From positions 62,001-126,000 of the forward strand of contig CATOTH010000008.1 in assembly GCA_951813065.1 (NCBI GenBank): a stretch of DNA of 64,000 bases, in the 5' to 3' direction. Positions within the stretch are counted from its first letter, which is position 1, and each line of letters opens with the position of its first letter. This document shows, in pieces, positions 1 through 64,000 of this stretch. A program made the position numbers and the translations under genes. The notes beneath the pieces are model-generated. The model was not told the DNA's origin and ran no database searches. It saw only the letters and a program-made list of their open reading frames with translations. The stretch is from an uncultured Bryobacterales bacterium. GTDB lineage: Bacteria > Acidobacteriota > Terriglobia > Bryobacterales > UBA6623.

Positions 1-22
1 GACTACAACAGGAGGGCCTTGG

Positions 23-1657
23 GTGCAATCGGCCAGCCAGGGCACGAACAGACCTTCGTCTCGCCAGCTTGTCGCTCTTGGCGTTGACGGTGCCAGCAGT
101 ATCCGCGTATCCGCGCAAACCGAGCCCTCGGGACCGTCCGCCGCGGTAAAGAGCTGTCGCGACCTGATCCTGAACAATCGTGTGACGCTAATCTACGCGG
201 ACGGGCGGACCGCAGGGGCGCCGGCTCCCGCTCACTGCTACGTGAAGGGGATCATTGGCGGATCCATCACATTCCATGTGCAGTTGCCTTATCCGCCGGA
301 CTGGAACGGGCACCTCGTGCATCGCGGCGATGGCGGAGCGGACGGGGACCTTGATTTCAGCGACAGCCTGGAAGGACGGGGATACACCGTGGTCAACAGC
401 AACACCGGCCATGATGTAGGTGCCACGGGAGACCAATGGGCCTTCCGGGACAGCCGTGCCGAGGAAGATTTTGCCTATCGGGCTGTCCATTTCGCCACGA
501 ACGCCGCCAAAACGGGGGTCCAGGCGTACTACAGAAAGCCGCAGGACCACGCTTTCCACATTGGATGTTCCAGCGGCGGCCGCCAGGGTCTGCTCGCCGC
601 GCAACTCTTTCCGTACGACTTCGACGGGATCATCGCCGGTGCTCCCGGACATCGCCGAATCGCGCGGAGGGTGTATCGGCTGAGCACCTAGAAGAGGCTG
701 TTTGCGAACGACTTTGCCACCAATCTGGCATTCGATGCGGACCGAGACGGAAAGCAGGAGAGCCTGGGGAAGGTTGACCTGCTTGCCTCCGCAGTGCTTG
801 CTCGATGCGATGCCGCGGACGGTATCAAGGACGGCATCATCGAGCCCCCGTTCTGCAAGTTCGATCCTCGTACCGACCTGCCCGTGTGCTCGTCGCGGTC
901 TGATCGCGAAGACTGCTTGACCTTGCGACAGATCGAGTCGGTCGAGCAGATCTACGACGGCGTGCGGAACAGCTCCGGAGATCTGCTATATCCGGGCGTT
1001 CCCGTGGGGACCGAACGCCAGTGGCTACGCCTCTTGATCCGCACGCCGGCAATGGCTTCGTTTCCAACGCGCTGCGCACCGGCTCCGCACTGGCCCATAC
1101 CTTCTATCGGAACGATCCCGGGCTGCCGCTCCCCGGTTCCTCTCTGTCCAACAGAAAAAGTGGGCCTGGTGCGAGTTTGAAACTGACCAATTCGGCTCGG
1201 ATGCGATGTCCGATGCCGTCAATCTTGCGAGCGCAACGGATGCGAACATCGAACGCTTCCTTCTCCGCAATGGAGGGAAGCTCCTGCTCTATCACGGCTG
1301 GGCCGACGGTGTCATTCCACCCCAACCCACTTTGATTATCACGACGAGGTCGTGGCGGATTTATTCGGTGGCGACGCAGGCGAAGCGGGACAGCACACGC
1401 ACCTGTTCAAGGCACCGGGCATGGCGCATTACCGAGGCGGGGTCGGACCGAACGAAGCTGACTACTTAGCTGTCCTCGACACCTGGGTGATCTCAGACAC
1501 TGCACCTGAATTTGTCTTGGCGCGGCACAGGACCGATGGACGAGTGAACAACGAACGTCCCCTGTGCCCGTATCCCAAGCGCGCGGTCTATACGGGGCCT
1601 CCGGACCAGGTCAACGATCCCCGCCATTGGATCGCCGCGAATTTCAGCTGCCGCTAG
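23..1657 (+). pseudogene. Tannase/feruloyl esterase family hydrolase, decayed
   Basis: A GTG at 23 follows a GGAGG at 11-15. The first 220 residues carry tannase-family features: the nucleophile segment HIGCSSGGRQG and FDGIIAGAPG. An in-frame TAG at 689-691 interrupts the gene; the same frame continues with FDADRDGKQ and a Cys-containing lid segment to about 1020. Homology then moves to frame 1 (GNGFVSNALRTGSALAHTFY), to frame 3 (NGGKLLLYHGWADGVI, the acid region) and to frame 2 (FKAPGMAHYRGGVGP, the catalytic-His region) ending at 1657. Near 45-105 a different frame reads a signal-peptide-like stretch (LASLSLLALTVPAVSA), so the 5' end is probably shifted too. With one stop and at least three frameshifts the gene is not functional. 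The family hydrolyses phenolic esters outside the cell or in the periplasm. Confidence 0.88.
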
Positions 1658-1857
1658 CGAGTTCTGGCCGTTGTTCCGCAGGATGCCGGACGTACGCGAT
1701 TTCCTGTCCGTTGACCGGTGGGGTAGCGCAGCTGATATTGCTGCCAAGGCCCTTCGTCGGCAAGCCCGTAGCAGGGTGCTCCCAACAAGGGACGAGAGGT
1801 GGTGTGAGGTGAACAGGTCGTCTATCCCCTTCGGGACGCTCTCGGATACCATGAGGC

Positions 1858-3138
1858 ATGCCTAGCCCCAGAGCGAAAATGCTGATCCTTGCTGCCAGTC
1901 TGCTCATTGTCCTTAGCGGATGCCAACCCGCTGGAGTGCAGGACCTTGGATCGGGGATACCTGAAGCTGTCGGGGTTTCGTCGGAGCGTCTTGAGCGCCT
2001 CGACGTGGCGATGCAGGGGTACATTGACGACGAGCGCTTGTCGGGCGCGGTTGTGTTCGTTGCTCGGAAGGGCCAGGTGGTTTATCACAAGGCGTTCGGA
2101 GAGCGCGACAGGGAGTCAGACTCAGCGATGCAGAACGATTCCATTTTCCGCATTGCCTCTCAGTCCAAGGCGGTGGTAAGCGCTGGGATTATGGCACTGC
2201 AGGAGCAAGGCAAGCTTCTGATTACTGACCCGCTGGCAAAATACTTTCCCGAGTTCACGGAGACTAGTGTCGCGGTCAGAAATGACGAGGGTGGATACGA
2301 GGTCGTGCCGGGGCGCCGCCCGATTGTTCTTCGGGACCTGCTCACCCATACAGCGGGTATCAGCTACGGCCAAGGCCCGGCGAAAGACCGGTGGGCGGAT
2401 GCTGGGATTCAAGGCTGGTATTTCGCCGACCGTAGCGAGCCTGTAGGAGACACTGTGGCCAAGATGGGGGCGCTCCCGTTCGACGCTCAGCCTGGGGAGC
2501 GCTGGGTCTACGGCTACAATACCGACATCCTGGGCGCGGTGGCGGAACGGGTCAGCGGTCGGCCCTTGGACGAGTTTCTCCGAGATACGATTCTTGATCC
2601 CTTGGGTATGAATGACACTCACTTCTACTTACCGGAGAGCAAGGTTGATCGGCTGGCGACGGTCTACTCTACATCAGAAAGCGGTCTCGAGCGAGCCCCG
2701 GACCCGGGGCACATGGTCGGACAGGGACAGTACGTCAAGGGCCCTCGTGTCAGCTTCTCTGGCGGGGCTGGACTCGTCTCGACTGCCAGTGACTATGCGA
2801 GATTCCTGCAGATGATGCTCAATGGTGGGACCTTGAACGGCCGACGCATTCTAAGCCGGAAAACTGTTGAGCTGATGACCGTGGATCACCTTCATGGAAT
2901 TGAGTTCAGGCCGGGCCAAGGCTTCGGGCTGGGCTTCTACGTGATCGAAGAGGTTGGAGCTCGCGGTGTTCCTGGCACGGCCGGGGAGTTCGGATGGGGA
3001 GGCGCCTACCACTCGACATACTGGGTCGATCCCGCGGAGGAGCTTGTCGTCGTGTACCTAACTCAGCTGATACCGGCCGGCCGTATCGACGACCATTCGA
3101 AGCTTAGGACGCTTGTCTATCAGGCGCTCTCGGACTAG
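1858..3138 (+). CDS. Class C beta-lactamase-like serine hydrolase, lipoprotein
   Basis: A 426-residue protein starting with a lipoprotein signal whose lipobox ends at Cys22 (LSGC). The penicillin-binding-protein/beta-lactamase fold is indicated by SxxK at Ser101-Lys104 (IASQSK), the WVYGYNTDILG segment where the family's YxN tyrosine sits, and FGWGGAYHSTYWVDP near the C-terminus, replacing the classic KTG/HxG strand as in many esterase-like members. Such proteins are periplasmic esterases, D-amino-acid peptidases or transpeptidase relatives; true beta-lactam hydrolysis is less likely. The ATG at 1858 has only a weak GAGG close upstream; an in-frame ATG at 1879 would also keep the signal peptide. 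It lies just after the decayed tannase and is apparently monocistronic. Confidence 0.9.
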   Translation: MPSPRAKMLILAASLLIVLSGCQPAGVQDLGSGIPEAVGVSSERLERLDVAMQGYIDDERLSGAVVFVARKGQVVYHKAFGERDRESDSAMQNDSIFRIASQSKAVVSAGIMALQEQGKLLITDPLAKYFPEFTETSVAVRNDEGGYEVVPGRRPIVLRDLLTHTAGISYGQGPAKDRWADAGIQGWYFADRSEPVGDTVAKMGALPFDAQPGERWVYGYNTDILGAVAERVSGRPLDEFLRDTILDPLGMNDTHFYLPESKVDRLATVYSTSESGLERAPDPGHMVGQGQYVKGPRVSFSGGAGLVSTASDYARFLQMMLNGGTLNGRRILSRKTVELMTVDHLHGIEFRPGQGFGLGFYVIEEVGARGVPGTAGEFGWGGAYHSTYWVDPAEELVVVYLTQLIPAGRIDDHSKLRTLVYQALSD

Positions 3139-3336
3139 CGCTGCCGACTGCGCCGTACACGCGAGTTCGGCGTCTGCGCAGATTGCCCCTTACTCGTCAG
3201 GTTCCCGCGGGCGATCGGGAACTGCCAGTCTCCTGTTCTTGAGGTTCGCGATAGTCCCTTGGATGAATTGCGAACAAGGCCTCGTTGCCGCCATGTCGTC
3301 CGTTATGAATTGGATGCGGGCCGTGCAGGCGGGACC

Positions 3337-4767
3337 TCAGCTACGGCCCGAGGCGAGTTGATACAGCTTGGCGGTGCATTCTTCCAGGGCCTCTTTGAGC
3401 AGCGGGTACGGCTCGCCGTAGCCATCGAGCAAGCCGGAGTGCTGGCGGTCTTGTTTCCGGGGGACCCGGTTCGAGGCATCAATCAACCCGCAATAGTGCC
3501 AGCCGACGAACTCCGGGCGCGAGAATGCGCTACGGAAGAACTCGACTGTCCAGCCGGCCCGCTGCTCAAGACTGTCGGCTACCGGTCCAAACGGTCTTGG
3601 CATGCTGTCGGTAATCATCGTGTATGCAGAGTCGCCATTGACTACTGGCTTGTCGACTAGCCCTGACCAGCGGTCAAGGCCGGGCCTCTGGACTTCGTAT
3701 CGAGCGTACATCTGATAGAACACGATGTCGGTGAACTGGCTTGTGACCGGTAACACAGTATCCAGCGTGTCGGTGTTGGCATTGATCTTGTCACCGAAGA
3801 ACAGGTGGTTGGGATCGTGGCGACGAATCGCGTCTCGCGCCGTTTGGTAATACTTGGCGACAACACGCTTGAGGAACTCGACGTTGTCACGGGTCTCGGT
3901 GCCGTTCGAGAGGTCCGTTCCCGGTCGCCAGTTCGCCGCGGCTCCGAGCGTGTCGAAGGAGTTGAAGCGCGTGCCGTACGTCGCGTTGAACTCTCGAATA
4001 TTCCCGCGATAGAGATCTCTCACCGTCTCGACGTAAGCCATCTTCCCCGGGGCCTTCCCGTCCAAATTCCGCAACCGGCGTGGCCAGCCGATCCGGGATT
4101 TGCGCCGGGCCCCTCCGATGACGTCGGGGCGCTCTCGGCAATCCTCCTCGGTCAACAGTGGACAGTCTGTCATGGCGTAGCCGAGTAGGAACGGATCGTC
4201 CCGGGCGGGGGCGGCGAATTGGGCAGCCATCCGATCACAGCTGCGTGCGAATTCGTCTGCAAAGACGTCTACGAAGTTCTCGTCGGGTATCTCGGTCTTC
4301 CAATGCGGAATGTCCACGAAGCGGATTGGCTGCATATACGGCATCGACGGTTGCGGGGTGTTCACGATCCCCAGGGAAGTGTGAACGCCCACGGTGTTGA
4401 AGCCAAACTCGCGGCATGTCTGCAGGAACCAGGTCTTCAGCGCCTCTCGGAATCCGGGGCCGGACAGGCTCTCAAGGTCTAGGCGGGCCTTCCAGGCGTC
4501 GCGATTGTAGTCCTGGTTCCACAAGTCTGGGTGCAAGTGATTGATCCCGAAGCTCAGGAAGGCATTCCCCTCGGGACTCACCAGCCACCATCGGTCTTCC
4601 TTTTCGACGCGGAAGAATCCGGTGGCTTGAAACCTCTTGCCACTCCAACCACCGAATCTATCCAACTCTCCGCTACCTGAAATGCGACGGACGAACGGAT
4701 GGCAGACCGCGGCCATCGTCGCGCCTCGGATCATCTCGCGTCGATTCATGCTCATCCCCACTGTCAA
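3337..4767 (-). CDS. Agarase-like glycoside hydrolase, Tat-exported
   Basis: The 476-residue product starts with a twin-arginine type leader (NRREMIRGATMAAVC), so export in folded form is expected. The mature part opens with GFFRVEKEDRWWLVSPEGNAFLSFGINH, typical of bacterial agarase-like (beta/alpha)8 hydrolases, which attack galactans or related polysaccharides. The C-terminal GWHYCGLIDASNR resembles the corresponding strand of the partial gene at the right end of the window (GFHLCGAYQRNK), so the two look like distant paralogues. Start codons at 4767 and 4749 both keep the Tat motif. Substrate cannot be read from sequence; a non-catalytic or different glycosidase role is possible. Confidence 0.72.
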   Translation of the reverse strand: MTVGMSMNRREMIRGATMAAVCHPFVRRISGSGELDRFGGWSGKRFQATGFFRVEKEDRWWLVSPEGNAFLSFGINHLHPDLWNQDYNRDAWKARLDLESLSGPGFREALKTWFLQTCREFGFNTVGVHTSLGIVNTPQPSMPYMQPIRFVDIPHWKTEIPDENFVDVFADEFARSCDRMAAQFAAPARDDPFLLGYAMTDCPLLTEEDCRERPDVIGGARRKSRIGWPRRLRNLDGKAPGKMAYVETVRDLYRGNIREFNATYGTRFNSFDTLGAAANWRPGTDLSNGTETRDNVEFLKRVVAKYYQTARDAIRRHDPNHLFFGDKINANTDTLDTVLPVTSQFTDIVFYQMYARYEVQRPGLDRWSGLVDKPVVNGDSAYTMITDSMPRPFGPVADSLEQRAGWTVEFFRSAFSRPEFVGWHYCGLIDASNRVPRKQDRQHSGLLDGYGEPYPLLKEALEECTAKLYQLASGRS

Positions 4768-5131
4768 TGCCAGCCTCTTGTTGCAGTTCTAGGCGGGATG
4801 GCGCAAGGCAAAGTAACCAGAGGCCTAGGTTTGGATCATTGTCTCCAAGCCGGCGTTGTCCATATCGGGGTTAGCCGCGAAGGGGGCCTCGTCGGGTAGT
4901 GCCCACTCACGGTTACGCCGGTGGATTCCTTGCGACTCCGGAACCGTGACGAGGACCGCATCCGTTCTGGCCAATGGAGTCCAAGACTCCAGTGCAGCTC
5001 ACAGACCCAGGTCCGGCATCGACATCGAACCATGGCATGATCGCTCGATCAATGCTGAGGCACTCCAGGGAAACCGGGCACTGTACGGCACGGCCACAAA
5101 GATGGTCATGTTGATGACCTAGAATAGGATC
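4768..5131. other. Intergenic stretch without a supportable gene
   Basis: About 360 bases between the agarase-like gene and the VapBC pair. A minus-strand reading frame around 4840-5000 is open but has no start and no family I recognise. It may be debris of an older gene. Confidence 0.4.
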
Positions 5132-5380
5132 ATGATCAAGGTAAACGTTGCCGAGGCAAAGGTGCGACTGTCATCGTGCTTGGATCGAGCGCAGCAGGGG
5201 GAGACGGTCATCATCTGTCGCCGCAACGTGCCGATCGCCGAACTTCGGCCGATTCCTCAGTCGCCAGACAAGCAGCGCCCGACCGGAATTGATCGCGGAA
5301 TGAAGGTCCCTGACAGCTTCTTCGAGCCGCTGCCAGACGATGTGATCGAGGCCTTTGAAGGAACGTCTGAGACAGAATGA
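5132..5380 (+). CDS. Phd/YefM-type antitoxin
   Basis: An 82-residue protein beginning MIKVNVAEAKVRLSSCLDRAQQGETVIICRRN, the DNA-binding N-terminal half typical of Phd/YefM antitoxins (the second half of this stretch holds the QGE and RRN motifs). The acidic C-terminal tail is where such proteins wrap the toxin. The family neutralises its partner and represses its own promoter. Its stop overlaps the next start by 4 bases (ATGA at 5377-5380), the normal arrangement of a toxin-antitoxin operon. ATG 5132 is the only sensible start. Confidence 0.88.
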   Translation: MIKVNVAEAKVRLSSCLDRAQQGETVIICRRNVPIAELRPIPQSPDKQRPTGIDRGMKVPDSFFEPLPDDVIEAFEGTSETE

Positions 5381-5763
5381 CACTATTGGTCGACACCTGC
5401 ACGTTCCTCTGGCTGGCGGCCGACGATCCGAAGCTGTCGGCAACAGCGCGGTCCAGCTGTGTCAGCCCGGAAAACCAGGTCTATCTCAGCGCGCTGTCGG
5501 CGTGGGAGATCGCGGTCAAGTATCGCCTAGGGCGGCTCCCGTTGCCGGTACCGCCCCACGTGTACGTGGAAAGCCGCCGGGAGTGGCTTGGGCTTGCGCC
5601 GCTTGCCCTCGAAGAGAATTGTGCGGTTCACGATGCTCGCCTCCCTCCACTTCACAGGGATCCGTTCGACCGTGGCCTCGTCGCACAGGCAATCTTGCAC
5701 GGCATGACAATCGTCACGCCTGATCCGGCGATTCATGCCTACCCGGCACCGACTCTCTGGTAG
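5377..5763 (+). CDS. PIN-domain toxin, VapC family
   Basis: A 128-residue PIN-domain protein. The metal-binding acidic residues are visible: Asp6 in LLVDTCTFLW, Glu in SAWEIAVKYRLG, Asp in HRDPFDRGLVAQA, and Asp in VTPDPAIHAY. This subfamily (with PLHRDPFDR) normally pairs with Phd-type antitoxins, as here. VapC toxins are Mg2+-dependent ribonucleases that usually cut tRNA or rRNA loops. The gene looks intact and is translationally coupled to the antitoxin. Confidence 0.9.
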   Translation: MTLLVDTCTFLWLAADDPKLSATARSSCVSPENQVYLSALSAWEIAVKYRLGRLPLPVPPHVYVESRREWLGLAPLALEENCAVHDARLPPLHRDPFDRGLVAQAILHGMTIVTPDPAIHAYPAPTLW

Positions 5764-5950
5764 CCCCGAATTGCGGGTCCGGAGCTCGGCACCGGCGATC
5801 CATTTCAACGATTCTCACCACGGGAGACTGACTTGAGTTCGCTGCAAGACAGGGCCCCCGACTCTCGCCGACCCTCGTTTCGTCGCGGGTAGCGCTGACG
5901 CGACTACCGATAGTGCCCGCATCCACTCGGAGATAATTCCGAGTCCCGGA

Positions 5951-5970
5951 TTATTCCGAGCTCGGAATAA
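5951..5970. repeat. Perfect 20-bp palindrome in a convergent intergenic region
   Basis: TTATTCCGAG is followed directly by its reverse complement CTCGGAATAA. A related imperfect inverted repeat (CTCGG at 5926-5930, CCGAG at 5939-5943) lies just upstream. The site is between the 3' ends of the toxin gene and dtd, so it may act as a bidirectional terminator hairpin or a protein-binding site. There is no T-tract. Confidence 0.6.
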
Positions 5971-6024
5971 CGGAGACTGGTACTCGCGCCACCTTCCGCC
6001 GGTGACGAGCACCGTCCGGCGGGA

Positions 6025-6474
6025 TCACAATAGCTTTGTCGAATCCAGCAAGATCGTGACAGGACCTTCGTTTACGAGCGACACTTGCATGTTCGCCCTG
6101 AATACCCCAGTGGCGACGTTCACGTCTACTGCCGCCAGCATCTGGACATACTTCTCGTAGAGCACCTCGGCCAGTTCGGGGCCGGCTGCACTGTCGAAGC
6201 TGGGGCGAAGTCCGCGCCGGACGTCTCCGTATAGAGTAAATTGCGATACCACAAGGACAGCTCCGCCAACGTCCCGGACGGACTGGGTCATCCGACCGTC
6301 CAAGCCTTCGAAGATTCGCAGCCCTGCCGTCTTGCTCGCGAGGTAGGCTGCGTCCTTGTCGGTATCCTCGTGCCCGACGCCCAGAAAGACCAAGAGGCCC
6401 TTCCCGATCCGTCCCGTGCAACGCCCGTCGACGCTTACTTGTGCTGAGTTCACGCGTTGGATGACGGCACGCAA
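6025..6474 (-). CDS. dtd: D-aminoacyl-tRNA deacylase
   Basis: Removes D-amino acids mischarged onto tRNA, and glycine from tRNA-Ala, in the cytoplasm. Both family signatures are present: SQFTLYGD and NEGPVT near the C-terminus. Family members begin M-RAVIQRV; here that point is a TTG codon at 6472-6474, giving 149 residues, the normal length. A longer frame runs up to 6546 but its extra residues match nothing, so TTG is preferred; no clear ribosome-binding site precedes it. It faces the VapBC pair across about 260 bases. Confidence 0.93.
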
Positions 6475-6823
6475 GGATCGACTATTGTACCGATCGGTCA
6501 ATCCGAGCGTGTCTGATTGGGACTTCCTCCCACTACGCAATCCCATTCCCGCCTCCGAGTGCCGAGTCGCCCATCAACATGCCGGGAGGCACACTGCGAA
6601 AGCAGTTCGGAATTCTGGCCGTTTCAGGCAACCCAGCATGCCGCCCTGTGGCAGCCCACGGACGGACTAGCCAGTCGTCAGGTGGCGAAAGACGGGCTCG
6701 CACTCGTACCTGCCGTCATCGAACGTCCCAAATCCCCTCCAGGACGAGGAGAATGCCCCGGATTTGCAGCACCAGTTGCAAGGTAGCCGGTCGCTCACTC
6801 AGAGGTCGGGTATTCTATGTGCC
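6475..6823. other. Intergenic region between dtd and the PQQ dehydrogenase
   Basis: These genes are divergent, so both promoters should lie here. I see no convincing -35/-10 pair, no RNA gene and no conserved coding sequence. Confidence 0.4.
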
Positions 6824-8446
6824 ATGCGATTAGGCGTGCTGGTGGTTCTTGCCGCCCTGTCTCTTAATGCCCAGATTGACCAGCGGCGACTGGACCAGGC
6901 TGCATCCGAACCCCACAACTGGCTGACCTACAACGGGACCTACTACAGCCAGCACCATAGCGGCTTGGAAGGCATCGACCGATCCAACGTCGCTGATCTT
7001 GAACTGCAGTGGGTTTACCAGGCCGCCTCGACTGACAAATTCCAGACGACGCCCCTGGTGGTTGACGGCCTGATGTACCTCACCGAGCCGCCCAACAAGC
7101 TCGTCGCCCTGGATCCGACCACCGGCCGCGAGTTCTGGGTCTACGAACACGAACTACCAACCCGCATCTATCCGTGTTGCGGCCGCGTAAACCGGGGCGC
7201 CGCCATCTGGGGCGACACGCTCTACTGGGGCACGCTCGATGCGAAGCTGCTCGCGGTTGACGCCCGGTCGGGGAGCAAGGTTTGGGAGACGACTGTCGTC
7301 GAGGACTACGAGCGGGGCTATGCCCTGACGGTGGCACCGCTAGTAGTCGACGGCAAGGTCATTGTCGGCACCGCCGGGGGCGAGTTCGGGATTCGCGGGT
7401 ACTTGTCTGCGTACGATGCCGCAACCGGAGAGGAAGAATGGCGGTTCTACACGATTCCCGGGCCTGGGGAACCGGGCCACGAGACATGGGAGAACGACGC
7501 ATGGAAGACGGGCGGCGGATCGATCTGGCTGACCGGATCGTACGACTCCGAGCTGAACCTCACCTACTGGGGCGTAGGCAACCCGGCCCCCGACTGGAAC
7601 CCGGATGTGCGGCCTGGCGACAACCTGTACACGGATTCCGTCATTGCGCTGGATGTGGACTCGGGAAAGCTGGCATGGCACTTCCAGTTCACGCCCCATG
7701 ACGAGTGGGACTGGGATGCAGTGCAGATTCCCGTGCTCGTCGACATGGAATGGGAAGGGGAGATGCGCAAGCTGATGCTCTGGGGCAACCGCAACGGTTT
7801 CTACTACGTTCTGGACCGCGAGACGGGGGAGTTTCTGCTTGGCAAGCCGTTTGTCAAGCAGACCTGGGCTGCCGGGCTCGACGAGGACGGTCGGCCTGTC
7901 AAGATACCGGGACGCGGGCCCAGCCGTGAAGGCACCAAGACCTGGCCCGGCGTTCAGGGCGCGACCAACTGGTATGCACCCTCGTTCAGCCCTGTCACGA
8001 AGCTGTTCTACTTGCCAGTTTGGGAAGGGTACTATTCGGTTTATTTCAAGTGGGATCAGCCCTACGTGCCCGGCACTCGCTACCTGGGCGGTTCACCGCG
8101 GAGCCCAGTGTCCTCGACGACTCGTCGTCGGTTCATGAACTATACCGAGGAAGACGGCTACGGCGCTGTCCGCGCGCTCGACCCGTTGACCGGTGAGATG
8201 GCGTGGGAATTCTCCATGACCGATGTCACGGATTCGGGTCTGCTGACCACCGCCAGCAACGTGCTCTTCTCTGGTAGCAGGGAAGGGCATTTCTACGCGC
8301 TCGACGCCACGAACGGCAAGATGCTTTGGCAGCGCTACCTGGGAGGGCAGATTGCCGCGTCTCCGATTACTTACGAGTCCGGCGGCAGACAGTACGTCAC
8401 GGTTGCTGCGGGTCATGCCGTGTTCACGTTCGCGCTTTCCAAGTAG
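6824..8446 (+). CDS. PQQ-dependent alcohol dehydrogenase-type quinoprotein
   Basis: A 540-residue exported beta-propeller. After a short signal peptide the chain shows NWLTYNGTYYSQHHSGLEGI and repeated W-docking motifs of quinoprotein dehydrogenases (ALDPTTGREFWVYEHE, ALDATNGKMLWQ). Adjacent Cys118-Cys119 (IYPCCGRV) match the vicinal disulfide over PQQ. No C-terminal cytochrome c domain is present, so electrons must pass to a separate carrier. The reading frame extends upstream to 6764, but ATG 6824 places the hydrophobic signal at the N-terminus and is chosen. The lactonase 14 bases downstream is probably co-transcribed. Substrate is unknown. Confidence 0.9.
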   Translation: MRLGVLVVLAALSLNAQIDQRRLDQAASEPHNWLTYNGTYYSQHHSGLEGIDRSNVADLELQWVYQAASTDKFQTTPLVVDGLMYLTEPPNKLVALDPTTGREFWVYEHELPTRIYPCCGRVNRGAAIWGDTLYWGTLDAKLLAVDARSGSKVWETTVVEDYERGYALTVAPLVVDGKVIVGTAGGEFGIRGYLSAYDAATGEEEWRFYTIPGPGEPGHETWENDAWKTGGGSIWLTGSYDSELNLTYWGVGNPAPDWNPDVRPGDNLYTDSVIALDVDSGKLAWHFQFTPHDEWDWDAVQIPVLVDMEWEGEMRKLMLWGNRNGFYYVLDRETGEFLLGKPFVKQTWAAGLDEDGRPVKIPGRGPSREGTKTWPGVQGATNWYAPSFSPVTKLFYLPVWEGYYSVYFKWDQPYVPGTRYLGGSPRSPVSSTTRRRFMNYTEEDGYGAVRALDPLTGEMAWEFSMTDVTDSGLLTTASNVLFSGSREGHFYALDATNGKMLWQRYLGGQIAASPITYESGGRQYVTVAAGHAVFTFALSK

Positions 8447-8460
8447 ACTGTAGGTCGGGA

Positions 8461-9630
8461 ATGAGGGTCCTGTTCATGTCATTGCTCGGTTCTTCGCGCT
8501 TGTTTCCAATTTCCTTGGTGGTCGCAGCGGTGGCCGTCGCATGTTCCGAGGAGGAGCGGACCGTGAAGCACTGGGTATATTTCGGGACGGGCGCAAGCCA
8601 CATCTATGTTTCGGCCTTCGACCCGGTTAGCGGTCAGGTCGTTACGCCACGGGAGGCTGCTGAAATCGGCCGGCCCGGATTTCTGGCCATTCATCCAAGC
8701 GCCGACATCCTCTACGCAGTTGGCCGGGACACCAGGGAGGGTTCACCGCCGGAAGGATTTGCTGTCGCGTTCCGGATCGATACCGCCACTGGGGACTTGC
8801 AGGAAATCAACCGAGGGCCGACGGCAGGTCGAGGCGCGTCCCATGTTGCGGTGAATGCAAGCGCAACCGTCCTTGCCGCAGTGAACTACGGCGATGGCAA
8901 CACGGTCTCGCTGGCCTTGAAGGCGGACGGGCGCATCGGAGAGTTGGTGTCGGACCTGCCGCATTCGGGATCGAGTGCCCATCCGCAACGACAGACCGGG
9001 CCGCACCCGCATTCGGCCAATTTCACTCCTGACGACAACTTCCTGATCGTCCCTGATCTTGGCACCGACGAACTGGTGGCCTATTCCGTTGATCCCTCCA
9101 CGGCCCGCTTGGCTAGACGTCCTGATCCTCAAGTCAAGATGGCACCCGGGTCAGGCCCCCGGCACATGACATTCCACTCCAACGGTCGCTGGGCTTATGT
9201 GATCAACGAATTGGCCTCGACGATCACAGTGTTGGAGTACGCTACGGGCACGGGTGCGCTTGAGCCGGTCCAGACGATCAGCACCCTTCCGGGTGACTAT
9301 GATGGCCCGGCGAACACGACTGCCGAGGTGCTTGTCCACCCCAACGGGCGATTCCTGTATGGATCGAATCGCGGCAGCAACACTATCGCGGTATTTGCGA
9401 TCGAGCCGTCGACCGGGCGACTGTCCCCGCGCGAACTGGAATCGACCGGTGGCGACTGGCCTCGCAACTTCCGTCTCTCTCCAGACGGCGCGTTTCTGCT
9501 GGTCGCGAACCAGCGCTCCGATGACGTTCACGTATTCCGAGTCGATTCCCAGACGGGAGCCCTGACCCCGAGCGGTGACAGCGTTTCAGTGCCGGGGCCC
9601 ATGTGCGTGAGGTTCGTACCAGCTCAGTAA
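8461..9630 (+). CDS. Lactonase-type seven-bladed beta-propeller (Pgl/YbhE family), lipoprotein
   Basis: Starting at ATG 8461 the 389-residue product has a signal sequence ending AVAVACS, a lipobox-like site. The mature part shows the 6-phosphogluconolactonase/YbhE pattern: GRGASHVAVNASATVLAAVNYG, HPHSANFTPDDNFLIVPDLGTD, GSGPRHMTFHSNGRWAYVINE and ESTGGDWPRNFRLSPDGAFLL. These enzymes open sugar lactones. Following a PQQ dehydrogenase by 14 bases, it may hydrolyse the lactone that oxidation produces. A second in-frame ATG at 8476 is possible. Confidence 0.88.
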   Translation: MRVLFMSLLGSSRLFPISLVVAAVAVACSEEERTVKHWVYFGTGASHIYVSAFDPVSGQVVTPREAAEIGRPGFLAIHPSADILYAVGRDTREGSPPEGFAVAFRIDTATGDLQEINRGPTAGRGASHVAVNASATVLAAVNYGDGNTVSLALKADGRIGELVSDLPHSGSSAHPQRQTGPHPHSANFTPDDNFLIVPDLGTDELVAYSVDPSTARLARRPDPQVKMAPGSGPRHMTFHSNGRWAYVINELASTITVLEYATGTGALEPVQTISTLPGDYDGPANTTAEVLVHPNGRFLYGSNRGSNTIAVFAIEPSTGRLSPRELESTGGDWPRNFRLSPDGAFLLVANQRSDDVHVFRVDSQTGALTPSGDSVSVPGPMCVRFVPAQ

Positions 9631-9842
9631 CGCTGCCCGATTCGAGACCGGCGATTCGCACGGTCCTCCCTCTATGGCACCAGCCCGCTTGCCGTCCCCC
9701 TTGGATTTCGCGGGGAAGACCGCATGAATCGGCTTCTTGTGAAGGCTCGGGGTGGCCCTTGGCTGGGCATTGCAATCATGTTGCTCTTCTTCCAGGGGAG
9801 TGCATCGACTTATTTAAGCCCCGATGTTTCTGTGACTCAGAG

Positions 9843-10088
9843 ATGAGCAGCGTCCGGACGAGCGTTGACATCCCGCGCGACCTGCATCGACAGTTGCGTG
9901 AAGCTGCCGCGAGGCAGGGCTGCTCCATTCGTCAGTTGATCCTCGAGAGCATTGAGAGGCTAGTGACCGAAGCGGCTGGGCAGCGACCAGGCAGACGGCT
10001 GTCCCTCGAGCCCGCACCGATCTCTTCACGAGGGCATGTGTTCGAGTTGTCGGCTGATCAGATTCATGAGCTCATTGAGTTTCCCTGA
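9843..10088 (+). CDS. Ribbon-helix-helix antitoxin, VapB-like
   Basis: An 81-residue protein, MSSVRTSVDIPRDLHRQLREAA, with the beta-strand plus two helices of ribbon-helix-helix antitoxins in its first 45 residues. The C-terminal part (RGHVFELSADQIHELIEF) should bind the toxin. The start is ATG 9843; a longer upstream frame has no homology. Its 3' end overlaps the toxin start by 23 bases. The antitoxin looks intact although its toxin partner does not. Confidence 0.78.
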   Translation: MSSVRTSVDIPRDLHRQLREAAARQGCSIRQLILESIERLVTEAAGQRPGRRLSLEPAPISSRGHVFELSADQIHELIEFP

Positions 10089-10482
10089 CATCAACGTGTG
10101 GCTCGCTCTCTTGGTCGAAGACCACAGGCATAGGTCTCCCGCGTTGGGTTGGTGGCGGGCAGACCAGTCTGACCGGATAGCATTCTCTCGTCTTATTCAG
10201 ATCGGTGTGTTGCGCGTTCTGACCACCGCCGCAGCCATGAACGACCGGCCCCTCAGAATGGCCGAGGCGTGGTCCGCGCATGACCATTTGTACCTGGACG
10301 ACCGGGTTGTTTTCCTGCCTGAGCCGACGGCGATCGAGCGAAGTTGTCGTCAGGCGGCTCGCTCGGGTCGAGCCTCTCCCAAGCTTTGAGCAGATGCCTG
10401 TTTGGTCGCATTCGCAGACGTTGCCGGCGCCGAACTGGTGACGTTCGACCAGGCACTGTTCAAGCGTCCCAAGAGGAGTTGA
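10066..10482 (+). pseudogene. VapC PIN-domain toxin with a premature stop
   Basis: The PIN domain begins MSSLSFPDINVWLALLVEDH (first catalytic Asp in FPDIN) and carries FSRLIQIGVLRVLT. TGA at 10387-10389 stops translation after SPKL. The same frame then continues without another stop as ADACLVAFADVAG and LVTFDQALF to TGA 10480-10482, exactly the C-terminus expected; the stop sits where relatives have Trp, so a TGG to TGA change is likely. The lost part holds the later conserved acidic residues of the active site, so the 107-residue product should be inactive. Confidence 0.83.
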
Positions 10483-10603
10483 CTGTTCGCGTGACTACTG
10501 GCTGTTGGGTCCTCGTTGGGTAGCGTTCACGACTTAGCTCGGGCTGTTAGCAGATCGGCGTTGACCGGCACCCTTCCAGATCGGGCCGAGTAGTTGGCCC
10601 GCC

Positions 10604-12946
10604 CTACGTTCGTACCCGGAGCATGAGGTAAGTGCCGCCAATGGCGAAGAGAAGGCAGGGCGCCCATGCCGCCACCGGAGGCTGGAGTTGGCCGGTGCGG
10701 CCCAGTTGCTCGGCCAATGCGTTGGATGCGTAGTAGGTGACGATCAAGCCCAAGCCGAAACAGACGGGCCACATCGTGCCTCGCGTGCCCATCTGCATTG
10801 CAAAGGGAATCGCCAGCAGCGCCATTGAGAACGCGAAGAGGGGGAAAGCCAGTTTCTTGTGCAGCTGCACCTGGAGGCGGATCGTGTCAAATCCGCTCTG
10901 CGTCAGGTCCAGGATGTAGGCCTGCAACTGTGCCAGGTTCATTTGCTGGTCATTGCGGTCGCGTTTCAAGAAATAGTCCGGCGGCTCGATGATGCTGGGG
11001 AACGCTCGCTCCTGAAAGGTCTCGAAAGTCGTAGTTTCAATGCCGTTGAAGTCGCGCACCCATCCGTTCACGAAGACCCACGTCTCACTCGACGAGTCCC
11101 AACGGGACTGCTGGGCATATATTTGACGGCGCAGTTCGAACGGTTCGCGGCGCAACTCGTAGACACTGATTCCCGAAAAGACTTTGGCGTTGGAATCGAA
11201 GGCGCGGTGGTAGAAGATGCGGTCCCGCATGCCGAATGTCCATTGCCGGTCGGGTCTGAGGTAAGTTCTCGGCGGACGGCCCTTGATCTCGTCGCGTAAT
11301 GCGTCCTGACGTCGGTTCGCTTCCGGGAGGTACGACTCCTCCAAGGCGAAGAGGCCACCGCTGAGACCGGCCGATACCAGTAGAACGGGTAGTGCAAGTC
11401 GGTAAAGGCTAACGCCGCATGCCCTGAATGCGGTGAGTTCGTGCTGTTTCGAGAGCAGTCCGAAACAGACCAGCGTTGCAACCATCACCGCCAAGGGAGC
11501 CGTGTTGTAGACCAAGAACGGAGTGAGGTAGTACAGGTAAGGCACGAACCGCCCGACCCGGTCCCGGGCTAGCATGTCATTCAGCAATTCGAAGAAGGAG
11601 AAAACGTACCAGATCGCGATGAACGCGACTAGGAAGACGGCTAGGTAGAACAGAAACTTGCGTAGCACGTAGCGGTCAACCACGGGAACGAGCAAGTTGA
11701 TAGGGCCACGAATTGAACCGCCATTCTGTGCGCTGGTGCCAGCGACGATCCTACGTTTCAATCGACGGATCCTCTTGACGGGCCGGCTAAGCCAGCCTGC
11801 CTGCCCAACTCTTCGCTGGGCCTGAACAGGTGTATCGATCCGGCGCAGCAGAAGCGCAGCGAGAATTGCAAGGGCTCCGTTGGCGGACCATGCGGCAACG
11901 TCAGGCGGTAATGTCGCCTGCTCGGCCAAGGCCGTGCCTGCCAGCGAGATCATCCAGTAAGCGAAACAAAGCAGCATCGCGAGTATGACTCCCGCTGATC
12001 TGCCGGTATTCCGGGCCGACACCACGAGCGGCAAACCGGCCAAGGGCAGAATCAAACAGGCGAATGGCAGCGCGAACCGTCCGTGCAGCAGCAGGCCGGC
12101 TTGCGGGTCGCCGCCTTGCTCTGCCTCGCGCATCAGCGCGCGTGTGCTCAAACTGTCGTAGTGTTTGGCGGCGGGGTCAAACTGCCTAGGGCGAGCTTGC
12201 AGGACTTGGTCGGCGCTCTCGGATCGGACAGCGAGATATCGTTCCGGGTCGCTTGATTGCTCGTAGGTCGTAGTCAGCGGAAACCGGACCTGGATTCTGT
12301 TCTGCTCGGGCCTGGGCTGGACGAAGGCCTCGGATGCCAAGGTGATCCGTGGCCCGTCAACCGCCGCGTTGAAACCGCTGATCGAACCCCGTACCCCTGG
12401 CGAGCGCATGTCGGCCATGAAGATTCCCTGCCAGTGCACCCCCTCGCCGGGTAGCACGTCCTGCACCCAGATGACGTGTTCCGGGAAGTCCTCGATGAAC
12501 ACTCGGGGCTTGACCTCCGAACCGGCCAACTGAATTCGGAACGACTCGGCAATGCGAACTTGCTCCCGGAGAGACCAGGGTGTGAGCCACAGGGTTGTTG
12601 CCGCGCAGGCAGAGAAACCGATGAGCGCAGCGAGCGTCACCGGACCCGCCAGCCTGCGACCTCGCACTCCGCAGGCCGTCATCGCCAAGACCTCGTTATC
12701 GCTGGATAGCCGTCCGACCGCTACGAGGATACCCGTCAGGACTCCCATGGGGACTGTGAAAGGGAAGGCTTGCGGGATCGTCAGGGCGAGCAGGCGCAGC
12801 ATCTCGGATGCAGGTGCTCCACGCCCGACGAGTAGCTCCATCACTGGCTCGACGCGCTGGAGGAAAAGCACGAGCGTGAACAGAAGTGTTCCGACCAGCG
12901 ATGCGGCAGCTACTTCGCGGAAGACGTAACGGTGCAGGATGCGCAC
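10604..12946 (-). CDS. LptF-LptG fusion, LPS export permease
   Basis: About 780 residues with two YjgP/YjgQ permease modules in one chain. The first (VRILHRYVFREVAAASLVGTLLF, then PQAFPFTVPMGVLTGIL) corresponds to one subunit; the second starts near residue 430 (VVDRYVLRKFLFYLAVFLVAFIAIW) and ends with the last three helices. In Escherichia coli LptF and LptG are separate inner-membrane proteins that with ATPase LptB2 drive lipopolysaccharide to the outer membrane. Each half has the N-terminal helices, a beta-jellyroll periplasmic region and C-terminal helices. GTG at 12946 is chosen because homology begins there; 34 upstream codons match nothing. No LptB lies nearby. Confidence 0.9.
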   Translation of the reverse strand: MRILHRYVFREVAAASLVGTLLFTLVLFLQRVEPVMELLVGRGAPASEMLRLLALTIPQAFPFTVPMGVLTGILVAVGRLSSDNEVLAMTACGVRGRRLAGPVTLAALIGFSACAATTLWLTPWSLREQVRIAESFRIQLAGSEVKPRVFIEDFPEHVIWVQDVLPGEGVHWQGIFMADMRSPGVRGSISGFNAAVDGPRITLASEAFVQPRPEQNRIQVRFPLTTTYEQSSDPERYLAVRSESADQVLQARPRQFDPAAKHYDSLSTRALMREAEQGGDPQAGLLLHGRFALPFACLILPLAGLPLVVSARNTGRSAGVILAMLLCFAYWMISLAGTALAEQATLPPDVAAWSANGALAILAALLLRRIDTPVQAQRRVGQAGWLSRPVKRIRRLKRRIVAGTSAQNGGSIRGPINLLVPVVDRYVLRKFLFYLAVFLVAFIAIWYVFSFFELLNDMLARDRVGRFVPYLYYLTPFLVYNTAPLAVMVATLVCFGLLSKQHELTAFRACGVSLYRLALPVLLVSAGLSGGLFALEESYLPEANRRQDALRDEIKGRPPRTYLRPDRQWTFGMRDRIFYHRAFDSNAKVFSGISVYELRREPFELRRQIYAQQSRWDSSSETWVFVNGWVRDFNGIETTTFETFQERAFPSIIEPPDYFLKRDRNDQQMNLAQLQAYILDLTQSGFDTIRLQVQLHKKLAFPLFAFSMALLAIPFAMQMGTRGTMWPVCFGLGLIVTYYASNALAEQLGRTGQLQPPVAAWAPCLLFAIGGTYLMLRVRT

Positions 12947-13340
12947 GTCAATGGCGCCGAAAACGGCTTGAGACTCATTATCACAGCCCGGACGGGCAAC
13001 TTCAGGCCACGAGGCCGATGTGCGAAGGGGGTGGACTGTTCGGCGCACTCGACCTCAGTTCGAGAGGAGCGGAACGCTGGGCTCAACCTCACGTTCCGTA
13101 TTTGCCAAGCACCCGTCCCTTGAGCGGCATTGTCGTGAATTCGCGAAGGGATGGTTTTTCTGGTCCGGCCAGACGGGACCAGTTTCCGATTGACGGAGGG
13201 GCTGTGCTTCCGTGACCCTTTGCGTCGCGCTCGCAGCTCGGAGGCGGCGAGAAATTGTGGTATGCCCCCGTCTTCACGGCCACCGAAGGCTTGCTGGAGG
13301 CGGTGACGCCGCTGCTGTCGGCCTTGGCGGCAGGGACCGC
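12947..13340. other. Intergenic/degenerate stretch
   Basis: About 390 bases between lptFG and the DUF4153 relic. Short frames on both strands show no recognisable family. It may hold the eroded 3' end of the DUF4153 gene. Confidence 0.35.
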
Positions 13341-14790
13341 GGAAACGGGTGACTACGCGCCGTCGACGGGCATTGCGACCACCCTCGACGCCGGCGAAAC
13401 CACTGGCATGGCGCCACGCCGATTCGGAAGAGGACCTGCGCGATCTTGCCCGCCAATTGCCGCGCGCGTCTTCCCATCAGCGACTGGCCAAGTGCACCAC
13501 CGAAGCCGCAGTGAGGGAAGTTGGAGCGGACAAGTCAGGGGCCGGTGCTGGCGATCACCGAGGAGATCCTTTTGCTTCTCCACGTCGAGAGCCGCGTGGA
13601 TTTCACTCCCGTAGGCAAGGTAGTTCCCTCGACATCGTCCTGGCCGGCGCAGTCTTGGCAGACCTCGGTTTCGCGGGCCGCGTCGACACGGACCTCGACA
13701 GCCTCACGCTGATCGACCCCCTGCTGTTGGGTGACGATCTGCCCGACCCCACGCTGGCTGAGATCGTGGCGGACGCCTCGTCCGAGGCAGGCCGAGCCGC
13801 CGGAGAGCAGCGCGGTCAGCGCATTGCACGGCTCGGTCACTCCGTGCTGCGCCAGCCGCGGCAGGACGGCGATCCAGAACCTGGGGGCGTACCGCTCGAC
13901 CCACTCGCTGGGGACGGAGCTCTCCCGTGCGGGGTGCAGTAGGACGAGAGATGCGATGCCAGCCGCCACCAGCGCCGCCACCATCAAGCCAATCCGACCG
14001 CCGGCCAATCCGAGAGGACGAGCACCCCCAGGGAATACGCGGTGCGCACCACGAAGTAGAGGCAGACCAGGGGGATGAGCACCAAGGCGAAGGCGCGGAT
14101 GCCAACCGGGTAATGGCCCACCCGGTCGAGTGCTTCAACGTCGAGTGGACCTCCCGCGAGCGCGAACCGGGTCTGGAACACGACGCCGAAATCCGATGAA
14201 GACGGGACAGTAGGCTGCGGACGCGACATCGACTGTGAATTGGGTGTCGAGCCCGTCCAAGGCGGCGGCTAGGGTGGCGAGGATCCCCCACGTGCAGACG
14301 GCGCCGAGCAGGAGGCGCAGAGCGAGCACCCGGTTGAAGCGTCAGAACCAGATCGTCTCTGGGCGGCCCACGTAGGTCGTGGCCGTGAGCCCCAAGGTCA
14401 GCGAGCTGAACAGATGGACGGGTTGAAGTCCCGTGCCCGCGTCCGTCCACGCCTCCGAACACCAGAAGAACGCGATCAGAATCAGTGTGATCTGGACCGC
14501 CAGCAGCCAGGCTTTCGCACCGGTCAGTCTTCACCTCTCAGCAGCCAGGCGGACACGGAGAAACAGTGGGAGTCCGAGTGCCGCGGAGGCCAGCATTCGC
14601 AGCTAGGCGTCTGGCTCCTCCGGCCCGCCAAGGAACATGGTCGCGGCACCGCTCGCCACCACGGCGGACAGAAGAACAAACGGAAACCGGCAGGCCGCCA
14701 TCGCCACCGCATGGACCATGCATCGCAGAGCATCAAGCGCCGCCCCTTCATGCGTCGCTCCCGCCAACCGGCGGTGCCGGCGATTGTTCC
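13340..14790 (-). pseudogene. DUF4153 multi-pass membrane protein, heavily decayed
   Basis: No single frame covers this region, but minus-strand frames read consecutively give the DUF4153 pattern. From the 5' end: AACRFPFVLLSAVVASGAA near 14690, ASAALGLPLFLRVRLAAER near 14560, WLLAVQITLILIAFFW near 14500, then ALVLIPLVCLYFVVRTAYSL with VLVLSDWPAVG near 14030, and SLVLLHPARESSVPSEW with VLPRLAQHGVTEPCNAL near 13900. Those last two blocks match the C-terminal LLHP.RE and YGVTE motifs of the family. Several frameshifts and stops separate the blocks, so the gene is dead. The family is an inner-membrane protein of unknown role. Confidence 0.72.
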
Positions 14791-14818
14791 CCGACCGGGC
14801 TCAATTGTCAACCCACTC

Positions 14819-14827
14819 CCCTACCAA
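14819..14827. repeat. Target-site duplication, left copy (CCCTACCAA)
   Basis: Nine bases directly outside the left inverted repeat of the ISKra4-like element, repeated at 16662-16670. Confidence 0.85.
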
Positions 14828-14880
14828 GGGTGCGCGACATTTCTGTGAATAAGGCGCTACGCTTCTGAGCGGGCCTGCCA

Positions 14881-14909
14881 TGTCTGAGTGTCTGTAATAC
14901 ACTCAGACA
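14881..14909. promoter_or_regulatory. 10-bp perfect inverted repeat before the transposase
   Basis: TGTCTGAGTG at 14881-14890 and CACTCAGACA at 14900-14909 with a 9-base spacer, ending 11 bases before the transposase start. It could be an operator or an mRNA hairpin that limits transposase expression. Confidence 0.55.
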
Positions 14910-14920
14910 AAGGAGCGCCT

Positions 14921-15628
14921 ATGTCCGAACCCCTGCCCAACCTCGAATCGCGCCGTTCCCAGATCCTGCTCGAAATCGCCCACCTCGGCGACTTCCGGCG
15001 CGGTTCGGTGCATGCCGCCTTCCGCCGCTGCGGCAAGCCCAACTGCGCCTGCGCCAGCGACGACCATCCCGGCCACGGTCCCCAGGTCCGCCTCTCCTTC
15101 AAGCGCCACGGCAAGACCGTCCAGCAGACGCTCTCCGACCCCGCCCAGATCCGCAAGGCTGAGCGCGAGGTGGCCGCCTTCCGCAGCTTCCAGCAGCTCA
15201 GCGCCGAACTGGTCGCGGTCAATGAGCGCATCTGCCAGCTGCGCCCGCCGGCGACCCAGGATCTGGAGCCCGCCTCCGCAGCGCCGAAAAAAAACGCTAC
15301 GCACGATCCAGAACGCCGTCCAGGCCGAGGTCGCGAGCCTGCTGAGAGTGATCGTCAACGCCCGGCGCAAGCTCGGCGCGGTCGACCTCGAAGCCTTGGA
15401 ACTGGCGACCCGCACAGCCCTGCACAGGGCCGGGGCGCGGCTGCTGGAGGCGCTGCTGGAGGACACCGCCGACGAGCACCAGCCGCCGCTGTGCACCTGT
15501 GGCAACCCCATGCGCTGCGAGGGGCCACGCCCCAAGCAATTGGTCAGCCTGCTCGGCACAGTGAGCCTGCGACGGCCCTACTATCACTGCCGGCACTGCT
15601 GGCGGGGCGTGGCCCCGCTCGACCGTGA
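14921..15628 (+). CDS. ISKra4-type upstream frame (DUF6788-like N-terminal part of the transposase)
   Basis: ATG 14921 follows AAAGGAG with good spacing. The frame encodes HLGDFRRGSVHAAFRRCGKPNCACA, the Cys-rich N-terminal module found before ISKra4 transposases, with two or three Cys that may bind zinc. Homology stops at the A8 run (15287-15294); beyond it this frame gives low-complexity Arg/Pro-rich sequence while the transposase continues in the next frame. The meaningful product is therefore either about 125 residues or, after slippage, a fusion with the downstream frame. Confidence 0.7.
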   Translation: MSEPLPNLESRRSQILLEIAHLGDFRRGSVHAAFRRCGKPNCACASDDHPGHGPQVRLSFKRHGKTVQQTLSDPAQIRKAEREVAAFRSFQQLSAELVAVNERICQLRPPATQDLEPASAAPKKNATHDPERRPGRGREPAESDRQRPAQARRGRPRSLGTGDPHSPAQGRGAAAGGAAGGHRRRAPAAAVHLWQPHALRGATPQAIGQPARHSEPATALLSLPALLAGRGPARP

Positions 15629-16637
15629 CCTCGACATCGAGGGCACGCAGTACTCCCCGGGCGTGCGCCGTCTGCTCGCCGTGGTCGGCGGCGAAACCGC
15701 GTTCGCGCGCGGTCGCGTGCTGCTGGCAGAGCTGACGGGCGTCGAGGTGACCGTCAAGGCGGTCGAGCGGCAGGCCCGCGCGATCGGCGCCGACGTGGCG
15801 GCGCGGGCTGAGTCGGACCGCCTCCAAGCGGCCCTGCGGGGCTTCCCGCCCCAGCCGGGCGAGCCCCTGGGCACGCTCTACATCGAAATGGACGGCACCG
15901 GCATTCCGGTCACCGCCGCAACCTCCGCTGGCCGCCCCGGCAAAGACGGCGCCCCGGCGCGCACCCGCGAGGTCAAGCTGGGCTGTGTCTTCACGCAGAC
16001 CGCTCTGGACGCCGAGGGCCGACCGGTCCGGGACGCGCGCTCGACCACCTACACGGGCGCGATCGAGAACGCCAAGGCCTTCGGGCTGCGCATCTACCAC
16101 GAGGCCTGGCGGCGCGGCCTGCACCGCGCCCAGCGCCACGTCGTGATCGGGGACGGCGCGGCATGGATCTGGAATGTGAGCCACAGCTACTTCCCCGACG
16201 CCATCGAGATCGTCGACATTTACCACGCCCGCGAGCATCTGTGGGAGCTGAGCCGCCAGCTGTTCCCGCTGGACCGCAAGCAACGCCGGCACTGGGTGCG
16301 CCGACGCCAGAAGCAGCTCGACGAGGGTCGCATCGAGCATTTGGTCCGCTCACTGCGAGGCATCCAGGCCGAGACACCCGAACTGGCCGAGACGCTGCGG
16401 ACCCAAGCCGCCTACTTCGAGGGGCATGCCGAGCGCATGCGCTACGCCGAGTTCCGCCGCCAAGGTCTCTTTGTCGGCTCGGGAGTGATTGAGGCGGGCT
16501 GCCGGACAGTGGGCGGCCGTCTGAAGCGCTCGGGGATGTTCTGGACCGTGGACGGAGCCAATGCGATCACTGCCCTCCGCTGCGCCCATCTCTCCAACCG
16601 CTTCGACGACTACTGGGAAGACCGGGCCGCAGCGTAG
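15295..16637 (+). CDS. ISKra4-family transposase, main frame
   Basis: From the A8 run the frame reads TLRTIQNAVQAEVASLL onward for about 445 residues. Features: a zinc-ribbon-like CTCGNPMRCEG with YYHCRHC, then a DDE nuclease with YIEMDGTGIPV, VIGDGAAWIWN with YHAREHLWELS, and GSGVIEAGCRTVGGRLKRSGMFW. The frame is open further upstream to 15012 but that part is a shadow of the first frame. Reaching it from the upstream frame needs a net +1 shift at A8, by ribosomal frameshifting or transcriptional slippage. The sequence looks intact. Confidence 0.9.
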
Positions 16638-16661
16638 GTTTCACAGAATTGTCGCGCACCC

Positions 16662-16670
16662 CCCTACCAA
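16662..16670. repeat. Target-site duplication, right copy (CCCTACCAA)
   Basis: Identical to 14819-14827; marks the right edge of the ISKra4-like element. Confidence 0.85.
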
Positions 16671-16685
16671 TCTTGTGTATGAGAC

Positions 16686-16719
16686 TTGCTTGGTCCGGTC
16701 AATCAGACTAGAATAGTCT
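16686..16719 (+). promoter_or_regulatory. Predicted promoter with overlapping palindrome before VapBC
   Basis: TTGCTT (16686-16691), a 17-base spacer and TAGAAT (16709-16714) form a plausible sigma-70 promoter. AGACTA-GAA-TAGTCT (16705-16719) is a perfect inverted repeat spanning the -10 box, as expected for autorepression by the antitoxin. Confidence 0.5.
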
Positions 16720-16721
16720 CA

Positions 16722-17003
16722 ATGACAACCGCGTCGATTTCCGAGTTGAAGGCGAATCTATCCCGTTACGTCAATGAGGTTCGTCGTGGTGGCGAGGTCC
16801 AGATCCTCGATCGCGGGACGCCCGTTGCAAGACTTGTTCCCGCAACTGCCGGAAATGATCCGAAGGCACTTGAGAGGCTGGTCAGTCAAGGATTAATCAG
16901 GCCGGGCAGGAGTGATCCGGCCGAGGTTCTCAAAAAGCCCCCTCTCGAGCTTCCAGTGAGCATTTTGGATGCGCTACTCGAAGATCGGGAGGATCGGCTG
17001 TGA
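16722..17003 (+). CDS. Phd/YefM-type antitoxin
   Basis: A 93-residue protein, MTTASISELKANLSRYVNEV followed by RRGGEVQILDRGTPVARLVP, the canonical Phd/YefM N-terminal dimer and DNA-binding region. ATG 16722 is preferred over an in-frame upstream codon at 16686, because the promoter-like palindrome occupies that space. The last 4 bases overlap the toxin start (GTGA). The C-terminal PPLELPVSILDALLEDRED resembles toxin-binding tails. Confidence 0.9.
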   Translation: MTTASISELKANLSRYVNEVRRGGEVQILDRGTPVARLVPATAGNDPKALERLVSQGLIRPGRSDPAEVLKKPPLELPVSILDALLEDREDRL

Positions 17004-17422
17004 AGTACTGGGACGCGTCCGCACTCGTGCCGCTGTTAGTGTCAGAACAGGGTAGCAACGCCTCGCTTGAATGGGTAGGTCGGGATGGGCAGATCGTTAC
17101 ATGGCTGTGGACTCGAATTGAAGTGGCAGCTGCGATTGAGCGTCGGACGAGAGAAGGTGCACTGTCTCGTTCGCAGCGTCGCCAGGTCCTTGCCCAGTTG
17201 GACGCACTTGCCGAGAGATGGAACGAGGTGACCGATGCGCTCGCTGTACGTTCCCGAGCAATCAAGTTGCTGGCACGCCATCCGATCCGCGCCGCTGATG
17301 CCGGTCAGCTTGGTGCAGCATTGTTAGTCCAGGACCAGGTGGCGGGCTCCTTGGAGTTCGTCTGTTTCGACAAAAGACTGTCGCTGGCGGCCGAGTTGGA
17401 GGGTCTGCAAGTCCTTCCCTAG
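17000..17422 (+). CDS. PIN-domain toxin, VapC family
   Basis: A 140-residue PIN protein starting at GTG 17000. Active-site acids: Asp5 (KYWDASALVPLL), Glu in WTRIEVAAAIERR, Asp in IRAADAGQLGAALL and Asp in VCFDKRLSLAA. All expected positions are present, so it is probably functional. It sits directly beyond the ISKra4-like element, coupled to the preceding antitoxin. Confidence 0.9.
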   Translation: MKYWDASALVPLLVSEQGSNASLEWVGRDGQIVTWLWTRIEVAAAIERRTREGALSRSQRRQVLAQLDALAERWNEVTDALAVRSRAIKLLARHPIRAADAGQLGAALLVQDQVAGSLEFVCFDKRLSLAAELEGLQVLP

Positions 17423-17570
17423 GATAGTTTCCCGGCTAGGTCACAACGGGCTGAACCACGCCCAAACCAGCATCCGATGGGGTGATTGCCGAATAGGACC
17501 CCATGAGACCGTCACAATCGCGGAAGTCTCCGTCGAAACCAAGTCACCTCGGCGAGCGATTGCCACTCGG

Positions 17571-18480
17571 CTAGCTGTAGTCACCCGAGCGGTGGGCTAA
17601 GCCAGCACGGCCCGCAGTACCGTCCCTCCAATCGTCAGTGAGTCTGAAGTCTTGCCCACCATGCCGGTAGGTCACGCGTTCGTGATCAACACCCATGCAG
17701 AGGGGGACGGTCGCCTGCAGGTCGTGGATATGCACCGGATCGTCTTCCGCCCTCAGGCCCAGTTCGTCCGTGCGCCCTATGATCTGGCCACCTTTGACGC
17801 CGCCGCCGGCCAGCCGCACGCTGAAGCCGTCTGGATGGTGATCCCGCCCAATTCTGGCCGGATCGGGTGGAGTGCGGCAATCCGCCAAGGAGATGCGCCC
17901 GAATTCCCCAGCCCAGATGATCAGCGTCTCGTCCAGCAGGTCCCGCTGCTTGAGATCCTTCACCAAGGTCGCCACTTGCTGGTCCGTGGTTCGAAGCTTC
18001 TGGCTGAGGCCCTGGTCCAAGTTCGAATGATGGCCCCATTGGGCGTGCTGGTTCAGCACGAACCGCACAGCGCGCTCAATCAAGCGGCCCGCCAAAAGAC
18101 AGGTCGTGCCATAGTCCATCGTCGGAGTATTGCCCGTACATCTCGAGAACCGGCACTGGCTCATCCAAAATGTCGATCAGGTGCGGCGCCGATGCTGCAT
18201 CCGAAACGCCAATTCATAGGACTCGACGCGCACCGCAATCTCTTGATCCCCAGTCCGAGCGAGGTGCTCGCGGTTGAGTTCGCGGATCAAGTCAAGGTCG
18301 GCTCGCTGCATCTCTGGCGTGACGCCAGATGGGTTGGACAAATGCAGGATCGTATCGCCCTCGCTGCGTAACAAGACGCCTGGGTAGTTCGAAGGGAGGA
18401 ATCCGTCGTTCCAATTGCCGGTGCTGCCCCGGATACGTGTGCCTGCAGACGACGGTGCTCGGTATGCAAACGCTACGGGG
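17571..18480 (-). pseudogene. DUF1501 family protein, truncated and frameshifted
   Basis: Three minus-strand frames together give the C-terminal two thirds of a DUF1501 (sulfatase-fold) protein. 5' block: NWNDGFLPSNYPGVLLRSEG and DTILHLSNPSGVTPEMQ with ELAFRMQ (about 18430-18180). Middle block in another frame: HLIDILDEPVPVLEMYG (about 18175-18110). 3' block: LIERAVRFVLNQHAQWGHHSNLD..., ETLIIWAGEFGRISLAD, GRDHHPDGFSVRLAGGGVKGG and DFRLTD, ending at 17571. The N-terminal third, including the leader, is absent. DUF1501 proteins are usually exported and paired with DUF1553/DUF1549 proteins in Planctomycetes and Acidobacteria; none is seen here. Confidence 0.87.
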
Positions 18481-18600
18481 TCCCTGACCGAGATGGCGCT
18501 GGGTGCAGAATACCGGGCTAGTTCCGCTTGGCGCCTGCGTTAACTGTGACGGATCGCTGGGTCATGCACCTGACCTGCCTGCTATCATGCGATTGAACGA

Positions 18601-18675
18601 GGCGCTATCGTCTAAGGGTTAGGACAGAGCCCTCTCAAGGCTCAGATCGGGGTTCGAATCCCCGTAGCGCTACCA
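18601..18675 (+). tRNA. tRNA-Glu (anticodon CTC)
   Basis: Complete cloverleaf with encoded CCA. The anticodon stem GAGCC/GGCUC encloses loop CUCUCAA, anticodon CUC. The D-arm GUCUAAGGGUUAGGAC is characteristic of tRNA-Glu; the T-arm is GGGG-UUCGAAU-CCCC. The acceptor pairs GGCGCUA with UAGCGCU, with one G-U at the end. Confidence 0.95.
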
Positions 18676-18774
18676 ATTCCTCCTGGCATAGCTTCCCTCT
18701 ACGGATCTGTTCGTGTATCGGAGCGCGGGGCTGATCGCCACTGAGAACCTCGCCGGGATCGCAGGGAAGGTCAA

Positions 18775-20310
18775 ATGCTTAGTCTGCCCGCCTCGGGGAA
18801 GTCGTTGGGCCTGGCTGCCGGAGTCATCGGTTTCCTGCTGGTGCTGGCTCTGCCCACGCCTGAGGGTCTGGGTGCCAATGGCCAGAAGGCCGCCGCTGTC
18901 GCGGTGCTGATGATCTGCTGGTGGATCAGCGAAGCGGTTCACATAGGGGTGACCGGATTCGTGCCAGTCGTGCTCTTTCCGTTACTCGGTGTTTCCTCCA
19001 GCGAAACAATCTCCGCGCACTACGCGAATCACTTGATTTTCCTGTTCATCGGCGGATTCATTATTGCGTACGCGATGGAGCGGTGGAATCTCCACCGTCG
19101 CATTGCACTCTCGGTGATTGCCCGGTTCGGATCTAGGCCGCAGCCCATCGTGCTCGGATTCATGGTCACTACCGCGCTGCTTTCTATGTGGATTTCGAAT
19201 ACGGCCACTACGATGATGCTGCTGCCGATGGCTATGGCAGTCGTGAACCAGCTGTCGGCATCGGCTGAGATTCGCAACGCTCCCGCGGGAACGGACCAGA
19301 CGAAGGTTGCGCGTGAGGTGTTCGGCTGTGTTCTGCTGCTGGGCATCGCCTACGCCGCAAGCATCGGTGGCATCGGCACGATCGTCGGATCACCCACGAC
19401 CGTGGCCTTCCTGGGATTTGCCGCCGAATCGTTTCCTGACCTGCCAACGATCGGTTTTGTCCATTGGTCGATGGTTTGTGTCCCGATCGTGATCGCGTTC
19501 CTGCCATTGGCCTGGCTGTATTTGTGCCGTTTCGGCACGACGATCCCGCTCTCGCATGTCCGCTTCGCCAGCGACCAAACCGTCATCAAGCAGGAATTGG
19601 CCGCCTTGGGTCCGATGAGCGTGCCGGAGCAGCGTGTGTTGACCGTCGCTACCATCACGGGCCTGTTGTGGATCTTCCGTGCACCGCTGGATCTCGGGGG
19701 GTTCTATCTGCCGGGCTGGTCACGACTGTTTCCCATGCCTGCCCATGTGCACGACTCAACAGTGGCAATGGCGATGGCGGTACTTCTGTTTGTCTTCCCG
19801 GCGGGACAGCGCAAGCTTGGCGAGCGGCTCCTGGACTGGAAGGGCACAGCACAAGGGATCCCTTGGGGCATCGTCTTTCTGTTGGGCGGGGGCTTCGCAC
19901 TGGCAGCGCAGATATCGGACACCGGCTTGGCCGAGTGGATCGGTTCCTCATTGGCTGCAATGCAGGGCATGCCGAGTTGGGTTCTGGTGATCGCGATTTG
20001 CCTGCTCACGACGGTCATGACCGAAACAACGTCGAACGTGGCTACCGTGCTGATGCTCTCCCCTGCGGTCGCCGCGATGGCAGCCGAGCTTGGAGTGCAT
20101 CCGTATTTGCTGCTGATACCGATGGCCGTAACATCGTCCTTCGCATTCACGATGCCGGTAGCGACGCCCCCTAACGCGATCATCTTCTCAAGCGGCTGGA
20201 TCAGCATGTCCCAGATGTTTCGTGCGGGAATCTTGCTTGACGTTATCGGCCTCCTGATCGTACCTGTGGCGGTCTACATACTAGGTGCAAGTCTGCTCGG
20301 ATTTGGATGA
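18775..20310 (+). CDS. SLC13/DASS-family anion:sodium symporter
   Basis: A 511-residue inner-membrane protein with about 11-12 hydrophobic segments. Both SNT-type substrate and sodium-binding loops are present: WISNTATTMMLLPMA in the N-terminal half and TETTSNVATVLMLSPA in the C-terminal half, plus PVATPPNAIIFSSG. The family imports di- or tricarboxylates or sulfate with sodium. With several sulfatases around, sulfate transport is possible, but a dicarboxylate is the family default. ATG 18775 has a GGGAAGG a few bases upstream. Confidence 0.92.
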   Translation: MLSLPASGKSLGLAAGVIGFLLVLALPTPEGLGANGQKAAAVAVLMICWWISEAVHIGVTGFVPVVLFPLLGVSSSETISAHYANHLIFLFIGGFIIAYAMERWNLHRRIALSVIARFGSRPQPIVLGFMVTTALLSMWISNTATTMMLLPMAMAVVNQLSASAEIRNAPAGTDQTKVAREVFGCVLLLGIAYAASIGGIGTIVGSPTTVAFLGFAAESFPDLPTIGFVHWSMVCVPIVIAFLPLAWLYLCRFGTTIPLSHVRFASDQTVIKQELAALGPMSVPEQRVLTVATITGLLWIFRAPLDLGGFYLPGWSRLFPMPAHVHDSTVAMAMAVLLFVFPAGQRKLGERLLDWKGTAQGIPWGIVFLLGGGFALAAQISDTGLAEWIGSSLAAMQGMPSWVLVIAICLLTTVMTETTSNVATVLMLSPAVAAMAAELGVHPYLLLIPMAVTSSFAFTMPVATPPNAIIFSSGWISMSQMFRAGILLDVIGLLIVPVAVYILGASLLGFG

Positions 20311-20399
20311 TCGCCAATCTGCCTCGTGGCATCACACATCTATTACAAGTCTAAAGATTTTACAATTTAGCCGGCCGAACGTAGTAGGATGAGGTTGCC

Positions 20400-23300
20400 G
20401 TGAAACGAATTATCCATGCCCCCATCCTTGCGCTCCTAGCGGTCGCTCTTGCAAACGGCCAGGCGAGCACTGGTCGATTGGCGGGCACCGTGCTGGATCC
20501 ATCCGGTGCCGCGATCCCCGCAGCTGCAATAACGGTTCGCAGCGATGCCACCGGAGCTGAGATCGAACTCCAAACGAATACCGCTGGGGGATTCCTCGCG
20601 GTTTCGCTAATGCCCGGCAACTACACAGTCGAAGTGCTGGCAGAAGGATTCAAAGCCCACACGATCGAGGCGCAGAAAGTCGATGTTGCTCGCGAGACAT
20701 CCTTGCCGCCGATCGTGCTGGAAATCGGTGCTGCAACCGAGGTTATCGTCGTGGAAGGAGGCGTGAGCCAGGTCCAGACCACGAATGCCGAAGTCACATC
20801 CGTTGTGACGGCTGATCAGATGGCCGACCTTCCGCTGGTTGGACGAAACCCACTCGGATTCTTGGCCCTCCAGGCTGGCGTTGCCTACACCGGGGCTAGG
20901 CCCACTGTGATCAACGGACAGCGCACAGCGTTCTCGAAGGTGACCCTGGACGGAATCAGCATCCAGGACAATTTCATCCGCAACAACGCCCTAGATTATC
21001 TGCCCAACCGCACGCTCTTGGACCAAGTTGCGGAATTCACCGTAACCTCGCAAAACGGTTCGGCAGCTGCCAGCGGGGGAGCTTCCCAGGTGAATTTCAT
21101 TACCCGCTCGGGCGGCCCGGAGTTTCACGGTAACGCCTACTGGCACTGGCGCAACGAAAGGCTCGCAGCGAACGACTGGTTCGCGAACCGGAACGAAATC
21201 GAGAAACCGGAGTTGAAGATCAATCAACTCGGCGGATCGATCGGCGGTCCTGTGATCAAGAACCGCGTGTTCTTCTTTGTGAATTACGAGATCCTACGCG
21301 ATCGCCGTGAGTCCCTTGAGAATACGACGATCTTGACGGCAGACGCAGCTCAAGGGATTTTCAGCTACCTCGATCTGGGAGGTACGCTGCGGCAGGTCAA
21401 TCTACTGGAACTTCAGGGCTTGCAGGCCGACCCCGTCGCAGCCCAGCTTCTCGCCAGGATCCCCGGTCCCAACATGATCAACAATTTCGACAGGGGCGAC
21501 AGCACGAGCGACCGCATGCTCAACACGGGGGGCTACCGCTTTCTTACACAAGACAACGCGAACCGCGACGCGTTGACGGCCCGTGGTGACTGGAACCTCA
21601 CCCCGCGCAACGCATTGGGCGTAACATACAAGACTACTGAAGAAAACAACGACCGGACCGACGATGACATCGGAGTGGGCTACTACGATAGTCCCCCGGT
21701 CAAGGACTTCCAGCACACGAATTTCCTATCAGTCAGTTGGCGTACGAGTCCAGGCCCTCGCTGGACCAACGAGGCGCGGTTCGGGTTCAATCTGGCTCCC
21801 GGCGACTTCCGCAATAGTGCCTTCCCCGAGCGGTACCGGGTGACGGGAACGCTGTACACGAATCCGGATGTCAACTTCGCGCCCCAGGGGCGCGCCACGG
21901 ACACGTACAGCTATAGCGACAACGTCATGGCCCAGATTGGCCGGAATACGCTGCGGTTCGGTTTCAACGTAGAACAGATACGGATCAATAGCTTCAACGA
22001 ATTCGGTGTTGTGCCGACGATGGACATGGGAATCTCCGTAGAAAGCCCCTACCAACTCCCGGGCGCCTTTTTCCCGGGCGGGATCGCCGCCAGCGACCAG
22101 GGGACTGCGGAGGCGCTGCTGGCCACACTTGCAGGCATGATCGAGGAGGCCGACCAGAGTTTCAATGTCCGTGACAGAACCTCCGGGTTCGTCAGCGGGC
22201 AGGAAGAGAGGCGGCGCTATCGCTACGATTCGATGGGGGCGTATTTCCAGGACAATCTCAAGCTCACGCCGCGCTTCACGGTCAATCTAGGCGTGCGCTG
22301 GGAGTACTACGGACGTTTGGACGAGCGCGACGGACTGATGCTGCTTCCCGTGCAGGCGCATGGCACGCTCATCGAAACGCTTCTCTCGAACGCGGAACTT
22401 GATTACGCGGGGGGAGTCACTGGCCGTCCCCTGTGGGTGTCCGATCGCAACAACTTTGCTCCCAACATCGGAATTGCCTGGGACGTGTTTGGAGACGGCA
22501 AGACCGCATTGCGAGCAGGCTACAGCATCAACTACGTCTATGACTCGATGATCGAAGCTGGGCAGAACGCGGTCGGCGCCAATGATGGCCTCCATGGGGC
22601 GACCAGCTTGCAGAATTTGACGGCCTTTCTCGCCGACGGCCCAGTGGTGATCGATCCGCCGGAATTCCAGGTCCCGCGGCGCTCCAGCGACAACCAACTG
22701 TTGGATCCGGGTTCGGCACTATTCTCGATCGATCCGAACTTGCGCGCTCCGTACGTTCAGCAGTGGACGTTCGGCTTGCAGCATGAAATCGGCTGGGACA
22801 CCGTAGTCGAGGCCCGCTACGTCGGCAACAAGGGTACGAAATTGCTGCGCGCATTCGACTACAACCAAGTCATCGTCAGGGAAAACGGATACCTTGACGA
22901 CTTTCTCAGGGCCTTGGAGAACGGAAACGCGGCGCTTGCCGCAACGGGCAGGTTCAATCCGACATACAATCCAGCAATCCCAGGCAGCCAGGAGCTGTCG
23001 TTCTTTCCGCTGTTGCCCGGTGGTGGCTTCCTCTGGCACCCCTTCGTGCAGCCCTTCGTCCAGCGGGGCGAGGTCGGCGAACTGGCCAACCTCTATGTTC
23101 TGAACGGCTTGGTAGGTCCCAATGTCAGCTTCCGGCACAATCAGGATGCCTACGTCGCCGATCTCGTTACGAATTACTCGAATTCCAGTTACCACGGCCT
23201 GCAGCTAGAGGTGCGGCGGCGAGCAGCCAAGGGCGTGCAGTTTCAGGGGAACTATACTCTCTCCAAGGTCCTCACCGATTCTAGCGGCCCGCAGGTCCGG

Positions 23301-23960
23301 TTCGACCCATTTCTGGATCTCGCACAGCCCCAATTGGAGCGTGCCCGCGCTGAGTTCGACCAAAACCATGTATTCAACGCAAACGTCGTTTGGGATCTGC
23401 CGTTCCAATCCGCGAGCCGGCTCAAGCAAGGCTGGACGCTGTCTTCGATCGTCACTTGGCAGACCGGAGCGCCAATCTCGGTGCTATCCCGGCGCGGTAC
23501 GTTGAACCGCAGGGGCCGCTCCAGGCAAAACACAGCGACCACTGAGTACACGAAGCAACAGCTAGAGCATATTGTCCGGTTCCGAATGACCGACGACGGA
23601 CCATTCATCATCGCCGATGGTGCGATTAACCCGCGTGACAACAGCGGCGTTTCTCCAGACGGCCAGGAGCCGTTCCTTGGCCAGGTTTTCTCTCACCCTG
23701 GTGCCGGGAAAGTGGGATCGCTGCAGAGGCGGTTCTTCTCTGGCCCGACTGGCTTTTTCCTTGATTTTTCGGTCAGCAAGTCAACACGGATCACGGAGGG
23801 CCAATTGGTGAAGGCAGGAGCGCGAGTCGAGAATCTCCTGAACCACCCGGTGTTCTATGCCTCGCCCGTTCAATTGATCGGTTCGACCCAATTCGGTCGC
23901 ATCTCAAGCACGCTATCCCAAGAGCGGCGGATCGAGCTTTTCGTTCGCTACGAGTTCTGA
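20400..23960 (+). CDS. TonB-dependent receptor with carboxypeptidase-regulatory N-terminal domain (Oar-like)
   Basis: A 1186-residue outer-membrane protein. Residues 1-22 are a signal peptide (PILALLAVALANGQA). About 25-110 is a CarboxypepD_reg domain (STGRLAGTVLDPSGAAIPAA, ending at GAATEVIVVEGG). A plug region follows (ADQMADLPLVGRNPLGFLAL, GGASQVNFITRSGG), then a large beta-barrel with repeated F-x-x-GVRWEYY and NWxF-type strands, ending in the outer-membrane signature RYEF with terminal Phe. This architecture is strongly expanded in Acidobacteria and is thought to import large substrates such as oligosaccharides. GTG 20400 is preceded by AGGATGAGG. It appears intact and monocistronic. Confidence 0.95.
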   Translation: MKRIIHAPILALLAVALANGQASTGRLAGTVLDPSGAAIPAAAITVRSDATGAEIELQTNTAGGFLAVSLMPGNYTVEVLAEGFKAHTIEAQKVDVARETSLPPIVLEIGAATEVIVVEGGVSQVQTTNAEVTSVVTADQMADLPLVGRNPLGFLALQAGVAYTGARPTVINGQRTAFSKVTLDGISIQDNFIRNNALDYLPNRTLLDQVAEFTVTSQNGSAAASGGASQVNFITRSGGPEFHGNAYWHWRNERLAANDWFANRNEIEKPELKINQLGGSIGGPVIKNRVFFFVNYEILRDRRESLENTTILTADAAQGIFSYLDLGGTLRQVNLLELQGLQADPVAAQLLARIPGPNMINNFDRGDSTSDRMLNTGGYRFLTQDNANRDALTARGDWNLTPRNALGVTYKTTEENNDRTDDDIGVGYYDSPPVKDFQHTNFLSVSWRTSPGPRWTNEARFGFNLAPGDFRNSAFPERYRVTGTLYTNPDVNFAPQGRATDTYSYSDNVMAQIGRNTLRFGFNVEQIRINSFNEFGVVPTMDMGISVESPYQLPGAFFPGGIAASDQGTAEALLATLAGMIEEADQSFNVRDRTSGFVSGQEERRRYRYDSMGAYFQDNLKLTPRFTVNLGVRWEYYGRLDERDGLMLLPVQAHGTLIETLLSNAELDYAGGVTGRPLWVSDRNNFAPNIGIAWDVFGDGKTALRAGYSINYVYDSMIEAGQNAVGANDGLHGATSLQNLTAFLADGPVVIDPPEFQVPRRSSDNQLLDPGSALFSIDPNLRAPYVQQWTFGLQHEIGWDTVVEARYVGNKGTKLLRAFDYNQVIVRENGYLDDFLRALENGNAALAATGRFNPTYNPAIPGSQELSFFPLLPGGGFLWHPFVQPFVQRGEVGELANLYVLNGLVGPNVSFRHNQDAYVADLVTNYSNSSYHGLQLEVRRRAAKGVQFQGNYTLSKVLTDSSGPQVRFDPFLDLAQPQLERARAEFDQNHVFNANVVWDLPFQSASRLKQGWTLSSIVTWQTGAPISVLSRRGTLNRRGRSRQNTATTEYTKQQLEHIVRFRMTDDGPFIIADGAINPRDNSGVSPDGQEPFLGQVFSHPGAGKVGSLQRRFFSGPTGFFLDFSVSKSTRITEGQLVKAGARVENLLNHPVFYASPVQLIGSTQFGRISSTLSQERRIELFVRYEF

Positions 23961-24232
23961 GGGGCAACGCGACTGTTATTGAATTCCCGACATTCGGGAC
24001 TCCGACCGATCGGCTGGACGAGGCAGAGGTTTAGCCGATTCGATAGGGCAGGCCGCGGTTTGTTGGTCAACGCGGGACTCATTGTGCCGTTGGAGTTCAG
24101 CATGCATCGTGTCCCGGCCACTGATGAGGCGGAATTCGCACCTCGGGCTTTGGCTTGGGTCTGTCTGTCAGCGGTGGGGCTGCCAGGGTTCGCTTTGACC
24201 ACGAAAAGACCGTTGGTTACGATAGATAAGAA

Positions 24233-24308
24233 GGCTAGGTAGCTCAGTTGGTAGAGCGCGGCCCTGAAAAGGCCGGCGTCGGCGGTTCAAGTCCGCCCCT
24301 AGCCACCA
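24233..24308 (+). tRNA. tRNA-Phe (anticodon GAA)
   Basis: A 76-base cloverleaf with encoded CCA: acceptor GGCUAGG/CCUAGCC, D-arm GCUCAGUUGGUAGAGC, anticodon loop CUGAAAA (GAA), T-loop UUCAAGU. All stems pair perfectly. Confidence 0.96.
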
Positions 24309-24426
24309 TTTCCAAACAGTCTGGGCCCCGGGCTGGAGTCGTCTCTGCTGGACCACTTGGTTCCGACTGCCGGACTGCGGGCTGTCCCGATACAGGTGTC
24401 GCGAGCAAGCGTCCGGCGGCTCCCGG

Positions 24427-25812
24427 CTAAATGTGCAGGGCGCGGCCGTCGGTGGAGAGAGCAGCTTCCTTGATTGCCTCGGCGAGCGTTGGATGAGCGT
24501 GGCTTGACCGCGCGATGTCCTCGCTCGACGCGCCGAATTCGATTGCCACCGCTGCTTCCGCAATTAGATCGCCGGCTCGTGCGCCGATGATATGGACGCC
24601 GAGCACGCGATCGGTTTGGTTGTGGCTGAGGACCTTCACGAAGCCTTCAGTCTCGGCAATGGCCTTCGCCCGGCCGTTTGCCGCAAAGGGAAACTTGCCT
24701 TTCCGGTATGGCACGCCTGATTCGCTCAATTGCTCTTCGGTCATGCCCACTGAGGCGATCTCCGGATGGGTGTAGACCACCCCTGGAATCGCGTCGTAGT
24801 TGACGTGCCCGTAGCCGGTGACGATTCCTTCGACGCAGGCCGCGCCCTCCTCTTCCGCCTTGTGCGCCAGCATGGGGCCGCGGATCACGTCACCGATGGC
24901 GTAGACACCCTTCGCGGAAGTCCTGAATTGGGCATCGACTGCTATCCGGCCGCGGTCGTCTAACTCTACGCCTCCGGCCTCCAAGTTCAAGCCAACCGTA
25001 TTTGGCTTGCGTCCTACCGAGACCAGCACTCGATCGCATTTCCAGGGAGATGCTCCCTCGACCTCGACCGTGCATTCCTCACCGCTTGCCTTGGCTGCGG
25101 TGACTCTGGCTCCGAGGTCGAACTCGAGACCCTGCTTGGCCAAGATCTTGTGAGCGGCATCCGCGAGTTCCTTGTCCATCCCCGGCAAGATCCTGTCGAG
25201 GTATTCAAAGACCTTCACTTCGGCCCCTAGGCGCTGCCAGACAGACCCTAGTTCGAGGCCGATGTAGCCAGCTCCGATCACAGCGAGGCGTTTGGGTACC
25301 TCGCTGTAGGAAAGCGCCTCCGTGCTCGTACCGATTCGTTTACCGTCGAAGTCAACGCCCGGCAGGCTGGCAACCTGGCTTCCAGCAGCGATCAAGATGT
25401 GCTTACCTTCCAGCTCCCGGTTGCCCTTGGCCTCTTGAACGAGTAGCCGTGATGGCGAGATGAAGCTCGCGCTGCCCGTGTATCGCGTGATCTTGTTCTT
25501 CTTGATCAGGCTGGCGATGCCCCTCGTCAGGGATGTCACGACGCGTTGCTTGCGCTGCAGCATCTTCTCCAAATCGAGTTGGACATCAGGGGCGACAATT
25601 CCGTGCGCGCCCAGTTCCCCTTTGGCTTTCGCGAAGAGTTCGGATGACTCGAGGAGGGCCTTGCTGGGGATGCACCCGATGCGGAGGCAAGTGCCCCCGA
25701 GCGCCCTTTCCTTTTCGATGCAGGCGACATCCAGGCCGAGTTGCGCGCCGCGGATCGCGGCAGTGTAGCCTCCTGGGCCCGCTCCGATGACGATCAGGTC
25801 GTGGGACTGCAT
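24427..25812 (-). CDS. lpd: Dihydrolipoyl dehydrogenase (E3)
   Basis: Flavoprotein that reoxidises dihydrolipoamide and reduces NAD+. Starting at ATG 25812 (MQSHDLIVIGAGPGGYTAAI) it has 461 residues. The FAD-binding GxGxxG is at the N-terminus, the redox disulfide at Cys42-Cys47 (GGTCLRIGCIPSK), the NAD site at VIGAGYIGLELG, and the interface His with Glu in SHAHPTLAEAIKEA. The frame extends upstream to 25968 but overlaps no homology. It is the last gene of the sucA-sucB-lpd operon, 70 bases after sucB. Confidence 0.96.
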   Translation of the reverse strand: MQSHDLIVIGAGPGGYTAAIRGAQLGLDVACIEKERALGGTCLRIGCIPSKALLESSELFAKAKGELGAHGIVAPDVQLDLEKMLQRKQRVVTSLTRGIASLIKKNKITRYTGSASFISPSRLLVQEAKGNRELEGKHILIAAGSQVASLPGVDFDGKRIGTSTEALSYSEVPKRLAVIGAGYIGLELGSVWQRLGAEVKVFEYLDRILPGMDKELADAAHKILAKQGLEFDLGARVTAAKASGEECTVEVEGASPWKCDRVLVSVGRKPNTVGLNLEAGGVELDDRGRIAVDAQFRTSAKGVYAIGDVIRGPMLAHKAEEEGAACVEGIVTGYGHVNYDAIPGVVYTHPEIASVGMTEEQLSESGVPYRKGKFPFAANGRAKAIAETEGFVKVLSHNQTDRVLGVHIIGARAGDLIAEAAVAIEFGASSEDIARSSHAHPTLAEAIKEAALSTDGRALHI

Positions 25813-25882
25813 GAAACCTCGATTGGTAGGACTTGCGTCGATTGGCCGCCGGCCGGATCGGACCGCGGTCGGCGAGACGGGA

Positions 25883-27112
25883 TCACAACTGCAGCCAGAT
25901 CCTTTCCGGATGCTCGACGAGACCCTTGATTCTCCGCAGGAATGTAACTGCTTCGCGACCGTCCACAACGCGATGGTCGTAAGTCAGGGCCAGGTACATC
26001 ATGGGCCGCACGACGACCTGCCCGTCAATCGCCACGGGCCTGTCCTGAATGGCATGCATCCCGAGGATGCCGGATTGCGGCGGGTTGACGATCGGTGTCG
26101 ACATCATGGAACCGTAAATCCCGCCATTCGAAATCGTGAAAGTCCCACCCTGAAGTTCGGCGAGCCCAATCTTGTTCTGGATCGCCCGCTTGGCGAAATC
26201 GGCGATTGCCAGCTCGATCGAGGCAAAGCTCATGGACTCGGCGTTTCGCAACACGGGAACGACGAGGCCGCGCCCGCCGCCGACGGCGATACCGATGTCT
26301 TGGTACTTCCGATAGACGACCTGGGTCCCGTCGAGGCGGGCATTCACCACCGGAACGGTCTGCAGGGCGTCCACCGCGGCCTTCACGAAGAACGACATGA
26401 ACCCGAGCTTGATGCCATGCCGTTCCAGGAACAGGTCCTTGTAGCGCTTTCGCAGCTCGATGACTGCGCTCATGTCCACCTCATTGAACGTTGTAAGGAG
26501 CGCTGCGGATTGCTGTGCCGCCACGAGATTGCGCGCGATGACCTTGCGTAGCGGGGACATCGGGACGATCTCCTCCTCCCGGAGCGCGCTTGCTGTCGGC
26601 TCCGGACTGGGCTGTGGCGTTGGTTCCGGGGATGGTTCCGCGTGGGCGGACTCAACCGCGCGGATAGCGTCCTCCTTCAGCACCCTGCCTCCAGGTCCGG
26701 TTCCCTTGGCAGCCGCGGCCTCGACTCCTGCCTCGCCCAGCACTCGCTTTGCCGATGGCATTACGCGTTGTGCCGGATCGGGGCTCGTCTCTGCCGCCTC
26801 CGGCGCATGCGTCTCCACGGCAGCAACGGAGGCTTCCGGTTTGGATGGCTTGGCTCCGGCCACCGGTTCCGTACTATGTTCGTCAATCACTCCGATGACA
26901 TCGCCGACCGCTGCTCCGGCCCCTTCCGGCCGGACAATACTAACCAATATTCCGCTGACCGGAGCTGGAAGTTCGATTGCGGCTTTGTCCGTTTCCAGTT
27001 CGACGACGACCTCGTCAGCGTTGACGTACTCTCCCTCTGACTTGTGCCAGGCGCCGATACGGACTTCGGCGATCGACTCGCCCGCTTCCGGGACTCTAAG
27101 GTCAACTGACAT
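25883..27112 (-). CDS. sucB: Dihydrolipoamide succinyltransferase, E2 of 2-oxoglutarate dehydrogenase
   Basis: A 409-residue E2. The lipoyl domain has its lysine at Lys43 ([12 protein letters not shown]). An Ala/Pro/Glu-rich linker leads to the E1/E3-binding domain ([20 protein letters not shown]), a second Pro-rich linker, and the catalytic trimer domain ending with [16 protein letters not shown] (His-x-x-x-Asp-Gly active site). The starting [16 protein letters not shown] matches the E2o type. ATG 27112 is preferred over a long upstream extension into sucA. It follows sucA by 14 bases. Confidence 0.96.
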
Positions 27113-27126
27113 CAGGGCATTCTCCG

Positions 27127-29934
27127 TTATTCCAATGAAATGGCTTCTTCGATCAACTGACGCTGCTCGCGTTTGTGACTGCCTGGCGATCCGGTTGCCG
27201 GACTGGCTGACTCCGGACGGCACACGACCCGTGAGAAACATCCGGGAAACCGCATCTGAAGGTGCCTCCACGCGCCCATGTTTCTTGGCTCCTCCTGGGC
27301 CCACCAAACTTCCGCGTCCTTGAACGGCGCCAGAGCCTCTTGGATCGTCCCCAGGCTGAGAGGGTAGAGTTGCTCGAAGCGAACAATGGCTAGGTCCTGC
27401 CGATCGGCCTCGTCGCGTGCGGCCGTGAGGTCATAGTAGAGCTTGCCACTACACGCCAGCACTCGCCGAATCTTGCTCGGATCCAGCTGTGAATCGCCGA
27501 GAATTCTATGGAAGCGTCCTCCCGAAAGTTCATCCAGGCTGGACACGACCTGAGGATGGCGCAGGAGACTCTTTGGCGACATTACGATCAACGGCTTGCG
27601 CCACGGGCGAACCATTTGGCGGCGCAAGAGGTGGAAGTACTGCGCCGGAGTGGTGGGGTTGACTACTTGGATGTTGTCCTCGGCCGCCAGCTGCAGGAAG
27701 CGTTCGAGCCTGGCGCTCGAATGCTCTGGCCCTTGGCCCTCGAAACCATGGGGCAGCAGCATCACGAGTCCACTCCACAAGCTCCACTTGTCTTCCCCAC
27801 TGGATATGAATTGATCGATGATCACCTGTGCGGAATTGACGAAGTCCCCAAACTGTGCCTCCCAAATGATCAGGCCATCTGGCGATTCCAGGCTGTATCC
27901 GTACTCGAAACCTAGCGGGCCGCCTTCCGAGAGCGGACTGTTGTGAATCTCAAATGTGCCTTGCCGGGGGGAGAGGTTCTGGAGCGGAACGTACGGGAAA
28001 CCTGTTTCGGCATCGCGCAGTACGGCGTGTCGGTGGGCGAACGTGCCGCGCTCGCAATCTTGGCCGGTAACGCGAATTCGAAACCCTTCCAGCAGCAAGC
28101 TGCCCAAGGCCATGGCTTCCGCTCCCGCCCAGTCGATCGGTCCGGTCCCGTTCCCCATTTCGGCGCGTTGCTTGAGCATGCGGACGATCCGGGGATCCGG
28201 AATGATCTCGTCCGGCGTTTTGCCCAGCTTGTGCATAATCGCTTTAAGCCGGTCCGCTGGCACACCGGTATCGACCTCGGAAACCTGCCCGTCCGAACCT
28301 CGGTTGTATCCGGCCCAATCGCCCGTAACCTGGTCGCCGATGTGAATGTAGTCCTCGCTCTTCGCCGAGGCCAGCTCTTCCTCGAGCCGCCGGCGCCGTT
28401 CATCGGCGATCCGATCGGCCTCTTCCGCGGTGACCCCGCCTTGGCTCAGCAGGTGATGCAAGTAACCCTCCCGAACCGGCTTGCGTTGCTGAATGGCTCG
28501 GTACAGCAAGGGTTGAGTGAAGCGAGGCTCGTCAGTCTCGTTATGTCCTCGCCGCCGATAGCCGTACATGTCGATCACGACATCGCGATGGTACTCGTCC
28601 CGAAAGTCGACTGCGAGGCGGACGACTTGGGCTGCCGCTTCGGGATCCTCTCCGTTCACGTGGAGCAGCGGTATCTGAAGCATCTTCGCCACGCCGCTGG
28701 CGTAAATTGCGGAACGGGCCTGCCTTGGTGTGGTCGTGAATCCGATCTGGTTGTTCACAATGATGTGAATCGTGCCACCCACTGAATACCCGGGTAGCTG
28801 GCTCATGTTGAGTGTTTCCTGCACGATGCCTTCGCCGGCGAATGCGGCGTCGCCATGAAGCAGGATGCAGAGGCCGTGCTTTCGCTTGTTGTCACCCCTG
28901 CGGTCCTGCCGGGCGCGCAGGCGGCCGACAGCGACCGGATCGACGTACTCGAGGTGGCTCGGATTGAAACACAGGGAGAGCCGCAGCTTCTCTCCTTGGG
29001 AGCTCATCCACTCGCCACGGTAGCCGAGATGGTACTTCACGTCTCCGCGTCCTTCGTAGTGCACGTGATCGAGGTCGGCGAATTCACGAAAGATCTCTTG
29101 CGCGTTCTTGCCGACGACATTGGTGAGGACGCTGAGCCGTCCGCGGTGTGCCATGCCGACCACAATGTCGTTGACACCGTGATCGCAGGCTCTCTCCATG
29201 AGCAGGTCGAGCAGCGGGATCAGTGTCTCGCAGCCTTCGAGGGAGAAGCTCTTCGCACCCACGAACTTCTTTTGCACGAAGTCCTCGAAGATCGTGGCAT
29301 CCGTGAGCTTCGTCAGGATCCGGAGTTGGCGGGCCTGGGAGAGGCTGACGTGGTTCCCGAAGGGCTCCATGCGTTCCTGGAGCCACTCGCGTACGCCGAG
29401 GTCGTCGATGTGCATGAACTGCACGCCGACCGAGCGTGTGTAGGTCTCTCCGAGCCGTTCGATTACTGCGCGGGGTGTGTCGAGCGAACAACCCGACAGC
29501 GTCTTCGGAGAGATCTTTTCGTCCATGTCCCGTTCATGGAGTCCGTAGTGGGCCGGGTCCAGCTCCGGGCTGGTGTGCACTGCGAGCTCCAGTGGATCAA
29601 TGCGAGCGACCATGTGGCCCCGAACCCGGTACGCCCGAACCAGCTTGTCGACACAGTGCTGGATGCCTGCCGCCATGGGGACGGCTTCTTCGTCTGGCGG
29701 CGGCGTGTCTGACCGCACCTCCGGCTCAATCGGCGATCCGGTAGGGGTGCCTTCCAATCCAGACTCCGCGACTCGTTCCAGGGCTGCCTGCAAGGCATCG
29801 GGGTCAGCTGGCAAGGAGTCGAAGTAGTTCCTCCACTGGACTGGCACCGACTCCGGATCTGTTATGTAGTCCGCGAATAGCTGCTCAATGACTTCGATTT
29901 CGACTGACGAGGACTGCTGGCCTGGGTCGGGCAT
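27127..29934 (-). CDS. sucA: 2-oxoglutarate dehydrogenase E1 component
   Basis: A 935-residue thiamine-diphosphate enzyme of the TCA cycle. The N-terminal segment ([22 protein letters not shown]) is the E2-binding tail; the core has [34 protein letters not shown] and [13 protein letters not shown] around the cofactor, and the C-terminal transketolase-like domains include [24 protein letters not shown]. Full length for the family. First gene of an operon with sucB and lpd on the minus strand. No strong ribosome-binding site precedes ATG 29934. Confidence 0.97.
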
Positions 29935-30081
29935 AGTCGATCGATGGCTTCTAGCGGGCCGCTCCCAATAACGAGGATAGCCCGTACTGGGATTTCAGTC
30001 ACTCTGATCCCGATGGCTGCGGGAGCGCGTCCCCCTCTCGACAGGAACCGAATCGAGGACGCTCCAGCCCACCTCGGCCCA

Positions 30082-31374
30082 TTATGCCCATGGCAGTCTC
30101 AGGACAAACATCTGCCGCGTGCCGTCCTCCATCATGCTTGGGATCAGCAGCATATCCCCTTCTCGATTCCAGCGGGGCGCAGGGTCGCAGCGCAGATCGC
30201 CCGACACCCTTCCATAGAGATCGTACCCTCCGCTGCGTAACGTCTCGCCCGTCCGGCGATTGTGTACGACGTAGTAGACCTTGCCGTCTTCCTTGTATCC
30301 GTTTGCGAGCCATTCAAGGTTTGGCGAGAGCGCGATGTCACCCTCCGGGTCTGGGAACAACTCGCGATCGCCGATCAGCTCGACAAGTTGCTGGGAGTCA
30401 ACGTCGAAGACGGCCTGTCTGTTGGCGATCGAGCCAATCATTCGCATGCCTGCATCCCATTCGGGATGGCCGCCGATATGCGTTTCTTGCTGTCGCAGAT
30501 CCGTGCCGTCACGCGCGATTGTAAACGATGCATTCAAACGGCCTGGCTTGCGGAAGTTGGCACGGGCGAAGAAAAACAGCCGTTCGCCGGTCCGACTCCA
30601 CAGGGTGTGGTTGATGAAAAGCGGCATCGAATCGATTTCGGGCCTTTCCCTGCGAACTGCCTCGGCGAGTTCTCGGAACGAGACCAGCAGCTCTTTCTTA
30701 CCGGTCTCGACATCGACAAGGAAGACCCCATCGTCTTCAGGGGCGCTCACCCCGGAGGTCCAATCCCACGCTCCCGGGTATCCGGTCACCGGCCTGAGCC
30801 TCGCCATGCGGGCGTAATTGATCGCTGCGAAGTGCTTGCCGTCGAAGGCGACGCCACCGTTTCCCACGGGGGTATCCTCGAAGCGGTATTCGCGGACCCG
30901 GCGGTCTTCCTTGATGTCGTAGAGCACGCAGAAGACCTTGCCGGTCGCTGGATCCCGGTCGTTGAAGAAGAACTGGTTCTCGGGATCGCCCGGGTTCCAG
31001 TACAGCATCGTGCCTTGCTGCACGTTCCAGCCGCGCGACTCGTCCACGACGCGAATCGCGTAGTCGTTCTCGGTATCGAGCAGGATGATCTCGGCCGTGT
31101 CGTCGGGCCCGGGCATGCGGTCCACGAAGTCGGTCCGAAGTGCCACGATGTACCGCCCGCTTGCGTTCCACGGGATTGTGCCGACATGGCCGATGTACCC
31201 GAAGAGATGGTTCTTGGGACCTTGGGTGATTTGCTCCCGCTCCAGCACGGATGATGGCTCGGCCGCGGGAGGCTGCGAGCACGCGGCCATGTGGAGCAGG
31301 GTGACGAGACAGCAGGTCACTGCCACGGACCGAAGTCTCCAGCTGGCTATTGGGTTGGCAATGTCAAGTCGCAT
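30082..31374 (-). CDS. Putative lipoprotein, TolB-like beta-propeller
   Basis: A 430-residue exported protein with a lipobox-like site (HMAACS). The rest has propeller-type repeats: GRYIVALRTDF, EIILLDTENDYAIRVVD, NQFFFNDRDPATGKVFCVLYDI, SRTGERLFFFARANF and LSPNLEWLANGYKEDGKVYYVVHN. This resembles the TolB/oligogalacturonate-lyase-like propellers common beside polysaccharide-degrading genes in Acidobacteria and Planctomycetes, but I cannot assign an activity. It lies upstream of and codirectional with nothing obvious; sucA ends its own operon 148 bases away. Confidence 0.7.
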   Translation of the reverse strand: MRLDIANPIASWRLRSVAVTCCLVTLLHMAACSQPPAAEPSSVLEREQITQGPKNHLFGYIGHVGTIPWNASGRYIVALRTDFVDRMPGPDDTAEIILLDTENDYAIRVVDESRGWNVQQGTMLYWNPGDPENQFFFNDRDPATGKVFCVLYDIKEDRRVREYRFEDTPVGNGGVAFDGKHFAAINYARMARLRPVTGYPGAWDWTSGVSAPEDDGVFLVDVETGKKELLVSFRELAEAVRRERPEIDSMPLFINHTLWSRTGERLFFFARANFRKPGRLNASFTIARDGTDLRQQETHIGGHPEWDAGMRMIGSIANRQAVFDVDSQQLVELIGDRELFPDPEGDIALSPNLEWLANGYKEDGKVYYVVHNRRTGETLRSGGYDLYGRVSGDLRCDPAPRWNREGDMLLIPSMMEDGTRQMFVLRLPWA

Positions 31375-31552
31375 GAAACCTTGGAATGCTCCAAGATACT
31401 GCGGACTCGGAAGCGAAGTCTAGGCTGGCCGCGCCTGCGGGCGTTCGTCACTGGACCGAACCTGCCGGCCCATGTCAGCTTGACCGCCTGAGCTAGGCTA
31501 TGGACGCGTCGTGGCGCGGCACTGCGCCAGTGGCCGGAAGACGAGGGGAATC

Positions 31553-32005
31553 ATGCCGGAGGTCAAAGCTCAGGACCAGGACTTCGAATTGCACATCCGT
31601 ACCAGTTTCGGGAAGCAGAGCTTCATGAGGGCGATTGGCGCTGAGTTGTCCCTTGTGTCCCCGGGGGAGGTCGGAATAGTCCTGCCGTTTCGAGAGGATC
31701 TGTTGCAGCAGCATGGCTTCCTTCACGGTGCGGTCATTGCCGCGGTGGTCGACAGTGCCTGCGGATACGCGGCACGATCGCTCATGCCCCACGGAACCAC
31801 GGTCATGACGGTGGAGTACAAGGTGAATTTCCTTGCCCCCGCCGCCGGCGACGAGCTTGTCGCTCGAGGCAGGGTGCTGCGGTCTGGTCGGAAGCTCTCC
31901 GTTTGCTACGGCGAGGCCGTGGCACGGGCTGCTGGTCAGGAAAAGCTGGTCGCTGTGCTGATGGCTACGATGATTCCAATCACGGACCGGCCATTATCGG
32001 CGTGA
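31553..32005 (+). CDS. PaaI-family hotdog thioesterase
   Basis: A 150-residue single hotdog domain. The PaaI motif is seen as QHGFLHGAVIAAVVDSACGYAARSL, containing the catalytic Asp, followed by MTVEYKVNFLAPAAGDELVARGRV. The family hydrolyses acyl-CoA or aryl-CoA thioesters in the cytoplasm. ATG 31553 follows GAGGGGA with good spacing; an earlier in-frame codon at 31511 is less likely. It converges on the esterase gene at 32053. Confidence 0.9.
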   Translation: MPEVKAQDQDFELHIRTSFGKQSFMRAIGAELSLVSPGEVGIVLPFREDLLQQHGFLHGAVIAAVVDSACGYAARSLMPHGTTVMTVEYKVNFLAPAAGDELVARGRVLRSGRKLSVCYGEAVARAAGQEKLVAVLMATMIPITDRPLSA

Positions 32006-32052
32006 GCGTGGCTATCTGTGGTCGGCGAGCCCGGCGGCTCGCACGTTTCGCG

Positions 32053-34113
32053 TCACAGCCCGATCGAGTAGCCGTGACCGAATTGTCCGTTGAGGGCGGC
32101 CCCGATACTCATTGAGACTGAAATCCGGTTGCCGACACCCAAGCCTTCGTAGATCTCTCTGGTCCTGGCGTACTGCGGAGGCATACCGCCATAAAACGTT
32201 AGACGCCGCGGTGCCACGAGCACCGCTACATCCGGGAGATCCACGTAGCGCAGAGCCCCGAGTAGGATTGGCCCCTCCACATGGGATGCTGGGGCACGGA
32301 CCAGAATGGCGTGGGAAATCGATTCGTCCATTGCTGCTGTGTACAGGGCCCATCCAGCTGCCGGCCCGATACCGCTGACCGCGACCTCTCGATCGTCCCC
32401 GATCCTGTTGCGGAGAACCCGGATTGCGGCAAGGACACTGCCAATGCGGATGGTGTCGACCGTTCTTCCGGTATGCATCGCGTTACGAAGCAACATTTTC
32501 CATTCGGACTTCGTCCAGGTTCCGGAACCCGTACCGGGCGGGAATACGACAAGCAATGGATTGCGACCGAAACGGGAGATGTTGCGGAGCAGCCGTTGAA
32601 CGCTCTCCGGGTCCTCTCCTGGCATCGCGACATGTACCAGCGCGGGCCCGTCGGCGTCATCGGAGATCCTGAGCAAAGCTTCGACCGGCACTTGGCCGCC
32701 GTAGTCGAAGGCGATGGGCTCGAATTCGCCCGGCGGCACGAGCGTTCCTGGACGAGTCGGCGGTGCGTCCGCATCGAACGGAATGGAGTGCAATACGGAC
32801 TCCCGCAAGGCCCCGAGGCGTTCTTCGCGCCGCGACGTCCATTCCGCCATGCTCGTCCATTCCAGCGGCTTGGGAGGCGGGATGAAGAGCTCGTGTACCC
32901 GGTAGTTTTGGGCGTCCTCGGGAGGATGGCCTCCGAAAACGGCCAATTCCGCGGCATCGATCTCGTCGAATTCCGTGTCAATCTCCCGCGGTTCGCGTTG
33001 CATCAGCCAACGGTCCAGCCATCGGACCGCCTCTGAGCGCAATTCGTCCGAGTCTTCGTGTCCACTCTCGACGACCAGGTTGCGGAAGTGATCCGGAACG
33101 GAATAAGAGTCGTACAGCGCTGTCATCGCGGATTCGAATTCTTCGTAGCCCGCGACTGGGAAGAGCGGATCGAGCCGGCCGTGAGCCGTGAATAGTGGAC
33201 GCGGCGCGATCAAGGACCCGAGATGGATCAGGTCGTGCATCCGGAAGTTGACCGGATACATGCAGTCGCAGTGCCGTCTCTGGGTGTTGTCGGGGACGCT
33301 GACTGCATAGGTGCCGATTCCCATGATTGGAATCACGACCTTGATGCGCGGCTCGACCGCTGCCGTGAACCAACTCATGGCGGCCCCTCCAGACCGGCCT
33401 GTCATGGCAACGCGCTCGCTATTCACTTCCGGACGAGTTTCCAAGTAGTCCAAGGCTCGGATTGCGTTCCAGACCTCGAATCCGGCTGGCGTGTAGGCCC
33501 GCGTGTACCATTCGTACATTTCCTGATTGAGGACTCCGTGATGCAGTCCCGCGGTCTCCGCGATCTGCACGGGATCGAGCACCATCGCAGCGTATCCGTG
33601 GAGGGCCAGGGTGTGGCCGTGCCGTTGATACGATGTCTTGGCGCCGTGCGGCGAGTAGGCGTGACCGCAGACGTAGATGACTCCCGGCACGGGACCGTCC
33701 GAACTCGTCGGCAGGTAGAGATTGGCGGTTACGTAGACCTTGGGCATGCTCTCGAAAGCGATTTTTTCGACTACATACCCCGGGCGCTCGATCCTGCCGC
33801 GAATCTGCGCGTTCAGCGGGGTCTTTTCGCGTTCGAATCCAAGGCCGAGCATGTCCTTGAGTTCTGTGAGCCGTTGTTCACGTACGGATTCCCAGGCTTC
33901 GCGCCCAGCTGATTCCGCAACCGCCCGGTCCGTGATCTCGCGGGCTTCGCGGGCGAGGTATGCCGAAATTCCGTCTCGGGCGACGTCGGCAGGGTCTGGA
34001 GAGTCGCTCGCGGGTGGCGGCGTGCAGCCGGTCAATGCCGCAAGTGCAAGAGAGATGACGGCAACGGGGCCAGCGTGAATCCAGTGTGATGTTGTACGCA
34101 TGATTGCCATCAC
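32053..34113 (-). CDS. Acetylxylan-esterase-like alpha/beta hydrolase, lipoprotein
   Basis: A 686-residue protein with a lipoprotein signal (ALAALTGC). The first 350 residues form an alpha/beta hydrolase: VPGVIYVCGHAYSPHG (oxyanion side), nucleophile elbow VAMTGRSGGAAMSWF, Asp in HGRLDPLFPV and His in VVESGHEDSDE. The remaining 300 residues are a second, shorter hydrolase-like region (VALLRISDDADGP..., VAVSGIGPAAGWALY) that has lost an obvious nucleophile. Relatives deacetylate xylan or other polysaccharides. Outer-membrane or periplasmic anchoring is expected. Confidence 0.8.
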   Translation of the reverse strand: MMAIMRTTSHWIHAGPVAVISLALAALTGCTPPPASDSPDPADVARDGISAYLAREAREITDRAVAESAGREAWESVREQRLTELKDMLGLGFEREKTPLNAQIRGRIERPGYVVEKIAFESMPKVYVTANLYLPTSSDGPVPGVIYVCGHAYSPHGAKTSYQRHGHTLALHGYAAMVLDPVQIAETAGLHHGVLNQEMYEWYTRAYTPAGFEVWNAIRALDYLETRPEVNSERVAMTGRSGGAAMSWFTAAVEPRIKVVIPIMGIGTYAVSVPDNTQRRHCDCMYPVNFRMHDLIHLGSLIAPRPLFTAHGRLDPLFPVAGYEEFESAMTALYDSYSVPDHFRNLVVESGHEDSDELRSEAVRWLDRWLMQREPREIDTEFDEIDAAELAVFGGHPPEDAQNYRVHELFIPPPKPLEWTSMAEWTSRREERLGALRESVLHSIPFDADAPPTRPGTLVPPGEFEPIAFDYGGQVPVEALLRISDDADGPALVHVAMPGEDPESVQRLLRNISRFGRNPLLVVFPPGTGSGTWTKSEWKMLLRNAMHTGRTVDTIRIGSVLAAIRVLRNRIGDDREVAVSGIGPAAGWALYTAAMDESISHAILVRAPASHVEGPILLGALRYVDLPDVAVLVAPRRLTFYGGMPPQYARTREIYEGLGVGNRISVSMSIGAALNGQFGHGYSIGL

Positions 34114-34272
34114 GATAGACCATGGGAGGGGACTGAAGCTCCGCGGTGGAATGCGTGTGAACAGGCGGAGGCTCGGTCACGGAGATGGTGGGGGTGGTTG
34201 CGGATTCAGTTTGGAATTGTGCGGATCAGCTCAAGCGAATGCCCATTTCTACGTAAGCATTCAGCTTCCGGG

Positions 34273-36882
34273 GCGCAAGAGGCCGGGAGAGCCGCTCGTG
34301 GGCAGCCCAATGAGGCGCTCGTCTAGCGGGAGCGGGCTGGGCGTTGGGGTGCGAGCAGAAGCGCCTGCCAGTCGCGCTGCAGCGGATACACGAAGACGGC
34401 CTTGGGCGTCTTGGCGGGCACGGCACCCATGGCACCGCGGGCTTGGGTTTGTCCCAGATAGTGCCAGTTCGAGGCCCGGTAGCAGGTGCCGGCGTAGGGC
34501 TGGCTGACATACGTCTCCGCCAGCACCGGCCGGACGCCATGCTGGTGCTGCCAGTCGGCGGCCAGTTGGCGCAAGCTCAGCCCCAGCGCCTTCGAGGCTA
34601 GGCATTTTACGCGCACCCAGGGAAACAAAAGGAAGCGGGCTTGGCGCACCACCCGCTCCAGCGGACGGCTGGGCTGGTCCTGCCAGCCGATCCAGCGGTC
34701 GCGCACCGGCAGGTAGCGGGCGGCGAAATCGTACAGCAGGCAGCCCAGCAGGCGTTGCTGGCGGTCTTCGAGGAAGTAGCGCAGGTGGCAGCCGATGGGC
34801 TGGCGATAGCCCAGGGGGTGGTAGCGTTCCAGGAATTCGTTCCACAGGCCAGCCTCAGCGCGCTCGCTGACGAGCCGCAAGCGCAGCGGCTCGAGCTGCG
34901 CCAGGGGGCCCTCCAGCGGGGCTTGGGGCGCGCTGCGCTGGCCCAGCGAGAGGGGCGCTTGGCGGCCCCGTTCGGGGCCTTTGCGGGCCGGCAGGGCTAG
35001 GATCGAGAGCCGTTCGAGTTCCTCCAGCACGCGCATCGCCAGCTGAATGCGGTTGCTGCCGCGAGGGGTCTGCCAGCCCAGGTGCTGGCAGACGGTGTGG
35101 CCCAGTTCGGTGCGGCTGAGCAGGGGCAAGCTGGTGACGATCTCTTGGATGTCCGCGATCTGGCTGCGGCGCAGGTGCTGTCCGCACAAGCTGGTCGAGG
35201 CCAGCCGCGCGATGCGCGGGTCCAGATCGGCGCTCGCCATTCAGGCCGCCTTGCCTAGCTCGCCGTCCGCGCTGTTGGCGACAGGCGGGATCCACTCCGT
35301 CGGGGCCTTGCTGAGTTGCTCCCGACGCTGCTCGCTGAGGCGCCACGGCAGCCAGGCAGCCAGCTCTTGCGGGGCCTGGTTGCCGTTGCGCGCACAGGCC
35401 GCCAGCCAGTCCAGCATCCAGGTATACGGGTTCAGGCCTGCCAGCCGCACGGTCGCCAGCACCCCGAACAGCAGGCCCGCCGCTCGCGCGCCGTCCGGCC
35501 CGCCCGAGCCGAAGCTGGTGTAGCGGGCGATGACCGGCCCCCGCAGGACCCGCTCCGACGCATTGTTGTCGAGCGGGATGCGCGGATCGGCCACAAAGCG
35601 GCTCAGCGATACGCGGTGACTCTGCAAGGTCGCCAAGGCCCGGCCTTGCGCAGCCAGGCGGGCCAGCTCGGCACCCTGTCGGCCGTGGCCCTGCTGGTCG
35701 AGCCGCAGCCACTCGCGCGCGCACTCCGCGCCCTCTTCCCGGGCGCGCTCGAACAACTCTTGCACGCGCGTTTGCAACTGCTGCTGGATCTGTTGGAACG
35801 GCCTGCCTTGCGCCTCCAGCGGTTGCTGCCGATCCCACTGCTGGAGCCGCTCTCGGTTCAGTCGGAACACTGCGCCGATGCGCTCCACCCACTCCTCGGC
35901 CCACTCCTTGCAGTCCGCGTGACCGGTGCCCACGCGCACAAAATTTCTCCGCATGTGCGCCCAACAATGGCCTAGCACCACGCCCCCGGGATACTGCTTG
36001 GCAAACGCCTTGCACGTGCTGTAGCAGTCACACACCAGCACGCTCAACCCGCTCTGGCCGACCAACGCAGCCAGCCATTGGCAGGCCGAGTCCAGGCCCC
36101 GGGTCGGCAGGATCCGCATGCGTACCGTGTTGCCGGCCAGACAGGCCCACAGCCAAAACTTCGGCTTCTGTCGCCCGCGCTCGGGCGGGTCCTTGTTGTC
36201 GTCCTCGCCCTCCGCCAGCCACTGCACCGGCCAGGAGGTCTCGTCCGCCTGGGCCACCGGCTGCTGCTGTTGGTACTCCCCGATCGCCGCCTCCAGCGGC
36301 GCGAAAAGATCTGCCAGCCGCCGCAGTCCCGCCGACAGCGTCGACGGCGGCACGCGCAGCCCCAGGTCTGCCAGATCGCGGGCCACCGCCGCCTGCGGGC
36401 GGAACAGCCCGTAGACCTGGATCAGACACCAGGCCCACACACTGGTGCCCAACTGGCTGGTGCCTAGCCGGGCCACCGGCGGGGCGCTCACTGGCCGCGC
36501 TGAGCCACAGTCGCAGCCCGGACGATAGCGCCAGCGCAGCACCTTGCGTGCCAGCGCCTTGTAGGCCATCTCGTACAGCCAACTGATCTTGTACCCGCAC
36601 GCTACGTAGGCGGTGCCGCAGTCCGCACAGCGGCGCTGCTGCGCGGGCACGTCCAGCCACTCGAACACCACCGGCAGGCCGGGCCGCCGCTCGCGCGGCG
36701 GGGTCGGCGAACCCGGTTGCCGTCCGCGTTTCCTGCGCGGCCGGTCCGCCGCAGCCTTGCTCGCGGGCTGCTCCGGCGCGGGCGTGTCGGCGACCGCGGG
36801 CGTGTCGGCCGAGCCCTCGGCGGAGACTCCGTCCGGCGCGGACGGCTCATCCCCGCCCGCTGGCGTGGTCTCGCTCTTGCGC
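34273..36882 (-). mobile_element. IS66-type element carrying a DruA-like gene; ends uncertain
   Basis: Two minus-strand genes with no gap, an IS66 transposase then a DUF4338 protein. At the right edge, amidohydrolase coding sequence resumes near 36883. GCGCAAGAG at 34273-34281 and its complement CTCTTGCGC at 36874-36882 could be the inner core of terminal repeats, but only 9 bases match and no target duplication is seen. The transposase lacks the usual N-terminal coiled-coil segment and there is no tnpA or tnpB, so this is either a single-tnp IS66 subtype or a truncated copy. Confidence 0.6.
34323..35240 (-). CDS. DruA/DUF4338 family protein
   Basis: A 305-residue protein with the DUF4338 signature: LWNEFLERYHPLGYRQPIGCHLRYFL, FAARYLPVRDRWIGWQ, RFLLFPWVRVKCLASKALGL and ETYVSQPYAGTCYRASNWHYLGQT. 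DUF4338 is the DruA component of Druantia anti-phage systems, but the domain also occurs next to IS66 transposases. Its ATG (35238-35240) follows the transposase stop with no base between (TGA-ATG), so translation is coupled. No other Druantia genes (druE helicase etc.) are present; a role in transposition is more likely than stand-alone defence. Confidence 0.85.
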   Translation of the reverse strand: MASADLDPRIARLASTSLCGQHLRRSQIADIQEIVTSLPLLSRTELGHTVCQHLGWQTPRGSNRIQLAMRVLEELERLSILALPARKGPERGRQAPLSLGQRSAPQAPLEGPLAQLEPLRLRLVSERAEAGLWNEFLERYHPLGYRQPIGCHLRYFLEDRQQRLLGCLLYDFAARYLPVRDRWIGWQDQPSRPLERVVRQARFLLFPWVRVKCLASKALGLSLRQLAADWQHQHGVRPVLAETYVSQPYAGTCYRASNWHYLGQTQARGAMGAVPAKTPKAVFVYPLQRDWQALLLAPQRPARSR

Positions 36883-37001
36883 AAGATGACCGTGATGCCG
36901 GCAAAGCGCTTGGAGAAGCGTCTCCCCGAAATGCGGAACAAGGGCCGCATCCGAGCGGGGGCAGACGCCGACATCGTGGTGTTCGATCCGCAGACTGTCA
37001 T
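35241..37001 (-). CDS. IS66-family transposase (TnpC type)
   Basis: Contains the IS66 zinc-finger region (RRCADCGTAYVACGYK), the DDE core (ADETSWPVQWLAEGE, VLVCDCYSTCKAF with GHCWAHMRRNF) and the C-terminal IPLDNNASERVLRGPVIARY. About 545 residues are meaningful. The open frame reaches 37001, but its first 40 or so codons run antisense through amidohydrolase sequence and there is no ATG or well-placed GTG inside the element, so the true start is uncertain and the 5' end may be lost. Catalytic region looks intact. Confidence 0.88.
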   Translation of the reverse strand: MTVCGSNTTMSASAPARMRPLFRISGRRFSKRFAGITVILRKSETTPAGGDEPSAPDGVSAEGSADTPAVADTPAPEQPASKAAADRPRRKRGRQPGSPTPPRERRPGLPVVFEWLDVPAQQRRCADCGTAYVACGYKISWLYEMAYKALARKVLRWRYRPGCDCGSARPVSAPPVARLGTSQLGTSVWAWCLIQVYGLFRPQAAVARDLADLGLRVPPSTLSAGLRRLADLFAPLEAAIGEYQQQQPVAQADETSWPVQWLAEGEDDNKDPPERGRQKPKFWLWACLAGNTVRMRILPTRGLDSACQWLAALVGQSGLSVLVCDCYSTCKAFAKQYPGGVVLGHCWAHMRRNFVRVGTGHADCKEWAEEWVERIGAVFRLNRERLQQWDRQQPLEAQGRPFQQIQQQLQTRVQELFERAREEGAECAREWLRLDQQGHGRQGAELARLAAQGRALATLQSHRVSLSRFVADPRIPLDNNASERVLRGPVIARYTSFGSGGPDGARAAGLLFGVLATVRLAGLNPYTWMLDWLAACARNGNQAPQELAAWLPWRLSEQRREQLSKAPTEWIPPVANSADGELGKAA

Positions 37002-37185
37002 CGATCGCGGAACCTATGCAGATCCGGCACGGAGCCCGCAAGGCATCCGGCACGTTATCGTGAACGGCACGCCCGTCTTGGTCGACGGCCAACTGCTTGA
37101 CAGTGCCAGGCCTGGTCGAGCGGTGCGGGCCAAGCGCTCTTACCCGTTCGCACCGGGAACTACTTGGAGCCGCCCGGGACAATAA
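36883..37185 (+). pseudogene. Amidohydrolase/D-aminoacylase family, C-terminal remnant
   Basis: Open frame KMTVMPAKRLEKRLPEMRNK followed by GRIRAGADADIVVFDPQTVIDRGTYADP and IRHVIVNGTPVLVDGQL, the last 100 residues of N-acyl-D-amino-acid deacylase/dihydroorotase-type amidohydrolases. Everything upstream, including the metal-binding barrel, is replaced by the IS66-type element, and no N-terminal part exists on the far side of the element. The gene is therefore truncated by insertion plus deletion. Confidence 0.85.
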
Positions 37186-37270
37186 GGCGGCGTCGATACA
37201 GAACTCTCGGGCAGGCCGGACCGATCGTCTATCTGACGGCCTGTACGGCTGATCCGCGGAAGCGCGTTGT

Positions 37271-38467
37271 TCAGTGTCCCTGCCCGGTTCTCGCTTCCAA
37301 CCACCAGTGCAGCACATTGGTCTTGTTTCTTTCGTACGCGTGCGACGCCTGTATTAGCAGGCGTTTCCGACTGTGCCCCTTCGACGAACCGACCACGATG
37401 CTGTTCGAGTACGCTCCCAAGCCTGCCTCGCGCCTCCTCAGATACACGCCGTCATCCCAAACGAGGCCATCCCGCGAAGAATACAGCACCATGTGACCTT
37501 TTTCCTCGCCGAAACTCCCGCTCCGTCCATGCATGAAGTAGCAGCCGTTCAACGAGACCATCTGAGGATTTCGGATCTTCTTCCGAAACCGCGCGGTCTT
37601 CGCTGCAGACCATGTGCGTCCGCCATCGTCGCTTACCACGTAGTCGAGCGCTTGCTCATCGTTCCTGTTGTAGATGTAGACGGCGATGCTTCCGGAGTCC
37701 AGCATCCCCATGGTCCCGTACGATTTCCCGGAGGTGTCGAACGGAAGCTCGCTCCGTTTGGTGAAGGTGCGGCCGCCATCGCCGCTTGCGTACAGCTCAT
37801 AAACGTGTTGCTTCTGGTTGCCTAGGAAACTAATCGTGTTGTCGTTCGCGAAGTGAAGCGCGAGGATCTCGCCGTTGTGGTTCCGTGCATCGTAGACCCT
37901 GCCCCGCTTGTCGCCCAGTTCCGCCGCCTCGCTCCACGTGCGGCCCCCATCGGCGCTAATGGCATACGTCGGCGTCTGAAAGTGCGACCACACCTTGCTG
38001 GTCGAGATGTCGCACACCAGGAAGAAGAGGACTATCTCACCCTTGTCGGTCAGGACGGCCTTCTCGGCGAAGGCAGCAAGTTGCTTGGCGCTCGCACCTC
38101 CCGCCTGCCCTGCGTCCAGCAGGTTCTTCGAATAGGCAATGATGTTCCGACCGCCCCACGTCTCACCGCCGTCTTCAGAGCGCTTGTACTCCATCCATCC
38201 CACAGCGGAGTGCCCGCCGCTGTCGTCGGAGCAGTTCGGATAGAAGGCGAGGATCTTGCCGTCCTGATACTCGACCAGCGCGTGCCCGAGGTGCCCGCTT
38301 CTTCCCGTCCGGGAGTGATCAACAAAGAGGATCCCATCGTTCGGCGGGTTCTTCGGGCTGACTTCGTAAGTGCATCCCGCAGGTTCCGCCGCACTGCTCG
38401 CAAAGGACTGGCTACCGAGCGCCAAGCTCATGGTCAGAGCCGCGAAAACGCCAAGGTTTCTGCCCAT
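37271..38467 (-). CDS. Exported sialidase-type BNR-repeat protein
   Basis: A 398-residue protein with a signal peptide (MGRNLGVFAALTMSLALGSQ). Five Asp-box motifs mark a six-bladed sialidase propeller: SEDGGETWGG, SADGGRTWSE, SGDGGRTFTK, SDDGGRTWSA and SRDGLVWDD. Family members cleave terminal sialic acids or act on related glycans, but many BNR proteins lack activity; an Arg triad cannot be confirmed by eye. It is divergent from a sulfatase with 98 bases between starts, suggesting joint control. Confidence 0.82.
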   Translation of the reverse strand: MGRNLGVFAALTMSLALGSQSFASSAAEPAGCTYEVSPKNPPNDGILFVDHSRTGRSGHLGHALVEYQDGKILAFYPNCSDDSGGHSAVGWMEYKRSEDGGETWGGRNIIAYSKNLLDAGQAGGASAKQLAAFAEKAVLTDKGEIVLFFLVCDISTSKVWSHFQTPTYAISADGGRTWSEAAELGDKRGRVYDARNHNGEILALHFANDNTISFLGNQKQHVYELYASGDGGRTFTKRSELPFDTSGKSYGTMGMLDSGSIAVYIYNRNDEQALDYVVSDDGGRTWSAAKTARFRKKIRNPQMVSLNGCYFMHGRSGSFGEEKGHMVLYSSRDGLVWDDGVYLRRREAGLGAYSNSIVVGSSKGHSRKRLLIQASHAYERNKTNVLHWWLEARTGQGH

Positions 38468-38565
38468 ACTGCTTCCACCTGCAAGCCTTTGTGCTGCAGG
38501 GCTCTTGGTAGTATATAGTACCTCGTCGCCGAGGCACTAAGCGCTGTGGCAACAAGAGATCGACC

Positions 38566-40365
38566 GTGATCAAGCGCACGAAGACTCCCCTCGCGGTCAT
38601 CGCGGTCGTGGCCGCCTTGGTGGCAGGTCGCTCCGTGGCCGACGACGAGCCACCCAACGTGGTGCTAGTCATCACCGACGATCAAGGCTACGGTGACCTG
38701 AGTTGCCACGGCAATCCGGTGTTGAAGACCCCGAACCTCGACCGACTCTACGACGAGTCGGTGCGCTTGGTCGACTACCATGTCGCCCCTACCTGCTCGC
38801 CTACCCGCGCTGCGCTGGTTACGGGCCATTGGACCAACCGCACGGGGGTGTGGCACACAAGCGGCGGCCGCTCCCTGCTACTGGAAGGCGAGGTCACGAT
38901 TGGGCGGATCTTTCACGACGCCGGCTACGCCACGGGTATGTTCGGCAAGTGGCACATGGGCGACAACTACCCCTTCCGGCCAGAGGATCGCGGTTTCAGC
39001 GAGGTGATGCGCCACGGTGGCGGCGGCGTGGGCCAGACGCCTGACTTCTGGGATAACTCCTACTTCGACGGCACGTACTTCCACAACTCGGTGCCGGAAC
39101 CGGTCACGGGCTACTGCACGGACGTCTGGTTTGACTACGCTCGGCGTTTCATCAAGGCTCAGAAGGAGGCAGGCAGGCCGTTTCTGGCCTATATTTCGAC
39201 GAACGCCCCGCACTGGCCTATGCACTCGCCGCCAGAGTTCGCCGCACCCTACGAGGAGCGATTCGGCACCCGCGTGGGGCACTTTTTCGGCATGATCGCC
39301 AACATCGACCACAACGTCGGCCGTTTGCGGGCCTTCCTAGCGCGAGAGGGCCTGGCCCACAACACGATCCTTATCTTCACCAGCGACAACGGAACCGGCG
39401 CGGGCGAAAAGGTCTTTAACGCCGGCATGCGGGGCAGGAAGCAAAGCGAGTACGACGGAGGGCATCGAGTGCCGCTGTTCGTCCACTGGCCCGCAGGGGG
39501 GCTTGTCGGCGGGCGCGACGTCGAGCCGATCACCGCCCACATCGACGTGCTGCCCACCCTGATCGATCTTGCGGGGATCGCGCCGCCGAAGGGAGTGGTG
39601 TTTGACGGACGCAGTATCCGCCCGCTCTTGGAGAGCAGAGCGAATCCGGACGACGGCTCGTGGCCGGACCGCATCCTAGTGACTGACTCGCAAAGGGTCG
39701 TGGATCCGATCAAGTGGCGGAGGAGCGCCGTGATGACCAACCGCTGGCGACTGGTCAACGGCACCGAGCTCTACGACATCAAGCAAGATCCGGCGCAGCA
39801 GAACGACGTGGCCGGAACCCAACCCAATGTAGTCGCCCGACTGAAGGCCTTCTACGAAGCGTGGTGGGCCGAATTGAAGCCGACCTTCCAACGGATTCCC
39901 GCGATTTACCTGGGCCACGAAGGAGAGAACCCGGTCCGGCTGACGAGCCACGATTGGATCGCCACGAAATCGACGCCTTGGAATCAGTCGTTGGTCCGCC
40001 AGGCGTTGGACGATCCATCCGCCACCGGATACTGGAACGTCAACGTGACCGCAGCGGGCGGGTACGAAATCCGTCTGCGACGATGGCCGGAAGAGGCCGA
40101 TACAGCGATCGACGCCCAGCTTCCTCCGGGGACCGACGTGCCAGGGGAAAGCCCATTCCGTGCGAGCCCCGGCAAGGCAGTGCAGGCGGTCAACGCCTCG
40201 GTCCGAATCGGAGATGTGACGGCCGAGGCCCCGGTCGAGCCCGGGGCCAAGCAGGTAACGCTCCAAATGACCTTGCCTGCCGGCAAGAGCCGTATGAGAG
40301 CCACCTTCACCACCGGCGACGGAGGCACCGTGGGAGCGTATTACGCCTACGTGAGGAAACAGTAG
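38566..40365 (+). CDS. Exported type I sulfatase (CSPTR)
   Basis: A 599-residue alkaline-phosphatase-fold sulfatase starting at GTG 38566 with a signal peptide. Metal-binding Asp-Asp occurs at VLVITDDQGYGDLSCHGNP, and the formylglycine signature C-S-P-T-R has Cys77 as the residue to be oxidised. Downstream are FGKWHMGDNYPF and IFTSDNGTG, both active-site segments. The C-terminal 150 residues form an extra beta-domain (GYWNVNVTAAGGYEIRLRRWP). It closely resembles the sulfatase at 50.2 kb, including that extra domain. Activation needs a formylglycine-generating enzyme encoded elsewhere. Confidence 0.94.
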   Translation: MIKRTKTPLAVIAVVAALVAGRSVADDEPPNVVLVITDDQGYGDLSCHGNPVLKTPNLDRLYDESVRLVDYHVAPTCSPTRAALVTGHWTNRTGVWHTSGGRSLLLEGEVTIGRIFHDAGYATGMFGKWHMGDNYPFRPEDRGFSEVMRHGGGGVGQTPDFWDNSYFDGTYFHNSVPEPVTGYCTDVWFDYARRFIKAQKEAGRPFLAYISTNAPHWPMHSPPEFAAPYEERFGTRVGHFFGMIANIDHNVGRLRAFLAREGLAHNTILIFTSDNGTGAGEKVFNAGMRGRKQSEYDGGHRVPLFVHWPAGGLVGGRDVEPITAHIDVLPTLIDLAGIAPPKGVVFDGRSIRPLLESRANPDDGSWPDRILVTDSQRVVDPIKWRRSAVMTNRWRLVNGTELYDIKQDPAQQNDVAGTQPNVVARLKAFYEAWWAELKPTFQRIPAIYLGHEGENPVRLTSHDWIATKSTPWNQSLVRQALDDPSATGYWNVNVTAAGGYEIRLRRWPEEADTAIDAQLPPGTDVPGESPFRASPGKAVQAVNASVRIGDVTAEAPVEPGAKQVTLQMTLPAGKSRMRATFTTGDGGTVGAYYAYVRKQ

Positions 40366-40669
40366 GGCGGCAAGGCTGGGTTAGACGCGTGCCGCTTCCA
40401 GTGGTCGTTCGGCGAGTGAGCGGCACGTTATACGCAAATGGCACCCGCAAAGCACTTTAAGGACCGGTGACAGCCTCCGAATCTCGTGGTATGCGGCTCC
40501 GCGATCCCGTGAATCTTGCCGTTTCAGGACGACCCGAGTTAGATCCTCCGGGCCTCGCCGGACGCGCTCCAAGCGGTTTCGTGCCGACGAACGGCGTTGG
40601 CGCCAACACTACGTTGGCGCTCCAGGTCGCCGCTGAGTCCGCCAGTCGGTACAGCGATCCTGATCTAAC
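40366..40669. other. Intergenic region, left flank of IS1634
   Basis: No gene recognised. The last bases TCTAAC (40664-40669) are the left target duplication of the neighbouring element. Confidence 0.4.
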
Positions 40670-42629
40670 CCTAACTTACCCGCCCAGAAAATAGACGGTA
40701 GGGCCTAACAGCTGTTGAAGCAACTGCTTAGCGTCGGATCTGGCAATTTTGTGTACCCATGTAATTTGATTGTTGACTTCCTGTATTACAATTTGATAGT
40801 GTTCGTTTAGTAGCCATGTACATCGAGTCCGTCCCCAACCGCAACTCGCCCCCGGCCGTCCTCCTCCGCGAGTCCTTCCGCGTCGGCTCCAAGGTCCGCA
40901 AGCGCACCATCCTCAACCTCTCCAAGTGGCCCCCGGACCTCGTCGAGGGCCTCCGCACTCTGCTCAAGGGCGGCACTGCCGTCGCCAACCTTCAGGACTA
41001 TTTCGCCATCGTCCGCTCCCGCCCCCACGGCCATGTCGCCGCCGTCCTCGGCTCCCTCCGCTCTCTCGGCCTCGACTCCCTCATCGATCCCAGCCCCTCC
41101 CGCTCCCGCTCCCTCGCCATGGCCCTCGTCGTCTCGCGCATCCTCCAGCCGCGCTCCAAGCTCGCCACCTCCCGCTGCCTCGACCCCGCCTCCCTGGCCC
41201 ACTCCCTCGGCGACGAACTCCAGCTCGGCCACCCCGATGCCGACGACCTCTATGCCGCCATGGACTGGCTCCTGCCCCGCCAGCACGCCATCGAGCAGGC
41301 CCTCGCCAAACGCCATCTCAGCGACGCCTCCCTTGTCCTCGCCGACGTCACCTCCACCTACCTCGAGGGCTCCCACTGCCCCCTCGCCGCCCGCGGCCAT
41401 TCCCGCGACGGCAAGCGCGGCAAGCTCCAGATCGTCTTCTCCCTGCTGTGCAACCGTGACGGCTGCCCCGTCGCCGTCCAGGTCTTCCCCGGCAACACCG
41501 CCGATCCCGCCACCGTCGGCCCCCAGCTCGACACCCTGCGGCGCCGCTTCGGCCGCGCCCGCCTGGTGGTCGTCGGCGACCGCGGCCTGCTCACCGAGGC
41601 CCGCATCCGCGACGAACTGCGCCCCGCCGGCCTCGACTGGATCTCCGCCTTGCGCGCCCCCGCCATCCGCGAACTCGCCCGCCAGGGCGCCTTCCAAATG
41701 TCCCTCTTCGACCACCAGGACCTCGCCGCAATCACTTCCCCGGACTATCCCGGCGAGCGTCTGCTGCTGTGCCGCAACCCCCTGCTGGCCGCCAAGCGCG
41801 CCCGCCAGCGCGAGGCCCTGCTGGCAGCCACCGAGAAACTGCTCGACCCGATCGTCGCCGCCACCCAGCGCACCCAGCGGCCCCTGCGCCGCGCCGCCAG
41901 CATCGGCCTCCGGGTCGGCAAGGTCGTCTCCAAGTTCAAGGTGCGCAAGCATTTCGAACTGACCATCGAGGAGGGCCACTTCGACTACCGCCGCAACCAA
42001 GCCGGCATCGACGCCGAGGCGGCCCTGGACGGCCTCTACGTGGTCCGCACCAGCGTGGCGGTCGAGGAGCTCGGGCCGGCCGATGCCGTGCGCACCTACA
42101 AGAGCCTCAGCGCCGTCGAGCGCGCCTTCCGCAGCTTCAAGACGGTGGACCTGAAGGTCCGCCCGATCTACCACTACCTCGAGGACCGCGTGCGCGCCCA
42201 CGTGCTCGTCTGCATGCTGGCTTACTACGTCGAGTGGCACATGCAGCGGCGGCTCGCCCCGCTGCTGTTCAAGGACGCCGATCCGGACGCGGCGCAAGCC
42301 GCGCGGGAGTCGGTGGTGCAGCCCGCGCAAGTCTCGCCGGAGGCCCGCGCCAAGGCACGCACCCAGCGCACTGCCGCCGGCGAACCGGTCCATAGCTTCC
42401 AAACCCTGCTGGCCGACCTGGCGACGATTGTCAAGAATCGCATCCAGCCCCATGGCGGAGGCAAACCGTTCGACATGCTCACGCGACCGACGGAATTGCA
42501 GCGCAAGGCGCTCGAACTGCTCGGAGTCAGCCTGACCTGTACCCAGTAAATCTCCAGCTGCGAAATCCTAAATCGCTGAAACTACGAGAGAAACCAAGAG
42601 CCCGACTATTTTCTGGAGGGTAAGTTAGG
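40670..42629 (+). mobile_element. IS1634-family insertion sequence, complete
   Basis: A 1.96-kb element. Both ends begin CCTAACTTACCC and continue with CCAGAAAATAG (one 1-base indel between the two arms). TCTAAC at 40664-40669 and 42630-42635 is a 6-bp target duplication. It carries a single full-length transposase and lies downstream of the sulfatase without breaking a gene. Confidence 0.9.
40816..42549 (+). CDS. IS1634-family transposase
   Basis: A 577-residue DDE transposase of the IS4-like clan. Key segments: LVLADVTSTYLEG (first Asp), GCPVAVQVFPGNTADPATV, LVVVGDRGLLTEARI (second Asp), and YKSLSAVERAFRSFKTVDLKVRP with the catalytic Glu, then YHYLEDRVRAHVLVCMLAYYVEWHM. Length and ends are normal and no frameshift is seen. 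Its codon bias toward C-ending triplets is stronger than that of neighbours, so a long antisense frame also stays open; that frame is an artefact. Confidence 0.94.
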   Translation: MYIESVPNRNSPPAVLLRESFRVGSKVRKRTILNLSKWPPDLVEGLRTLLKGGTAVANLQDYFAIVRSRPHGHVAAVLGSLRSLGLDSLIDPSPSRSRSLAMALVVSRILQPRSKLATSRCLDPASLAHSLGDELQLGHPDADDLYAAMDWLLPRQHAIEQALAKRHLSDASLVLADVTSTYLEGSHCPLAARGHSRDGKRGKLQIVFSLLCNRDGCPVAVQVFPGNTADPATVGPQLDTLRRRFGRARLVVVGDRGLLTEARIRDELRPAGLDWISALRAPAIRELARQGAFQMSLFDHQDLAAITSPDYPGERLLLCRNPLLAAKRARQREALLAATEKLLDPIVAATQRTQRPLRRAASIGLRVGKVVSKFKVRKHFELTIEEGHFDYRRNQAGIDAEAALDGLYVVRTSVAVEELGPADAVRTYKSLSAVERAFRSFKTVDLKVRPIYHYLEDRVRAHVLVCMLAYYVEWHMQRRLAPLLFKDADPDAAQAARESVVQPAQVSPEARAKARTQRTAAGEPVHSFQTLLADLATIVKNRIQPHGGGKPFDMLTRPTELQRKALELLGVSLTCTQ

Positions 42630-42831
42630 TCTAACTCGACTCCATGTGTATGCCCTCAAAGCTCCCCGCCGGACAAACGGACGGCGGGGCAGTCTGGCAC
42701 AGCACATAGTTGGGCAGAGTTCGTAGCCCCGGCATCTGATGCGACTTGCTAGACTGATACCCGTCAGGTAGTTCGCCGGACAAATGGGCGAACCGCCGAG
42801 GCTTGGGAGAGTAAGAACGGGTAGTAGTGGC

Positions 42832-43080
42832 ATGCCACGTCCCCAAACCGACAGAGCAAGAATTGACGTTTATCTCAATGATGACCAAACGCCAATCATC
42901 ATACCGATCTACCAGCTACGTGGACTCCAAGAGGCTTGGGAAGACCAAGGGAGACAGGTTCAGGTGTTTGCCCACGAGGACGAGAGGCCGGGATACAGGG
43001 GTGGTCACCCCAATTTAAGGGTGATAGTGAAGCCGCCTCCAGATCGTCCGTTAGATGAGGAAATTGCGGTCCTCGTCTAA
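42832..43080 (+). CDS. Small hypothetical protein
   Basis: An 82-residue protein (MPRPQTDRARIDVYLNDDQT, then PIIIPIYQLRGLQEAWEDQG) with predicted beta-strands and no family I recognise. The frame extends upstream to 42784, but ATG 42832 begins the better-composed sequence. It is flanked by the IS1634 element and a gene-poor stretch. Confidence 0.45.
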   Translation: MPRPQTDRARIDVYLNDDQTPIIIPIYQLRGLQEAWEDQGRQVQVFAHEDERPGYRGGHPNLRVIVKPPPDRPLDEEIAVLV

Positions 43081-43432
43081 TTTGGTCCGAGTTGCGATGG
43101 CCGGACTCAGCGACCCAACGACTTGGCGGTAGGCAAGCCGTTTTCTGTGCAAGCCATATGAGGCTGTTCTGCCACGAGCCCACGTTGTAGAACTGATGCC
43201 ACTCTTCCCTGACGAGTCTCCTCGGCACTGCGTATAGCCTCCGTGAGTATCCCAAGCAAATGGCCCCTGCCGAACACCTGCCCCGTAACTAACTGTCCGG
43301 AACCGGTGGCCTGTGCATGTGCAACTCCCGACTTCGCGGCGAACCGAGGCCGGTCAGTTCTCGGCCTATTGGGGCGCGTTTCGCTTGATAACTATCGAAA
43401 GCGAAGAGGGAATCCAGATTCACACAGAGGCG
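43081..43432. other. Intergenic stretch without a supportable gene
   Basis: About 350 bases. Short frames on both strands have no recognisable features. Confidence 0.4.
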
Positions 43433-44917
43433 CTAGGGCCGAGGAAACGCAGTCTGTTGCTCGTATACGTCGACCGGCTTCCACAGCCTCTTCTCCTTGT
43501 ACTCCCGGTATCGGGCTGCGTCGGCCTCCGAATTCTTGGTCGGCATCTGAGCTTGGACGGAATCACGCCACGAACGGAGTTTCGCTAAAAGCTCGCGGGC
43601 CTTGTCCGGCATCGCCGCGGACAGGTCGCGCGTCTCGCCAATGTCTTCGCGTAGGTCGTACAGCTCAGTGTGCCCGTCCTCAAAGAACTCGAGGAGTTTG
43701 AAGGGCCCCTCCCTCACAGCGCCGTACGGAATGCACGTGATGATCGGTGTGTGCGCGTTGTAGTGCGGGTAGTGCCAATAGATCGGTCCGCGGCGAAACT
43801 CCCTGTCCCCCCTCAGCAGCGGGGTTAGGCTCTTGCCGTCAACTTCCGGCCCCGCGTCCACTCCGGCAATGTCGAGGATCGTCGGGAAGAGATCAACGCT
43901 GATCACCGGCTCCTCGACGGCAAGGCCTTCGGAATGCCCGGGCCATTTGACGATCAGCGGTACGCGTACCCCGCCCTCCCAGGCCGTGCTCTTCTCTCCT
44001 CGAAGCGGCAAGTTGGAGGTGATGCGACCGTCCTTCGATAGGCCTCCGTTGTCGGAGAAGAAAATGACTACGGTACGTTCCGCTACCCCCAGTTGTTCGA
44101 GCTTTGCAACGACCGCGCCGACGCTCTGGTCCAACCCTTCGACCATCGCCGCGTATTCCGGATTCTTCTGCGAACCCGTCGGCCGCTTCTTGCGGTACTT
44201 CTCTACAACCTCGGGCCTGCCCTCGATCCGGGTGTGAACCGCGTAGTGCGAGAGGTAGAGAAAGAAGGGCTGATCTCCATGGCGGTCGAGAAAGGCTTCG
44301 GCCTCGCGCGTAATGCGATCCGTAAGGTACTCCCCTGGCCGTTCATCGGGGAACGGGCGCCAGCCGAGCCGCTCGATCTTGGCGGCCGGCCAATAGGGCG
44401 GAAACATGCTTCCGTGCGAACCGGAGTGGCTGCCGCCGACGCTGAACTGGAAGCCATGATCCTCCGCCCACCAGCCCTTTTGGCCTAGGTGCCACTTGCC
44501 GACCGCGGCCGTGACGTAGCCAGCCTCGGCGAGCGCCTCGGCAATCGTGGTCTCGTCGTGACGCAGATAGTTGGTCCATTCCGGAATCGCGAGTTTCGCA
44601 CCCGGCGGCGTTCTCCCGGGAATCCAGTCGGTCAGATGGGTCGACGCCGGGTACCTACCTGTAAGGATGCTTGCGCGTGTCGGCGAGCAAGAGTTTCCCG
44701 CTGCGTAAGCGTCGGTGAAGCGCACGCCCTCGGCGGCAAGGAGGTCGAGGTGGGGCGTCTCGTAGTACGTGCTCCCATAGCTGCCTAGGTCACGCCAGCC
44801 CAGGTCGTCCGCCAACACGAGAACGAAGTTTGGCTTCTGGGCCGCAAGTAGCCCGACTGCCGCGAAGCCGACAATGGAGAGACGGAACATGCTGGCCCAA
44901 GGACGCTCACTGGTCAT
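43433..44917 (-). CDS. Exported type I sulfatase (CSPTR)
   Basis: A 494-residue sulfatase. A signal peptide (MFRLSIVGFAAVGLLAAQ) starts at Met10, so ATG 44890 is an alternative start. Metal-binding VLADDLGWRDLGSYGS and signature C-S-P-T-R at Cys77 are intact, followed by VGKWHLGQKGWW and IFFSDNGGLSKDG. The WAEDHGFQFSVGGSHSGSHG segment is typical of arylsulfatase A-like enzymes acting on sulfated polysaccharides. It differs from the other three copies and is not a recent duplicate. Confidence 0.94.
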   Translation of the reverse strand: MTSERPWASMFRLSIVGFAAVGLLAAQKPNFVLVLADDLGWRDLGSYGSTYYETPHLDLLAAEGVRFTDAYAAGNSCSPTRASILTGRYPASTHLTDWIPGRTPPGAKLAIPEWTNYLRHDETTIAEALAEAGYVTAAVGKWHLGQKGWWAEDHGFQFSVGGSHSGSHGSMFPPYWPAAKIERLGWRPFPDERPGEYLTDRITREAEAFLDRHGDQPFFLYLSHYAVHTRIEGRPEVVEKYRKKRPTGSQKNPEYAAMVEGLDQSVGAVVAKLEQLGVAERTVVIFFSDNGGLSKDGRITSNLPLRGEKSTAWEGGVRVPLIVKWPGHSEGLAVEEPVISVDLFPTILDIAGVDAGPEVDGKSLTPLLRGDREFRRGPIYWHYPHYNAHTPIITCIPYGAVREGPFKLLEFFEDGHTELYDLREDIGETRDLSAAMPDKARELLAKLRSWRDSVQAQMPTKNSEADAARYREYKEKRLWKPVDVYEQQTAFPRP

Positions 44918-45100
44918 GGTTTGGTCTCTTCACTCTCAGAATGGTTCTTGCATCCGTCGCGACCACCAATTTGCGCAACGCTCTAATCGTTTTGTTCCTG
45001 CGGAAATTGCATAGTTCCGAAGCGGCGATTGACGTGCGGCTGACAAAGCTCGGCCCACGCTCTCGTGCTTGCGATAGCCGAAGGAACAGATGACTTGCGA

Positions 45101-45385
45101 TCAGGATTGGTTCACCAAGGCGAGCAGCGCGTCCCCGCTGTCGCAATTCAGCAGCCATTCACCGACCTTCTCCAAACGGTCCGTGTCGGCAATCTGTTCC
45201 AGCGGTGCGGCAAGGCTGCCCGCCAGTGCCTCGCCAAATCGAATCCGGGCTAACCGCAGGAGTAGCTTCCGCTCCCCCGCCAGCCCTTCCCGGCGTCCCT
45301 CATCACGGCCCTCATCACGGCCCTCGGCCCTCATGCGATCCGCCCAAGTCAGAGTCTCATCTTCCAGCATGTCCAGCACCTTGTC
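45101..45385 (-). pseudogene. Rpn/PD-(D/E)XK nuclease family gene, 3' fragment
   Basis: Encodes DKVLDMLEDETLTWADRMRA followed by the charged repeat GRDEGRDEGRREGLAGERKLLLRLARIRFG, the C-terminal helical tail of Rpn-like (YhgA/DUF4351-type) proteins. It is the downstream half of the gene whose 5' part lies at 46566-47282; an IS630 element separates them. Removing the element and one TA restores the frame exactly (SDNL joined to DKVL). Confidence 0.88.
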
Positions 45386-45387
45386 TA

Positions 45388-46565
45388 GTGTCCTGACCGT
45401 CAAATAACATTAATTACCAACCTTCGCGCTCGAGAGCCTGGCGCGCCCGGTGGATCTTGGCAAGAATCTCCTCGCCCTTGGCCTTCCAGCGGTACGGCTT
45501 CGGATGCTCGTTGCGTTCCGTCAGGTAGGCCGTGATCGCGTCCGTCAGTTCCTTGACGCTCCCGAAGCTGCCGTCCCGCACGCAGTCCGCCGTCAGGTCG
45601 GCGAAGAAGCGCTCCACCAGGTTCAGCCAGGAGCTCGAGGTGGGCGTGAAGTGCATGTGGAAGCGCTGGTGCTTGCCCAGCCAGGCCCGCACCTTCGCGT
45701 GCTTGTGCGTGCAATAGTTGTCCGCGACGATGTGAATCTGGAGACCGTTCGGAACCTCCCGGTCGATTTGCTTGAGGAATCGCAGCCACTCCAGATGGGT
45801 GTGCCGTGCCTCGGTGCGGTAGATCAGTTTGCCTTCCAGGTAGCTCATCGCCGCGAACAGGCACACCGTGCCGTGCCGAATGTAGTCGTGAGTGCGGGTG
45901 CGAATGTGTCCGACACCGAGCGGCAGGGCGGGCTGGGTGCGCTCCAGGGCCTGGCACTGGCTCTTTTCGTCGCAGCACAGCACCACGGACTTCTCGGGCG
46001 GGTCCAGGTACAAGCCGATCACATCCCAGAACTTGCTTTCGAACTGTTTGTCGCTGGAGAGTTTGAACGTCTTGGTCCGGTGCGGCTTGAGGCCCTGCTG
46101 GTGCCATATGCGCCCCACGCTGGACGGCGCGATGCCCACGGCGGCGGCCAGCGTGCGGGTGCTCCAGCGCTGCCGTCCAGGCGGCGTCCGGCCCGCTTCG
46201 GTGACGACCTTCTCCACGGTTTGCAAGGGGATCGTGGGGCGCCGTCCGCGGCCGGGCAAGTCCCGCAGGCCCGCAAGACCTTCGCGGTCAAAGCGCTGCG
46301 ACCACTTGTTTACACACGCGACGCTAACCCCGAGGCGCTCGGCGACGTCCCGTTGCTTCACACCCTCGGCGCGCAGCAGCACGATCCGCGCGCGCTGGCA
46401 GTCGCGCCGCGAAGTGGTCGCGGCGCGGACCCGCCGTTCCAACTCCCGTTGTTCCTCGGGATGCAGATCGAGAACTGCAACCGGTCGTGCCATCGTGCTC
46501 CCTCCCGCGAGAAGCAGTATGGCACACACTGTCAATTAATTCAATCTATTTGAAGGTCAGTACAC
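45388..46565 (-). mobile_element. IS630-family insertion sequence, complete
   Basis: A 1178-bp element flanked by the TA duplication typical of IS630/Tc1 (45386-45387 and 46566-46567). Terminal repeats read GTGTCCTGACCGTCAAATA and GTGTACTGACCTTCAAATA (17 of 19). It carries one intact transposase and interrupts an Rpn-type gene. Confidence 0.93.
45414..46493 (-). CDS. IS630-family transposase
   Basis: A 359-residue protein starting at ATG 46493, preceded by GGGAGGGAGC. The N-terminal half has two helix-turn-helix motifs (QRDVAERLGVSVACVNKWSQRF). The DDE catalytic residues are visible: Asp in LCCDEKSQCQALERTQPA, Asp in IVADNYCTHKHAKV, and Glu in SSSWLNLVERFFADLT. All are intact. An upstream in-frame ATG at 46535 overlaps the terminal region and is less likely. 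Confidence 0.94.
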   Translation of the reverse strand: MARPVAVLDLHPEEQRELERRVRAATTSRRDCQRARIVLLRAEGVKQRDVAERLGVSVACVNKWSQRFDREGLAGLRDLPGRGRRPTIPLQTVEKVVTEAGRTPPGRQRWSTRTLAAAVGIAPSSVGRIWHQQGLKPHRTKTFKLSSDKQFESKFWDVIGLYLDPPEKSVVLCCDEKSQCQALERTQPALPLGVGHIRTRTHDYIRHGTVCLFAAMSYLEGKLIYRTEARHTHLEWLRFLKQIDREVPNGLQIHIVADNYCTHKHAKVRAWLGKHQRFHMHFTPTSSSWLNLVERFFADLTADCVRDGSFGSVKELTDAITAYLTERNEHPKPYRWKAKGEEILAKIHRARQALEREGW

Positions 46566-47282
46566 TAGATTATCGCTCTTCATTGCATCCGGCACACCTA
46601 AGTCCGGGATAAGCACCTTCGAGATCCAACCCGCGAACGCCCCGGCCAGCGCGGCATAGGCGGCGTTCCCGGACCATCCCTTCAACGGTGCCGCCGCCAC
46701 CCGCAACGCCTCTGGACTATCACAACGCTGCAGCCGGGCCAGCAACACGGCCAAGTTCTCGTCCCCGCCCGGATCCCGGCAGCGCCGCAGGTCCAGCAGC
46801 GGGCACTCCATTCGCGGGATGTCCGGCTCCGTTTCTGCACAACGGACCGTGATCGCCGCGCTCACCTCCCCAACAGGGGTCCAGCGCCGCTTGCCGCTGT
46901 AGATCGTCAGGTGCTTGACGCGCGGGACGGCGGATGCGGAATAGCCGAACTCCTTTGGCGGTTGATTGCTCAGAGCGAAATAGAGGGTCGAAACCGCGTG
47001 TAGCATGCGGAATGGCATCGTAGGGTCGACCGCGTCCTGGCATTCGACCAGCAAGTAGACGATCTGGCCGTCGGCCAGCGTCAGCCGCCAGACGGCGTCG
47101 GCCAGTCTCTGGCGCAGGTCGGGGCCGACCAAGTTCGGGCTGGCGGCCTCGATCGCCACGACTTCGTCCGGGTCGATGCCGGGCAGAGGATGGGCTTGCA
47201 GCAGATGGCGGAGGAATATGGGGTCAAGCACGAAGAGCTTGTAGGAGGAATCGCGCGGGACGCGCATTTCGATGACAGACAT
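46566..47282 (-). pseudogene. Rpn/PD-(D/E)XK nuclease family gene, 5' fragment
   Basis: Encodes the N-terminal domain: PRDSSYKLFVLDPIFLRHLL, then QRLADAVWRLTLADGQIVYLLVECQD (Asp and Glu of the PD-(D/E)XK core), FRMLHAVSTLYFAL and a C-terminal helical part. Insertion of IS630 changes the last codons to NLVY and a stop. Together with 45101-45385 the restored protein would be about 333 residues. Rpn-type proteins are DNA endonucleases that promote RecA-independent recombination and are widespread as degenerate paralogues. Confidence 0.87.
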
Positions 47283-47479
47283 GGCAGGAAGGGGGGCTTG
47301 GCGGGTACCGGACGGTCGGCCGGACCCGCGGCATCACGAAATTCTAGCGAAACAAGGAGTCTCAACTGCCAAAGCGTCGCTTCGGCCGCCCACAAGGCCG
47401 TTGCCGCCGACCCCGACTTGAATGTCCTCCATCCGACGAACGGCCACGGGAGTGGCGCTCGGCTAGACTCAAGATCGTC

Positions 47480-48733
47480 ATGCCCACAATTGCTGTGCTG
47501 GGAACCTTGGACACCAAGGGGGCCGAGGTGGGGTTCCTTGCGTAGCAGATCCGAGTGCGCGGCTGCGACACCCTAGTGGTCGATATGGGCGTCTTGGGGC
47601 CGCCTGCAATCGAGCCTGATCTCTCTCGCCAAACCGTCGTCGGCACAGTGGGGGAGCGGATCGAGGCGCTGGCCGCGGGGGGAGACCGGGGCCGGGCCGT
47701 TGCGGCGATGACCCGCGGTGTGGAGAGGATCCTGCCGGAGCTTCATGCGCAGGGTCGCTTCGATGGCGTGATCGGCATCGGCGGGAGCGCGGGGACGACG
47801 ATGGCGACGGCCGGTATGCGGGCCTTGCCAATCGGCGTGCCCAAGCTGATGGTCTCCACTATCGCCGGCGGGGATGTCGCGCCGTTCGTCGGCTCGAAGG
47901 ACATCACCATGGTTCCGTCCATCGTGGATATCAGCGGCTTGAATCGGATTAGTCGCCACATATTCGTCCAAGCTGCAGCCGCGGTAGTGGCTATGGCACG
48001 TGCCGAAATACCGCTGCCAACAGGTGACGACAGGCCGCTGATCGCAGCTTCCATGTTCGGCAACACCACGCAATGTGTCGACGCCGCCCGGAAACGGCTT
48101 GAGTCGTCCGGTTACGAGGTTCTGGTCTTTCACTCGACCGGGACGGGAGGGCGGACCATGGAAGACCTCGTTGCGGCCGACTATTTCACCGGTGTATTGG
48201 ATGTCACCACGACGGAGCTGGCGGACGAACTCGCAGGGGGCGTGATGAGCGCCGGCCCCACGCGCTTGGAGGGAGCCGCCCGCGCGGGCATTCCCTCAGT
48301 AGTGGTGCCGGGCTGCCTGGATATGGTGAACTTCTGGGCGCCCGAGACGATCCCGCAGAGATATCGCAGCCGCCGGCTCTACCGGCATAATCCCAACGTG
48401 ACACTCATGCGAACGACTCCGGAAGAAAACCGGGAACTCGGACGCCGATTGGCCGAGCGAGTGAACAAGTCCAAGGGGCCGGCGGCAGTGTATCTGCCGC
48501 TAAAGGGAATCTCGGTGATCTCTGTCGCAGAGCAACCCTTTTGCTGGCCTGAGGCGGACCAGGCCTTGTTCGGGGCCATCAGGAAGACGCTGCGCCCCGG
48601 GATTCCTCTCTTTGAGCTGGATCTCGACATCAACGATCCGGCCTTCGCCGAAGCAGTAGCAGATGGCCTGCTTCGGCTACTTGGTCACGAGACCTCCTCG
48701 GGACAGCATCCGAGCGGGCAACTGCCATCGTGA
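47480..48733 (+). pseudogene. Tm-1-like ATP-binding protein (UPF0261) with a nonsense codon
   Basis: The family N-terminus MPTIAVLGTLDTKGAEVGFLA starts at ATG 47480, but the next codon is TAG (47543-47545). The same frame then reads QIRVRGCDTLVVDMGVLG through to 48733 with all later family motifs: GVIGIGGSAGTTMATAGMRALP, VPKLMVSTIAGGDVAPFVGS, TRLEGAARAGIPSVVVPGCLDMV and VYLPLKGIS. Relatives have an acidic or Gln residue at the stop, so a single base change explains it. A GTG at 47555 could give a product missing the first 25 residues, including the first nucleotide-binding strand. Pairing with the next gene is conserved. Confidence 0.82.
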
Positions 48734-49617
48734 GAAGGGCCATGGGAAATAGATCGCACAGACCGGGGATCCCGAGGGAAGTCATACTCGAGCGGCTCAG
48801 GGATCAGGCTGCTCATGGAATCCCAATACTCGGTGCCGGAGCCGGGACCGGCATCTCGGCGAAGTGCGCTGAGGCCGGTGGCGCCGACCTGATTGTGATC
48901 TACAATTCGGGCCGCTTTCGCATGGCCGGTCGCGGATCCCTGTCCGGGTTCATGCCTTACGGCGACGCCAACCAGATCGTCGTCGAAATGGCCGGCGAGG
49001 TGCTTCCGGTTGTGCGGGACGTTCCGGTTCTCGCCGGCGTGTGCGGGACCGATCCGTTTCGGGTGATGCACTCCTTCCTGAGGGATATCAAGGCCATTGG
49101 ATTCAGCGGCGTGCAGAACTTTCCCACCGTGGGACTGATCGACGGGCTGTTCCGGCAGAACTTGGAGGAAACCGGGATTTGCTTCTCCAAAGAAGTCGAA
49201 TTGATCGGCATAGCTCGGGAATTGGACCTGCTAACGACCCCTTACGTCTTCAGCCCCGATGAAGCAGTCGCGATGGCGGCAGCGGGTGCCGACGTTTTGG
49301 TCGCCCACATGGGGCTTACCACGAAGGGGTCGATCGGGGCCCGGACGTCCAAGTCGCTCGACGAAGCGGTTGCGGAGATCCAAGCCATTCACGACGCGTC
49401 GAAGAAAGTGCGGGACGACATCCTCGTCATCTGCCACGGAGGGCCAGTCAGTGAGCCAGACGATGTCCAGTACATTCTCAAGAGGACTCGCGGGGTCTCT
49501 GGGTTCTTCGGGGCCAGCAGTGTCGAGCGCCTGCCTACAGAACGGGCAATTACGGACCAAGTAAAGGCGTTCAAGGAGGTCGAGTTGCAGTCGCGCCCCG
49601 AACGGACAGCGTCCTAG
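48730..49617 (+). CDS. Phosphoenolpyruvate-hydrolase-family TIM-barrel protein
   Basis: A 295-residue protein related to the PEP mutase/isocitrate lyase superfamily: [72 protein letters not shown] and [19 protein letters not shown] 48730 overlaps the preceding stop by 4 bases (GTGA); ATG 48742 is possible. In many bacteria and in a fungal fusion this protein is paired with the Tm-1-like protein, pointing to one unresolved pathway. The catalytic reaction in this pair is not established. Confidence 0.85.
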
Positions 49618-49639
49618 TTGGGAAGCCTCCTCGGCAACT

Positions 49640-50038
49640 CTATCTGATGGAAGCCCAGGGCTCCTGCTCGGCTACATCGACGAGTTCGTAGCCTTCCGGG
49701 CCCACGGACGGGCTCAGCACTGCCAGCAGCTTCGCGGTTCGGTCGCTTGCATTGAACGAAGCATGCACCACATCCTTGCCAATGAACGCGGACTCACCGG
49801 CGGCGAGCAAGCGCTTGCGCGGGCCAATCCACTGCTCGACCTCCCCGTCAATCACGTAGATGGCTTCCTCCTGATTGGGATGCTTGTGGAAACTGTGGCC
49901 GCCACCTGGGTTGATTGTCACTTCGACCACTACCAGTGCCTTGGCGCCGGTGGCGGCTGGGCTGCTGAACCAAGCCAGCGACCCCCAGGGAACTTGCTCT
50001 CGCTGGACTTCGCCTGATCCTGTGAATTTCCCCGTCAT
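49640..50038 (-). CDS. Cupin-domain protein
   Basis: A 132-residue single cupin. Metal ligands are visible in HSFHKHPNQEEAIYVIDGEVEQWIG (two His, one Glu) and the last His in GKDVVHASFN. Such small cupins are dioxygenases, isomerases or sugar-binding sensors; the activity cannot be assigned. It is convergent with the PEP-hydrolase-family gene and divergent from the following sulfatase. Confidence 0.85.
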   Translation of the reverse strand: MTGKFTGSGEVQREQVPWGSLAWFSSPAATGAKALVVVEVTINPGGGHSFHKHPNQEEAIYVIDGEVEQWIGPRKRLLAAGESAFIGKDVVHASFNASDRTAKLLAVLSPSVGPEGYELVDVAEQEPWASIR

Positions 50039-50238
50039 ACAAACTCGCCCCTACGAATACATCCCATGGAGTGCCTGCCCCCAGCGGGATTCCGAAAGGA
50101 GATTATAGGCGGTGGTGCCCCAGAGCATCTCAGATTGTTCTTGCACTACCCACTAGTCGAGTGAGATAGGGATCCGCTGTTGAGGCACCGGTCAGACCGA
50201 GATTTCTGTGAGTGCAAACGGGCTAAGATGGCTACGCG

Positions 50239-52005
50239 ATGGTCCCACAGCCGATTACTCGCCGCAGCTTCATGGGAGCGGCATCGCTAGCCGCCGCTTG
50301 CTCTCAGGCCAGACCTGAGCAAAGGCCCAACATCGTCCTAGTCATAACCGACGACCAAGGCTACGGCGATCTCGGCTGCCACGGCAACCCCTTCATCAAC
50401 ACGCCGAACATGGACCTATTCCATGCCAACGCGGTGCGGTTCACAGACTTTCACGTCGACCCGCTGTGCGCTCCAACCCGCGCCGGGCTCCTGACAGGCC
50501 GCCATGCCTTCCGCTGCGGCGTTACGGCGGCTTTCGCCGGCCGCTCCATCATGCGGCTGGAAGAGATGACACTGGCGGAGATTCTCAAGCACAACGGCTA
50601 CACAACAGGCCTGTTCGGCAAGTGGCACTTGGGCGACAACTTCCCGTTCCGTCCGAATGAACGCGGGTTCGACGAGACGGTCGTGTGCTGGAGCGGCGGC
50701 GCCACTCAGGCGGCCGACGCATGGGGCAATGACTACTTCGACGACCGGTACTCGCACAACAACGTCGTCGAGCAGTACGAGGGCTATTGCACAGACGTCT
50801 TCTTCCGCAAAGGCTTCGAGTGGATTGAGAAGAACCGCGACCGGCCGTTCTTCGCCTACTTCCCGCTGAACGCACCACACGCGCCGCTCTTCGTCGACGA
50901 GCGGTACAGCGCGCCCTACGAAGCGAAGGGCGCGCCGCCTCAAATGGCGGCGTTCTACGGCATGGTCGAGAACATCGACGAGAATCTAGGCGCGTTCAGG
51001 ACGAAACTCGAGGATCTGGGTCTCGCCGAAAATACGATCTTCATCTTCATGACTGACAACGGGTCCGGGCCCGCCGGGCTTTCGAGGGAAGGTGACTGGA
51101 AGGGCCACAATGCCGGCATGCGAGCCCGCAAGGGCTCCGTGTACGACGGCGGACACCGCGTGCCGTTCTTCGTCCGGTGGCCCGCGGCTGGCATCGGCGG
51201 CGGAAGAGACGTTGATCGGCTAGCCGCCGGTATTGACGTCGCCCCGACGCTTGTCGAGCTTGCAAGCTTAGAGCTGCCCAAGCTGATTGATTTCGATGGG
51301 CGCAGCCTAGCCCCGCTGCTGCGAGACGAGCCGGGGTGGGCCGATGGCCGCGTTCATTTCACACAGCACACGCAGTTCTACGTCGAAGGCAAGCGCCAGA
51401 TGCACGACCCGCAACCGTTTCTCAACAGTGCCGTGCTCGAAGAGCGATGGCGATTGGTCGACGGCAAGGAACTTTATGACATCAAGGCTGATCCCGCTCA
51501 GGCCAGCGATGTTGCGGCTGATCACCCAGAGGAGGTCGCGAGGCTGCGGGCCACTTACGACGAATGGTGGGCACAAGTCTCGGGACCTGCTCACGAGTAT
51601 GTAGAGATTCCGCTCGGAGCCGAGGGCGGGAATCCGACTAGGCTGACTAGCTTTGATTGGCGGCCCGACGGGGGCCCGCCAAACCAATTCGTGATGCAGG
51701 ATCCAGAACGCTTCCGCGCGTACGACGGCGACTCTTTCTGGGCTGTTCGTGTTGCAGAATCCGGCAAGTACGCCTTCACGTTGATGGAGCGGCCACCCGA
51801 GGCCGACTACCCGATCGAGGGCGCCGAGGCTCGCATCCAGATCGGGTCATTCGAGGCCGGACAACCCATCCCGTCGGGCGCCCGCTCAATGCGCTTCGAA
51901 ACTGAACTCGAAGCGGGCTCGACCGAGCTCTGGACTTGGTTCGACCGCGCGGACGGCACTACCCGCGGGGCATATTTTGTCGACGTGGAGAGATTAGGCC
52001 CTTGA
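50239..52005 (+). CDS. Exported type I sulfatase (CAPTR)
   Basis: A 588-residue sulfatase. The N-terminus has a twin-arginine motif and a possible lipobox (TRRSFMGAASLAAAC). Metal site VLVITDDQGYGDLGCHGNP; signature C-A-P-T-R with Cys77; then FGKWHLGDNFPF and IFMTDNGSG. The C-terminal beta-domain (FWAVRVAESGKYAFTLMERPP) matches that of the sulfatase at 38.6 kb; the two are paralogues with different export signals. Its stop is 45 bases before the enolase-superfamily gene, so they may be co-transcribed. Confidence 0.94.
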   Translation: MVPQPITRRSFMGAASLAAACSQARPEQRPNIVLVITDDQGYGDLGCHGNPFINTPNMDLFHANAVRFTDFHVDPLCAPTRAGLLTGRHAFRCGVTAAFAGRSIMRLEEMTLAEILKHNGYTTGLFGKWHLGDNFPFRPNERGFDETVVCWSGGATQAADAWGNDYFDDRYSHNNVVEQYEGYCTDVFFRKGFEWIEKNRDRPFFAYFPLNAPHAPLFVDERYSAPYEAKGAPPQMAAFYGMVENIDENLGAFRTKLEDLGLAENTIFIFMTDNGSGPAGLSREGDWKGHNAGMRARKGSVYDGGHRVPFFVRWPAAGIGGGRDVDRLAAGIDVAPTLVELASLELPKLIDFDGRSLAPLLRDEPGWADGRVHFTQHTQFYVEGKRQMHDPQPFLNSAVLEERWRLVDGKELYDIKADPAQASDVAADHPEEVARLRATYDEWWAQVSGPAHEYVEIPLGAEGGNPTRLTSFDWRPDGGPPNQFVMQDPERFRAYDGDSFWAVRVAESGKYAFTLMERPPEADYPIEGAEARIQIGSFEAGQPIPSGARSMRFETELEAGSTELWTWFDRADGTTRGAYFVDVERLGP

Positions 52006-52050
52006 GGCGTCTCAGATCTGCAGCATGACCAGTAGAGATCACATACAGCC

Positions 52051-53148
52051 ATGAAGATTACCGCTATCACGCTCGCGCCGCTCAAGATGGGCAAGAACCT
52101 GCTGCGAATCCAGACGGACGCCGGCGTCGAAGGATGGGCCGAAGCGCCGGGCCCCAATCGGATCATTCCGGGCCGGGAAGCGGTTTTTGGCGCCTATCTC
52201 GAACAGGTCATAAAACCCACGTTGATCGGCGAAAACCCGCTCGAGATTGACCGCCACTGGAATACGCTCGCACTCGGCCGCGGCGAGGTCTTCCACAGAA
52301 TGCCGGGGTGGGTCGTCGGAATCATCGACATCGCTCTGTGGGACCTGATGGGCAAAGAGACGGGCCTGCCGGTCTTCAGGCTGCTCGGCGGCGCGGCACG
52401 CACCAGCATTCCGCTCTATTGGAGCACCGGCTCCGGCTGGCGGATGGAGCCACCCGAGATGCTGGATCGGGTCAAGTCCGGCTGGGATTTGGGCTTTCGA
52501 GCCTTCAAGATTCGGATGGACTGGCGCGGCTGGCGCCAAGACATCAATCCGGGCAAGGACTTTGAAATGTTCCGGCGCGTGCGCGATTTCCTTGCTCCGA
52601 AAATCTATCTCGCTTTCGACGCCAACAACGGTTACTCGGTCTCGACGGCCATCCAGCAGGGGCGGCGCTTTGAGGCGCTCGGCATCAATCACTTCGAAGA
52701 GCCGATTCCCAACTACGACTTGCCCGGGCTCAAGCAGGTCGCCGACGCGCTCGACGTCGCCGTCGCCGCAGGCGAGCAAGACGCCTACCGCTGGTGGTTT
52801 CACCAACTGGTTCTGCTGGGCGACCCCGACATCCTGCAGCCGGACATCCTCAACGCGGGCGGCGTCTCAGAGGTGAAGCGCATCTACGACATGGCGACGA
52901 CGCTCGACAAACCAGTGATGCCCCACAGCCCTCATGCAGGGATCAACTCGATGGCTTCACTGCACGTCTACTCGACGGTCGAGACCGCTACCCGGCCACA
53001 TGAGTTCTCGGCGGAGTTCTCGGGTCCGCTCGACGATGTTGCCGAACTCTACGGAGAGCACGTCCTGCCCAAGAACGGCATCTTGGAGCTAACGGAGAGG
53101 CCTGGCCTCGGAATTGAGCTGAACGAAGCCGCCGTGAGTAGGCGTTGA
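52051..53148 (+). CDS. Mandelate-racemase/muconate-lactonizing-enzyme family sugar-acid dehydratase
   Basis: A 365-residue enolase-superfamily enzyme. The capping domain covers about residues 1-115. The barrel has K-x-R at Lys153/Arg155 (FKIRMDW), metal ligands Asp190 (AFDANNGYS), Glu216 or Glu217 (HFEEPIP) and Glu242 (AAGEQDA), and the catalytic-region His in VMPHSPHAG. These fit acid-sugar dehydratases or racemases. Following a sulfatase, it may process sugar acids released from sulfated glycans, but the substrate is unknown. No truncation is seen. Confidence 0.9.
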   Translation: MKITAITLAPLKMGKNLLRIQTDAGVEGWAEAPGPNRIIPGREAVFGAYLEQVIKPTLIGENPLEIDRHWNTLALGRGEVFHRMPGWVVGIIDIALWDLMGKETGLPVFRLLGGAARTSIPLYWSTGSGWRMEPPEMLDRVKSGWDLGFRAFKIRMDWRGWRQDINPGKDFEMFRRVRDFLAPKIYLAFDANNGYSVSTAIQQGRRFEALGINHFEEPIPNYDLPGLKQVADALDVAVAAGEQDAYRWWFHQLVLLGDPDILQPDILNAGGVSEVKRIYDMATTLDKPVMPHSPHAGINSMASLHVYSTVETATRPHEFSAEFSGPLDDVAELYGEHVLPKNGILELTERPGLGIELNEAAVSRR

Positions 53149-53161
53149 CCCGTTTGTGATG

Positions 53162-53237
53162 TGGTGTGGCGGCCGGGACTCGAACCCGGGACCCACGGAT
53201 TGAAAGGCCGTAGCTCTACCAAATGAGCCACCACCCC
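53162..53237 (-). tRNA. tRNA-Glu (anticodon TTC)
   Basis: Complete cloverleaf with encoded CCA on the minus strand: D-arm GCUCAUUUGGUAGAGC, anticodon loop CUUUCAA (UUC), T-arm CCGGG-UUCGAGU-CCCGG. The acceptor has one mismatch (second pair) and a G-U, and the last anticodon-stem pair is C-U, so it is slightly imperfect but probably functional. Confidence 0.9.
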
Positions 53238-53400
53238 ATCCGGTTAGGGCACACTCGACCACACTAGAGTATGCGTCGGCGCTGGTCTTTCTCAGAGTAG
53301 CAACTGTGTTGCGCGGTGGGTTCCGCAGAGCCTGAGAGCCGCGCGCTTTGATCGGCTCGTTCAACAAGGCGCGACGCACCGGGCTAGGGTCTCAGGTGCG

Positions 53401-53622
53401 TCACCCGGCGAGCGCGACCACATCGATGACAGTCGACGTGCAATTCGGCTCCGGCACCGGCTCATGGTGTTCGCACAAGCTCTCGATGTGATACCGGATG
53501 GCCTCGCTGATCCCGCGGATCACCTCCGCCTCAGAAGCGCCGGTGGCAACGCACCCAGGTAAGTCAGGGACGTAGGCGGAATAATTCCTCGGCGATCTCT
53601 CGATGACGATCGTGTAGCGCAT
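53401..53622 (-). CDS. HicB-like antitoxin, apparently solitary
   Basis: A 73-residue protein, MRYTIVIERSPRNYSAYVPD then LPGCVATGASEAEVIRGISEAI, the partial RNase-H-like fold of HicB antitoxins. The homology starts at ATG 53622, although the frame is open to 53874. No HicA toxin is visible on either side, so this is an orphan or a related regulator. Confidence 0.82.
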   Translation of the reverse strand: MRYTIVIERSPRNYSAYVPDLPGCVATGASEAEVIRGISEAIRYHIESLCEHHEPVPEPNCTSTVIDVVALAG

Positions 53623-53837
53623 TGGTCCGGCCACTCCCCTGCGCCCCGCGTTCTGAATGCTTACATTTCTACACGCGTTCAAGTTTGGGTTTCGAATCAG
53701 TGCCGCAACCAATCTCGGGATTGCACCCGTGCCGTACCTCCACTTCTCTGAATGGCGTTCTCCGCTACCGGCGGCGACCTGCCAATGTTCAGCGCAGGTA
53801 TTGGTCCTCTGGCACAGGTTGCTAATAGTCTGAGGTC

Positions 53838-54494
53838 GTGGAGCATCAGGAAGTCCTCCGAGTGCTTCGGGCACTTCAAGACGCTGGCGTCGAACACACC
53901 ATGATTGGTGCGATGGCGATGGGCATACACGGACTGGTCAGGGCCACTGAGGATGTTGCCATGCTTGTGCGTGCCGAAAAGGGGAATATCGAGCGAATCC
54001 GGAGAGAACTGCGTACAACCTACCCTGAAGACGAATCTGTAGAAGAGATTCGGCACGATGACTTAGTGGGCGATTACGATGTTGTGCGATACTGCTGCGC
54101 GCGAAGAAGTGGCGAGTACTATTTCGACTTCATATCCAGACTCCGCGAAGTGGTGACTTTCGAGTCGGTCGAGTCAGAAGTGAAGGATGTCGAGGGGGTT
54201 CGTGTTCGAGTTGCTACGCCGTTGGCCTTGTACCACTTCAAGAAGGACACGGTTCGCCCGATCGATTGGCAGGACGCGACAGCCCTACCCAATCAATTCC
54301 AACTGAAGGACGACAACTGGATGGCAGTCCAGCGCTTCCGGTCGATGAGCGAATGGAACGATGCGGCCGATCCCTTACCGAAATCAGATGGATTCGAGCG
54401 CTTCATCCGGCACAATGCCTTCCTCAGACAGCTGTCCAAATTCTCTTACCCGCGAGGGGTGAATCGATACAGGAACCTCGAAGAGGCCCAGTAA
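53838..54494 (+). CDS. Nucleotidyltransferase-like protein, degenerate catalytic motif
   Basis: A 218-residue protein resembling MNT/AbiEii-like nucleotidyltransferases: GVEHTMIGAMAMGIHGLVRATEDVAMLV in place of the usual G-G-x-A and D-x-D (here D-V-A), and LALYHFKKDTVRPIDWQDATAL. The C-terminal 70 residues (VQRFRSMSEWNDAADPLP, ending RYRNLEEAQ) form a second module seen fused or adjacent in similar systems. The second catalytic Asp and the GS/GG loop are changed, so the enzyme may be inactive. GTG 53838 follows TGAGG. It stands alone. Confidence 0.7.
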   Translation: MEHQEVLRVLRALQDAGVEHTMIGAMAMGIHGLVRATEDVAMLVRAEKGNIERIRRELRTTYPEDESVEEIRHDDLVGDYDVVRYCCARRSGEYYFDFISRLREVVTFESVESEVKDVEGVRVRVATPLALYHFKKDTVRPIDWQDATALPNQFQLKDDNWMAVQRFRSMSEWNDAADPLPKSDGFERFIRHNAFLRQLSKFSYPRGVNRYRNLEEAQ

Positions 54495-54555
54495 GCCCGG
54501 CAGCTAAGGGCTGTTTCGCAAGACAAGAGCGGCGGAGCAGCTCGATAGCTTGGGC

Positions 54556-55251
54556 CTACGTGTCGACGACAACATCGAAGGTCGCGGCAAGTTCGCCGAT
54601 CTTGGAGCCCGGCACGGGATTGAACTCAACCGCCAGGAAATCCAATGGATTGCTTACTTGCCGGTCGCGCTGTCCGGACCGTCGGTCGCGGCCTCGGCCC
54701 CTAACGACTGAATCGCCCTCGTTGCCCGCATGGCCCTTGATATACAGCTGTGTGGTCAGCAGCCGATGTCCATTGCGATTGATTGCGTAGTGGATGTGGG
54801 GAGCTTGGCGTGCACCGGTGCTGTACCAGACTGGCTTGATCGTGCGAAACCGATACTCACCTGTCGAACCAGTCTCGAAACGCCCGAAGCCTTGGAAGTT
54901 CGTGTCTCGTTTCTCCCGGTCCGGAGCTCGGCTATGGATGTAGACTCCGTTTGCGTCGACCTGCCAGATCTCAACCACCGCGTTGCGTACTGGCGCCCCG
55001 GACGGAGTGAGCACCCTACCCGTGACATGCGCAACCTCTCCCAGCGCGGGAGTTGCATTGTCGTTGATCACCAGGAGATCGTTGTCCGTGTCAAGCGGCA
55101 TCTTGTCCGGATAGAACGGACCCTCGGTCTGACGGGGGGTCAGCGCGAGTTCCTCGGCGAACAAGCCGGGAACTGCGTAAAAGGCGGTTGTCGCCGCCAA
55201 CGCGCGAAAAAGTTCCCGGCGAGGAATTGCATTGTCGATTCTTGGATTCAT
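54556..55251 (-). CDS. Intradiol ring-cleavage dioxygenase-like protein, Tat-exported
   Basis: A 231-residue protein with a twin-arginine leader (IPRRELFRALAATTAFY). The core is the protocatechuate 3,4-dioxygenase fold: QTEGPFYPDKMPLDTDNDLL, GAPVRNAVVEIWQVDANGVYIHS and KPVWYSTGARQAPHIHYAI, giving the Tyr-Tyr-His-His iron ligands. ATG 55251 is chosen because GGAGGG lies 6 bases upstream. Exported members are common in Acidobacteria and Planctomycetes; the substrate is unknown. Confidence 0.87.
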   Translation of the reverse strand: MNPRIDNAIPRRELFRALAATTAFYAVPGLFAEELALTPRQTEGPFYPDKMPLDTDNDLLVINDNATPALGEVAHVTGRVLTPSGAPVRNAVVEIWQVDANGVYIHSRAPDREKRDTNFQGFGRFETGSTGEYRFRTIKPVWYSTGARQAPHIHYAINRNGHRLLTTQLYIKGHAGNEGDSVVRGRGRDRRSGQRDRQVSNPLDFLAVEFNPVPGSKIGELAATFDVVVDT

Positions 55252-55400
55252 GACCGGCCCTCCATCGGGTTGCATCGAGTGAGTCGCCCGGGCTCGACCG
55301 CTTCGGTCGCTTCCGGCGAGTTCTCGCGACTCTCATTGAGAAGAGACGAGCAGGGGATTAGACGGTTATCAGGCTTGACCTAACCTTTACAACAAAGGTG

Positions 55401-56915
55401 CTAGGGGTTAGGGGCTCCCGCTCGGATCGTCCTGAGCAACTGCATCATCGATCTCACGCGCGCGGGTTGCTCGGCGTAGAGGTTGCGCTGCTCGCCAAGG
55501 TCTTCCTTGAGGTTGTATAGCTGGCCGTACGGTTGCTTTCGATCATAGTCGTAGGGATTCCATCCATTGACTCCGTAAGGCTGGCCTACAGGCCTCGCGC
55601 CGCCGCCCTGGAACATCAGCAGTTTCCAATCGCCGTGTCGGATTCCGAAGCCCCCTCTGTAGCTGTTGAGGACGAGCGACGTGCGGATGGCGCTGGACTG
55701 TTCCCTGCCGAGCAGCGTTCCTAGGAAGCTGAAACTATCCGGCCCTGCGCCGGCCGGCAGTTTCCAACCCACCACTTCAGCGAGCGTTGCGATCACGTCG
55801 GTCAACGCCACCAGGGCGTGTGATGTCGACCCGGCTTCGATTCGACCTGGCCACCGAGCGAGAAGCGGCACTCGCTGGCCTCCTTCGTAGGCCTCGGTCT
55901 TCTGGCCCCGCAACGGACCATTGACCCGATGGCCCCGCAGTTCCCGGACCACCGCGCCGTTGTCGCTGGAGAACAGGACCAGGGTGTCCTCGGCCAATCC
56001 CAATTCGTCCAGGGTGTCCAGCACCCTGCCAACGGACCAGTCGAGTTCCAAGACGAAATCGCCGTAAGCGCCGATGCCGCTGCTGCCTCGGAACTGTTCG
56101 TTGGGAATGATCGGACCGTGAGTGTTGCGGTGGGCGAAATACAGGAAAAACTCCTCTTCCGAGTGATCCCGGATCCACGATACCGCCTTCTCCGTGAGTC
56201 GCAGGGCGAGGTTGCGGTGGTCGTAGATTGCCCCGATCCCACCTGTGAAGTAGTGTCTGGGTGGAAAACCGAACCTCTCCAGGTACGACGTGCGGCCGAC
56301 CCAGCGATCGTCCCGGTGAAGTTGCAGCGGGGACTCGGGCCGCAGGCCCACAACCCGGTGGTTCTCGATCAGCACGTGCGGCTGCTGGCCGACATGCGGG
56401 ATGCCGAAGTAGTAGTCGAAGCCTACTTCGAGCGGTCCCGGGGCGATCTTGCCGTTGTAGTCAACGCCGGCTTCGCTCCAATTCCCGACACTTGGCCGAC
56501 CGTAGCCCAGATGCCACTTGCCGATTATTCCGGTCGTATAGCCCGCTTCCCGGAGCAGCATTGGCAGGGTGTAGCGACCTTCCTCGATGAGGAGGGGATC
56601 ATCTGACCACACGTTGGCCGTGCCGGCCCAGGTGCGCCAGCTGTAGCGGCCCGTCATCAGGCTGTAGCGCGTGGGTGTGCAAACCGGGTGCGGCGAGTGC
56701 GCGTCCATGAACCGACGGCCCTCCATGGCTAGGCGGTCGATATTTGCTGTCTCGAACGCGGTTGCTCCGTACGAACTCAGGTCGCCGTATCCGAGATCGT
56801 CCGCCAGGATCAAGACGATGTTCTTCGGAGCGTCGGCCGCAATTCCTGCGTTGGCCGCAAGTGTTGCTGCCAAGAATCCGACGGCAAGCGCGCGAGCGGG
56901 CAGCGGAACGGTCAT
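55401..56915 (-). CDS. Exported type I sulfatase (CTPTR)
   Basis: A 504-residue sulfatase starting at ATG 56915 with a signal peptide (ALAVGFLAATLAANAGIA). Metal site LILADDLGYGDLSSYGA; signature C-T-P-T-R at Cys79; then IGKWHLGYGRPS and LFSSDNGAVVRE. The sequence is of the arylsulfatase A type and is distinct from the other three. An upstream Met at 56942 would hide the signal peptide, so it is rejected. Confidence 0.94.
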   Translation of the reverse strand: MTVPLPARALAVGFLAATLAANAGIAADAPKNIVLILADDLGYGDLSSYGATAFETANIDRLAMEGRRFMDAHSPHPVCTPTRYSLMTGRYSWRTWAGTANVWSDDPLLIEEGRYTLPMLLREAGYTTGIIGKWHLGYGRPSVGNWSEAGVDYNGKIAPGPLEVGFDYYFGIPHVGQQPHVLIENHRVVGLRPESPLQLHRDDRWVGRTSYLERFGFPPRHYFTGGIGAIYDHRNLALRLTEKAVSWIRDHSEEEFFLYFAHRNTHGPIIPNEQFRGSSGIGAYGDFVLELDWSVGRVLDTLDELGLAEDTLVLFSSDNGAVVRELRGHRVNGPLRGQKTEAYEGGQRVPLLARWPGRIEAGSTSHALVALTDVIATLAEVVGWKLPAGAGPDSFSFLGTLLGREQSSAIRTSLVLNSYRGGFGIRHGDWKLLMFQGGGARPVGQPYGVNGWNPYDYDRKQPYGQLYNLKEDLGEQRNLYAEQPARVRSMMQLLRTIRAGAPNP

Positions 56916-57098
56916 AGGAGCCAGGTGACAGCCCGGTGACATCGAGCTTGACCGGGATCATTCTAGTGTGTGATGGTCCGTGCACGTCAAGTGCCGGGCG
57001 CAATTGCGACGGTGATCGTAGGCGTATCCAGAATTCGTGCAGGAGATCCAGGTTGAGCCGTCGGACAGACAGTTAGAATTCGAATCCTGGAAGTGACT

Positions 57099-57149
57099 TG
57101 GTGAGCACGCCCAGACTCGAACTGGGGACATCCTGCGTGTGAAGCAGTC
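57099..57149 (-). repeat. 3' fragment of a tRNA-Val(CAC) gene, candidate attachment site
   Basis: The minus strand reads an anticodon arm (loop UUCACAC, anticodon CAC), variable loop, T-arm CCCAG-UUCGAGU-CUGGG and acceptor 3' strand CGUGCUC followed by ACCA. No matching 5' half (GAGCACG... D-arm) is found upstream. A tRNA 3' end without its 5' half is what remains at the far edge of an island integrated into a tRNA gene. Confidence 0.7.
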
Positions 57150-57395
57150 ACCTGATTTCCATGTCTTCCAGCGATCTCCTTTCCCTGCATAGACTTGTGC
57201 GGTTTCAGGACGTCTGCTTTCGCTCAACAAGCACGTTGTTCTACCGCTCGAAGATCGAGTTCTTGTACGGTTTCGCTACGGTCGGATGATCCCGAAATGA
57301 CACGCACCGTTCCTTACAGCCGCTCAGAGGCGCATTCTCGGCCGAACGGCAACCCCTAGGAGCAAGTTCCAAGAAAGAGCCGGAACCTGCAGACG

Positions 57396-57727
57396 GGTCA
57401 AGTCTGGTACTACGGCTACCGCTGCCTGCCCTAGGGAGGTGTTCTCGGCGCCGAGCATCCATCACACCCTCAAGAAGAAGGCCCACGCGCTTTGAGGACC
57501 TTGCCGACTTCATCGACCGCTACAACCCGTAGAGCCGACACAAGCCGAAGGCGACCTGAGAGGAGGAGGCCCACCATGAACGCCGCTGGCGCAGCTACAG
57601 CTACCAGGGGCTGATCAACCGCGACGAGACGAGCCTCGACTGCTTCTGGCTGCGCGACAAGAGCCTAACCGACATCGACGGCCTCCCCGAACTCGACGTG
57701 CTGGAGCGACTGCAAAAGACCGGCTAG
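57396..57727 (+). pseudogene. Type I restriction-modification methyltransferase HsdM, C-terminal remnant
   Basis: Frames read in order give VWYYGYR near 57402, SIHHTLKKKAHA near 57453, then FEDLADFIDRYNP, a TAG, SRHKPKAT, a TGA, and RRWRSYSYQGLINRDETSLD with CFWLRDKSLTDIDGLPELDVL to 57727. This is the conserved C-terminal region of HsdM subunits (HHTLKKKPMRFEDL...; RDKTSLDIFWLKDKSL). Two in-frame stops and at least two frameshifts show it is dead. The methylase domain and hsdS/hsdR are absent. Confidence 0.8.
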
Positions 57728-57742
57728 GCCGATAGCTACCGA

Positions 57743-58717
57743 TCAGCCTTGAGGACGCCTCCGACGACCGTTGCCTTGCCGCGATGCCGCCGAATTCACC
57801 GGTGCCTTTCTTTGCGACGGCGCTTTGTCAACGAGCCGCTCGAACTCGATGGTCCGTAGCTTCAGATTTCCGACGAGCACGCCGCGGCGATAGTGCTGAA
57901 ACTTGCGCCAGACGGCAAACCCCTTGAGAATGGCATCCTGCCACTGGAACTCCGAACGCTCTGCGACTTCGACGTGCCTCGTGAGCTGCTTGATGGTCCG
58001 AAGAATTCCATAGTCCACTTCCTCAACACCTTCGAGGAAGCTATGGTCCTTCGCGTAGTCGAACACCAACGCCGAAATCCCCTCTTCGATAGCAGTCGCC
58101 CGGCCCCCATCCTCAACCTCGTCAACCTGAGGCTCGCTCTTGCGTTTGCAGCCCATGAGCTTTCTCGCAACAGGCGACCAGCCCAGTACGGCGGCGTATG
58201 CGAGGTGGAAGATGTCATGGTACCGATAGCCATCCTCTTCATAGGCGTTATCGGTGAGGCTGTTGCCGAGGGGCGTGTCGTTCATTGTCATTTGTACCTT
58301 GACGCCGCCGTCGCTCTGCACTTCCGCGATCTCTATCCGAAACTCTCTCGGAAGTTGCTCACGCGCCGCAAACTCTTCGTCGAACAAATGGAGATAGCAG
58401 CTAAGCCCGCCTTCGCCCGGCAGCCAACGACTCTCCAGCTTCTTTAGGTTCTCCACTGCGACTGTTTCGAGGTCCAGACCCTCCTTCGACGCGATATTCG
58501 CAACGTACCAGAGGATATCCCCAAGGTCCTCGGCAATCCTGTCCTTGAAGATCTGATACGCAGCACCCTCGCGGAGCCATTTCTTGTACTCAGTCAACAG
58601 CGTGCCGGTCTCTCCGGCCAACCCAAGCAGCGGCACCATCAGCGCCTTGTCGTCCCGCGTTGACCCCGGGACCCGATCTGCAAGCTGGGCCTTCGTTTGG
58701 TAGTCACGGATGCTCAC
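57743..58717 (-). CDS. MazG-like nucleotide pyrophosphohydrolase with C-terminal extension
   Basis: A 324-residue protein. The first 110 residues are an all-helical MazG-type domain: LLGLAGETGTLLTEYKKWL (first acidic helix; the second Glu of ExxE is Thr39) and RIAEDLGDILWYVANIA (second acidic helix). Residues 150-290 are an additional domain with NAYEEDGYRYHDIFHLAYAAVLGWSP and EEGISALVFDYA that I do not recognise. MazG proteins hydrolyse (d)NTPs or alarmones. GTG 58717 overlaps the upstream stop (GTGA), and it is the last gene of a four-gene operon. Confidence 0.78.
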   Translation of the reverse strand: MSIRDYQTKAQLADRVPGSTRDDKALMVPLLGLAGETGTLLTEYKKWLREGAAYQIFKDRIAEDLGDILWYVANIASKEGLDLETVAVENLKKLESRWLPGEGGLSCYLHLFDEEFAAREQLPREFRIEIAEVQSDGGVKVQMTMNDTPLGNSLTDNAYEEDGYRYHDIFHLAYAAVLGWSPVARKLMGCKRKSEPQVDEVEDGGRATAIEEGISALVFDYAKDHSFLEGVEEVDYGILRTIKQLTRHVEVAERSEFQWQDAILKGFAVWRKFQHYRRGVLVGNLKLRTIEFERLVDKAPSQRKAPVNSAASRQGNGRRRRPQG

Positions 58718-59818
58718 AGAGAGTCCTCCTCTTGCTCTTGATTGATCTTTTCGTTCAACCCCCACTTCGGCGGATACCAGTACGTCAGACACGCACTAGA
58801 CGACCTGAATTTCTGCTTGATCCTCGTTCTTCCAGAACCCCTTTCAACCTCGGGATGGTACACGCGCCCGTACTTGTCGACCTCACAGAACAGGTTCTGG
58901 CAGTCGATCAGCTGAAGCGGTCGGCCCCAGAGAGACTTGAGGTCGATACCAAGCCGCTCAAACTCGGCATGTTGCCGCTCGGCGACTTGTTGACGCCGCG
59001 CTCCATGAGTTTGAGAAAGACCTCGGTCCAGGCCAGGGGTAGGTTTGGGCTTTGTGCTGTATACGGCCGACTCATCGTCAACCTCTTCGAGATCTCGGTA
59101 GCGGGCGAGCCCGCAATACTGCTTTCGACTTACGCGGACAAGTTGCGCCCAGCCCGCGTCGGGGACCGCGCATCTTCCTTTTCCCGGCCCTATTGCCTTC
59201 ACCGCGTAGATGGCCTCGTCGCGAGAGATTTCTTCCACGACGGAGCCCTCCACGGAGACGCCCGGAGGCAGGCAGATCACATCTCCTACCTGGGCATCGA
59301 TCGCCCTTCCGGTCCATGCTTCGTCAACGTACACGAGATGCTCTGTACACTCAAATCCAAGCAAGGATTGGCGGATGCGAGGGAGCCTGACCTTAGTCAG
59401 GGCGTTCACCTGATCCTCTTGGAGCAGCACCATACCGAGGCCCATGTTGCGCACCAACGTCGGGTAGCCGACACCCAACCAGGACGACACGATGTAAGCC
59501 TGATCCGGCGTCAGGCTCTTCGGTTTGAACCCGCGCGCCGCCAGTCCCGTGATCACCGCCGTCTTTGGCATCAGCAATGAGGACTAGAAACAGTCCGCCT
59601 CGAACCGGCGGACGCAGCGCCGAGACAACGATCACTGGCTTTCCGGGTGAGTAGATTCCTTCCGCCGACGGGATATCGGCGAAGCGAACCTCGACGCCAA
59701 TCTTTTCTGCGAGATCGTAGGCGCAGCAAGGCTGATCGGCTGGGATTTGATGTTTCTGGCGAAGCCTCAGCGCCGTCCTCATGGCGCGAAGTGCGAGACG
59801 CTTGCGTTCCGGGCTCAT
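58714..59818 (-). pseudogene. ImmA/IrrE-like metallopeptidase, frameshifted and missing HEXXH
   Basis: Starts at ATG 59818 (MSPERKRLALRAMRTALRLR) with the IrrE/ImmA N-terminal region up to VIVVSALRPPVR. The expected zinc-binding HEXXH segment is absent. Homology resumes in another frame as EADCF, a TAG, then SSLLMPKTAVITG, the helix that normally follows the active site, and continues intact (YIVSSWLGVGYPTLVRNMGLG, then a beta-rich C-terminal domain) to 58714. A deletion of roughly the active-site segment plus a frameshift explains this. An internal start near 59577 could still yield the C-terminal 287 residues. Confidence 0.78.
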
Positions 59819-60156
59819 TCACGACCCCCCGGTTTGCGGAGCATTTGGAGAAGCGCAAGAAGCCGGTCCAGATCGTCCTGCTTCATCTTCGCGAGTTCAC
59901 GCGCAGCCAGAAGAATGCGGTCTTCAGCGGGGTCTGATTCCCCTTCTACGTTGGTCAGCCATTCCACGCTCACGCCGTATACGCGAGCGAATTCGACAAG
60001 CTCTTCTCCGCTCACACGTCGTCTCCCAGCCTCAATTTCCGAAACCGTCGGACGGTGGAGCGCCAAGAGCTTCGCGACCTGGCCCTGGCTCAACCCAGCC
60101 GCCTCCCGCGCAGTGCGGAGGCGGCTTGCGATTTGTTCCCGCGTACCTTCACCCAT
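59815..60156 (-). CDS. XRE-family helix-turn-helix regulator
   Basis: A 113-residue protein with an HTH_3 domain at about 7-65: LRTAREAAGLSQGQVAKLLA and LHRPTVSEIEAGRRRVSGEEL. The C-terminal helix-rich tail (LAKMKQDDLDRLLALLQML) may mediate partner contacts. It starts 2 bases after the carrier-protein-like gene and overlaps the ImmA start by 4 bases (ATGA). XRE-ImmA pairs are regulator-protease units, as in ICEBs1 ImmR-ImmA. It probably binds the palindromes at 60455-60481. Confidence 0.88.
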   Translation of the reverse strand: MGEGTREQIASRLRTAREAAGLSQGQVAKLLALHRPTVSEIEAGRRRVSGEELVEFARVYGVSVEWLTNVEGESDPAEDRILLAARELAKMKQDDLDRLLALLQMLRKPGGRE

Positions 60157-60158
60157 GA

Positions 60159-60440
60159 CTACTTGTCGCCTCCCGAGACCTTGGCAAGGCGCTGCGCGAT
60201 CTGAGCGATGCTGAGCGGCTCGGCGTTTTCCTTGGTCCAGAAGACACTGTCGGCCCCAAAGGACGCACCAAGACGCGCCTCCAACGCGATAGTTGTTTCG
60301 ACAGCGAGCAGGCTATCGAAGAAGCCGAGGTCCCGAATAGGGACCGTTGCGGGCAGGACCTCGCCGCTTTCGTCCTCGGCACCCGCCTGGAACTCCTTCA
60401 GCATGTGGATCAGCGCTTTTTCGATGTCGTCTGGGCTCAT
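60159..60440 (-). CDS. Acyl-carrier-protein-like small protein
   Basis: A 93-residue protein, MSPDDIEKALIHMLKEFQAG with a four-helix pattern and RDLGFFDSLLAVETTIALEARLG. The D-S-L at about Ser43 is the phosphopantetheine site of carrier proteins. ATG 60440 is preferred over 60443 because of its spacing to GGAGGA. It opens the operon carrier-protein-like, XRE, ImmA-like, MazG-like. Its substrate, and whether it is really modified, are unknown. Confidence 0.72.
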   Translation of the reverse strand: MSPDDIEKALIHMLKEFQAGAEDESGEVLPATVPIRDLGFFDSLLAVETTIALEARLGASFGADSVFWTKENAEPLSIAQIAQRLAKVSGGDK

Positions 60441-60454
60441 CATTCCTCCATGAT

Positions 60455-60481
60455 TCTTACCAGACAGTAAGATTATCTTAC
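60455..60481. promoter_or_regulatory. Palindromic operator upstream of the four-gene operon
   Basis: Three half-sites: TCTTAC (60455-60460), GTAAGA (60467-60472) and TCTTAC (60476-60481). The last two form the 15-bp palindrome GTAAGAT-T-ATCTTAC; the first two form a spaced inverted repeat. The site covers the likely -10 region just upstream of the operon's ribosome-binding site and is a good candidate for the XRE regulator. Confidence 0.65.
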
Positions 60482-60549
60482 AGCACCTCCGGTTCGAGTC
60501 AACCCTTCCCGCCCCGGCCCCGACATGACCCTGCTGAGGAATCTTTACT

Positions 60550-60604
60550 TAACGTCCATAAACATGTATCTTATAAAGGATAACGATTACAATTATGGAC
60601 GTTA
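60550..60604. promoter_or_regulatory. 12-bp inverted repeats flanking the hipBA promoter
   Basis: TAACGTCCATAA at 60550-60561 and its perfect complement TTATGGACGTTA at 60593-60604, spaced by 31 bases, with an AT-rich stretch between that would hold the promoter. HipB normally represses hipBA through paired operators. The right arm ends one base before the hipB ATG. Confidence 0.6.
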
Positions 60605-60605
60605 C

Positions 60606-60947
60606 ATGAAAACGAGCTCATTCTCAGACGTGCCGATACCCGTCAGCCGCGCCCTGCGCAAGCTGGGACACGACATCCGTGATGCGCGCCGCCGCCGCCG
60701 CATCCCGGTGGCGATCCTGGCCGAGCGGGCCTCCGTCAGCCGCACCACCTTGAACAAGGTCGAGAAGGGCGCGCCCGGCGTCTCGCTGGGCATCTACGCC
60801 ACGGTGCTTTTTGTGCTGGGCATGATCGACCGGCTCGCCGACATCGCCGACCCGCGACATGATTCCGTCGGCCTTGAGCTCGAGGAGGAAAACCTTCCGG
60901 AACGCATCCGGCTCCCCCGGCCCGGCAAGCCCAAAGGGGACGCGTGA
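60606..60947 (+). CDS. hipB: HipB-like XRE antitoxin
   Basis: A 113-residue protein starting at ATG 60606 with an HTH domain (GHDIRDARRRRRIPVAILAE, then RASVSRTTLNKVEKG) and a C-terminal tail rich in Pro and Lys. In HipBA systems HipB represses the operon and holds HipA inactive. The stop overlaps the HipA start (TGATG). There is no clear Shine-Dalgarno; an ATG at 60564 in the same frame is an alternative. The inverted repeats immediately upstream support autoregulation. Confidence 0.85.
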   Translation: MKTSSFSDVPIPVSRALRKLGHDIRDARRRRRIPVAILAERASVSRTTLNKVEKGAPGVSLGIYATVLFVLGMIDRLADIADPRHDSVGLELEEENLPERIRLPRPGKPKGDA

Positions 60948-62212
60948 TGGAGCGAAACATCCTCGTCTATGTGGACCTGCTCAGCACGCCCCATCTCGTT
61001 GGACGGCTCTGGGCGCGCACGCGCCGCGACAAGGAAGGAGCCACGTTTCAATATGGCGACGCCTGGCTCGCCAACCCTGACCGTTTCTCTCTGGAGCCGG
61101 CGCTCATTCTTGGGCCCGGTCCCTTCCACACGCCATCCGACAAGCCCCTGTTCGGAGCCATTGGCGACTCAGCGCCAGACCGCTGGGGACGCGCCCTCAT
61201 GCGCCGTGCTGAGCGCCGCCGCGCGGAAACGCAGAGCGAGACGCCGCGCACGCTCCGGGAAATCGACTACCTGCTCATGGTGGACGATGAAGCCCGCCAG
61301 GGCGCGCTGCGCTTTGCGGAACAAGAAGGCGGGCCATTCCTTGCGCCGCAGGGGCCGACAAAGATTCCGCCACTCGTCGATCTGCCCCGTCTGCTTTCCG
61401 CCGCCGAGCATGTCGCAGGAGACACCGATACCGACGAGGATTTGCGTCTGCTTCTCGCCCCCGGCTCGTCCCTCGGCGGCGCGCGGCCCAAGGCATCGGT
61501 TCGTGACCGCGACGGGCATCTCGCAATCGCCAAGTTCCCCAGTCCGGGCGATGAAATCAAGACGGTGCTCTGGGAGGCCGTCGCCCTGACGCTCGCCGCG
61601 AAGGCCGGTATTGCCGTCCCGACCTGGCGGCTTGAAACCGTCGGCGACAAGCCGGTCCTCCTGCTCCGCCGCTTCGACCGCGGGGACGACACGCGCGTTC
61701 CCTTTCTCTCAGCGATGAGTGTGCTTGGCGCAAGGGACAACGAAACGCGGAGCTATCTCGAATTCGTCGATGTCCTTCGCCGGTACGGCGCAGAACCAGA
61801 GGCCGATATGCAAGGCCTGTGGCGGCGCATCGTCCTCAGCATCCTGATCTCCAACACCGACGACCATCTGCGCAACCACGGCTTTCTCTATGCTGGTCCG
61901 TCCGGCTGGCGGCTCTCCCCGGCCTACGACCTCAACCCGGTGCCCACCGACATCAAGCCCCGTGTGCTTTCAACGGCCATCGATCTTGGCGATACGACGG
62001 CTTCTCTTGACCGCGCGCTGGAGGTGTCATCGTATTTCGAGCTGGAACCGGACAAAGCCCGGCGCATCGCCAAGGAAGTGGCACAAGCCGTTGCGCTATG
62101 GCGGGACGAGGCAGCCACGCTCGGCCTGACGTCCGCCGAGATTGACCGCATGGCCTCCGCCTTCGAGCACGACGACCTCAAAGCGGCACAGCGCGGCGGC
62201 CGATCCCACTAG
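60947..62212 (+). CDS. hipA: HipA-like serine/threonine kinase toxin
   Basis: A 421-residue protein. The N-terminal couple_hipA part (GPGPFHTPSDKPLFGAIGDS, then APDRWGRALM) precedes the kinase core with GSSLGGARPKASV (phosphorylatable loop), HLAIAKFPS, catalytic NTDDHLRNHGFLY and metal-binding SPAYDLNPVP. In E. coli HipA phosphorylates glutamyl-tRNA synthetase and causes persistence. All key segments look intact. ATG 60947 overlaps the hipB stop; a GTG one codon earlier is also possible. Confidence 0.92.
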   Translation: MERNILVYVDLLSTPHLVGRLWARTRRDKEGATFQYGDAWLANPDRFSLEPALILGPGPFHTPSDKPLFGAIGDSAPDRWGRALMRRAERRRAETQSETPRTLREIDYLLMVDDEARQGALRFAEQEGGPFLAPQGPTKIPPLVDLPRLLSAAEHVAGDTDTDEDLRLLLAPGSSLGGARPKASVRDRDGHLAIAKFPSPGDEIKTVLWEAVALTLAAKAGIAVPTWRLETVGDKPVLLLRRFDRGDDTRVPFLSAMSVLGARDNETRSYLEFVDVLRRYGAEPEADMQGLWRRIVLSILISNTDDHLRNHGFLYAGPSGWRLSPAYDLNPVPTDIKPRVLSTAIDLGDTTASLDRALEVSSYFELEPDKARRIAKEVAQAVALWRDEAATLGLTSAEIDRMASAFEHDDLKAAQRGGRSH

Positions 62213-62225
62213 ACCGGTCCTGCGG

Positions 62226-62292
62226 ATTCCGGTGAATGTGAACACCCAATCCGGAGGATTGTGAACACCTGATCCGGGTTATTGTGAACACC
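62226..62292. repeat. Three tandem repeats of IS21-type terminal sequence
   Basis: Three units at about 62226-62246, 62248-62269 and 62272-62292 share ATCCGG-N4-TTGTGAACACC with small changes. Tandem terminal repeats ending in GTGAACACC are typical of IS21-family ends, but no istA or istB is present, so this is a remnant of one end. Confidence 0.6.
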
Positions 62293-62926
62293 TCGGAGCG
62301 AAGCGACGCTACGGCCTTCAGGATGACAACTCGTTGGCGCCTCCGTCAATTGGATCCCCGGCTGGCGGGGAAGATGTCGGCATCATCATCTCGTCTTTCC
62401 TGTCTTGCGCTCGCACAACTGGGGTATCAGGGACAGGGTCTGCGCACTGGTCTGCCTGTTCCATTTTCGGCCAGGCACGGCCTGGCGCAGCCGCAGGATG
62501 ACGCTGCCAGTAGTCCTCGCAGCGGCCGAGGTTGAACTCCAGATGCTGCCAGTAGGTGGTGGGGAAGTTCTCGTGCTGGACTTCCCGGAGCAACGGTTCG
62601 AAGTAGCGCAGCCGGCGCACGGGCTGCATGGCGGGCCGCACGCACAACGTATCGGGTGTGGGCGAACGAGACAGCCCGTTTTCCATGACTCATGGCTACA
62701 GATTCAACCCCGATCGAGTTGCCTTTGCCAATCGCCCGCTCGTCGGTCATCGACTCTGGTTGGTCCGAGCAGCGCTCGCGCCAGTGAAGCGGATCACTCG
62801 CGCCGCCTGACCGGACCCGCCCGACGCCGCCGTCGACTCGCGGCCGTCTCCTTGCGGGTTTGGCGGTCCCCGCGACTCCCAGTGAACGGGGACACCCCGA
62901 AACCCTAAGAAAAGGAGATGAAAATC
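62293..62926. other. Stretch without a confident gene
   Basis: About 630 bases after the IS21-type repeats. A minus-strand frame 62686-62318 (122 codons, containing LRYFEPLLREVQHENFPTTY) has protein-like composition but matches no family I recognise and has no clear ribosome-binding site. Possible relic. Confidence 0.4.
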
Positions 62927-63166
62927 ATGGCAAGCGCAAAACCCATCGCGGAAGTTCGCATGGGAGCCGTCAAGGCCGCCATCTGGAAAAACGAGGCCGG
63001 GAACTCGACCCGCCACAACGTCACCTTCCAGCGCCTCTACAAGGATGGCGACGACTGGAAGACGACCCAGAGCTTCGGCCGCGACGAGCTGCTGTTGCTC
63101 GCCAAGGTCGCCGACCTCGCGCACTCGCGCATCTACGAGTTGCAGCTCGAACCAGAGGGCGAATGA
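62927..63166 (+). CDS. Small conserved accessory protein, function unknown
   Basis: A 79-residue protein, MASAKPIAEVRMGAVKAAIW, then RHNVTFQRLYKDGDDWKTTQ and SFGRDELLLLAKVADLAHS. It has the look of a small beta-rich protein that I associate with plasmids and integrative elements, but this is only an impression. ATG 62927 is chosen since AAGGAG lies 9 bases upstream; an ATG at 62918 abuts that site. Confidence 0.7.
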   Translation: MASAKPIAEVRMGAVKAAIWKNEAGNSTRHNVTFQRLYKDGDDWKTTQSFGRDELLLLAKVADLAHSRIYELQLEPEGE

Positions 63167-63607
63167 CCCTCGGTACATGCGGTGGGCTTCGGCCCGCCGC
63201 CTACTCTCCGATCCGTACCTTCGCGCGTGTCTTCTCTGGGTAGCTGCATTTCCGCGTACCCAGTGTCGGAATTGAGCGCAAGAGAGCGCAAGGGACGGGT
63301 TAAGTGGGTGGATCAACAGTTGGAGACCACACAGGACTTGGCACGAAGAAAGTGCTGAAGCGTGTGGGTTGGTCGTTCCTTGCGACGGCTGCAGTAGGAG
63401 GATACCTAAGCCTCGGCAACGCGGCCTCGGCGGCAGAGACGGGTTGCTTGCAGCAAACAGTGCACACGGAACGCTGAAGGTGCGTGCCGGCCACGATCGC
63501 GACAAGAAGCGTCCGCTGCCCAAAACGACAGCGCCGTGTCTACACCGTTTGGGGTCGCTCCCGCCCAAAATGAGACTACGCCACAAACAACTAAGTGAAT
63601 CGGACGA
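63167..63607. other. Intergenic stretch without a supportable gene
   Basis: About 440 bases between the small accessory gene and the agarase-like gene. No recognisable coding sequence, RNA or repeat. Confidence 0.4.
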
Positions 63608-64000
63608 TCAGTAGCGTTCGTTCATTTGGCGGCTCACTTGCGCGTTCGCGGCGGTGATCAGTCGGACATTTTCTAAGTCCGGCCGTTCCAGCTCGTCGAG
63701 CAGGCCGCGGCGTCGCGCCTTGTTGCGCTGGTAGGCGCCGCACAGATGAAACCCGATGCAGCCGGGGTTATCGAAAAGAGCCGCCAATACATCTGCGTAC
63801 CATTCCCCGTTGTTGGGGGCAAAGCCCTCAGGGGGAACGGGCCCCTTCAGCCCCGCCGCGTCGGCCAGCAGCACGGGCTTTCCGGTTTTCGTGTGCCATT
63901 CGTCGAGATGGACCACTGGATTGCGGAAGTCCTGGAATGACAGCACGTCGACGAAGGGCAATGCGGCTTCGACGACCTCCATCGCGATGGCGGCGTTGGC
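63608..64000 (-). CDS. Agarase-like glycoside hydrolase, C-terminal part (runs off the window)
   Basis: The frame is open to the window edge, so the start lies beyond 64000; 131 codons are visible. It reads VDVLSFQDFRNPVVHLDEWH, then GKPVLLADAAG and GCIGFHLCGAYQRNKARRRG, the last barrel strands of agarase-like hydrolases. The corresponding strand in the gene at 3337-4767 reads GWHYCGLIDASNR. Exported polysaccharide hydrolase is the likely role. Confidence 0.65.
   Translation of the reverse strand, partial: ANAAIAMEVVEAALPFVDVLSFQDFRNPVVHLDEWHTKTGKPVLLADAAGLKGPVPPEGFAPNNGEWYADVLAALFDNPGCIGFHLCGAYQRNKARRRGLLDELERPDLENVRLITAANAQVSRQMNERY

What the first reader, a model, noticed from the sequence alone, without database searches (positions are those of the whole stretch)
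34323..37001. DruA/DUF4338 gene translationally fused in layout to an IS66 transposase
The transposase stop is followed at once by the DruA start (TGA-ATG). DruA is known from Druantia defence, yet here it has no Druantia partners and travels with a transposase. This suggests an ancestral role for DUF4338 in transposition, possibly as a target or accessory nuclease, later recruited by defence.
Basis: partly seen in the sequence, partly recalled or inferred. Interest (0 to 1): 0.65.

Follow-up and report, generated by a model that had tools for sequence, protein, structure and literature searches.

The report
Transposons carrying a Mom-like DruA module
A protein best known from a bacterial anti-phage system turns out to be a built-in, co-translated part of many unrelated "jumping genes", and it looks like phage Mu's DNA-modifying enzyme Mom, which suggests that these jumping genes carry a tool that chemically marks DNA.

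Summary
In detail: an IS66 transposase (TnpC) and a DruA/DUF4338 gene abut as TGA-ATG, with no known defence genes beside them. The window copy is a wreck: its right end and TnpC N-terminus are gone (junction at 36881). Three full 3518-bp copies elsewhere in the genome have GTAAGC inverted ends, exact 8-bp target duplications, and DruA inside. It is no one-off: all 32 DruA hits in this genome are in transposase contexts (6 IS66, 14 Tn5/IS4-like, 12 ISAs1-like; mostly one fused protein), and 18 of 19 elements examined have exact target duplications. In genome samples from two phyla, 65 of 94 DruA hits are fused to or beside a transposase, of at least seven types; in a third locus set the control rate is 1 of 69 genes. 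DruA is not a nuclease: it is a winged helix plus a GNAT domain closest to phage Mu Mom (VIA-align Z 14.8; profile E 1e-8 against 0.017 for the best of 30 shuffles), with Mom's catalytic serine kept in 82 of 83. Defence DruA form a separate clade that lacks these residues. Likely role: a Mom-type DNA modifier coupled to transposases; the chemistry is inferred, not shown.

The parts
34253..34276 (.). Left terminal inverted repeat of the element (GTAAGCATTCAG...), 22 of 24 bases as in the intact copies
34323..35240 (-). DruA/DUF4338 gene, 305 aa
   Evidence: PF14236 104 bits; in-frame TGA-ATG junction with TnpC; dN/dS 0.25 against the intact copy L003
35013..35171 (-). N-terminal three-helix domain of DruA (residues 24-76), read as a winged-helix/HTH DNA-binding domain
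   Evidence: AlphaFold2 model, mean pLDDT 90.8; weak PaaX and HTH hits in a few members; the domain was not searched on its own
34368..34904 (-). Mom-like GNAT domain of DruA (residues 113-291) with H140, R201, S215, Y253, N257
   Evidence: VIA-align Z 14.8 to Mom 8bv8; hhalign E 1.1e-8 to the phage Mom family; Pfam Mom matches in 60 of 83
35241..36881 (-). IS66 transposase (TnpC), N-terminus missing
   Evidence: PF03050 and NF033517; homology to intact copies ends at 36881
36871..36881 (.). Junction: bases shared by the IS66 sequence and the amidohydrolase remnant (CTCTTGCG), probable deletion point
36871..37134 (+). C-terminal remnant of an amidohydrolase gene (PRK09061-like)
   Evidence: NF006560 120.8 bits, positions 427-514 of 517

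Best explanation
The pair is a damaged copy of an IS66-type transposon in which druA is an integral, co-translated gene. DruA is a widespread accessory module of DDE transposons: a winged helix joined to a Mom-like GNAT domain, placed beside the transposase (stop and start touching) or fused to it. Most likely DruA, held on the element or its target by its DNA-binding domain and the transposase, adds a small acyl or carbamoylmethyl-type group to a DNA base, as phage Mu Mom does to adenine. The mark would either shield the moving element from host nucleases or control where and when it moves. SHOWN: residence inside target duplications, recurrent pairing and fusion, Mom homology, conservation of the Mom serine, purifying selection. 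INFERRED: catalysis, DNA as substrate, the identity of the group, the benefit.
For: Three intact 3518-bp copies with 8-bp duplications; 18 of 19 DruA elements of three classes in this genome with exact duplications. 32 of 32 PF14236 hits in this genome in transposase contexts. Elsewhere 35 of 45, 30 of 49 and 47 of 80 loci fused to or within 1.5 kb of a transposase, against 1 of 69 control genes taken from the contigs of the 80-locus set. Fusions with Tn5-like, ISAs1-like, DDE_5, DDE_Tnp_1 and DUF4277 transposases. Mom: first in VIA-align twice (Z 13.6 and 14.8); hhalign score 64.5, E 1.1e-8, against 23.2 for the best of 30 shuffles and 17.2 reversed; PF25680 in 60 of 83 members at E up to 1, best 2.2e-6, with no other GNAT family in the list of 19. 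The residue aligned with Mom S124 (8bv8 is titled inactive mutant S124A) is S in 82 of 83, T in one. DruA dN/dS 0.25 between two copies.
Against: No chemistry can be seen from sequence. Foldseek E-values do not put Mom in the first 50 rows; generic GNATs lead, and Mom's lead in VIA-align is 1.5 Z in the better model. No member was seen to reach Pfam's Mom cut-off of 27.1 bits (best seen 24.5). A profile of 10 or 83 DruA does not find 8bv8 by sequence alone, and hhalign against Mu Mom alone gave probability 1.9. 33 of 80 loci in the genome-contig scan have no recognised transposase. An IS66 without DruA lives in the same genome in 3 identical copies, so DruA is dispensable for IS66 as such.
Confidence: 0.5

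Rival explanations
1. DruA is a protein acyltransferase: it modifies the transposase or a host DNA-binding protein to regulate transposition.
For: The fold is GNAT, most members of which modify amines of proteins and small molecules; adjacency and fusion to transposases.
Against: Sequence profiles single out Mom, a DNA modifier, among Pfam's GNAT families (hhalign with shuffled controls); an N-terminal DNA-binding-like domain is present.
Confidence: 0.2
2. DruA is a non-catalytic DNA-binding adaptor that chooses targets or bridges transposon ends.
For: Winged-helix-like domain; many transposons use accessory DNA-binding proteins (recalled); IS66 itself has small helper genes, and here DruA often sits between tnpB and tnpC.
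Against: H140, R201, E241, Y253, N257 invariant and S215 in 82 of 83, as for an enzyme; ISAs1-type fusions lack the winged-helix part but keep the GNAT part.
Confidence: 0.2
3. DruA is a passenger: an anti-restriction or defence gene carried by transposons that plays no part in their movement.
For: Mom protects Mu from restriction (recalled); Druantia uses DruA in defence; DruA-less IS66 copies exist in the same genome.
Against: Repeated fusion into the transposase polypeptide and stop-start overlap with it; a cargo gene need not be fused. Overlaps with the best reading, as a protective mark would be both.
Confidence: 0.15
4. Chance neighbours: an IS landed beside a druA gene.
For: The window copy alone could not exclude it; 33 of 80 loci show DruA without a recognised transposase.
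Against: DruA inside exact target duplications in 18 of 19 elements; control rate 1 of 69.
Confidence: 0.01

Closest known systems
IS66 family insertion sequences
   Same: TnpC with PF03050, GTAAGC-type inverted ends, 8-bp target duplication; in other genomes tnpB (PF05717) and a tnpA-like gene beside it
   Different: An extra gene, druA, lies inside the element, after tnpC (own genome) or between tnpB and tnpC (other genomes)
Phage Mu Mom (PF25680; PDB 8bv8)
   Same: GNAT fold and motif register H..., R..., S124, Y159, N163, G168; Mu is also a transposing element with a DDE transposase (recalled)
   Different: DruA has an extra N-terminal three-helix domain, is fused to or translated with IS transposases, and lies below Pfam's cut-off for Mom
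Druantia DruA and DruA in NurA/HerA-type loci
   Same: PF14236 family; hhalign mobile against defence E 3.9e-12
   Different: Defence DruA are one clade on a long branch, lack the Mom-like serine and the HYLG and GTCYRAANW motifs, and sit with DruD or NurA/HerA genes

Membership tests
IS66 family element | TnpC transposase domain PF03050 | tested here: met
   119 bits in the window protein; NF033517 196 bits, cut-off 180
IS66 family element | GTAAGC-type inverted ends and 8-bp target duplication (definition recalled) | tested here: met
   3 of 3 intact copies; in the window copy only the left end survives
IS66 family element | tnpA and tnpB helper genes (absent in some subgroups, recalled) | tested here: inconclusive
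   No tnpB- or tnpA-like ORF was recognised when reading the ORFs of the 3518-bp element (by eye, no family scan); tnpB is present in 5 of 5 elements scanned from other genomes
Druantia defence system | DruA with partner proteins DruB-E or DruE (recalled) | tested here: not met
   0 of 6 window neighbours hit PADLOC; the window DruA itself does not hit PADLOC DruA models
PF14236 DruA family | Pfam gathering score | tested here: met
   104 bits, cut-off 27, positions 31-224 of 297
Mom family (PF25680) | Pfam gathering score 27.1 | tested here: not met
   Window DruA 14.9 bits; best score seen 24.5
Mom family (PF25680) | GNAT fold with the catalytic serine (S124 in Mu Mom) | tested here: met
   VIA-align Z 14.8; serine in 82 of 83 aligned DruA
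Mom family (PF25680) | Modification of adenine in DNA | not testable with these tools
   Needs biochemistry

The most novel reading that the evidence does not exclude
A lineage of Mom-type DNA-modifying enzymes has been built again and again into unrelated DDE transposons, as a touching gene or as a domain of the transposase itself, so that these transposons write a chemical mark on their own or their target DNA; Druantia's DruA descends from this lineage and lost the active site. This would make mobile DruA the missing link between phage Mu's Mom and a major defence protein of unknown activity.
Probability: 0.35. Interest if true: 0.85.

Novelty: new variant of a known kind. Interest (0 to 1): 0.72.

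Why it matters
DruA has been read as a defence protein of unknown activity. Here it is mostly a transposon component, with a testable enzymatic hypothesis (Mom-like, serine 215) that also says why Druantia DruA may differ. Defence-gene annotation by DUF4338 alone would mislabel many transposons. A base-modifying domain fused to transposases would be a new way for IS elements to deal with host nucleases or to control targets.

Tried and rejected
Nuclease role for DruA: rejected on fold and family evidence. Hemophore (IsdB) hits of the DruA profiles against PDB sequences (E 0.04-0.6): rejected as chance, short and unrelated in function. Inverted-repeat and target-duplication search around 38 loci without an assigned transposase at that stage: only L140 was convincing (9-bp duplication, 13 of 14 bases in the ends, 1299 bp); L126 has perfect 14-base repeats but a weak duplication; in the rest the best hits look like chance. 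Its right end recurs elsewhere in that genome (82 bp, 99%), but no transposase was found by those copies. L278 (2490-bp IS66-DruA, perfect 22-bp ends) shows no 8-bp duplication. No DruA relative in 50,697 phage records (with the C-terminal 205 residues of the window DruA as query); two plasmid records, one organism. Direct comparison of 8 defence DruA with Mom gave nothing (score 20.4). The tree places solo DruA all over (28 changes), so they are not one group. Print: no paper in the held library holds DruA with transposase and IS66, DruA with 'IS4 family', DruA with transposase (whole words), or DruA with GNAT; three hold DUF4338, of which I saw passages of one. Druantia papers were seen only in a listing. 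PMC8670742 was searched for Mom and held no occurrence. ISfinder could not be consulted.

Full report
CHECKING THE OBSERVATION. DruA, 34323-35240 on the minus strand, scores 104 bits against PF14236 (cut-off 27); the upstream ORF, 35241-37001, is an IS66 TnpC. The stop codon TGA is followed at once by ATG, in the same frame. None of six neighbouring proteins hits the PADLOC defence library, and the window DruA does not hit PADLOC's own DruA models.

THE WINDOW COPY IS BROKEN. Against other copies in this genome, homology stops at 36881. Beyond it lies, on the plus strand, the C-terminal end of an amidohydrolase gene (NF006560); the two overlap in the bases CTCTTGCG, which suggests a deletion between short matching sequences. 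So the first 40 codons of the 586-aa ORF are not transposase, and about 60-67 residues of TnpC and the right end are missing. On the left, 70 bp beyond the DruA stop, the end sequence GTAAGCATTCAG survives (22 of 24 bases as in intact copies).

THE INTACT ELEMENT INCLUDES DRUA. Three complete copies (L002, L003, L004) are 3518 bp, 99.9-100% alike, begin GTAAGC and end GCTTAC, and have exact 8-bp duplications TTTCGTTG, AGTCCGTC and GTTCGAGA. TnpC and DruA meet as TGA-ATG in L003 too. They also have 89%-identical inverted repeats of about 465 bp that the window copy lacks. Pieces of further copies lie at the starts of three contigs (C3, C6, C7). The same genome holds another IS66 element without DruA in three identical 2564-bp copies.

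NOT ONLY IS66. PF14236 has 32 hits in this genome (31 over the cut-off), and all 32 are in transposase contexts: 6 with IS66 (two are contig-edge pieces that end in the IS66 end sequence), 14 in Tn5/IS4-like proteins, 12 in ISAs1-like proteins, several truncated (the assignment of truncated and related copies is by likeness to the Pfam-scanned ones). In the last two types DruA is the N-terminal part of the transposase polypeptide: DruA + Tnp_DNA_bind + DDE_Tnp_1 + Dimer_Tnp_Tn5 (the last below its Pfam cut-off), and DruA + DDE_Tnp_1_assoc + DDE_Tnp_1. Exact duplications flank 5 of 5 Tn5-like copies (8 bp), 10 of 11 ISAs1-like copies (10 bp; the eleventh is truncated) and 3 of 3 IS66 copies (which examined these 19 of the elements in the genome).

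SURVEY. In 297 genomes of the window's phylum 27 have a match (26 over the cut-off); in 247 genomes of the phylum of Desulfosarcina widdelii 35 have one (34 over the cut-off). Of the hits I classified, 35 of 45 and 30 of 49 are fused to, or within 1.5 kb of, a protein similar to one of 25 transposases, nearly all Pfam-checked. Pfam scans of representatives name the types: PF03050 (IS66), PF13808/PF01609 (ISAs1-like), PF14706/PF02281 (Tn5-like), PF14104 (IS1634-like), PF06782 (UPF0236; ISLre2-like, name recalled), PF13546 DDE_5 (IS701-like, name recalled), PF05598 DUF772, and other DDE_Tnp_1. Fusions occur with Tn5-like, ISAs1-like, DDE_5, DDE_Tnp_1 and DUF4277 types. Of 92 adjacent cases the transposase is on the same strand downstream in 63 and upstream in 25, on the opposite strand in 1 (3 fit none of these). 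Many touch or overlap by 4 nt, for example L095, L111, L120, L168, L172, L175, L184 (start codons there are mechanical). In L095, L098, L104 and L223 DruA lies between tnpB (PF05717) and tnpC. Desulfoferrobacter suflitae carries three identical copies of such an IS66 element and four of a DruA-ISAs1 element.

WHAT DRUA IS. AlphaFold2 with 83 relatives (mean pLDDT 90.8, pTM 0.79) gives an N-terminal three-helix, winged-helix-like domain and a GNAT domain (residues 113-291). VIA-align puts phage Mu Mom (8bv8) first for both models: Z 13.6 and 14.8 (164 residues, 3.5 A, 15% identity for the second), next 11.5 and 13.3. Foldseek's own ranking leads with generic GNATs and does not list Mom in its first 50 rows. 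By sequence, 60 of 83 DruA match Pfam Mom at E up to 1 (best 2.2e-6), and no other GNAT family is among the 19 listed, though none was seen to reach the Mom cut-off. A profile of 10 phage Mom proteins aligns with the DruA profile over 173 columns (E 1.1e-8, score 64.5); 30 column-shuffled Mom profiles reach at most 23.2, the reversed one 17.2. In that alignment DruA S215 falls on Mom S124, the residue changed in the structure titled 'inactive mutant S124A'; R201 falls on R111; and by the motif register H140, Y253, N257 and G262 fall on H58, Y159, N163 and G168. In 83 DruA, H140, R201, Y253, N257 and G262 are invariant and S215 is S in 82. A 2024 paper calls DUF4338 a GNAT domain (PMC10853773, passages); a 2021 paper describes Mom as a GNAT enzyme that modifies the N6 of adenine (PMC7824862, passages); the PDB names the chain 'Methylcarbamoylase mom'. 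Between the window and L003 copies DruA has dN/dS 0.25 and TnpC 0.59, so DruA has been under selection.

MOBILE AND DEFENCE DRUA. Eight full-length DruA form one clade (100*) on a long branch. Of these, L216, L217 and L218 were scanned: L217 sits with DruD, L216 with NurA- and HerA-like genes, L218 with a HerA-like gene; the other five are called defence-like only by clade. They are homologous to mobile DruA (hhalign E 3.9e-12) but lack the HYLG, LAS and GTCYRAANW motifs and show no detectable likeness to Mom. As Mom shares these motifs with mobile DruA, losing them in the defence clade is the simpler reading. Within mobile DruA the Tn5-like fusions are one clade (97*), while IS66 and ISAs1 partners change several times (at least 9 changes each forced by starred branches), so partners were swapped repeatedly.

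MECHANISM. Shown: DruA is a conserved, selected, co-translated part of many transposons and a homologue of Mom. Inferred: it modifies DNA at the element or its target. Fusion to transposases argues that the activity is wanted where the transposase is bound; Mom's role in Mu (anti-restriction, recalled) suggests protection. Target control and modification of a protein remain open.

CAVEATS. About two fifths of the loci in two of the three sets have no recognised transposase (33 of 80 and 19 of 49; 10 of 45 in the third). One such DruA (L140) lies alone in a 1299-bp element with a 9-bp duplication, like a mobile insertion cassette (term recalled); others, such as those of two Desulfosarcina and two Geobacteraceae loci, share neighbour genes and may be stable chromosomal genes. 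The transposase reference set is small, so adjacency rates are lower bounds. Whether curators of IS databases already list such elements could not be checked; the plasmid records of one organism name its copies 'ISAs1 family transposase' and 'DUF4338 domain-containing protein'.

Noticed in passing
L140:4846-6144: DruA alone inside a 1299-bp element with 13-of-14-base inverted ends and a 9-bp duplication ACTATTTGT; its right end recurs elsewhere in the genome. A transposase acting in trans is likely but was not found.
   Followed up: partly
L117, L123 (Desulfosarcina); L150, L177 (Geobacter/Geobacteraceae): Solo DruA genes without a transposase that share neighbouring genes between related genomes: perhaps domesticated.
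   Followed up: no
L216:8726-12855; L218:8754-13200: Defence-type DruA followed by NurA- and/or HerA-like genes rather than the usual Druantia partners.
   Followed up: partly
L219:2124-3910: DruA-ISAs1 element in which the transposase is split over two overlapping frames, in four near-identical copies: possible programmed frameshift.
   Followed up: no
L285:2387-4996: 870-aa protein joining DruA to an IS1634-type (DUF4277) transposase.
   Followed up: partly
L003:1055-4572: The IS66-DruA element carries about 465-bp inverted repeats (89% identical) that include the start of tnpC; the window relative lacks them.
   Followed up: partly
window 34323-35240: TGA and ATG of tnpC and druA are in the same frame, so stop-codon readthrough would make a TnpC-DruA fusion.
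   Followed up: no
window 40816-42549: An IS1634 family transposase (NF033559, 326 bits).
   Followed up: no
L072, L073, L074: A second IS66 element in the same genome, 2564 bp, three identical copies, without DruA.
   Followed up: partly

What the first reader, a model, noticed from the sequence alone, without database searches (positions are those of the whole stretch)
58714..60481. Four-gene coupled operon: carrier-protein-like, XRE, ImmA-like, MazG-like
The genes are packed with 2-base gap, ATGA overlap and GTGA overlap, under a palindromic operator, and lie beside an hsdM remnant and HipBA. XRE plus ImmA is a known regulator-protease pair, and MazG proteins act on nucleotides or alarmones, so a damage- or phage-triggered nucleotide-depletion system is conceivable. 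The carrier-protein-like first gene is unexpected in such a context. The MazG protein also has a 150-residue C-terminal domain I do not recognise. Here the ImmA gene is broken, so intact versions must be sought elsewhere.
Basis: partly seen in the sequence, partly recalled or inferred. Interest (0 to 1): 0.82.

Follow-up and report, generated by a model that had tools for sequence, protein, structure and literature searches.

The report
Decayed carrier-protein nucleotide-modification operon
The four genes are the remains of a six-gene operon, found intact in many unrelated bacteria, that looks like a switchable antiviral pathway for making altered DNA building blocks and that, unexpectedly, usually starts with a carrier protein like those used to build fatty acids.

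Summary
The genes and couplings are real, but this is not a complete four-gene system. It is a decayed copy of a conserved six-gene operon: carrier protein (ACP), XRE, ImmA, thymidylate-synthase-like protein, thymidylate-kinase + '5-hmdU DNA kinase helical domain' protein, MazG/MazG_C. Two deletions removed ImmA's zinc site (~118 nt) and most of the two middle genes (~2.1 kb), so ImmA and MazG became neighbours. The 'unknown' MazG domain is Pfam MazG_C. I found intact copies in Acidobacteriota, Cyanobacteria, Proteobacteria, Planctomycetes, Bacteroidota and Actinomycetota, on chromosomes and conjugative plasmids. In 57 of 61 loci holding the first five genes, they lie in the same order on one strand. 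The window's operator (GTAAGAwwwTCTTAC) recurs upstream of 52 of 54 carrier genes. The carrier's phosphopantetheine serine is invariant in 61 of 61 loci, and 20 loci carry a holo-ACP synthase in or beside the operon, so the carrier is probably a working part. The best reading is an XRE/ImmA-switched, probably antiviral pathway making a C5-modified deoxyuridine nucleotide or DNA base. The pathway is inferred from homology, and antiviral activity is published only for a system sharing two of these domain types. What the carrier does is the new, open question.

The parts
60467..60481 (-). Operator palindrome GTAAGATAATCTTAC, about 41 bp upstream of the ACP start
   Evidence: Exact half-sites upstream of 37 of 54 ACP genes and within 2 mismatches in 52 of 54, in many phyla; only match in the window and only exact match in the genome
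60159..60443 (-). Carrier protein (ACP-like), 94 aa, GFFDSL motif with the phosphopantetheine-site Ser; open
   Evidence: Pfam PP-binding E 8e-4, 20.1 bits, just under the 20.8 cut-off; family profile matches solved ACPs and E. coli AcpP; Ser invariant in 61/61 loci
59815..60156 (-). XRE-family repressor, 113 aa; open
   Evidence: HTH_3 E 7e-16; best PADLOC model CapH E 3e-12
59600..59818 (-). ImmA/IrrE peptidase, N-terminal part (residues 1-73)
   Evidence: 70% identical to L016 ImmA 1-73
59604..59607 (-). Junction of deletion 1: about 118 nt missing, including the HExxH zinc site; frame lost, with an in-frame stop just after
   Evidence: DNA and tblastn alignment to L016, L017 and L025; HExxH invariant in 67/67 relatives
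59071..59610 (-). ImmA peptidase, C-terminal part (residues 109-288)
   Evidence: 56% identical to L016 ImmA
58995..59075 (-). Stub of the thymidylate-synthase-like gene (residues 1-27)
   Evidence: tblastn E 1e-6 to L016 TS-like protein
58986..58994 (-). Junction of deletion 2: about 2.1 kb missing (rest of TS-like gene and codons 1 to ~471 of TMK-HMUDK)
   Evidence: Same junction in alignments to L016, L017 and L025
58726..58985 (-). Remnant of the TMK-HMUDK gene (last ~90 of 568 residues)
   Evidence: HMUDK_hel E 5.6e-13; tblastn
57743..58717 (-). MazG NTP pyrophosphohydrolase + MazG_C domain, 324 aa, GTG start; open
   Evidence: MazG E 4e-6 and MazG_C E 3e-77; active-site EExxD residues kept in the family; AlphaFold model pLDDT 86

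Best explanation
The locus is an inactivated copy of a widespread operon: ACP - XRE - ImmA - TS-like - TMK-HMUDK - MazG/MazG_C, sometimes with its own holo-ACP synthase, dCTP deaminase, dUTPase or a second, canonical TS. Shown: gene content, order, shared operator, conserved catalytic residues, the two deletions here. Inferred: XRE binds GTAAGAwwwTCTTAC and keeps the operon off; on infection or DNA damage (ssDNA, as for CapP/CapH) ImmA cleaves XRE and the operon fires. MazG, dCTP deaminase and dUTPase feed dUMP; the TS-like enzyme puts a one-carbon group on C5 of dUMP; the kinase and HMUDK_hel domains phosphorylate and further modify it, as in phage thymidine hypermodification; the pantetheinylated carrier supplies or holds a group in that chemistry. 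The product, an abnormal dU nucleotide or base, most likely blocks phage DNA synthesis or triggers a TIR-type effector. In the window the protease and both middle enzymes are lost, so the pathway cannot work.
For: Five genes in fixed order on one strand in 57 of 61 loci holding all five, although most loci were fetched with the kinase protein only. Reciprocal test in 396 Acidobacteriota genomes: the carrier family occurs in 5 (window plus four), and in each of those four lies about 1.2-1.7 kb upstream of the TS-like gene. Operator in 52/54 versus 5 of 569 flanking ORFs. Carrier Ser 61/61; holo-ACP synthase in 20 loci, mostly convergent with and within 65 nt of MazG (Pfam ACPS; annotated acpS on plasmids). 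TS-like Cys 66/66, profile match to canonical TS E 8e-4 and to CMP 5-hydroxymethylase E 0.008. HMUDK_hel model matches phage SP10 5-hmdU DNA kinase E 7e-16 and base-excising enzyme folds. MazG like dCTP/dUTP pyrophosphatases. dCTP deaminase, dUTPase, ThsB TIR, Nmad2 and viperin-like radical SAM recur beside it. 227 PADLOC models hit in 128 flanking genes versus 29 in 114 control genes. 5-hmdU kinase and thymidylate synthase domains are among those newly validated in E. coli phage-defence systems (PMC13092281).
Against: No member of this exact operon has been tested, as far as I could find. No loading enzyme for the carrier (adenylation or acyltransferase) is in the core operon. No dedicated effector recurs in the MazG-type operons. 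TS-like similarity to TS is weak (hhalign probability 24%), though the E-value and aligned Cys/Asn support it. Fold similarity of HMUDK_hel to DNA glycosylases and to a free-nucleotide enzyme leaves open whether the substrate is DNA or nucleotide. The PADLOC control is not taxon-matched, and the 80 loci are the best-scoring of 391, not a random sample.
Confidence: 0.55

Rival explanations
1. The operon modifies the host's or a plasmid's own DNA (a C5-hypermodified thymine mark), for protection or as an epigenetic mark, not to attack phage.
For: HMUDK_hel belongs with phage enzymes of thymidine hypermodification and has a DNA-glycosylase-like fold. On Erythrobacter and Sphingosinicella plasmids an HMUDK gene sits by dnaE and dnaQ-type genes.
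Against: Tight repressor/protease control suggests the product is unwanted in normal growth; no matching nuclease or sequence-specific DNA-modifying enzyme is in the core operon.
Confidence: 0.2
2. It is a small biosynthetic cluster for a nucleoside antibiotic or other secondary metabolite.
For: Carrier protein + PPTase + CMP-hydroxymethylase-like TS, and a radical SAM protein in six variants, recall nucleoside antibiotic clusters.
Against: No transporter, adenylation or tailoring genes in the core; same six genes in very different phyla and on conjugative plasmids; XRE-ImmA control and defence-rich surroundings.
Confidence: 0.1
3. MazG-driven nucleotide depletion: the system mainly destroys dNTPs or an alarmone on infection.
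For: MazG resembles dCTP/dUTP pyrophosphatases and dCTP deaminase recurs; dNTP depletion by such enzymes is a known defence (own knowledge).
Against: Of 69 loci with XRE, ImmA, TS-like and TMK-HMUDK genes, 27 have no MazG found (16 with canonical TS, 11 with neither), and five or six of those have radical SAM in its place, whereas TS-like, HMUDK and usually the carrier remain; depletion needs no carrier or kinase.
Confidence: 0.12
4. The window's broken gene order is an assembly error rather than real decay.
For: Reads were not available.
Against: Two separate lesions plus a nonsense codon; no other copy of TS-like or full TMK-HMUDK genes in the genome assembly.
Confidence: 0.05

Closest known systems
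Defence systems with thymidylate synthase, dNMP kinase and 5-hmdU kinase domains (DefensePredictor, Science 2026, PMC13092281)
   Same: Thymidylate synthase and 5-hmdU kinase domains among those newly validated in phage defence in E. coli; the same paper predicts MazG and MazG-C domains as defensive
   Different: The main text mentions no carrier protein and no ImmA; exact gene make-up, and whether the domains share one system, is in a figure and supplement I could not read
Phage thymidine hypermodification pathway (5-hmdU DNA kinase; phages M6, ViI, phiW-14, SP10)
   Same: HMUDK_hel family, TS-superfamily enzyme, kinase on a 5-hydroxymethyl-dU type substrate (PMC6449724)
   Different: Here chromosomal or plasmid-borne, repressor/protease regulated, with carrier protein and holo-ACP synthase; kinase part is thymidylate-kinase-like
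CapH/CapP regulators of CBASS (and DdrO/PprI)
   Same: Adjacent XRE repressor and ImmA/IrrE peptidase at the head of an immune operon
   Different: Controls nucleotide-modification genes, with a carrier gene in front and a conserved 15-bp operator of its own
Bacterial acyl carrier protein and AcpS
   Same: Carrier family by profile, invariant phosphopantetheine serine, PPTase adjacent in many loci
   Different: Separate, divergent family (window copy about 18-52% identical to its relatives) restricted to this operon where tested; no fatty-acid or polyketide genes in the operon

Membership tests
Phosphopantetheine carrier protein | PP-binding domain by sequence | tested here: met
   Above Pfam cut-off for L016 (25.0 bits) and L138 (32.3 bits); window copy 20.1 vs 20.8; family profile hits solved ACPs E 4e-4
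Phosphopantetheine carrier protein | Conserved serine for phosphopantetheine | tested here: met
   61/61, window included
Phosphopantetheine carrier protein | Carries 4'-phosphopantetheine in vivo | not testable with these tools
   Needs mass spectrometry; AcpS in or beside the operon in 20 loci is indirect support
CapH/CapP-type repressor-protease switch | XRE next to ImmA/IrrE peptidase with HExxH | tested here: met
   69 of 73 loci have both; HExxH 67/67; in the window itself HExxH is deleted
CapH/CapP-type repressor-protease switch | ssDNA-triggered cleavage of the repressor | not testable with these tools
   Known for CapP and PprI (PMC10904395)
Thymidylate synthase superfamily (TS-like gene) | Catalytic Cys and TS-family sequence similarity | tested here: met
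   Cys 66/66 aligned to TS Cys; profile-profile E 8e-4 but probability 24%; CMP 5-hydroxymethylase E 0.008; weak but consistent; no structure was predicted
5-hmdU DNA kinase family | HMUDK_hel domain with a P-loop kinase | tested here: met
   HMUDK_hel E 3e-113 and Thymidylate_kin E 1e-12; SP10 match; in many loci only the helical part was matched
5-hmdU DNA kinase family | Phosphorylates 5-hydroxymethyl-dU in DNA | not testable with these tools
   Substrate could be DNA or free nucleotide
DefensePredictor TS/5-hmdU kinase defence system | Same gene set as the validated E. coli system | tested here: inconclusive
   Only main text and legends readable
Thoeris | ThsB TIR + ThsA pair | tested here: inconclusive
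   ThsB_TIR-type protein near 9 loci; no ThsA looked for

The most novel reading that the evidence does not exclude
A pantetheinylated carrier protein takes direct part in nucleotide or DNA-base hypermodification: its thiol, or an acyl or aminoacyl group on it, is joined to C5 of a deoxyuridine nucleotide by the TS-like/HMUDK enzymes. This would be a chemistry not known to me for nucleic acids, used as an inducible antiviral weapon or signal.
Probability: 0.3. Interest if true: 0.92.

Novelty: new variant of a known kind. Interest (0 to 1): 0.72.

Why it matters
Nucleotide-modification domains are suspected parts of bacterial immunity, mostly without mechanism. This operon is compact, conserved across phyla with a shared operator, present in culturable hosts, and ties such enzymes to carrier-protein chemistry and to a recognisable on-switch, so both the trigger and the product can be tested directly.

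Tried and rejected
Reading ImmA and MazG as natural neighbours: rejected, deletion artefact. MazG_C as an unknown domain: rejected, Pfam PF18722; in the fold searches the MazG part filled the lists, so nothing follows about the fold of MazG_C. An intact second copy in the same genome: none found. Sequence search of HMUDK_hel against solved structures: nothing credible. TS-like against Pfam and PADLOC: no match; identified only by profile methods. Literature searches for ACP/MazG/ImmA/TS combinations found no description of this operon; Burroughs 2015 and Iyer 2013 (NAR) are not in the library, so prior description there cannot be excluded. Defence enrichment is a rough comparison only: the control genes come from acidobacterial genomes, not taxon-matched, and many PADLOC models overlap.

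Full report
What is in the window. On the minus strand lie an ACP-like ORF (60159-60443), an XRE regulator (59815-60156), pieces of an ImmA peptidase, and a MazG protein with a C-terminal Pfam MazG_C domain (57743-58717). The 2-base gap, the ATGA overlap and the GTGA overlap are as described, and a 15-bp palindrome (60467-60481) sits before the first gene. The ORF between XRE and MazG also ends in a piece of Pfam HMUDK_hel, '5-hmdU DNA kinase, helical domain'. That was the first sign that something is missing.

Intact relatives. A search for MazG_C in the same order of Acidobacteriota (11 of 257 genomes) gave three loci (L016, L017, L018) with six coupled genes: ACP, XRE, ImmA, a ~262-residue protein, a ~570-residue thymidylate-kinase + HMUDK_hel protein, and MazG/MazG_C. 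Aligning the window to them shows two internal deletions. About 118 nt are missing from ImmA, taking the HExxH zinc site. About 2.1 kb are missing from codon ~27 of the 262-residue gene to codon ~471 of the kinase gene. The window is a decayed copy; its genome assembly has no TS-like gene and no full TMK-HMUDK gene elsewhere. ACP, XRE and MazG are still open, with fewer amino-acid-changing than silent differences to relatives, although synonymous sites are mostly saturated.

How conserved it is. A scan of one genome for each of 84,980 species with the kinase protein returned 391 places, of which the best 80 were kept. After removing duplicates, and with the other loci added, 89 loci carry a kinase/HMUDK match. 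73 have the TS-like gene, 69 of these XRE and ImmA, 61 the carrier. Where all five are present (61 loci), 57 have them on one strand in the same order. Hosts span Acidobacteriota, Cyanobacteria, alpha-, beta- and delta-proteobacteria, Planctomycetes, Bacteroidota, Chloroflexi and Actinomycetota. Plasmids of Sinorhizobium fredii, Rhizobium rosettiformans and Nostoc carry it, and a Streptomyces plasmid has a rearranged copy whose first gene NCBI itself calls 'acyl carrier protein'. A reciprocal search with the carrier family alone in 396 Acidobacteriota genomes found it in five: the window genome and four others, all four with the TS-like gene about 1.2-1.7 kb downstream. So the carrier is not a chance neighbour.

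Regulation. The palindrome GTAAGA-NNN-TCTTAC occurs exactly upstream of 37 of 54 carrier genes and with at most two mismatches in 52 of 54; shuffled upstream regions reach that in 0.5% of cases, and ordinary flanking ORFs in 5 of 569. The window genome has one exact site in 5.59 Mb. XRE and ImmA match the CBASS regulators CapH and CapP best in PADLOC. CapP, like PprI, cleaves its repressor when ssDNA is present (PMC10904395), so a damage- or infection-triggered switch is the likely reading. This is inferred, not shown.

The enzymes. The TS-like family has an invariant Cys (66/66) that aligns with the TS nucleophile, and an invariant Asn that aligns with a conserved TS Asn (which from general knowledge reads dUMP); the similarity is weak, but its best solved relative is CMP 5-hydroxymethylase. 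The HMUDK_hel model (pLDDT 95) matches the 5-hmdU DNA kinase of phage SP10 (E 7e-16) and other phage hypermodification proteins, and beyond these queuosine nucleosidase DUF2419 (Z 10.5, rmsd 5.5, 237 aligned) and HhH-GPD DNA glycosylases (Z 8-9), folds that bind a base within DNA or a nucleotide. MazG belongs with dCTP and dUTP pyrophosphatases. dCTP deaminase and dUTPase recur in variants. All of this points to dUMP and its C5 position.

The carrier. The phosphopantetheine serine is invariant in 61 of 61 loci, although the relatives aligned are only about 18-52% identical to the window copy; a divergent second carrier type, included in that count, keeps it too. In 20 loci a holo-ACP synthase lies in or beside the operon, mostly convergent with MazG at 65 nt or less, with conserved catalytic-type residues kept. 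The window genome has no adjacent one but has two PPTase-family genes elsewhere. A carrier protein in a nucleotide-modification operon is not something I found described in the papers I could search.

Link to defence. The third slot holds MazG_C, a canonical TS, or a radical SAM protein with some viperin similarity; ThsB-type TIR and Nmad2 genes each recur near nine loci, a TIR-SLOG protein in a few, and a CapV-like patatin next to HMUDK-MazG on a Gloeothece plasmid. 128 flanking genes hit 227 PADLOC models against 29 for 114 random acidobacterial genes; the control is not taxon-matched and many models overlap, so this is only a rough sign. DefensePredictor lists a 5-hydroxymethyluracil kinase and a thymidylate synthase among domains newly validated in phage defence in E. 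coli, and predicts MazG and MazG-C as defensive (PMC13092281).

Conclusion. The finding is a broken copy of a real, widespread operon. Well supported: gene content, order, operator, lesions. Likely: an inducible pathway to a C5-modified deoxyuridine nucleotide or base with an antiviral role. Open: DNA or nucleotide substrate, what the carrier carries, and how the product acts.

Noticed in passing
window 60525-62212 (+): HipB/HipA pair diverging from the operon; HipA C-terminal domain E 2e-47, so HipBA looks intact.
   Followed up: partly
window about 57576-57728 (+): Fragment reading like the 3' end of a type I modification subunit (hsdM), with no full gene around it (read by eye).
   Followed up: no
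L044, L049, L050, L091, L095, L098: A radical SAM protein with weak viperin (pVip) similarity stands in the place of MazG or canonical TS right after TMK-HMUDK (in L095 about 1.4 kb away): a third version of the operon.
   Followed up: partly
L025, L028, L037, L038, L051, L063, L075, L089, L094: ThsB-type TIR gene, in most of them with an Nmad2 gene, near the HMUDK locus; in L014 what look like the same two genes lie by a MazG_C gene without HMUDK.
   Followed up: partly
L111 114-3225 (Gloeothece plasmid pP742404): Patatin-like (CapV-type) phospholipase overlapping HMUDK and followed by MazG, near TIR genes: possible effector-bearing form of the system.
   Followed up: no
L113 1-8993 (Rhizobium ruizarguesonis pRlX4): Caspase and pYEATS genes, holo-ACP synthase, small hypothetical, XRE, ImmA, C1 peptidase, dCTP deaminase and HMUDK in one run.
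   Followed up: no
L136 6309-11679 and L137 6318-12230: HMUDK gene next to DNA polymerase III alpha and epsilon/exonuclease-type genes on large plasmids, suggesting replicons with modified DNA.
   Followed up: no
L024 8344-9615 (-): One protein with two MazG_C domains in tandem and no MazG match to the window-family model.
   Followed up: no
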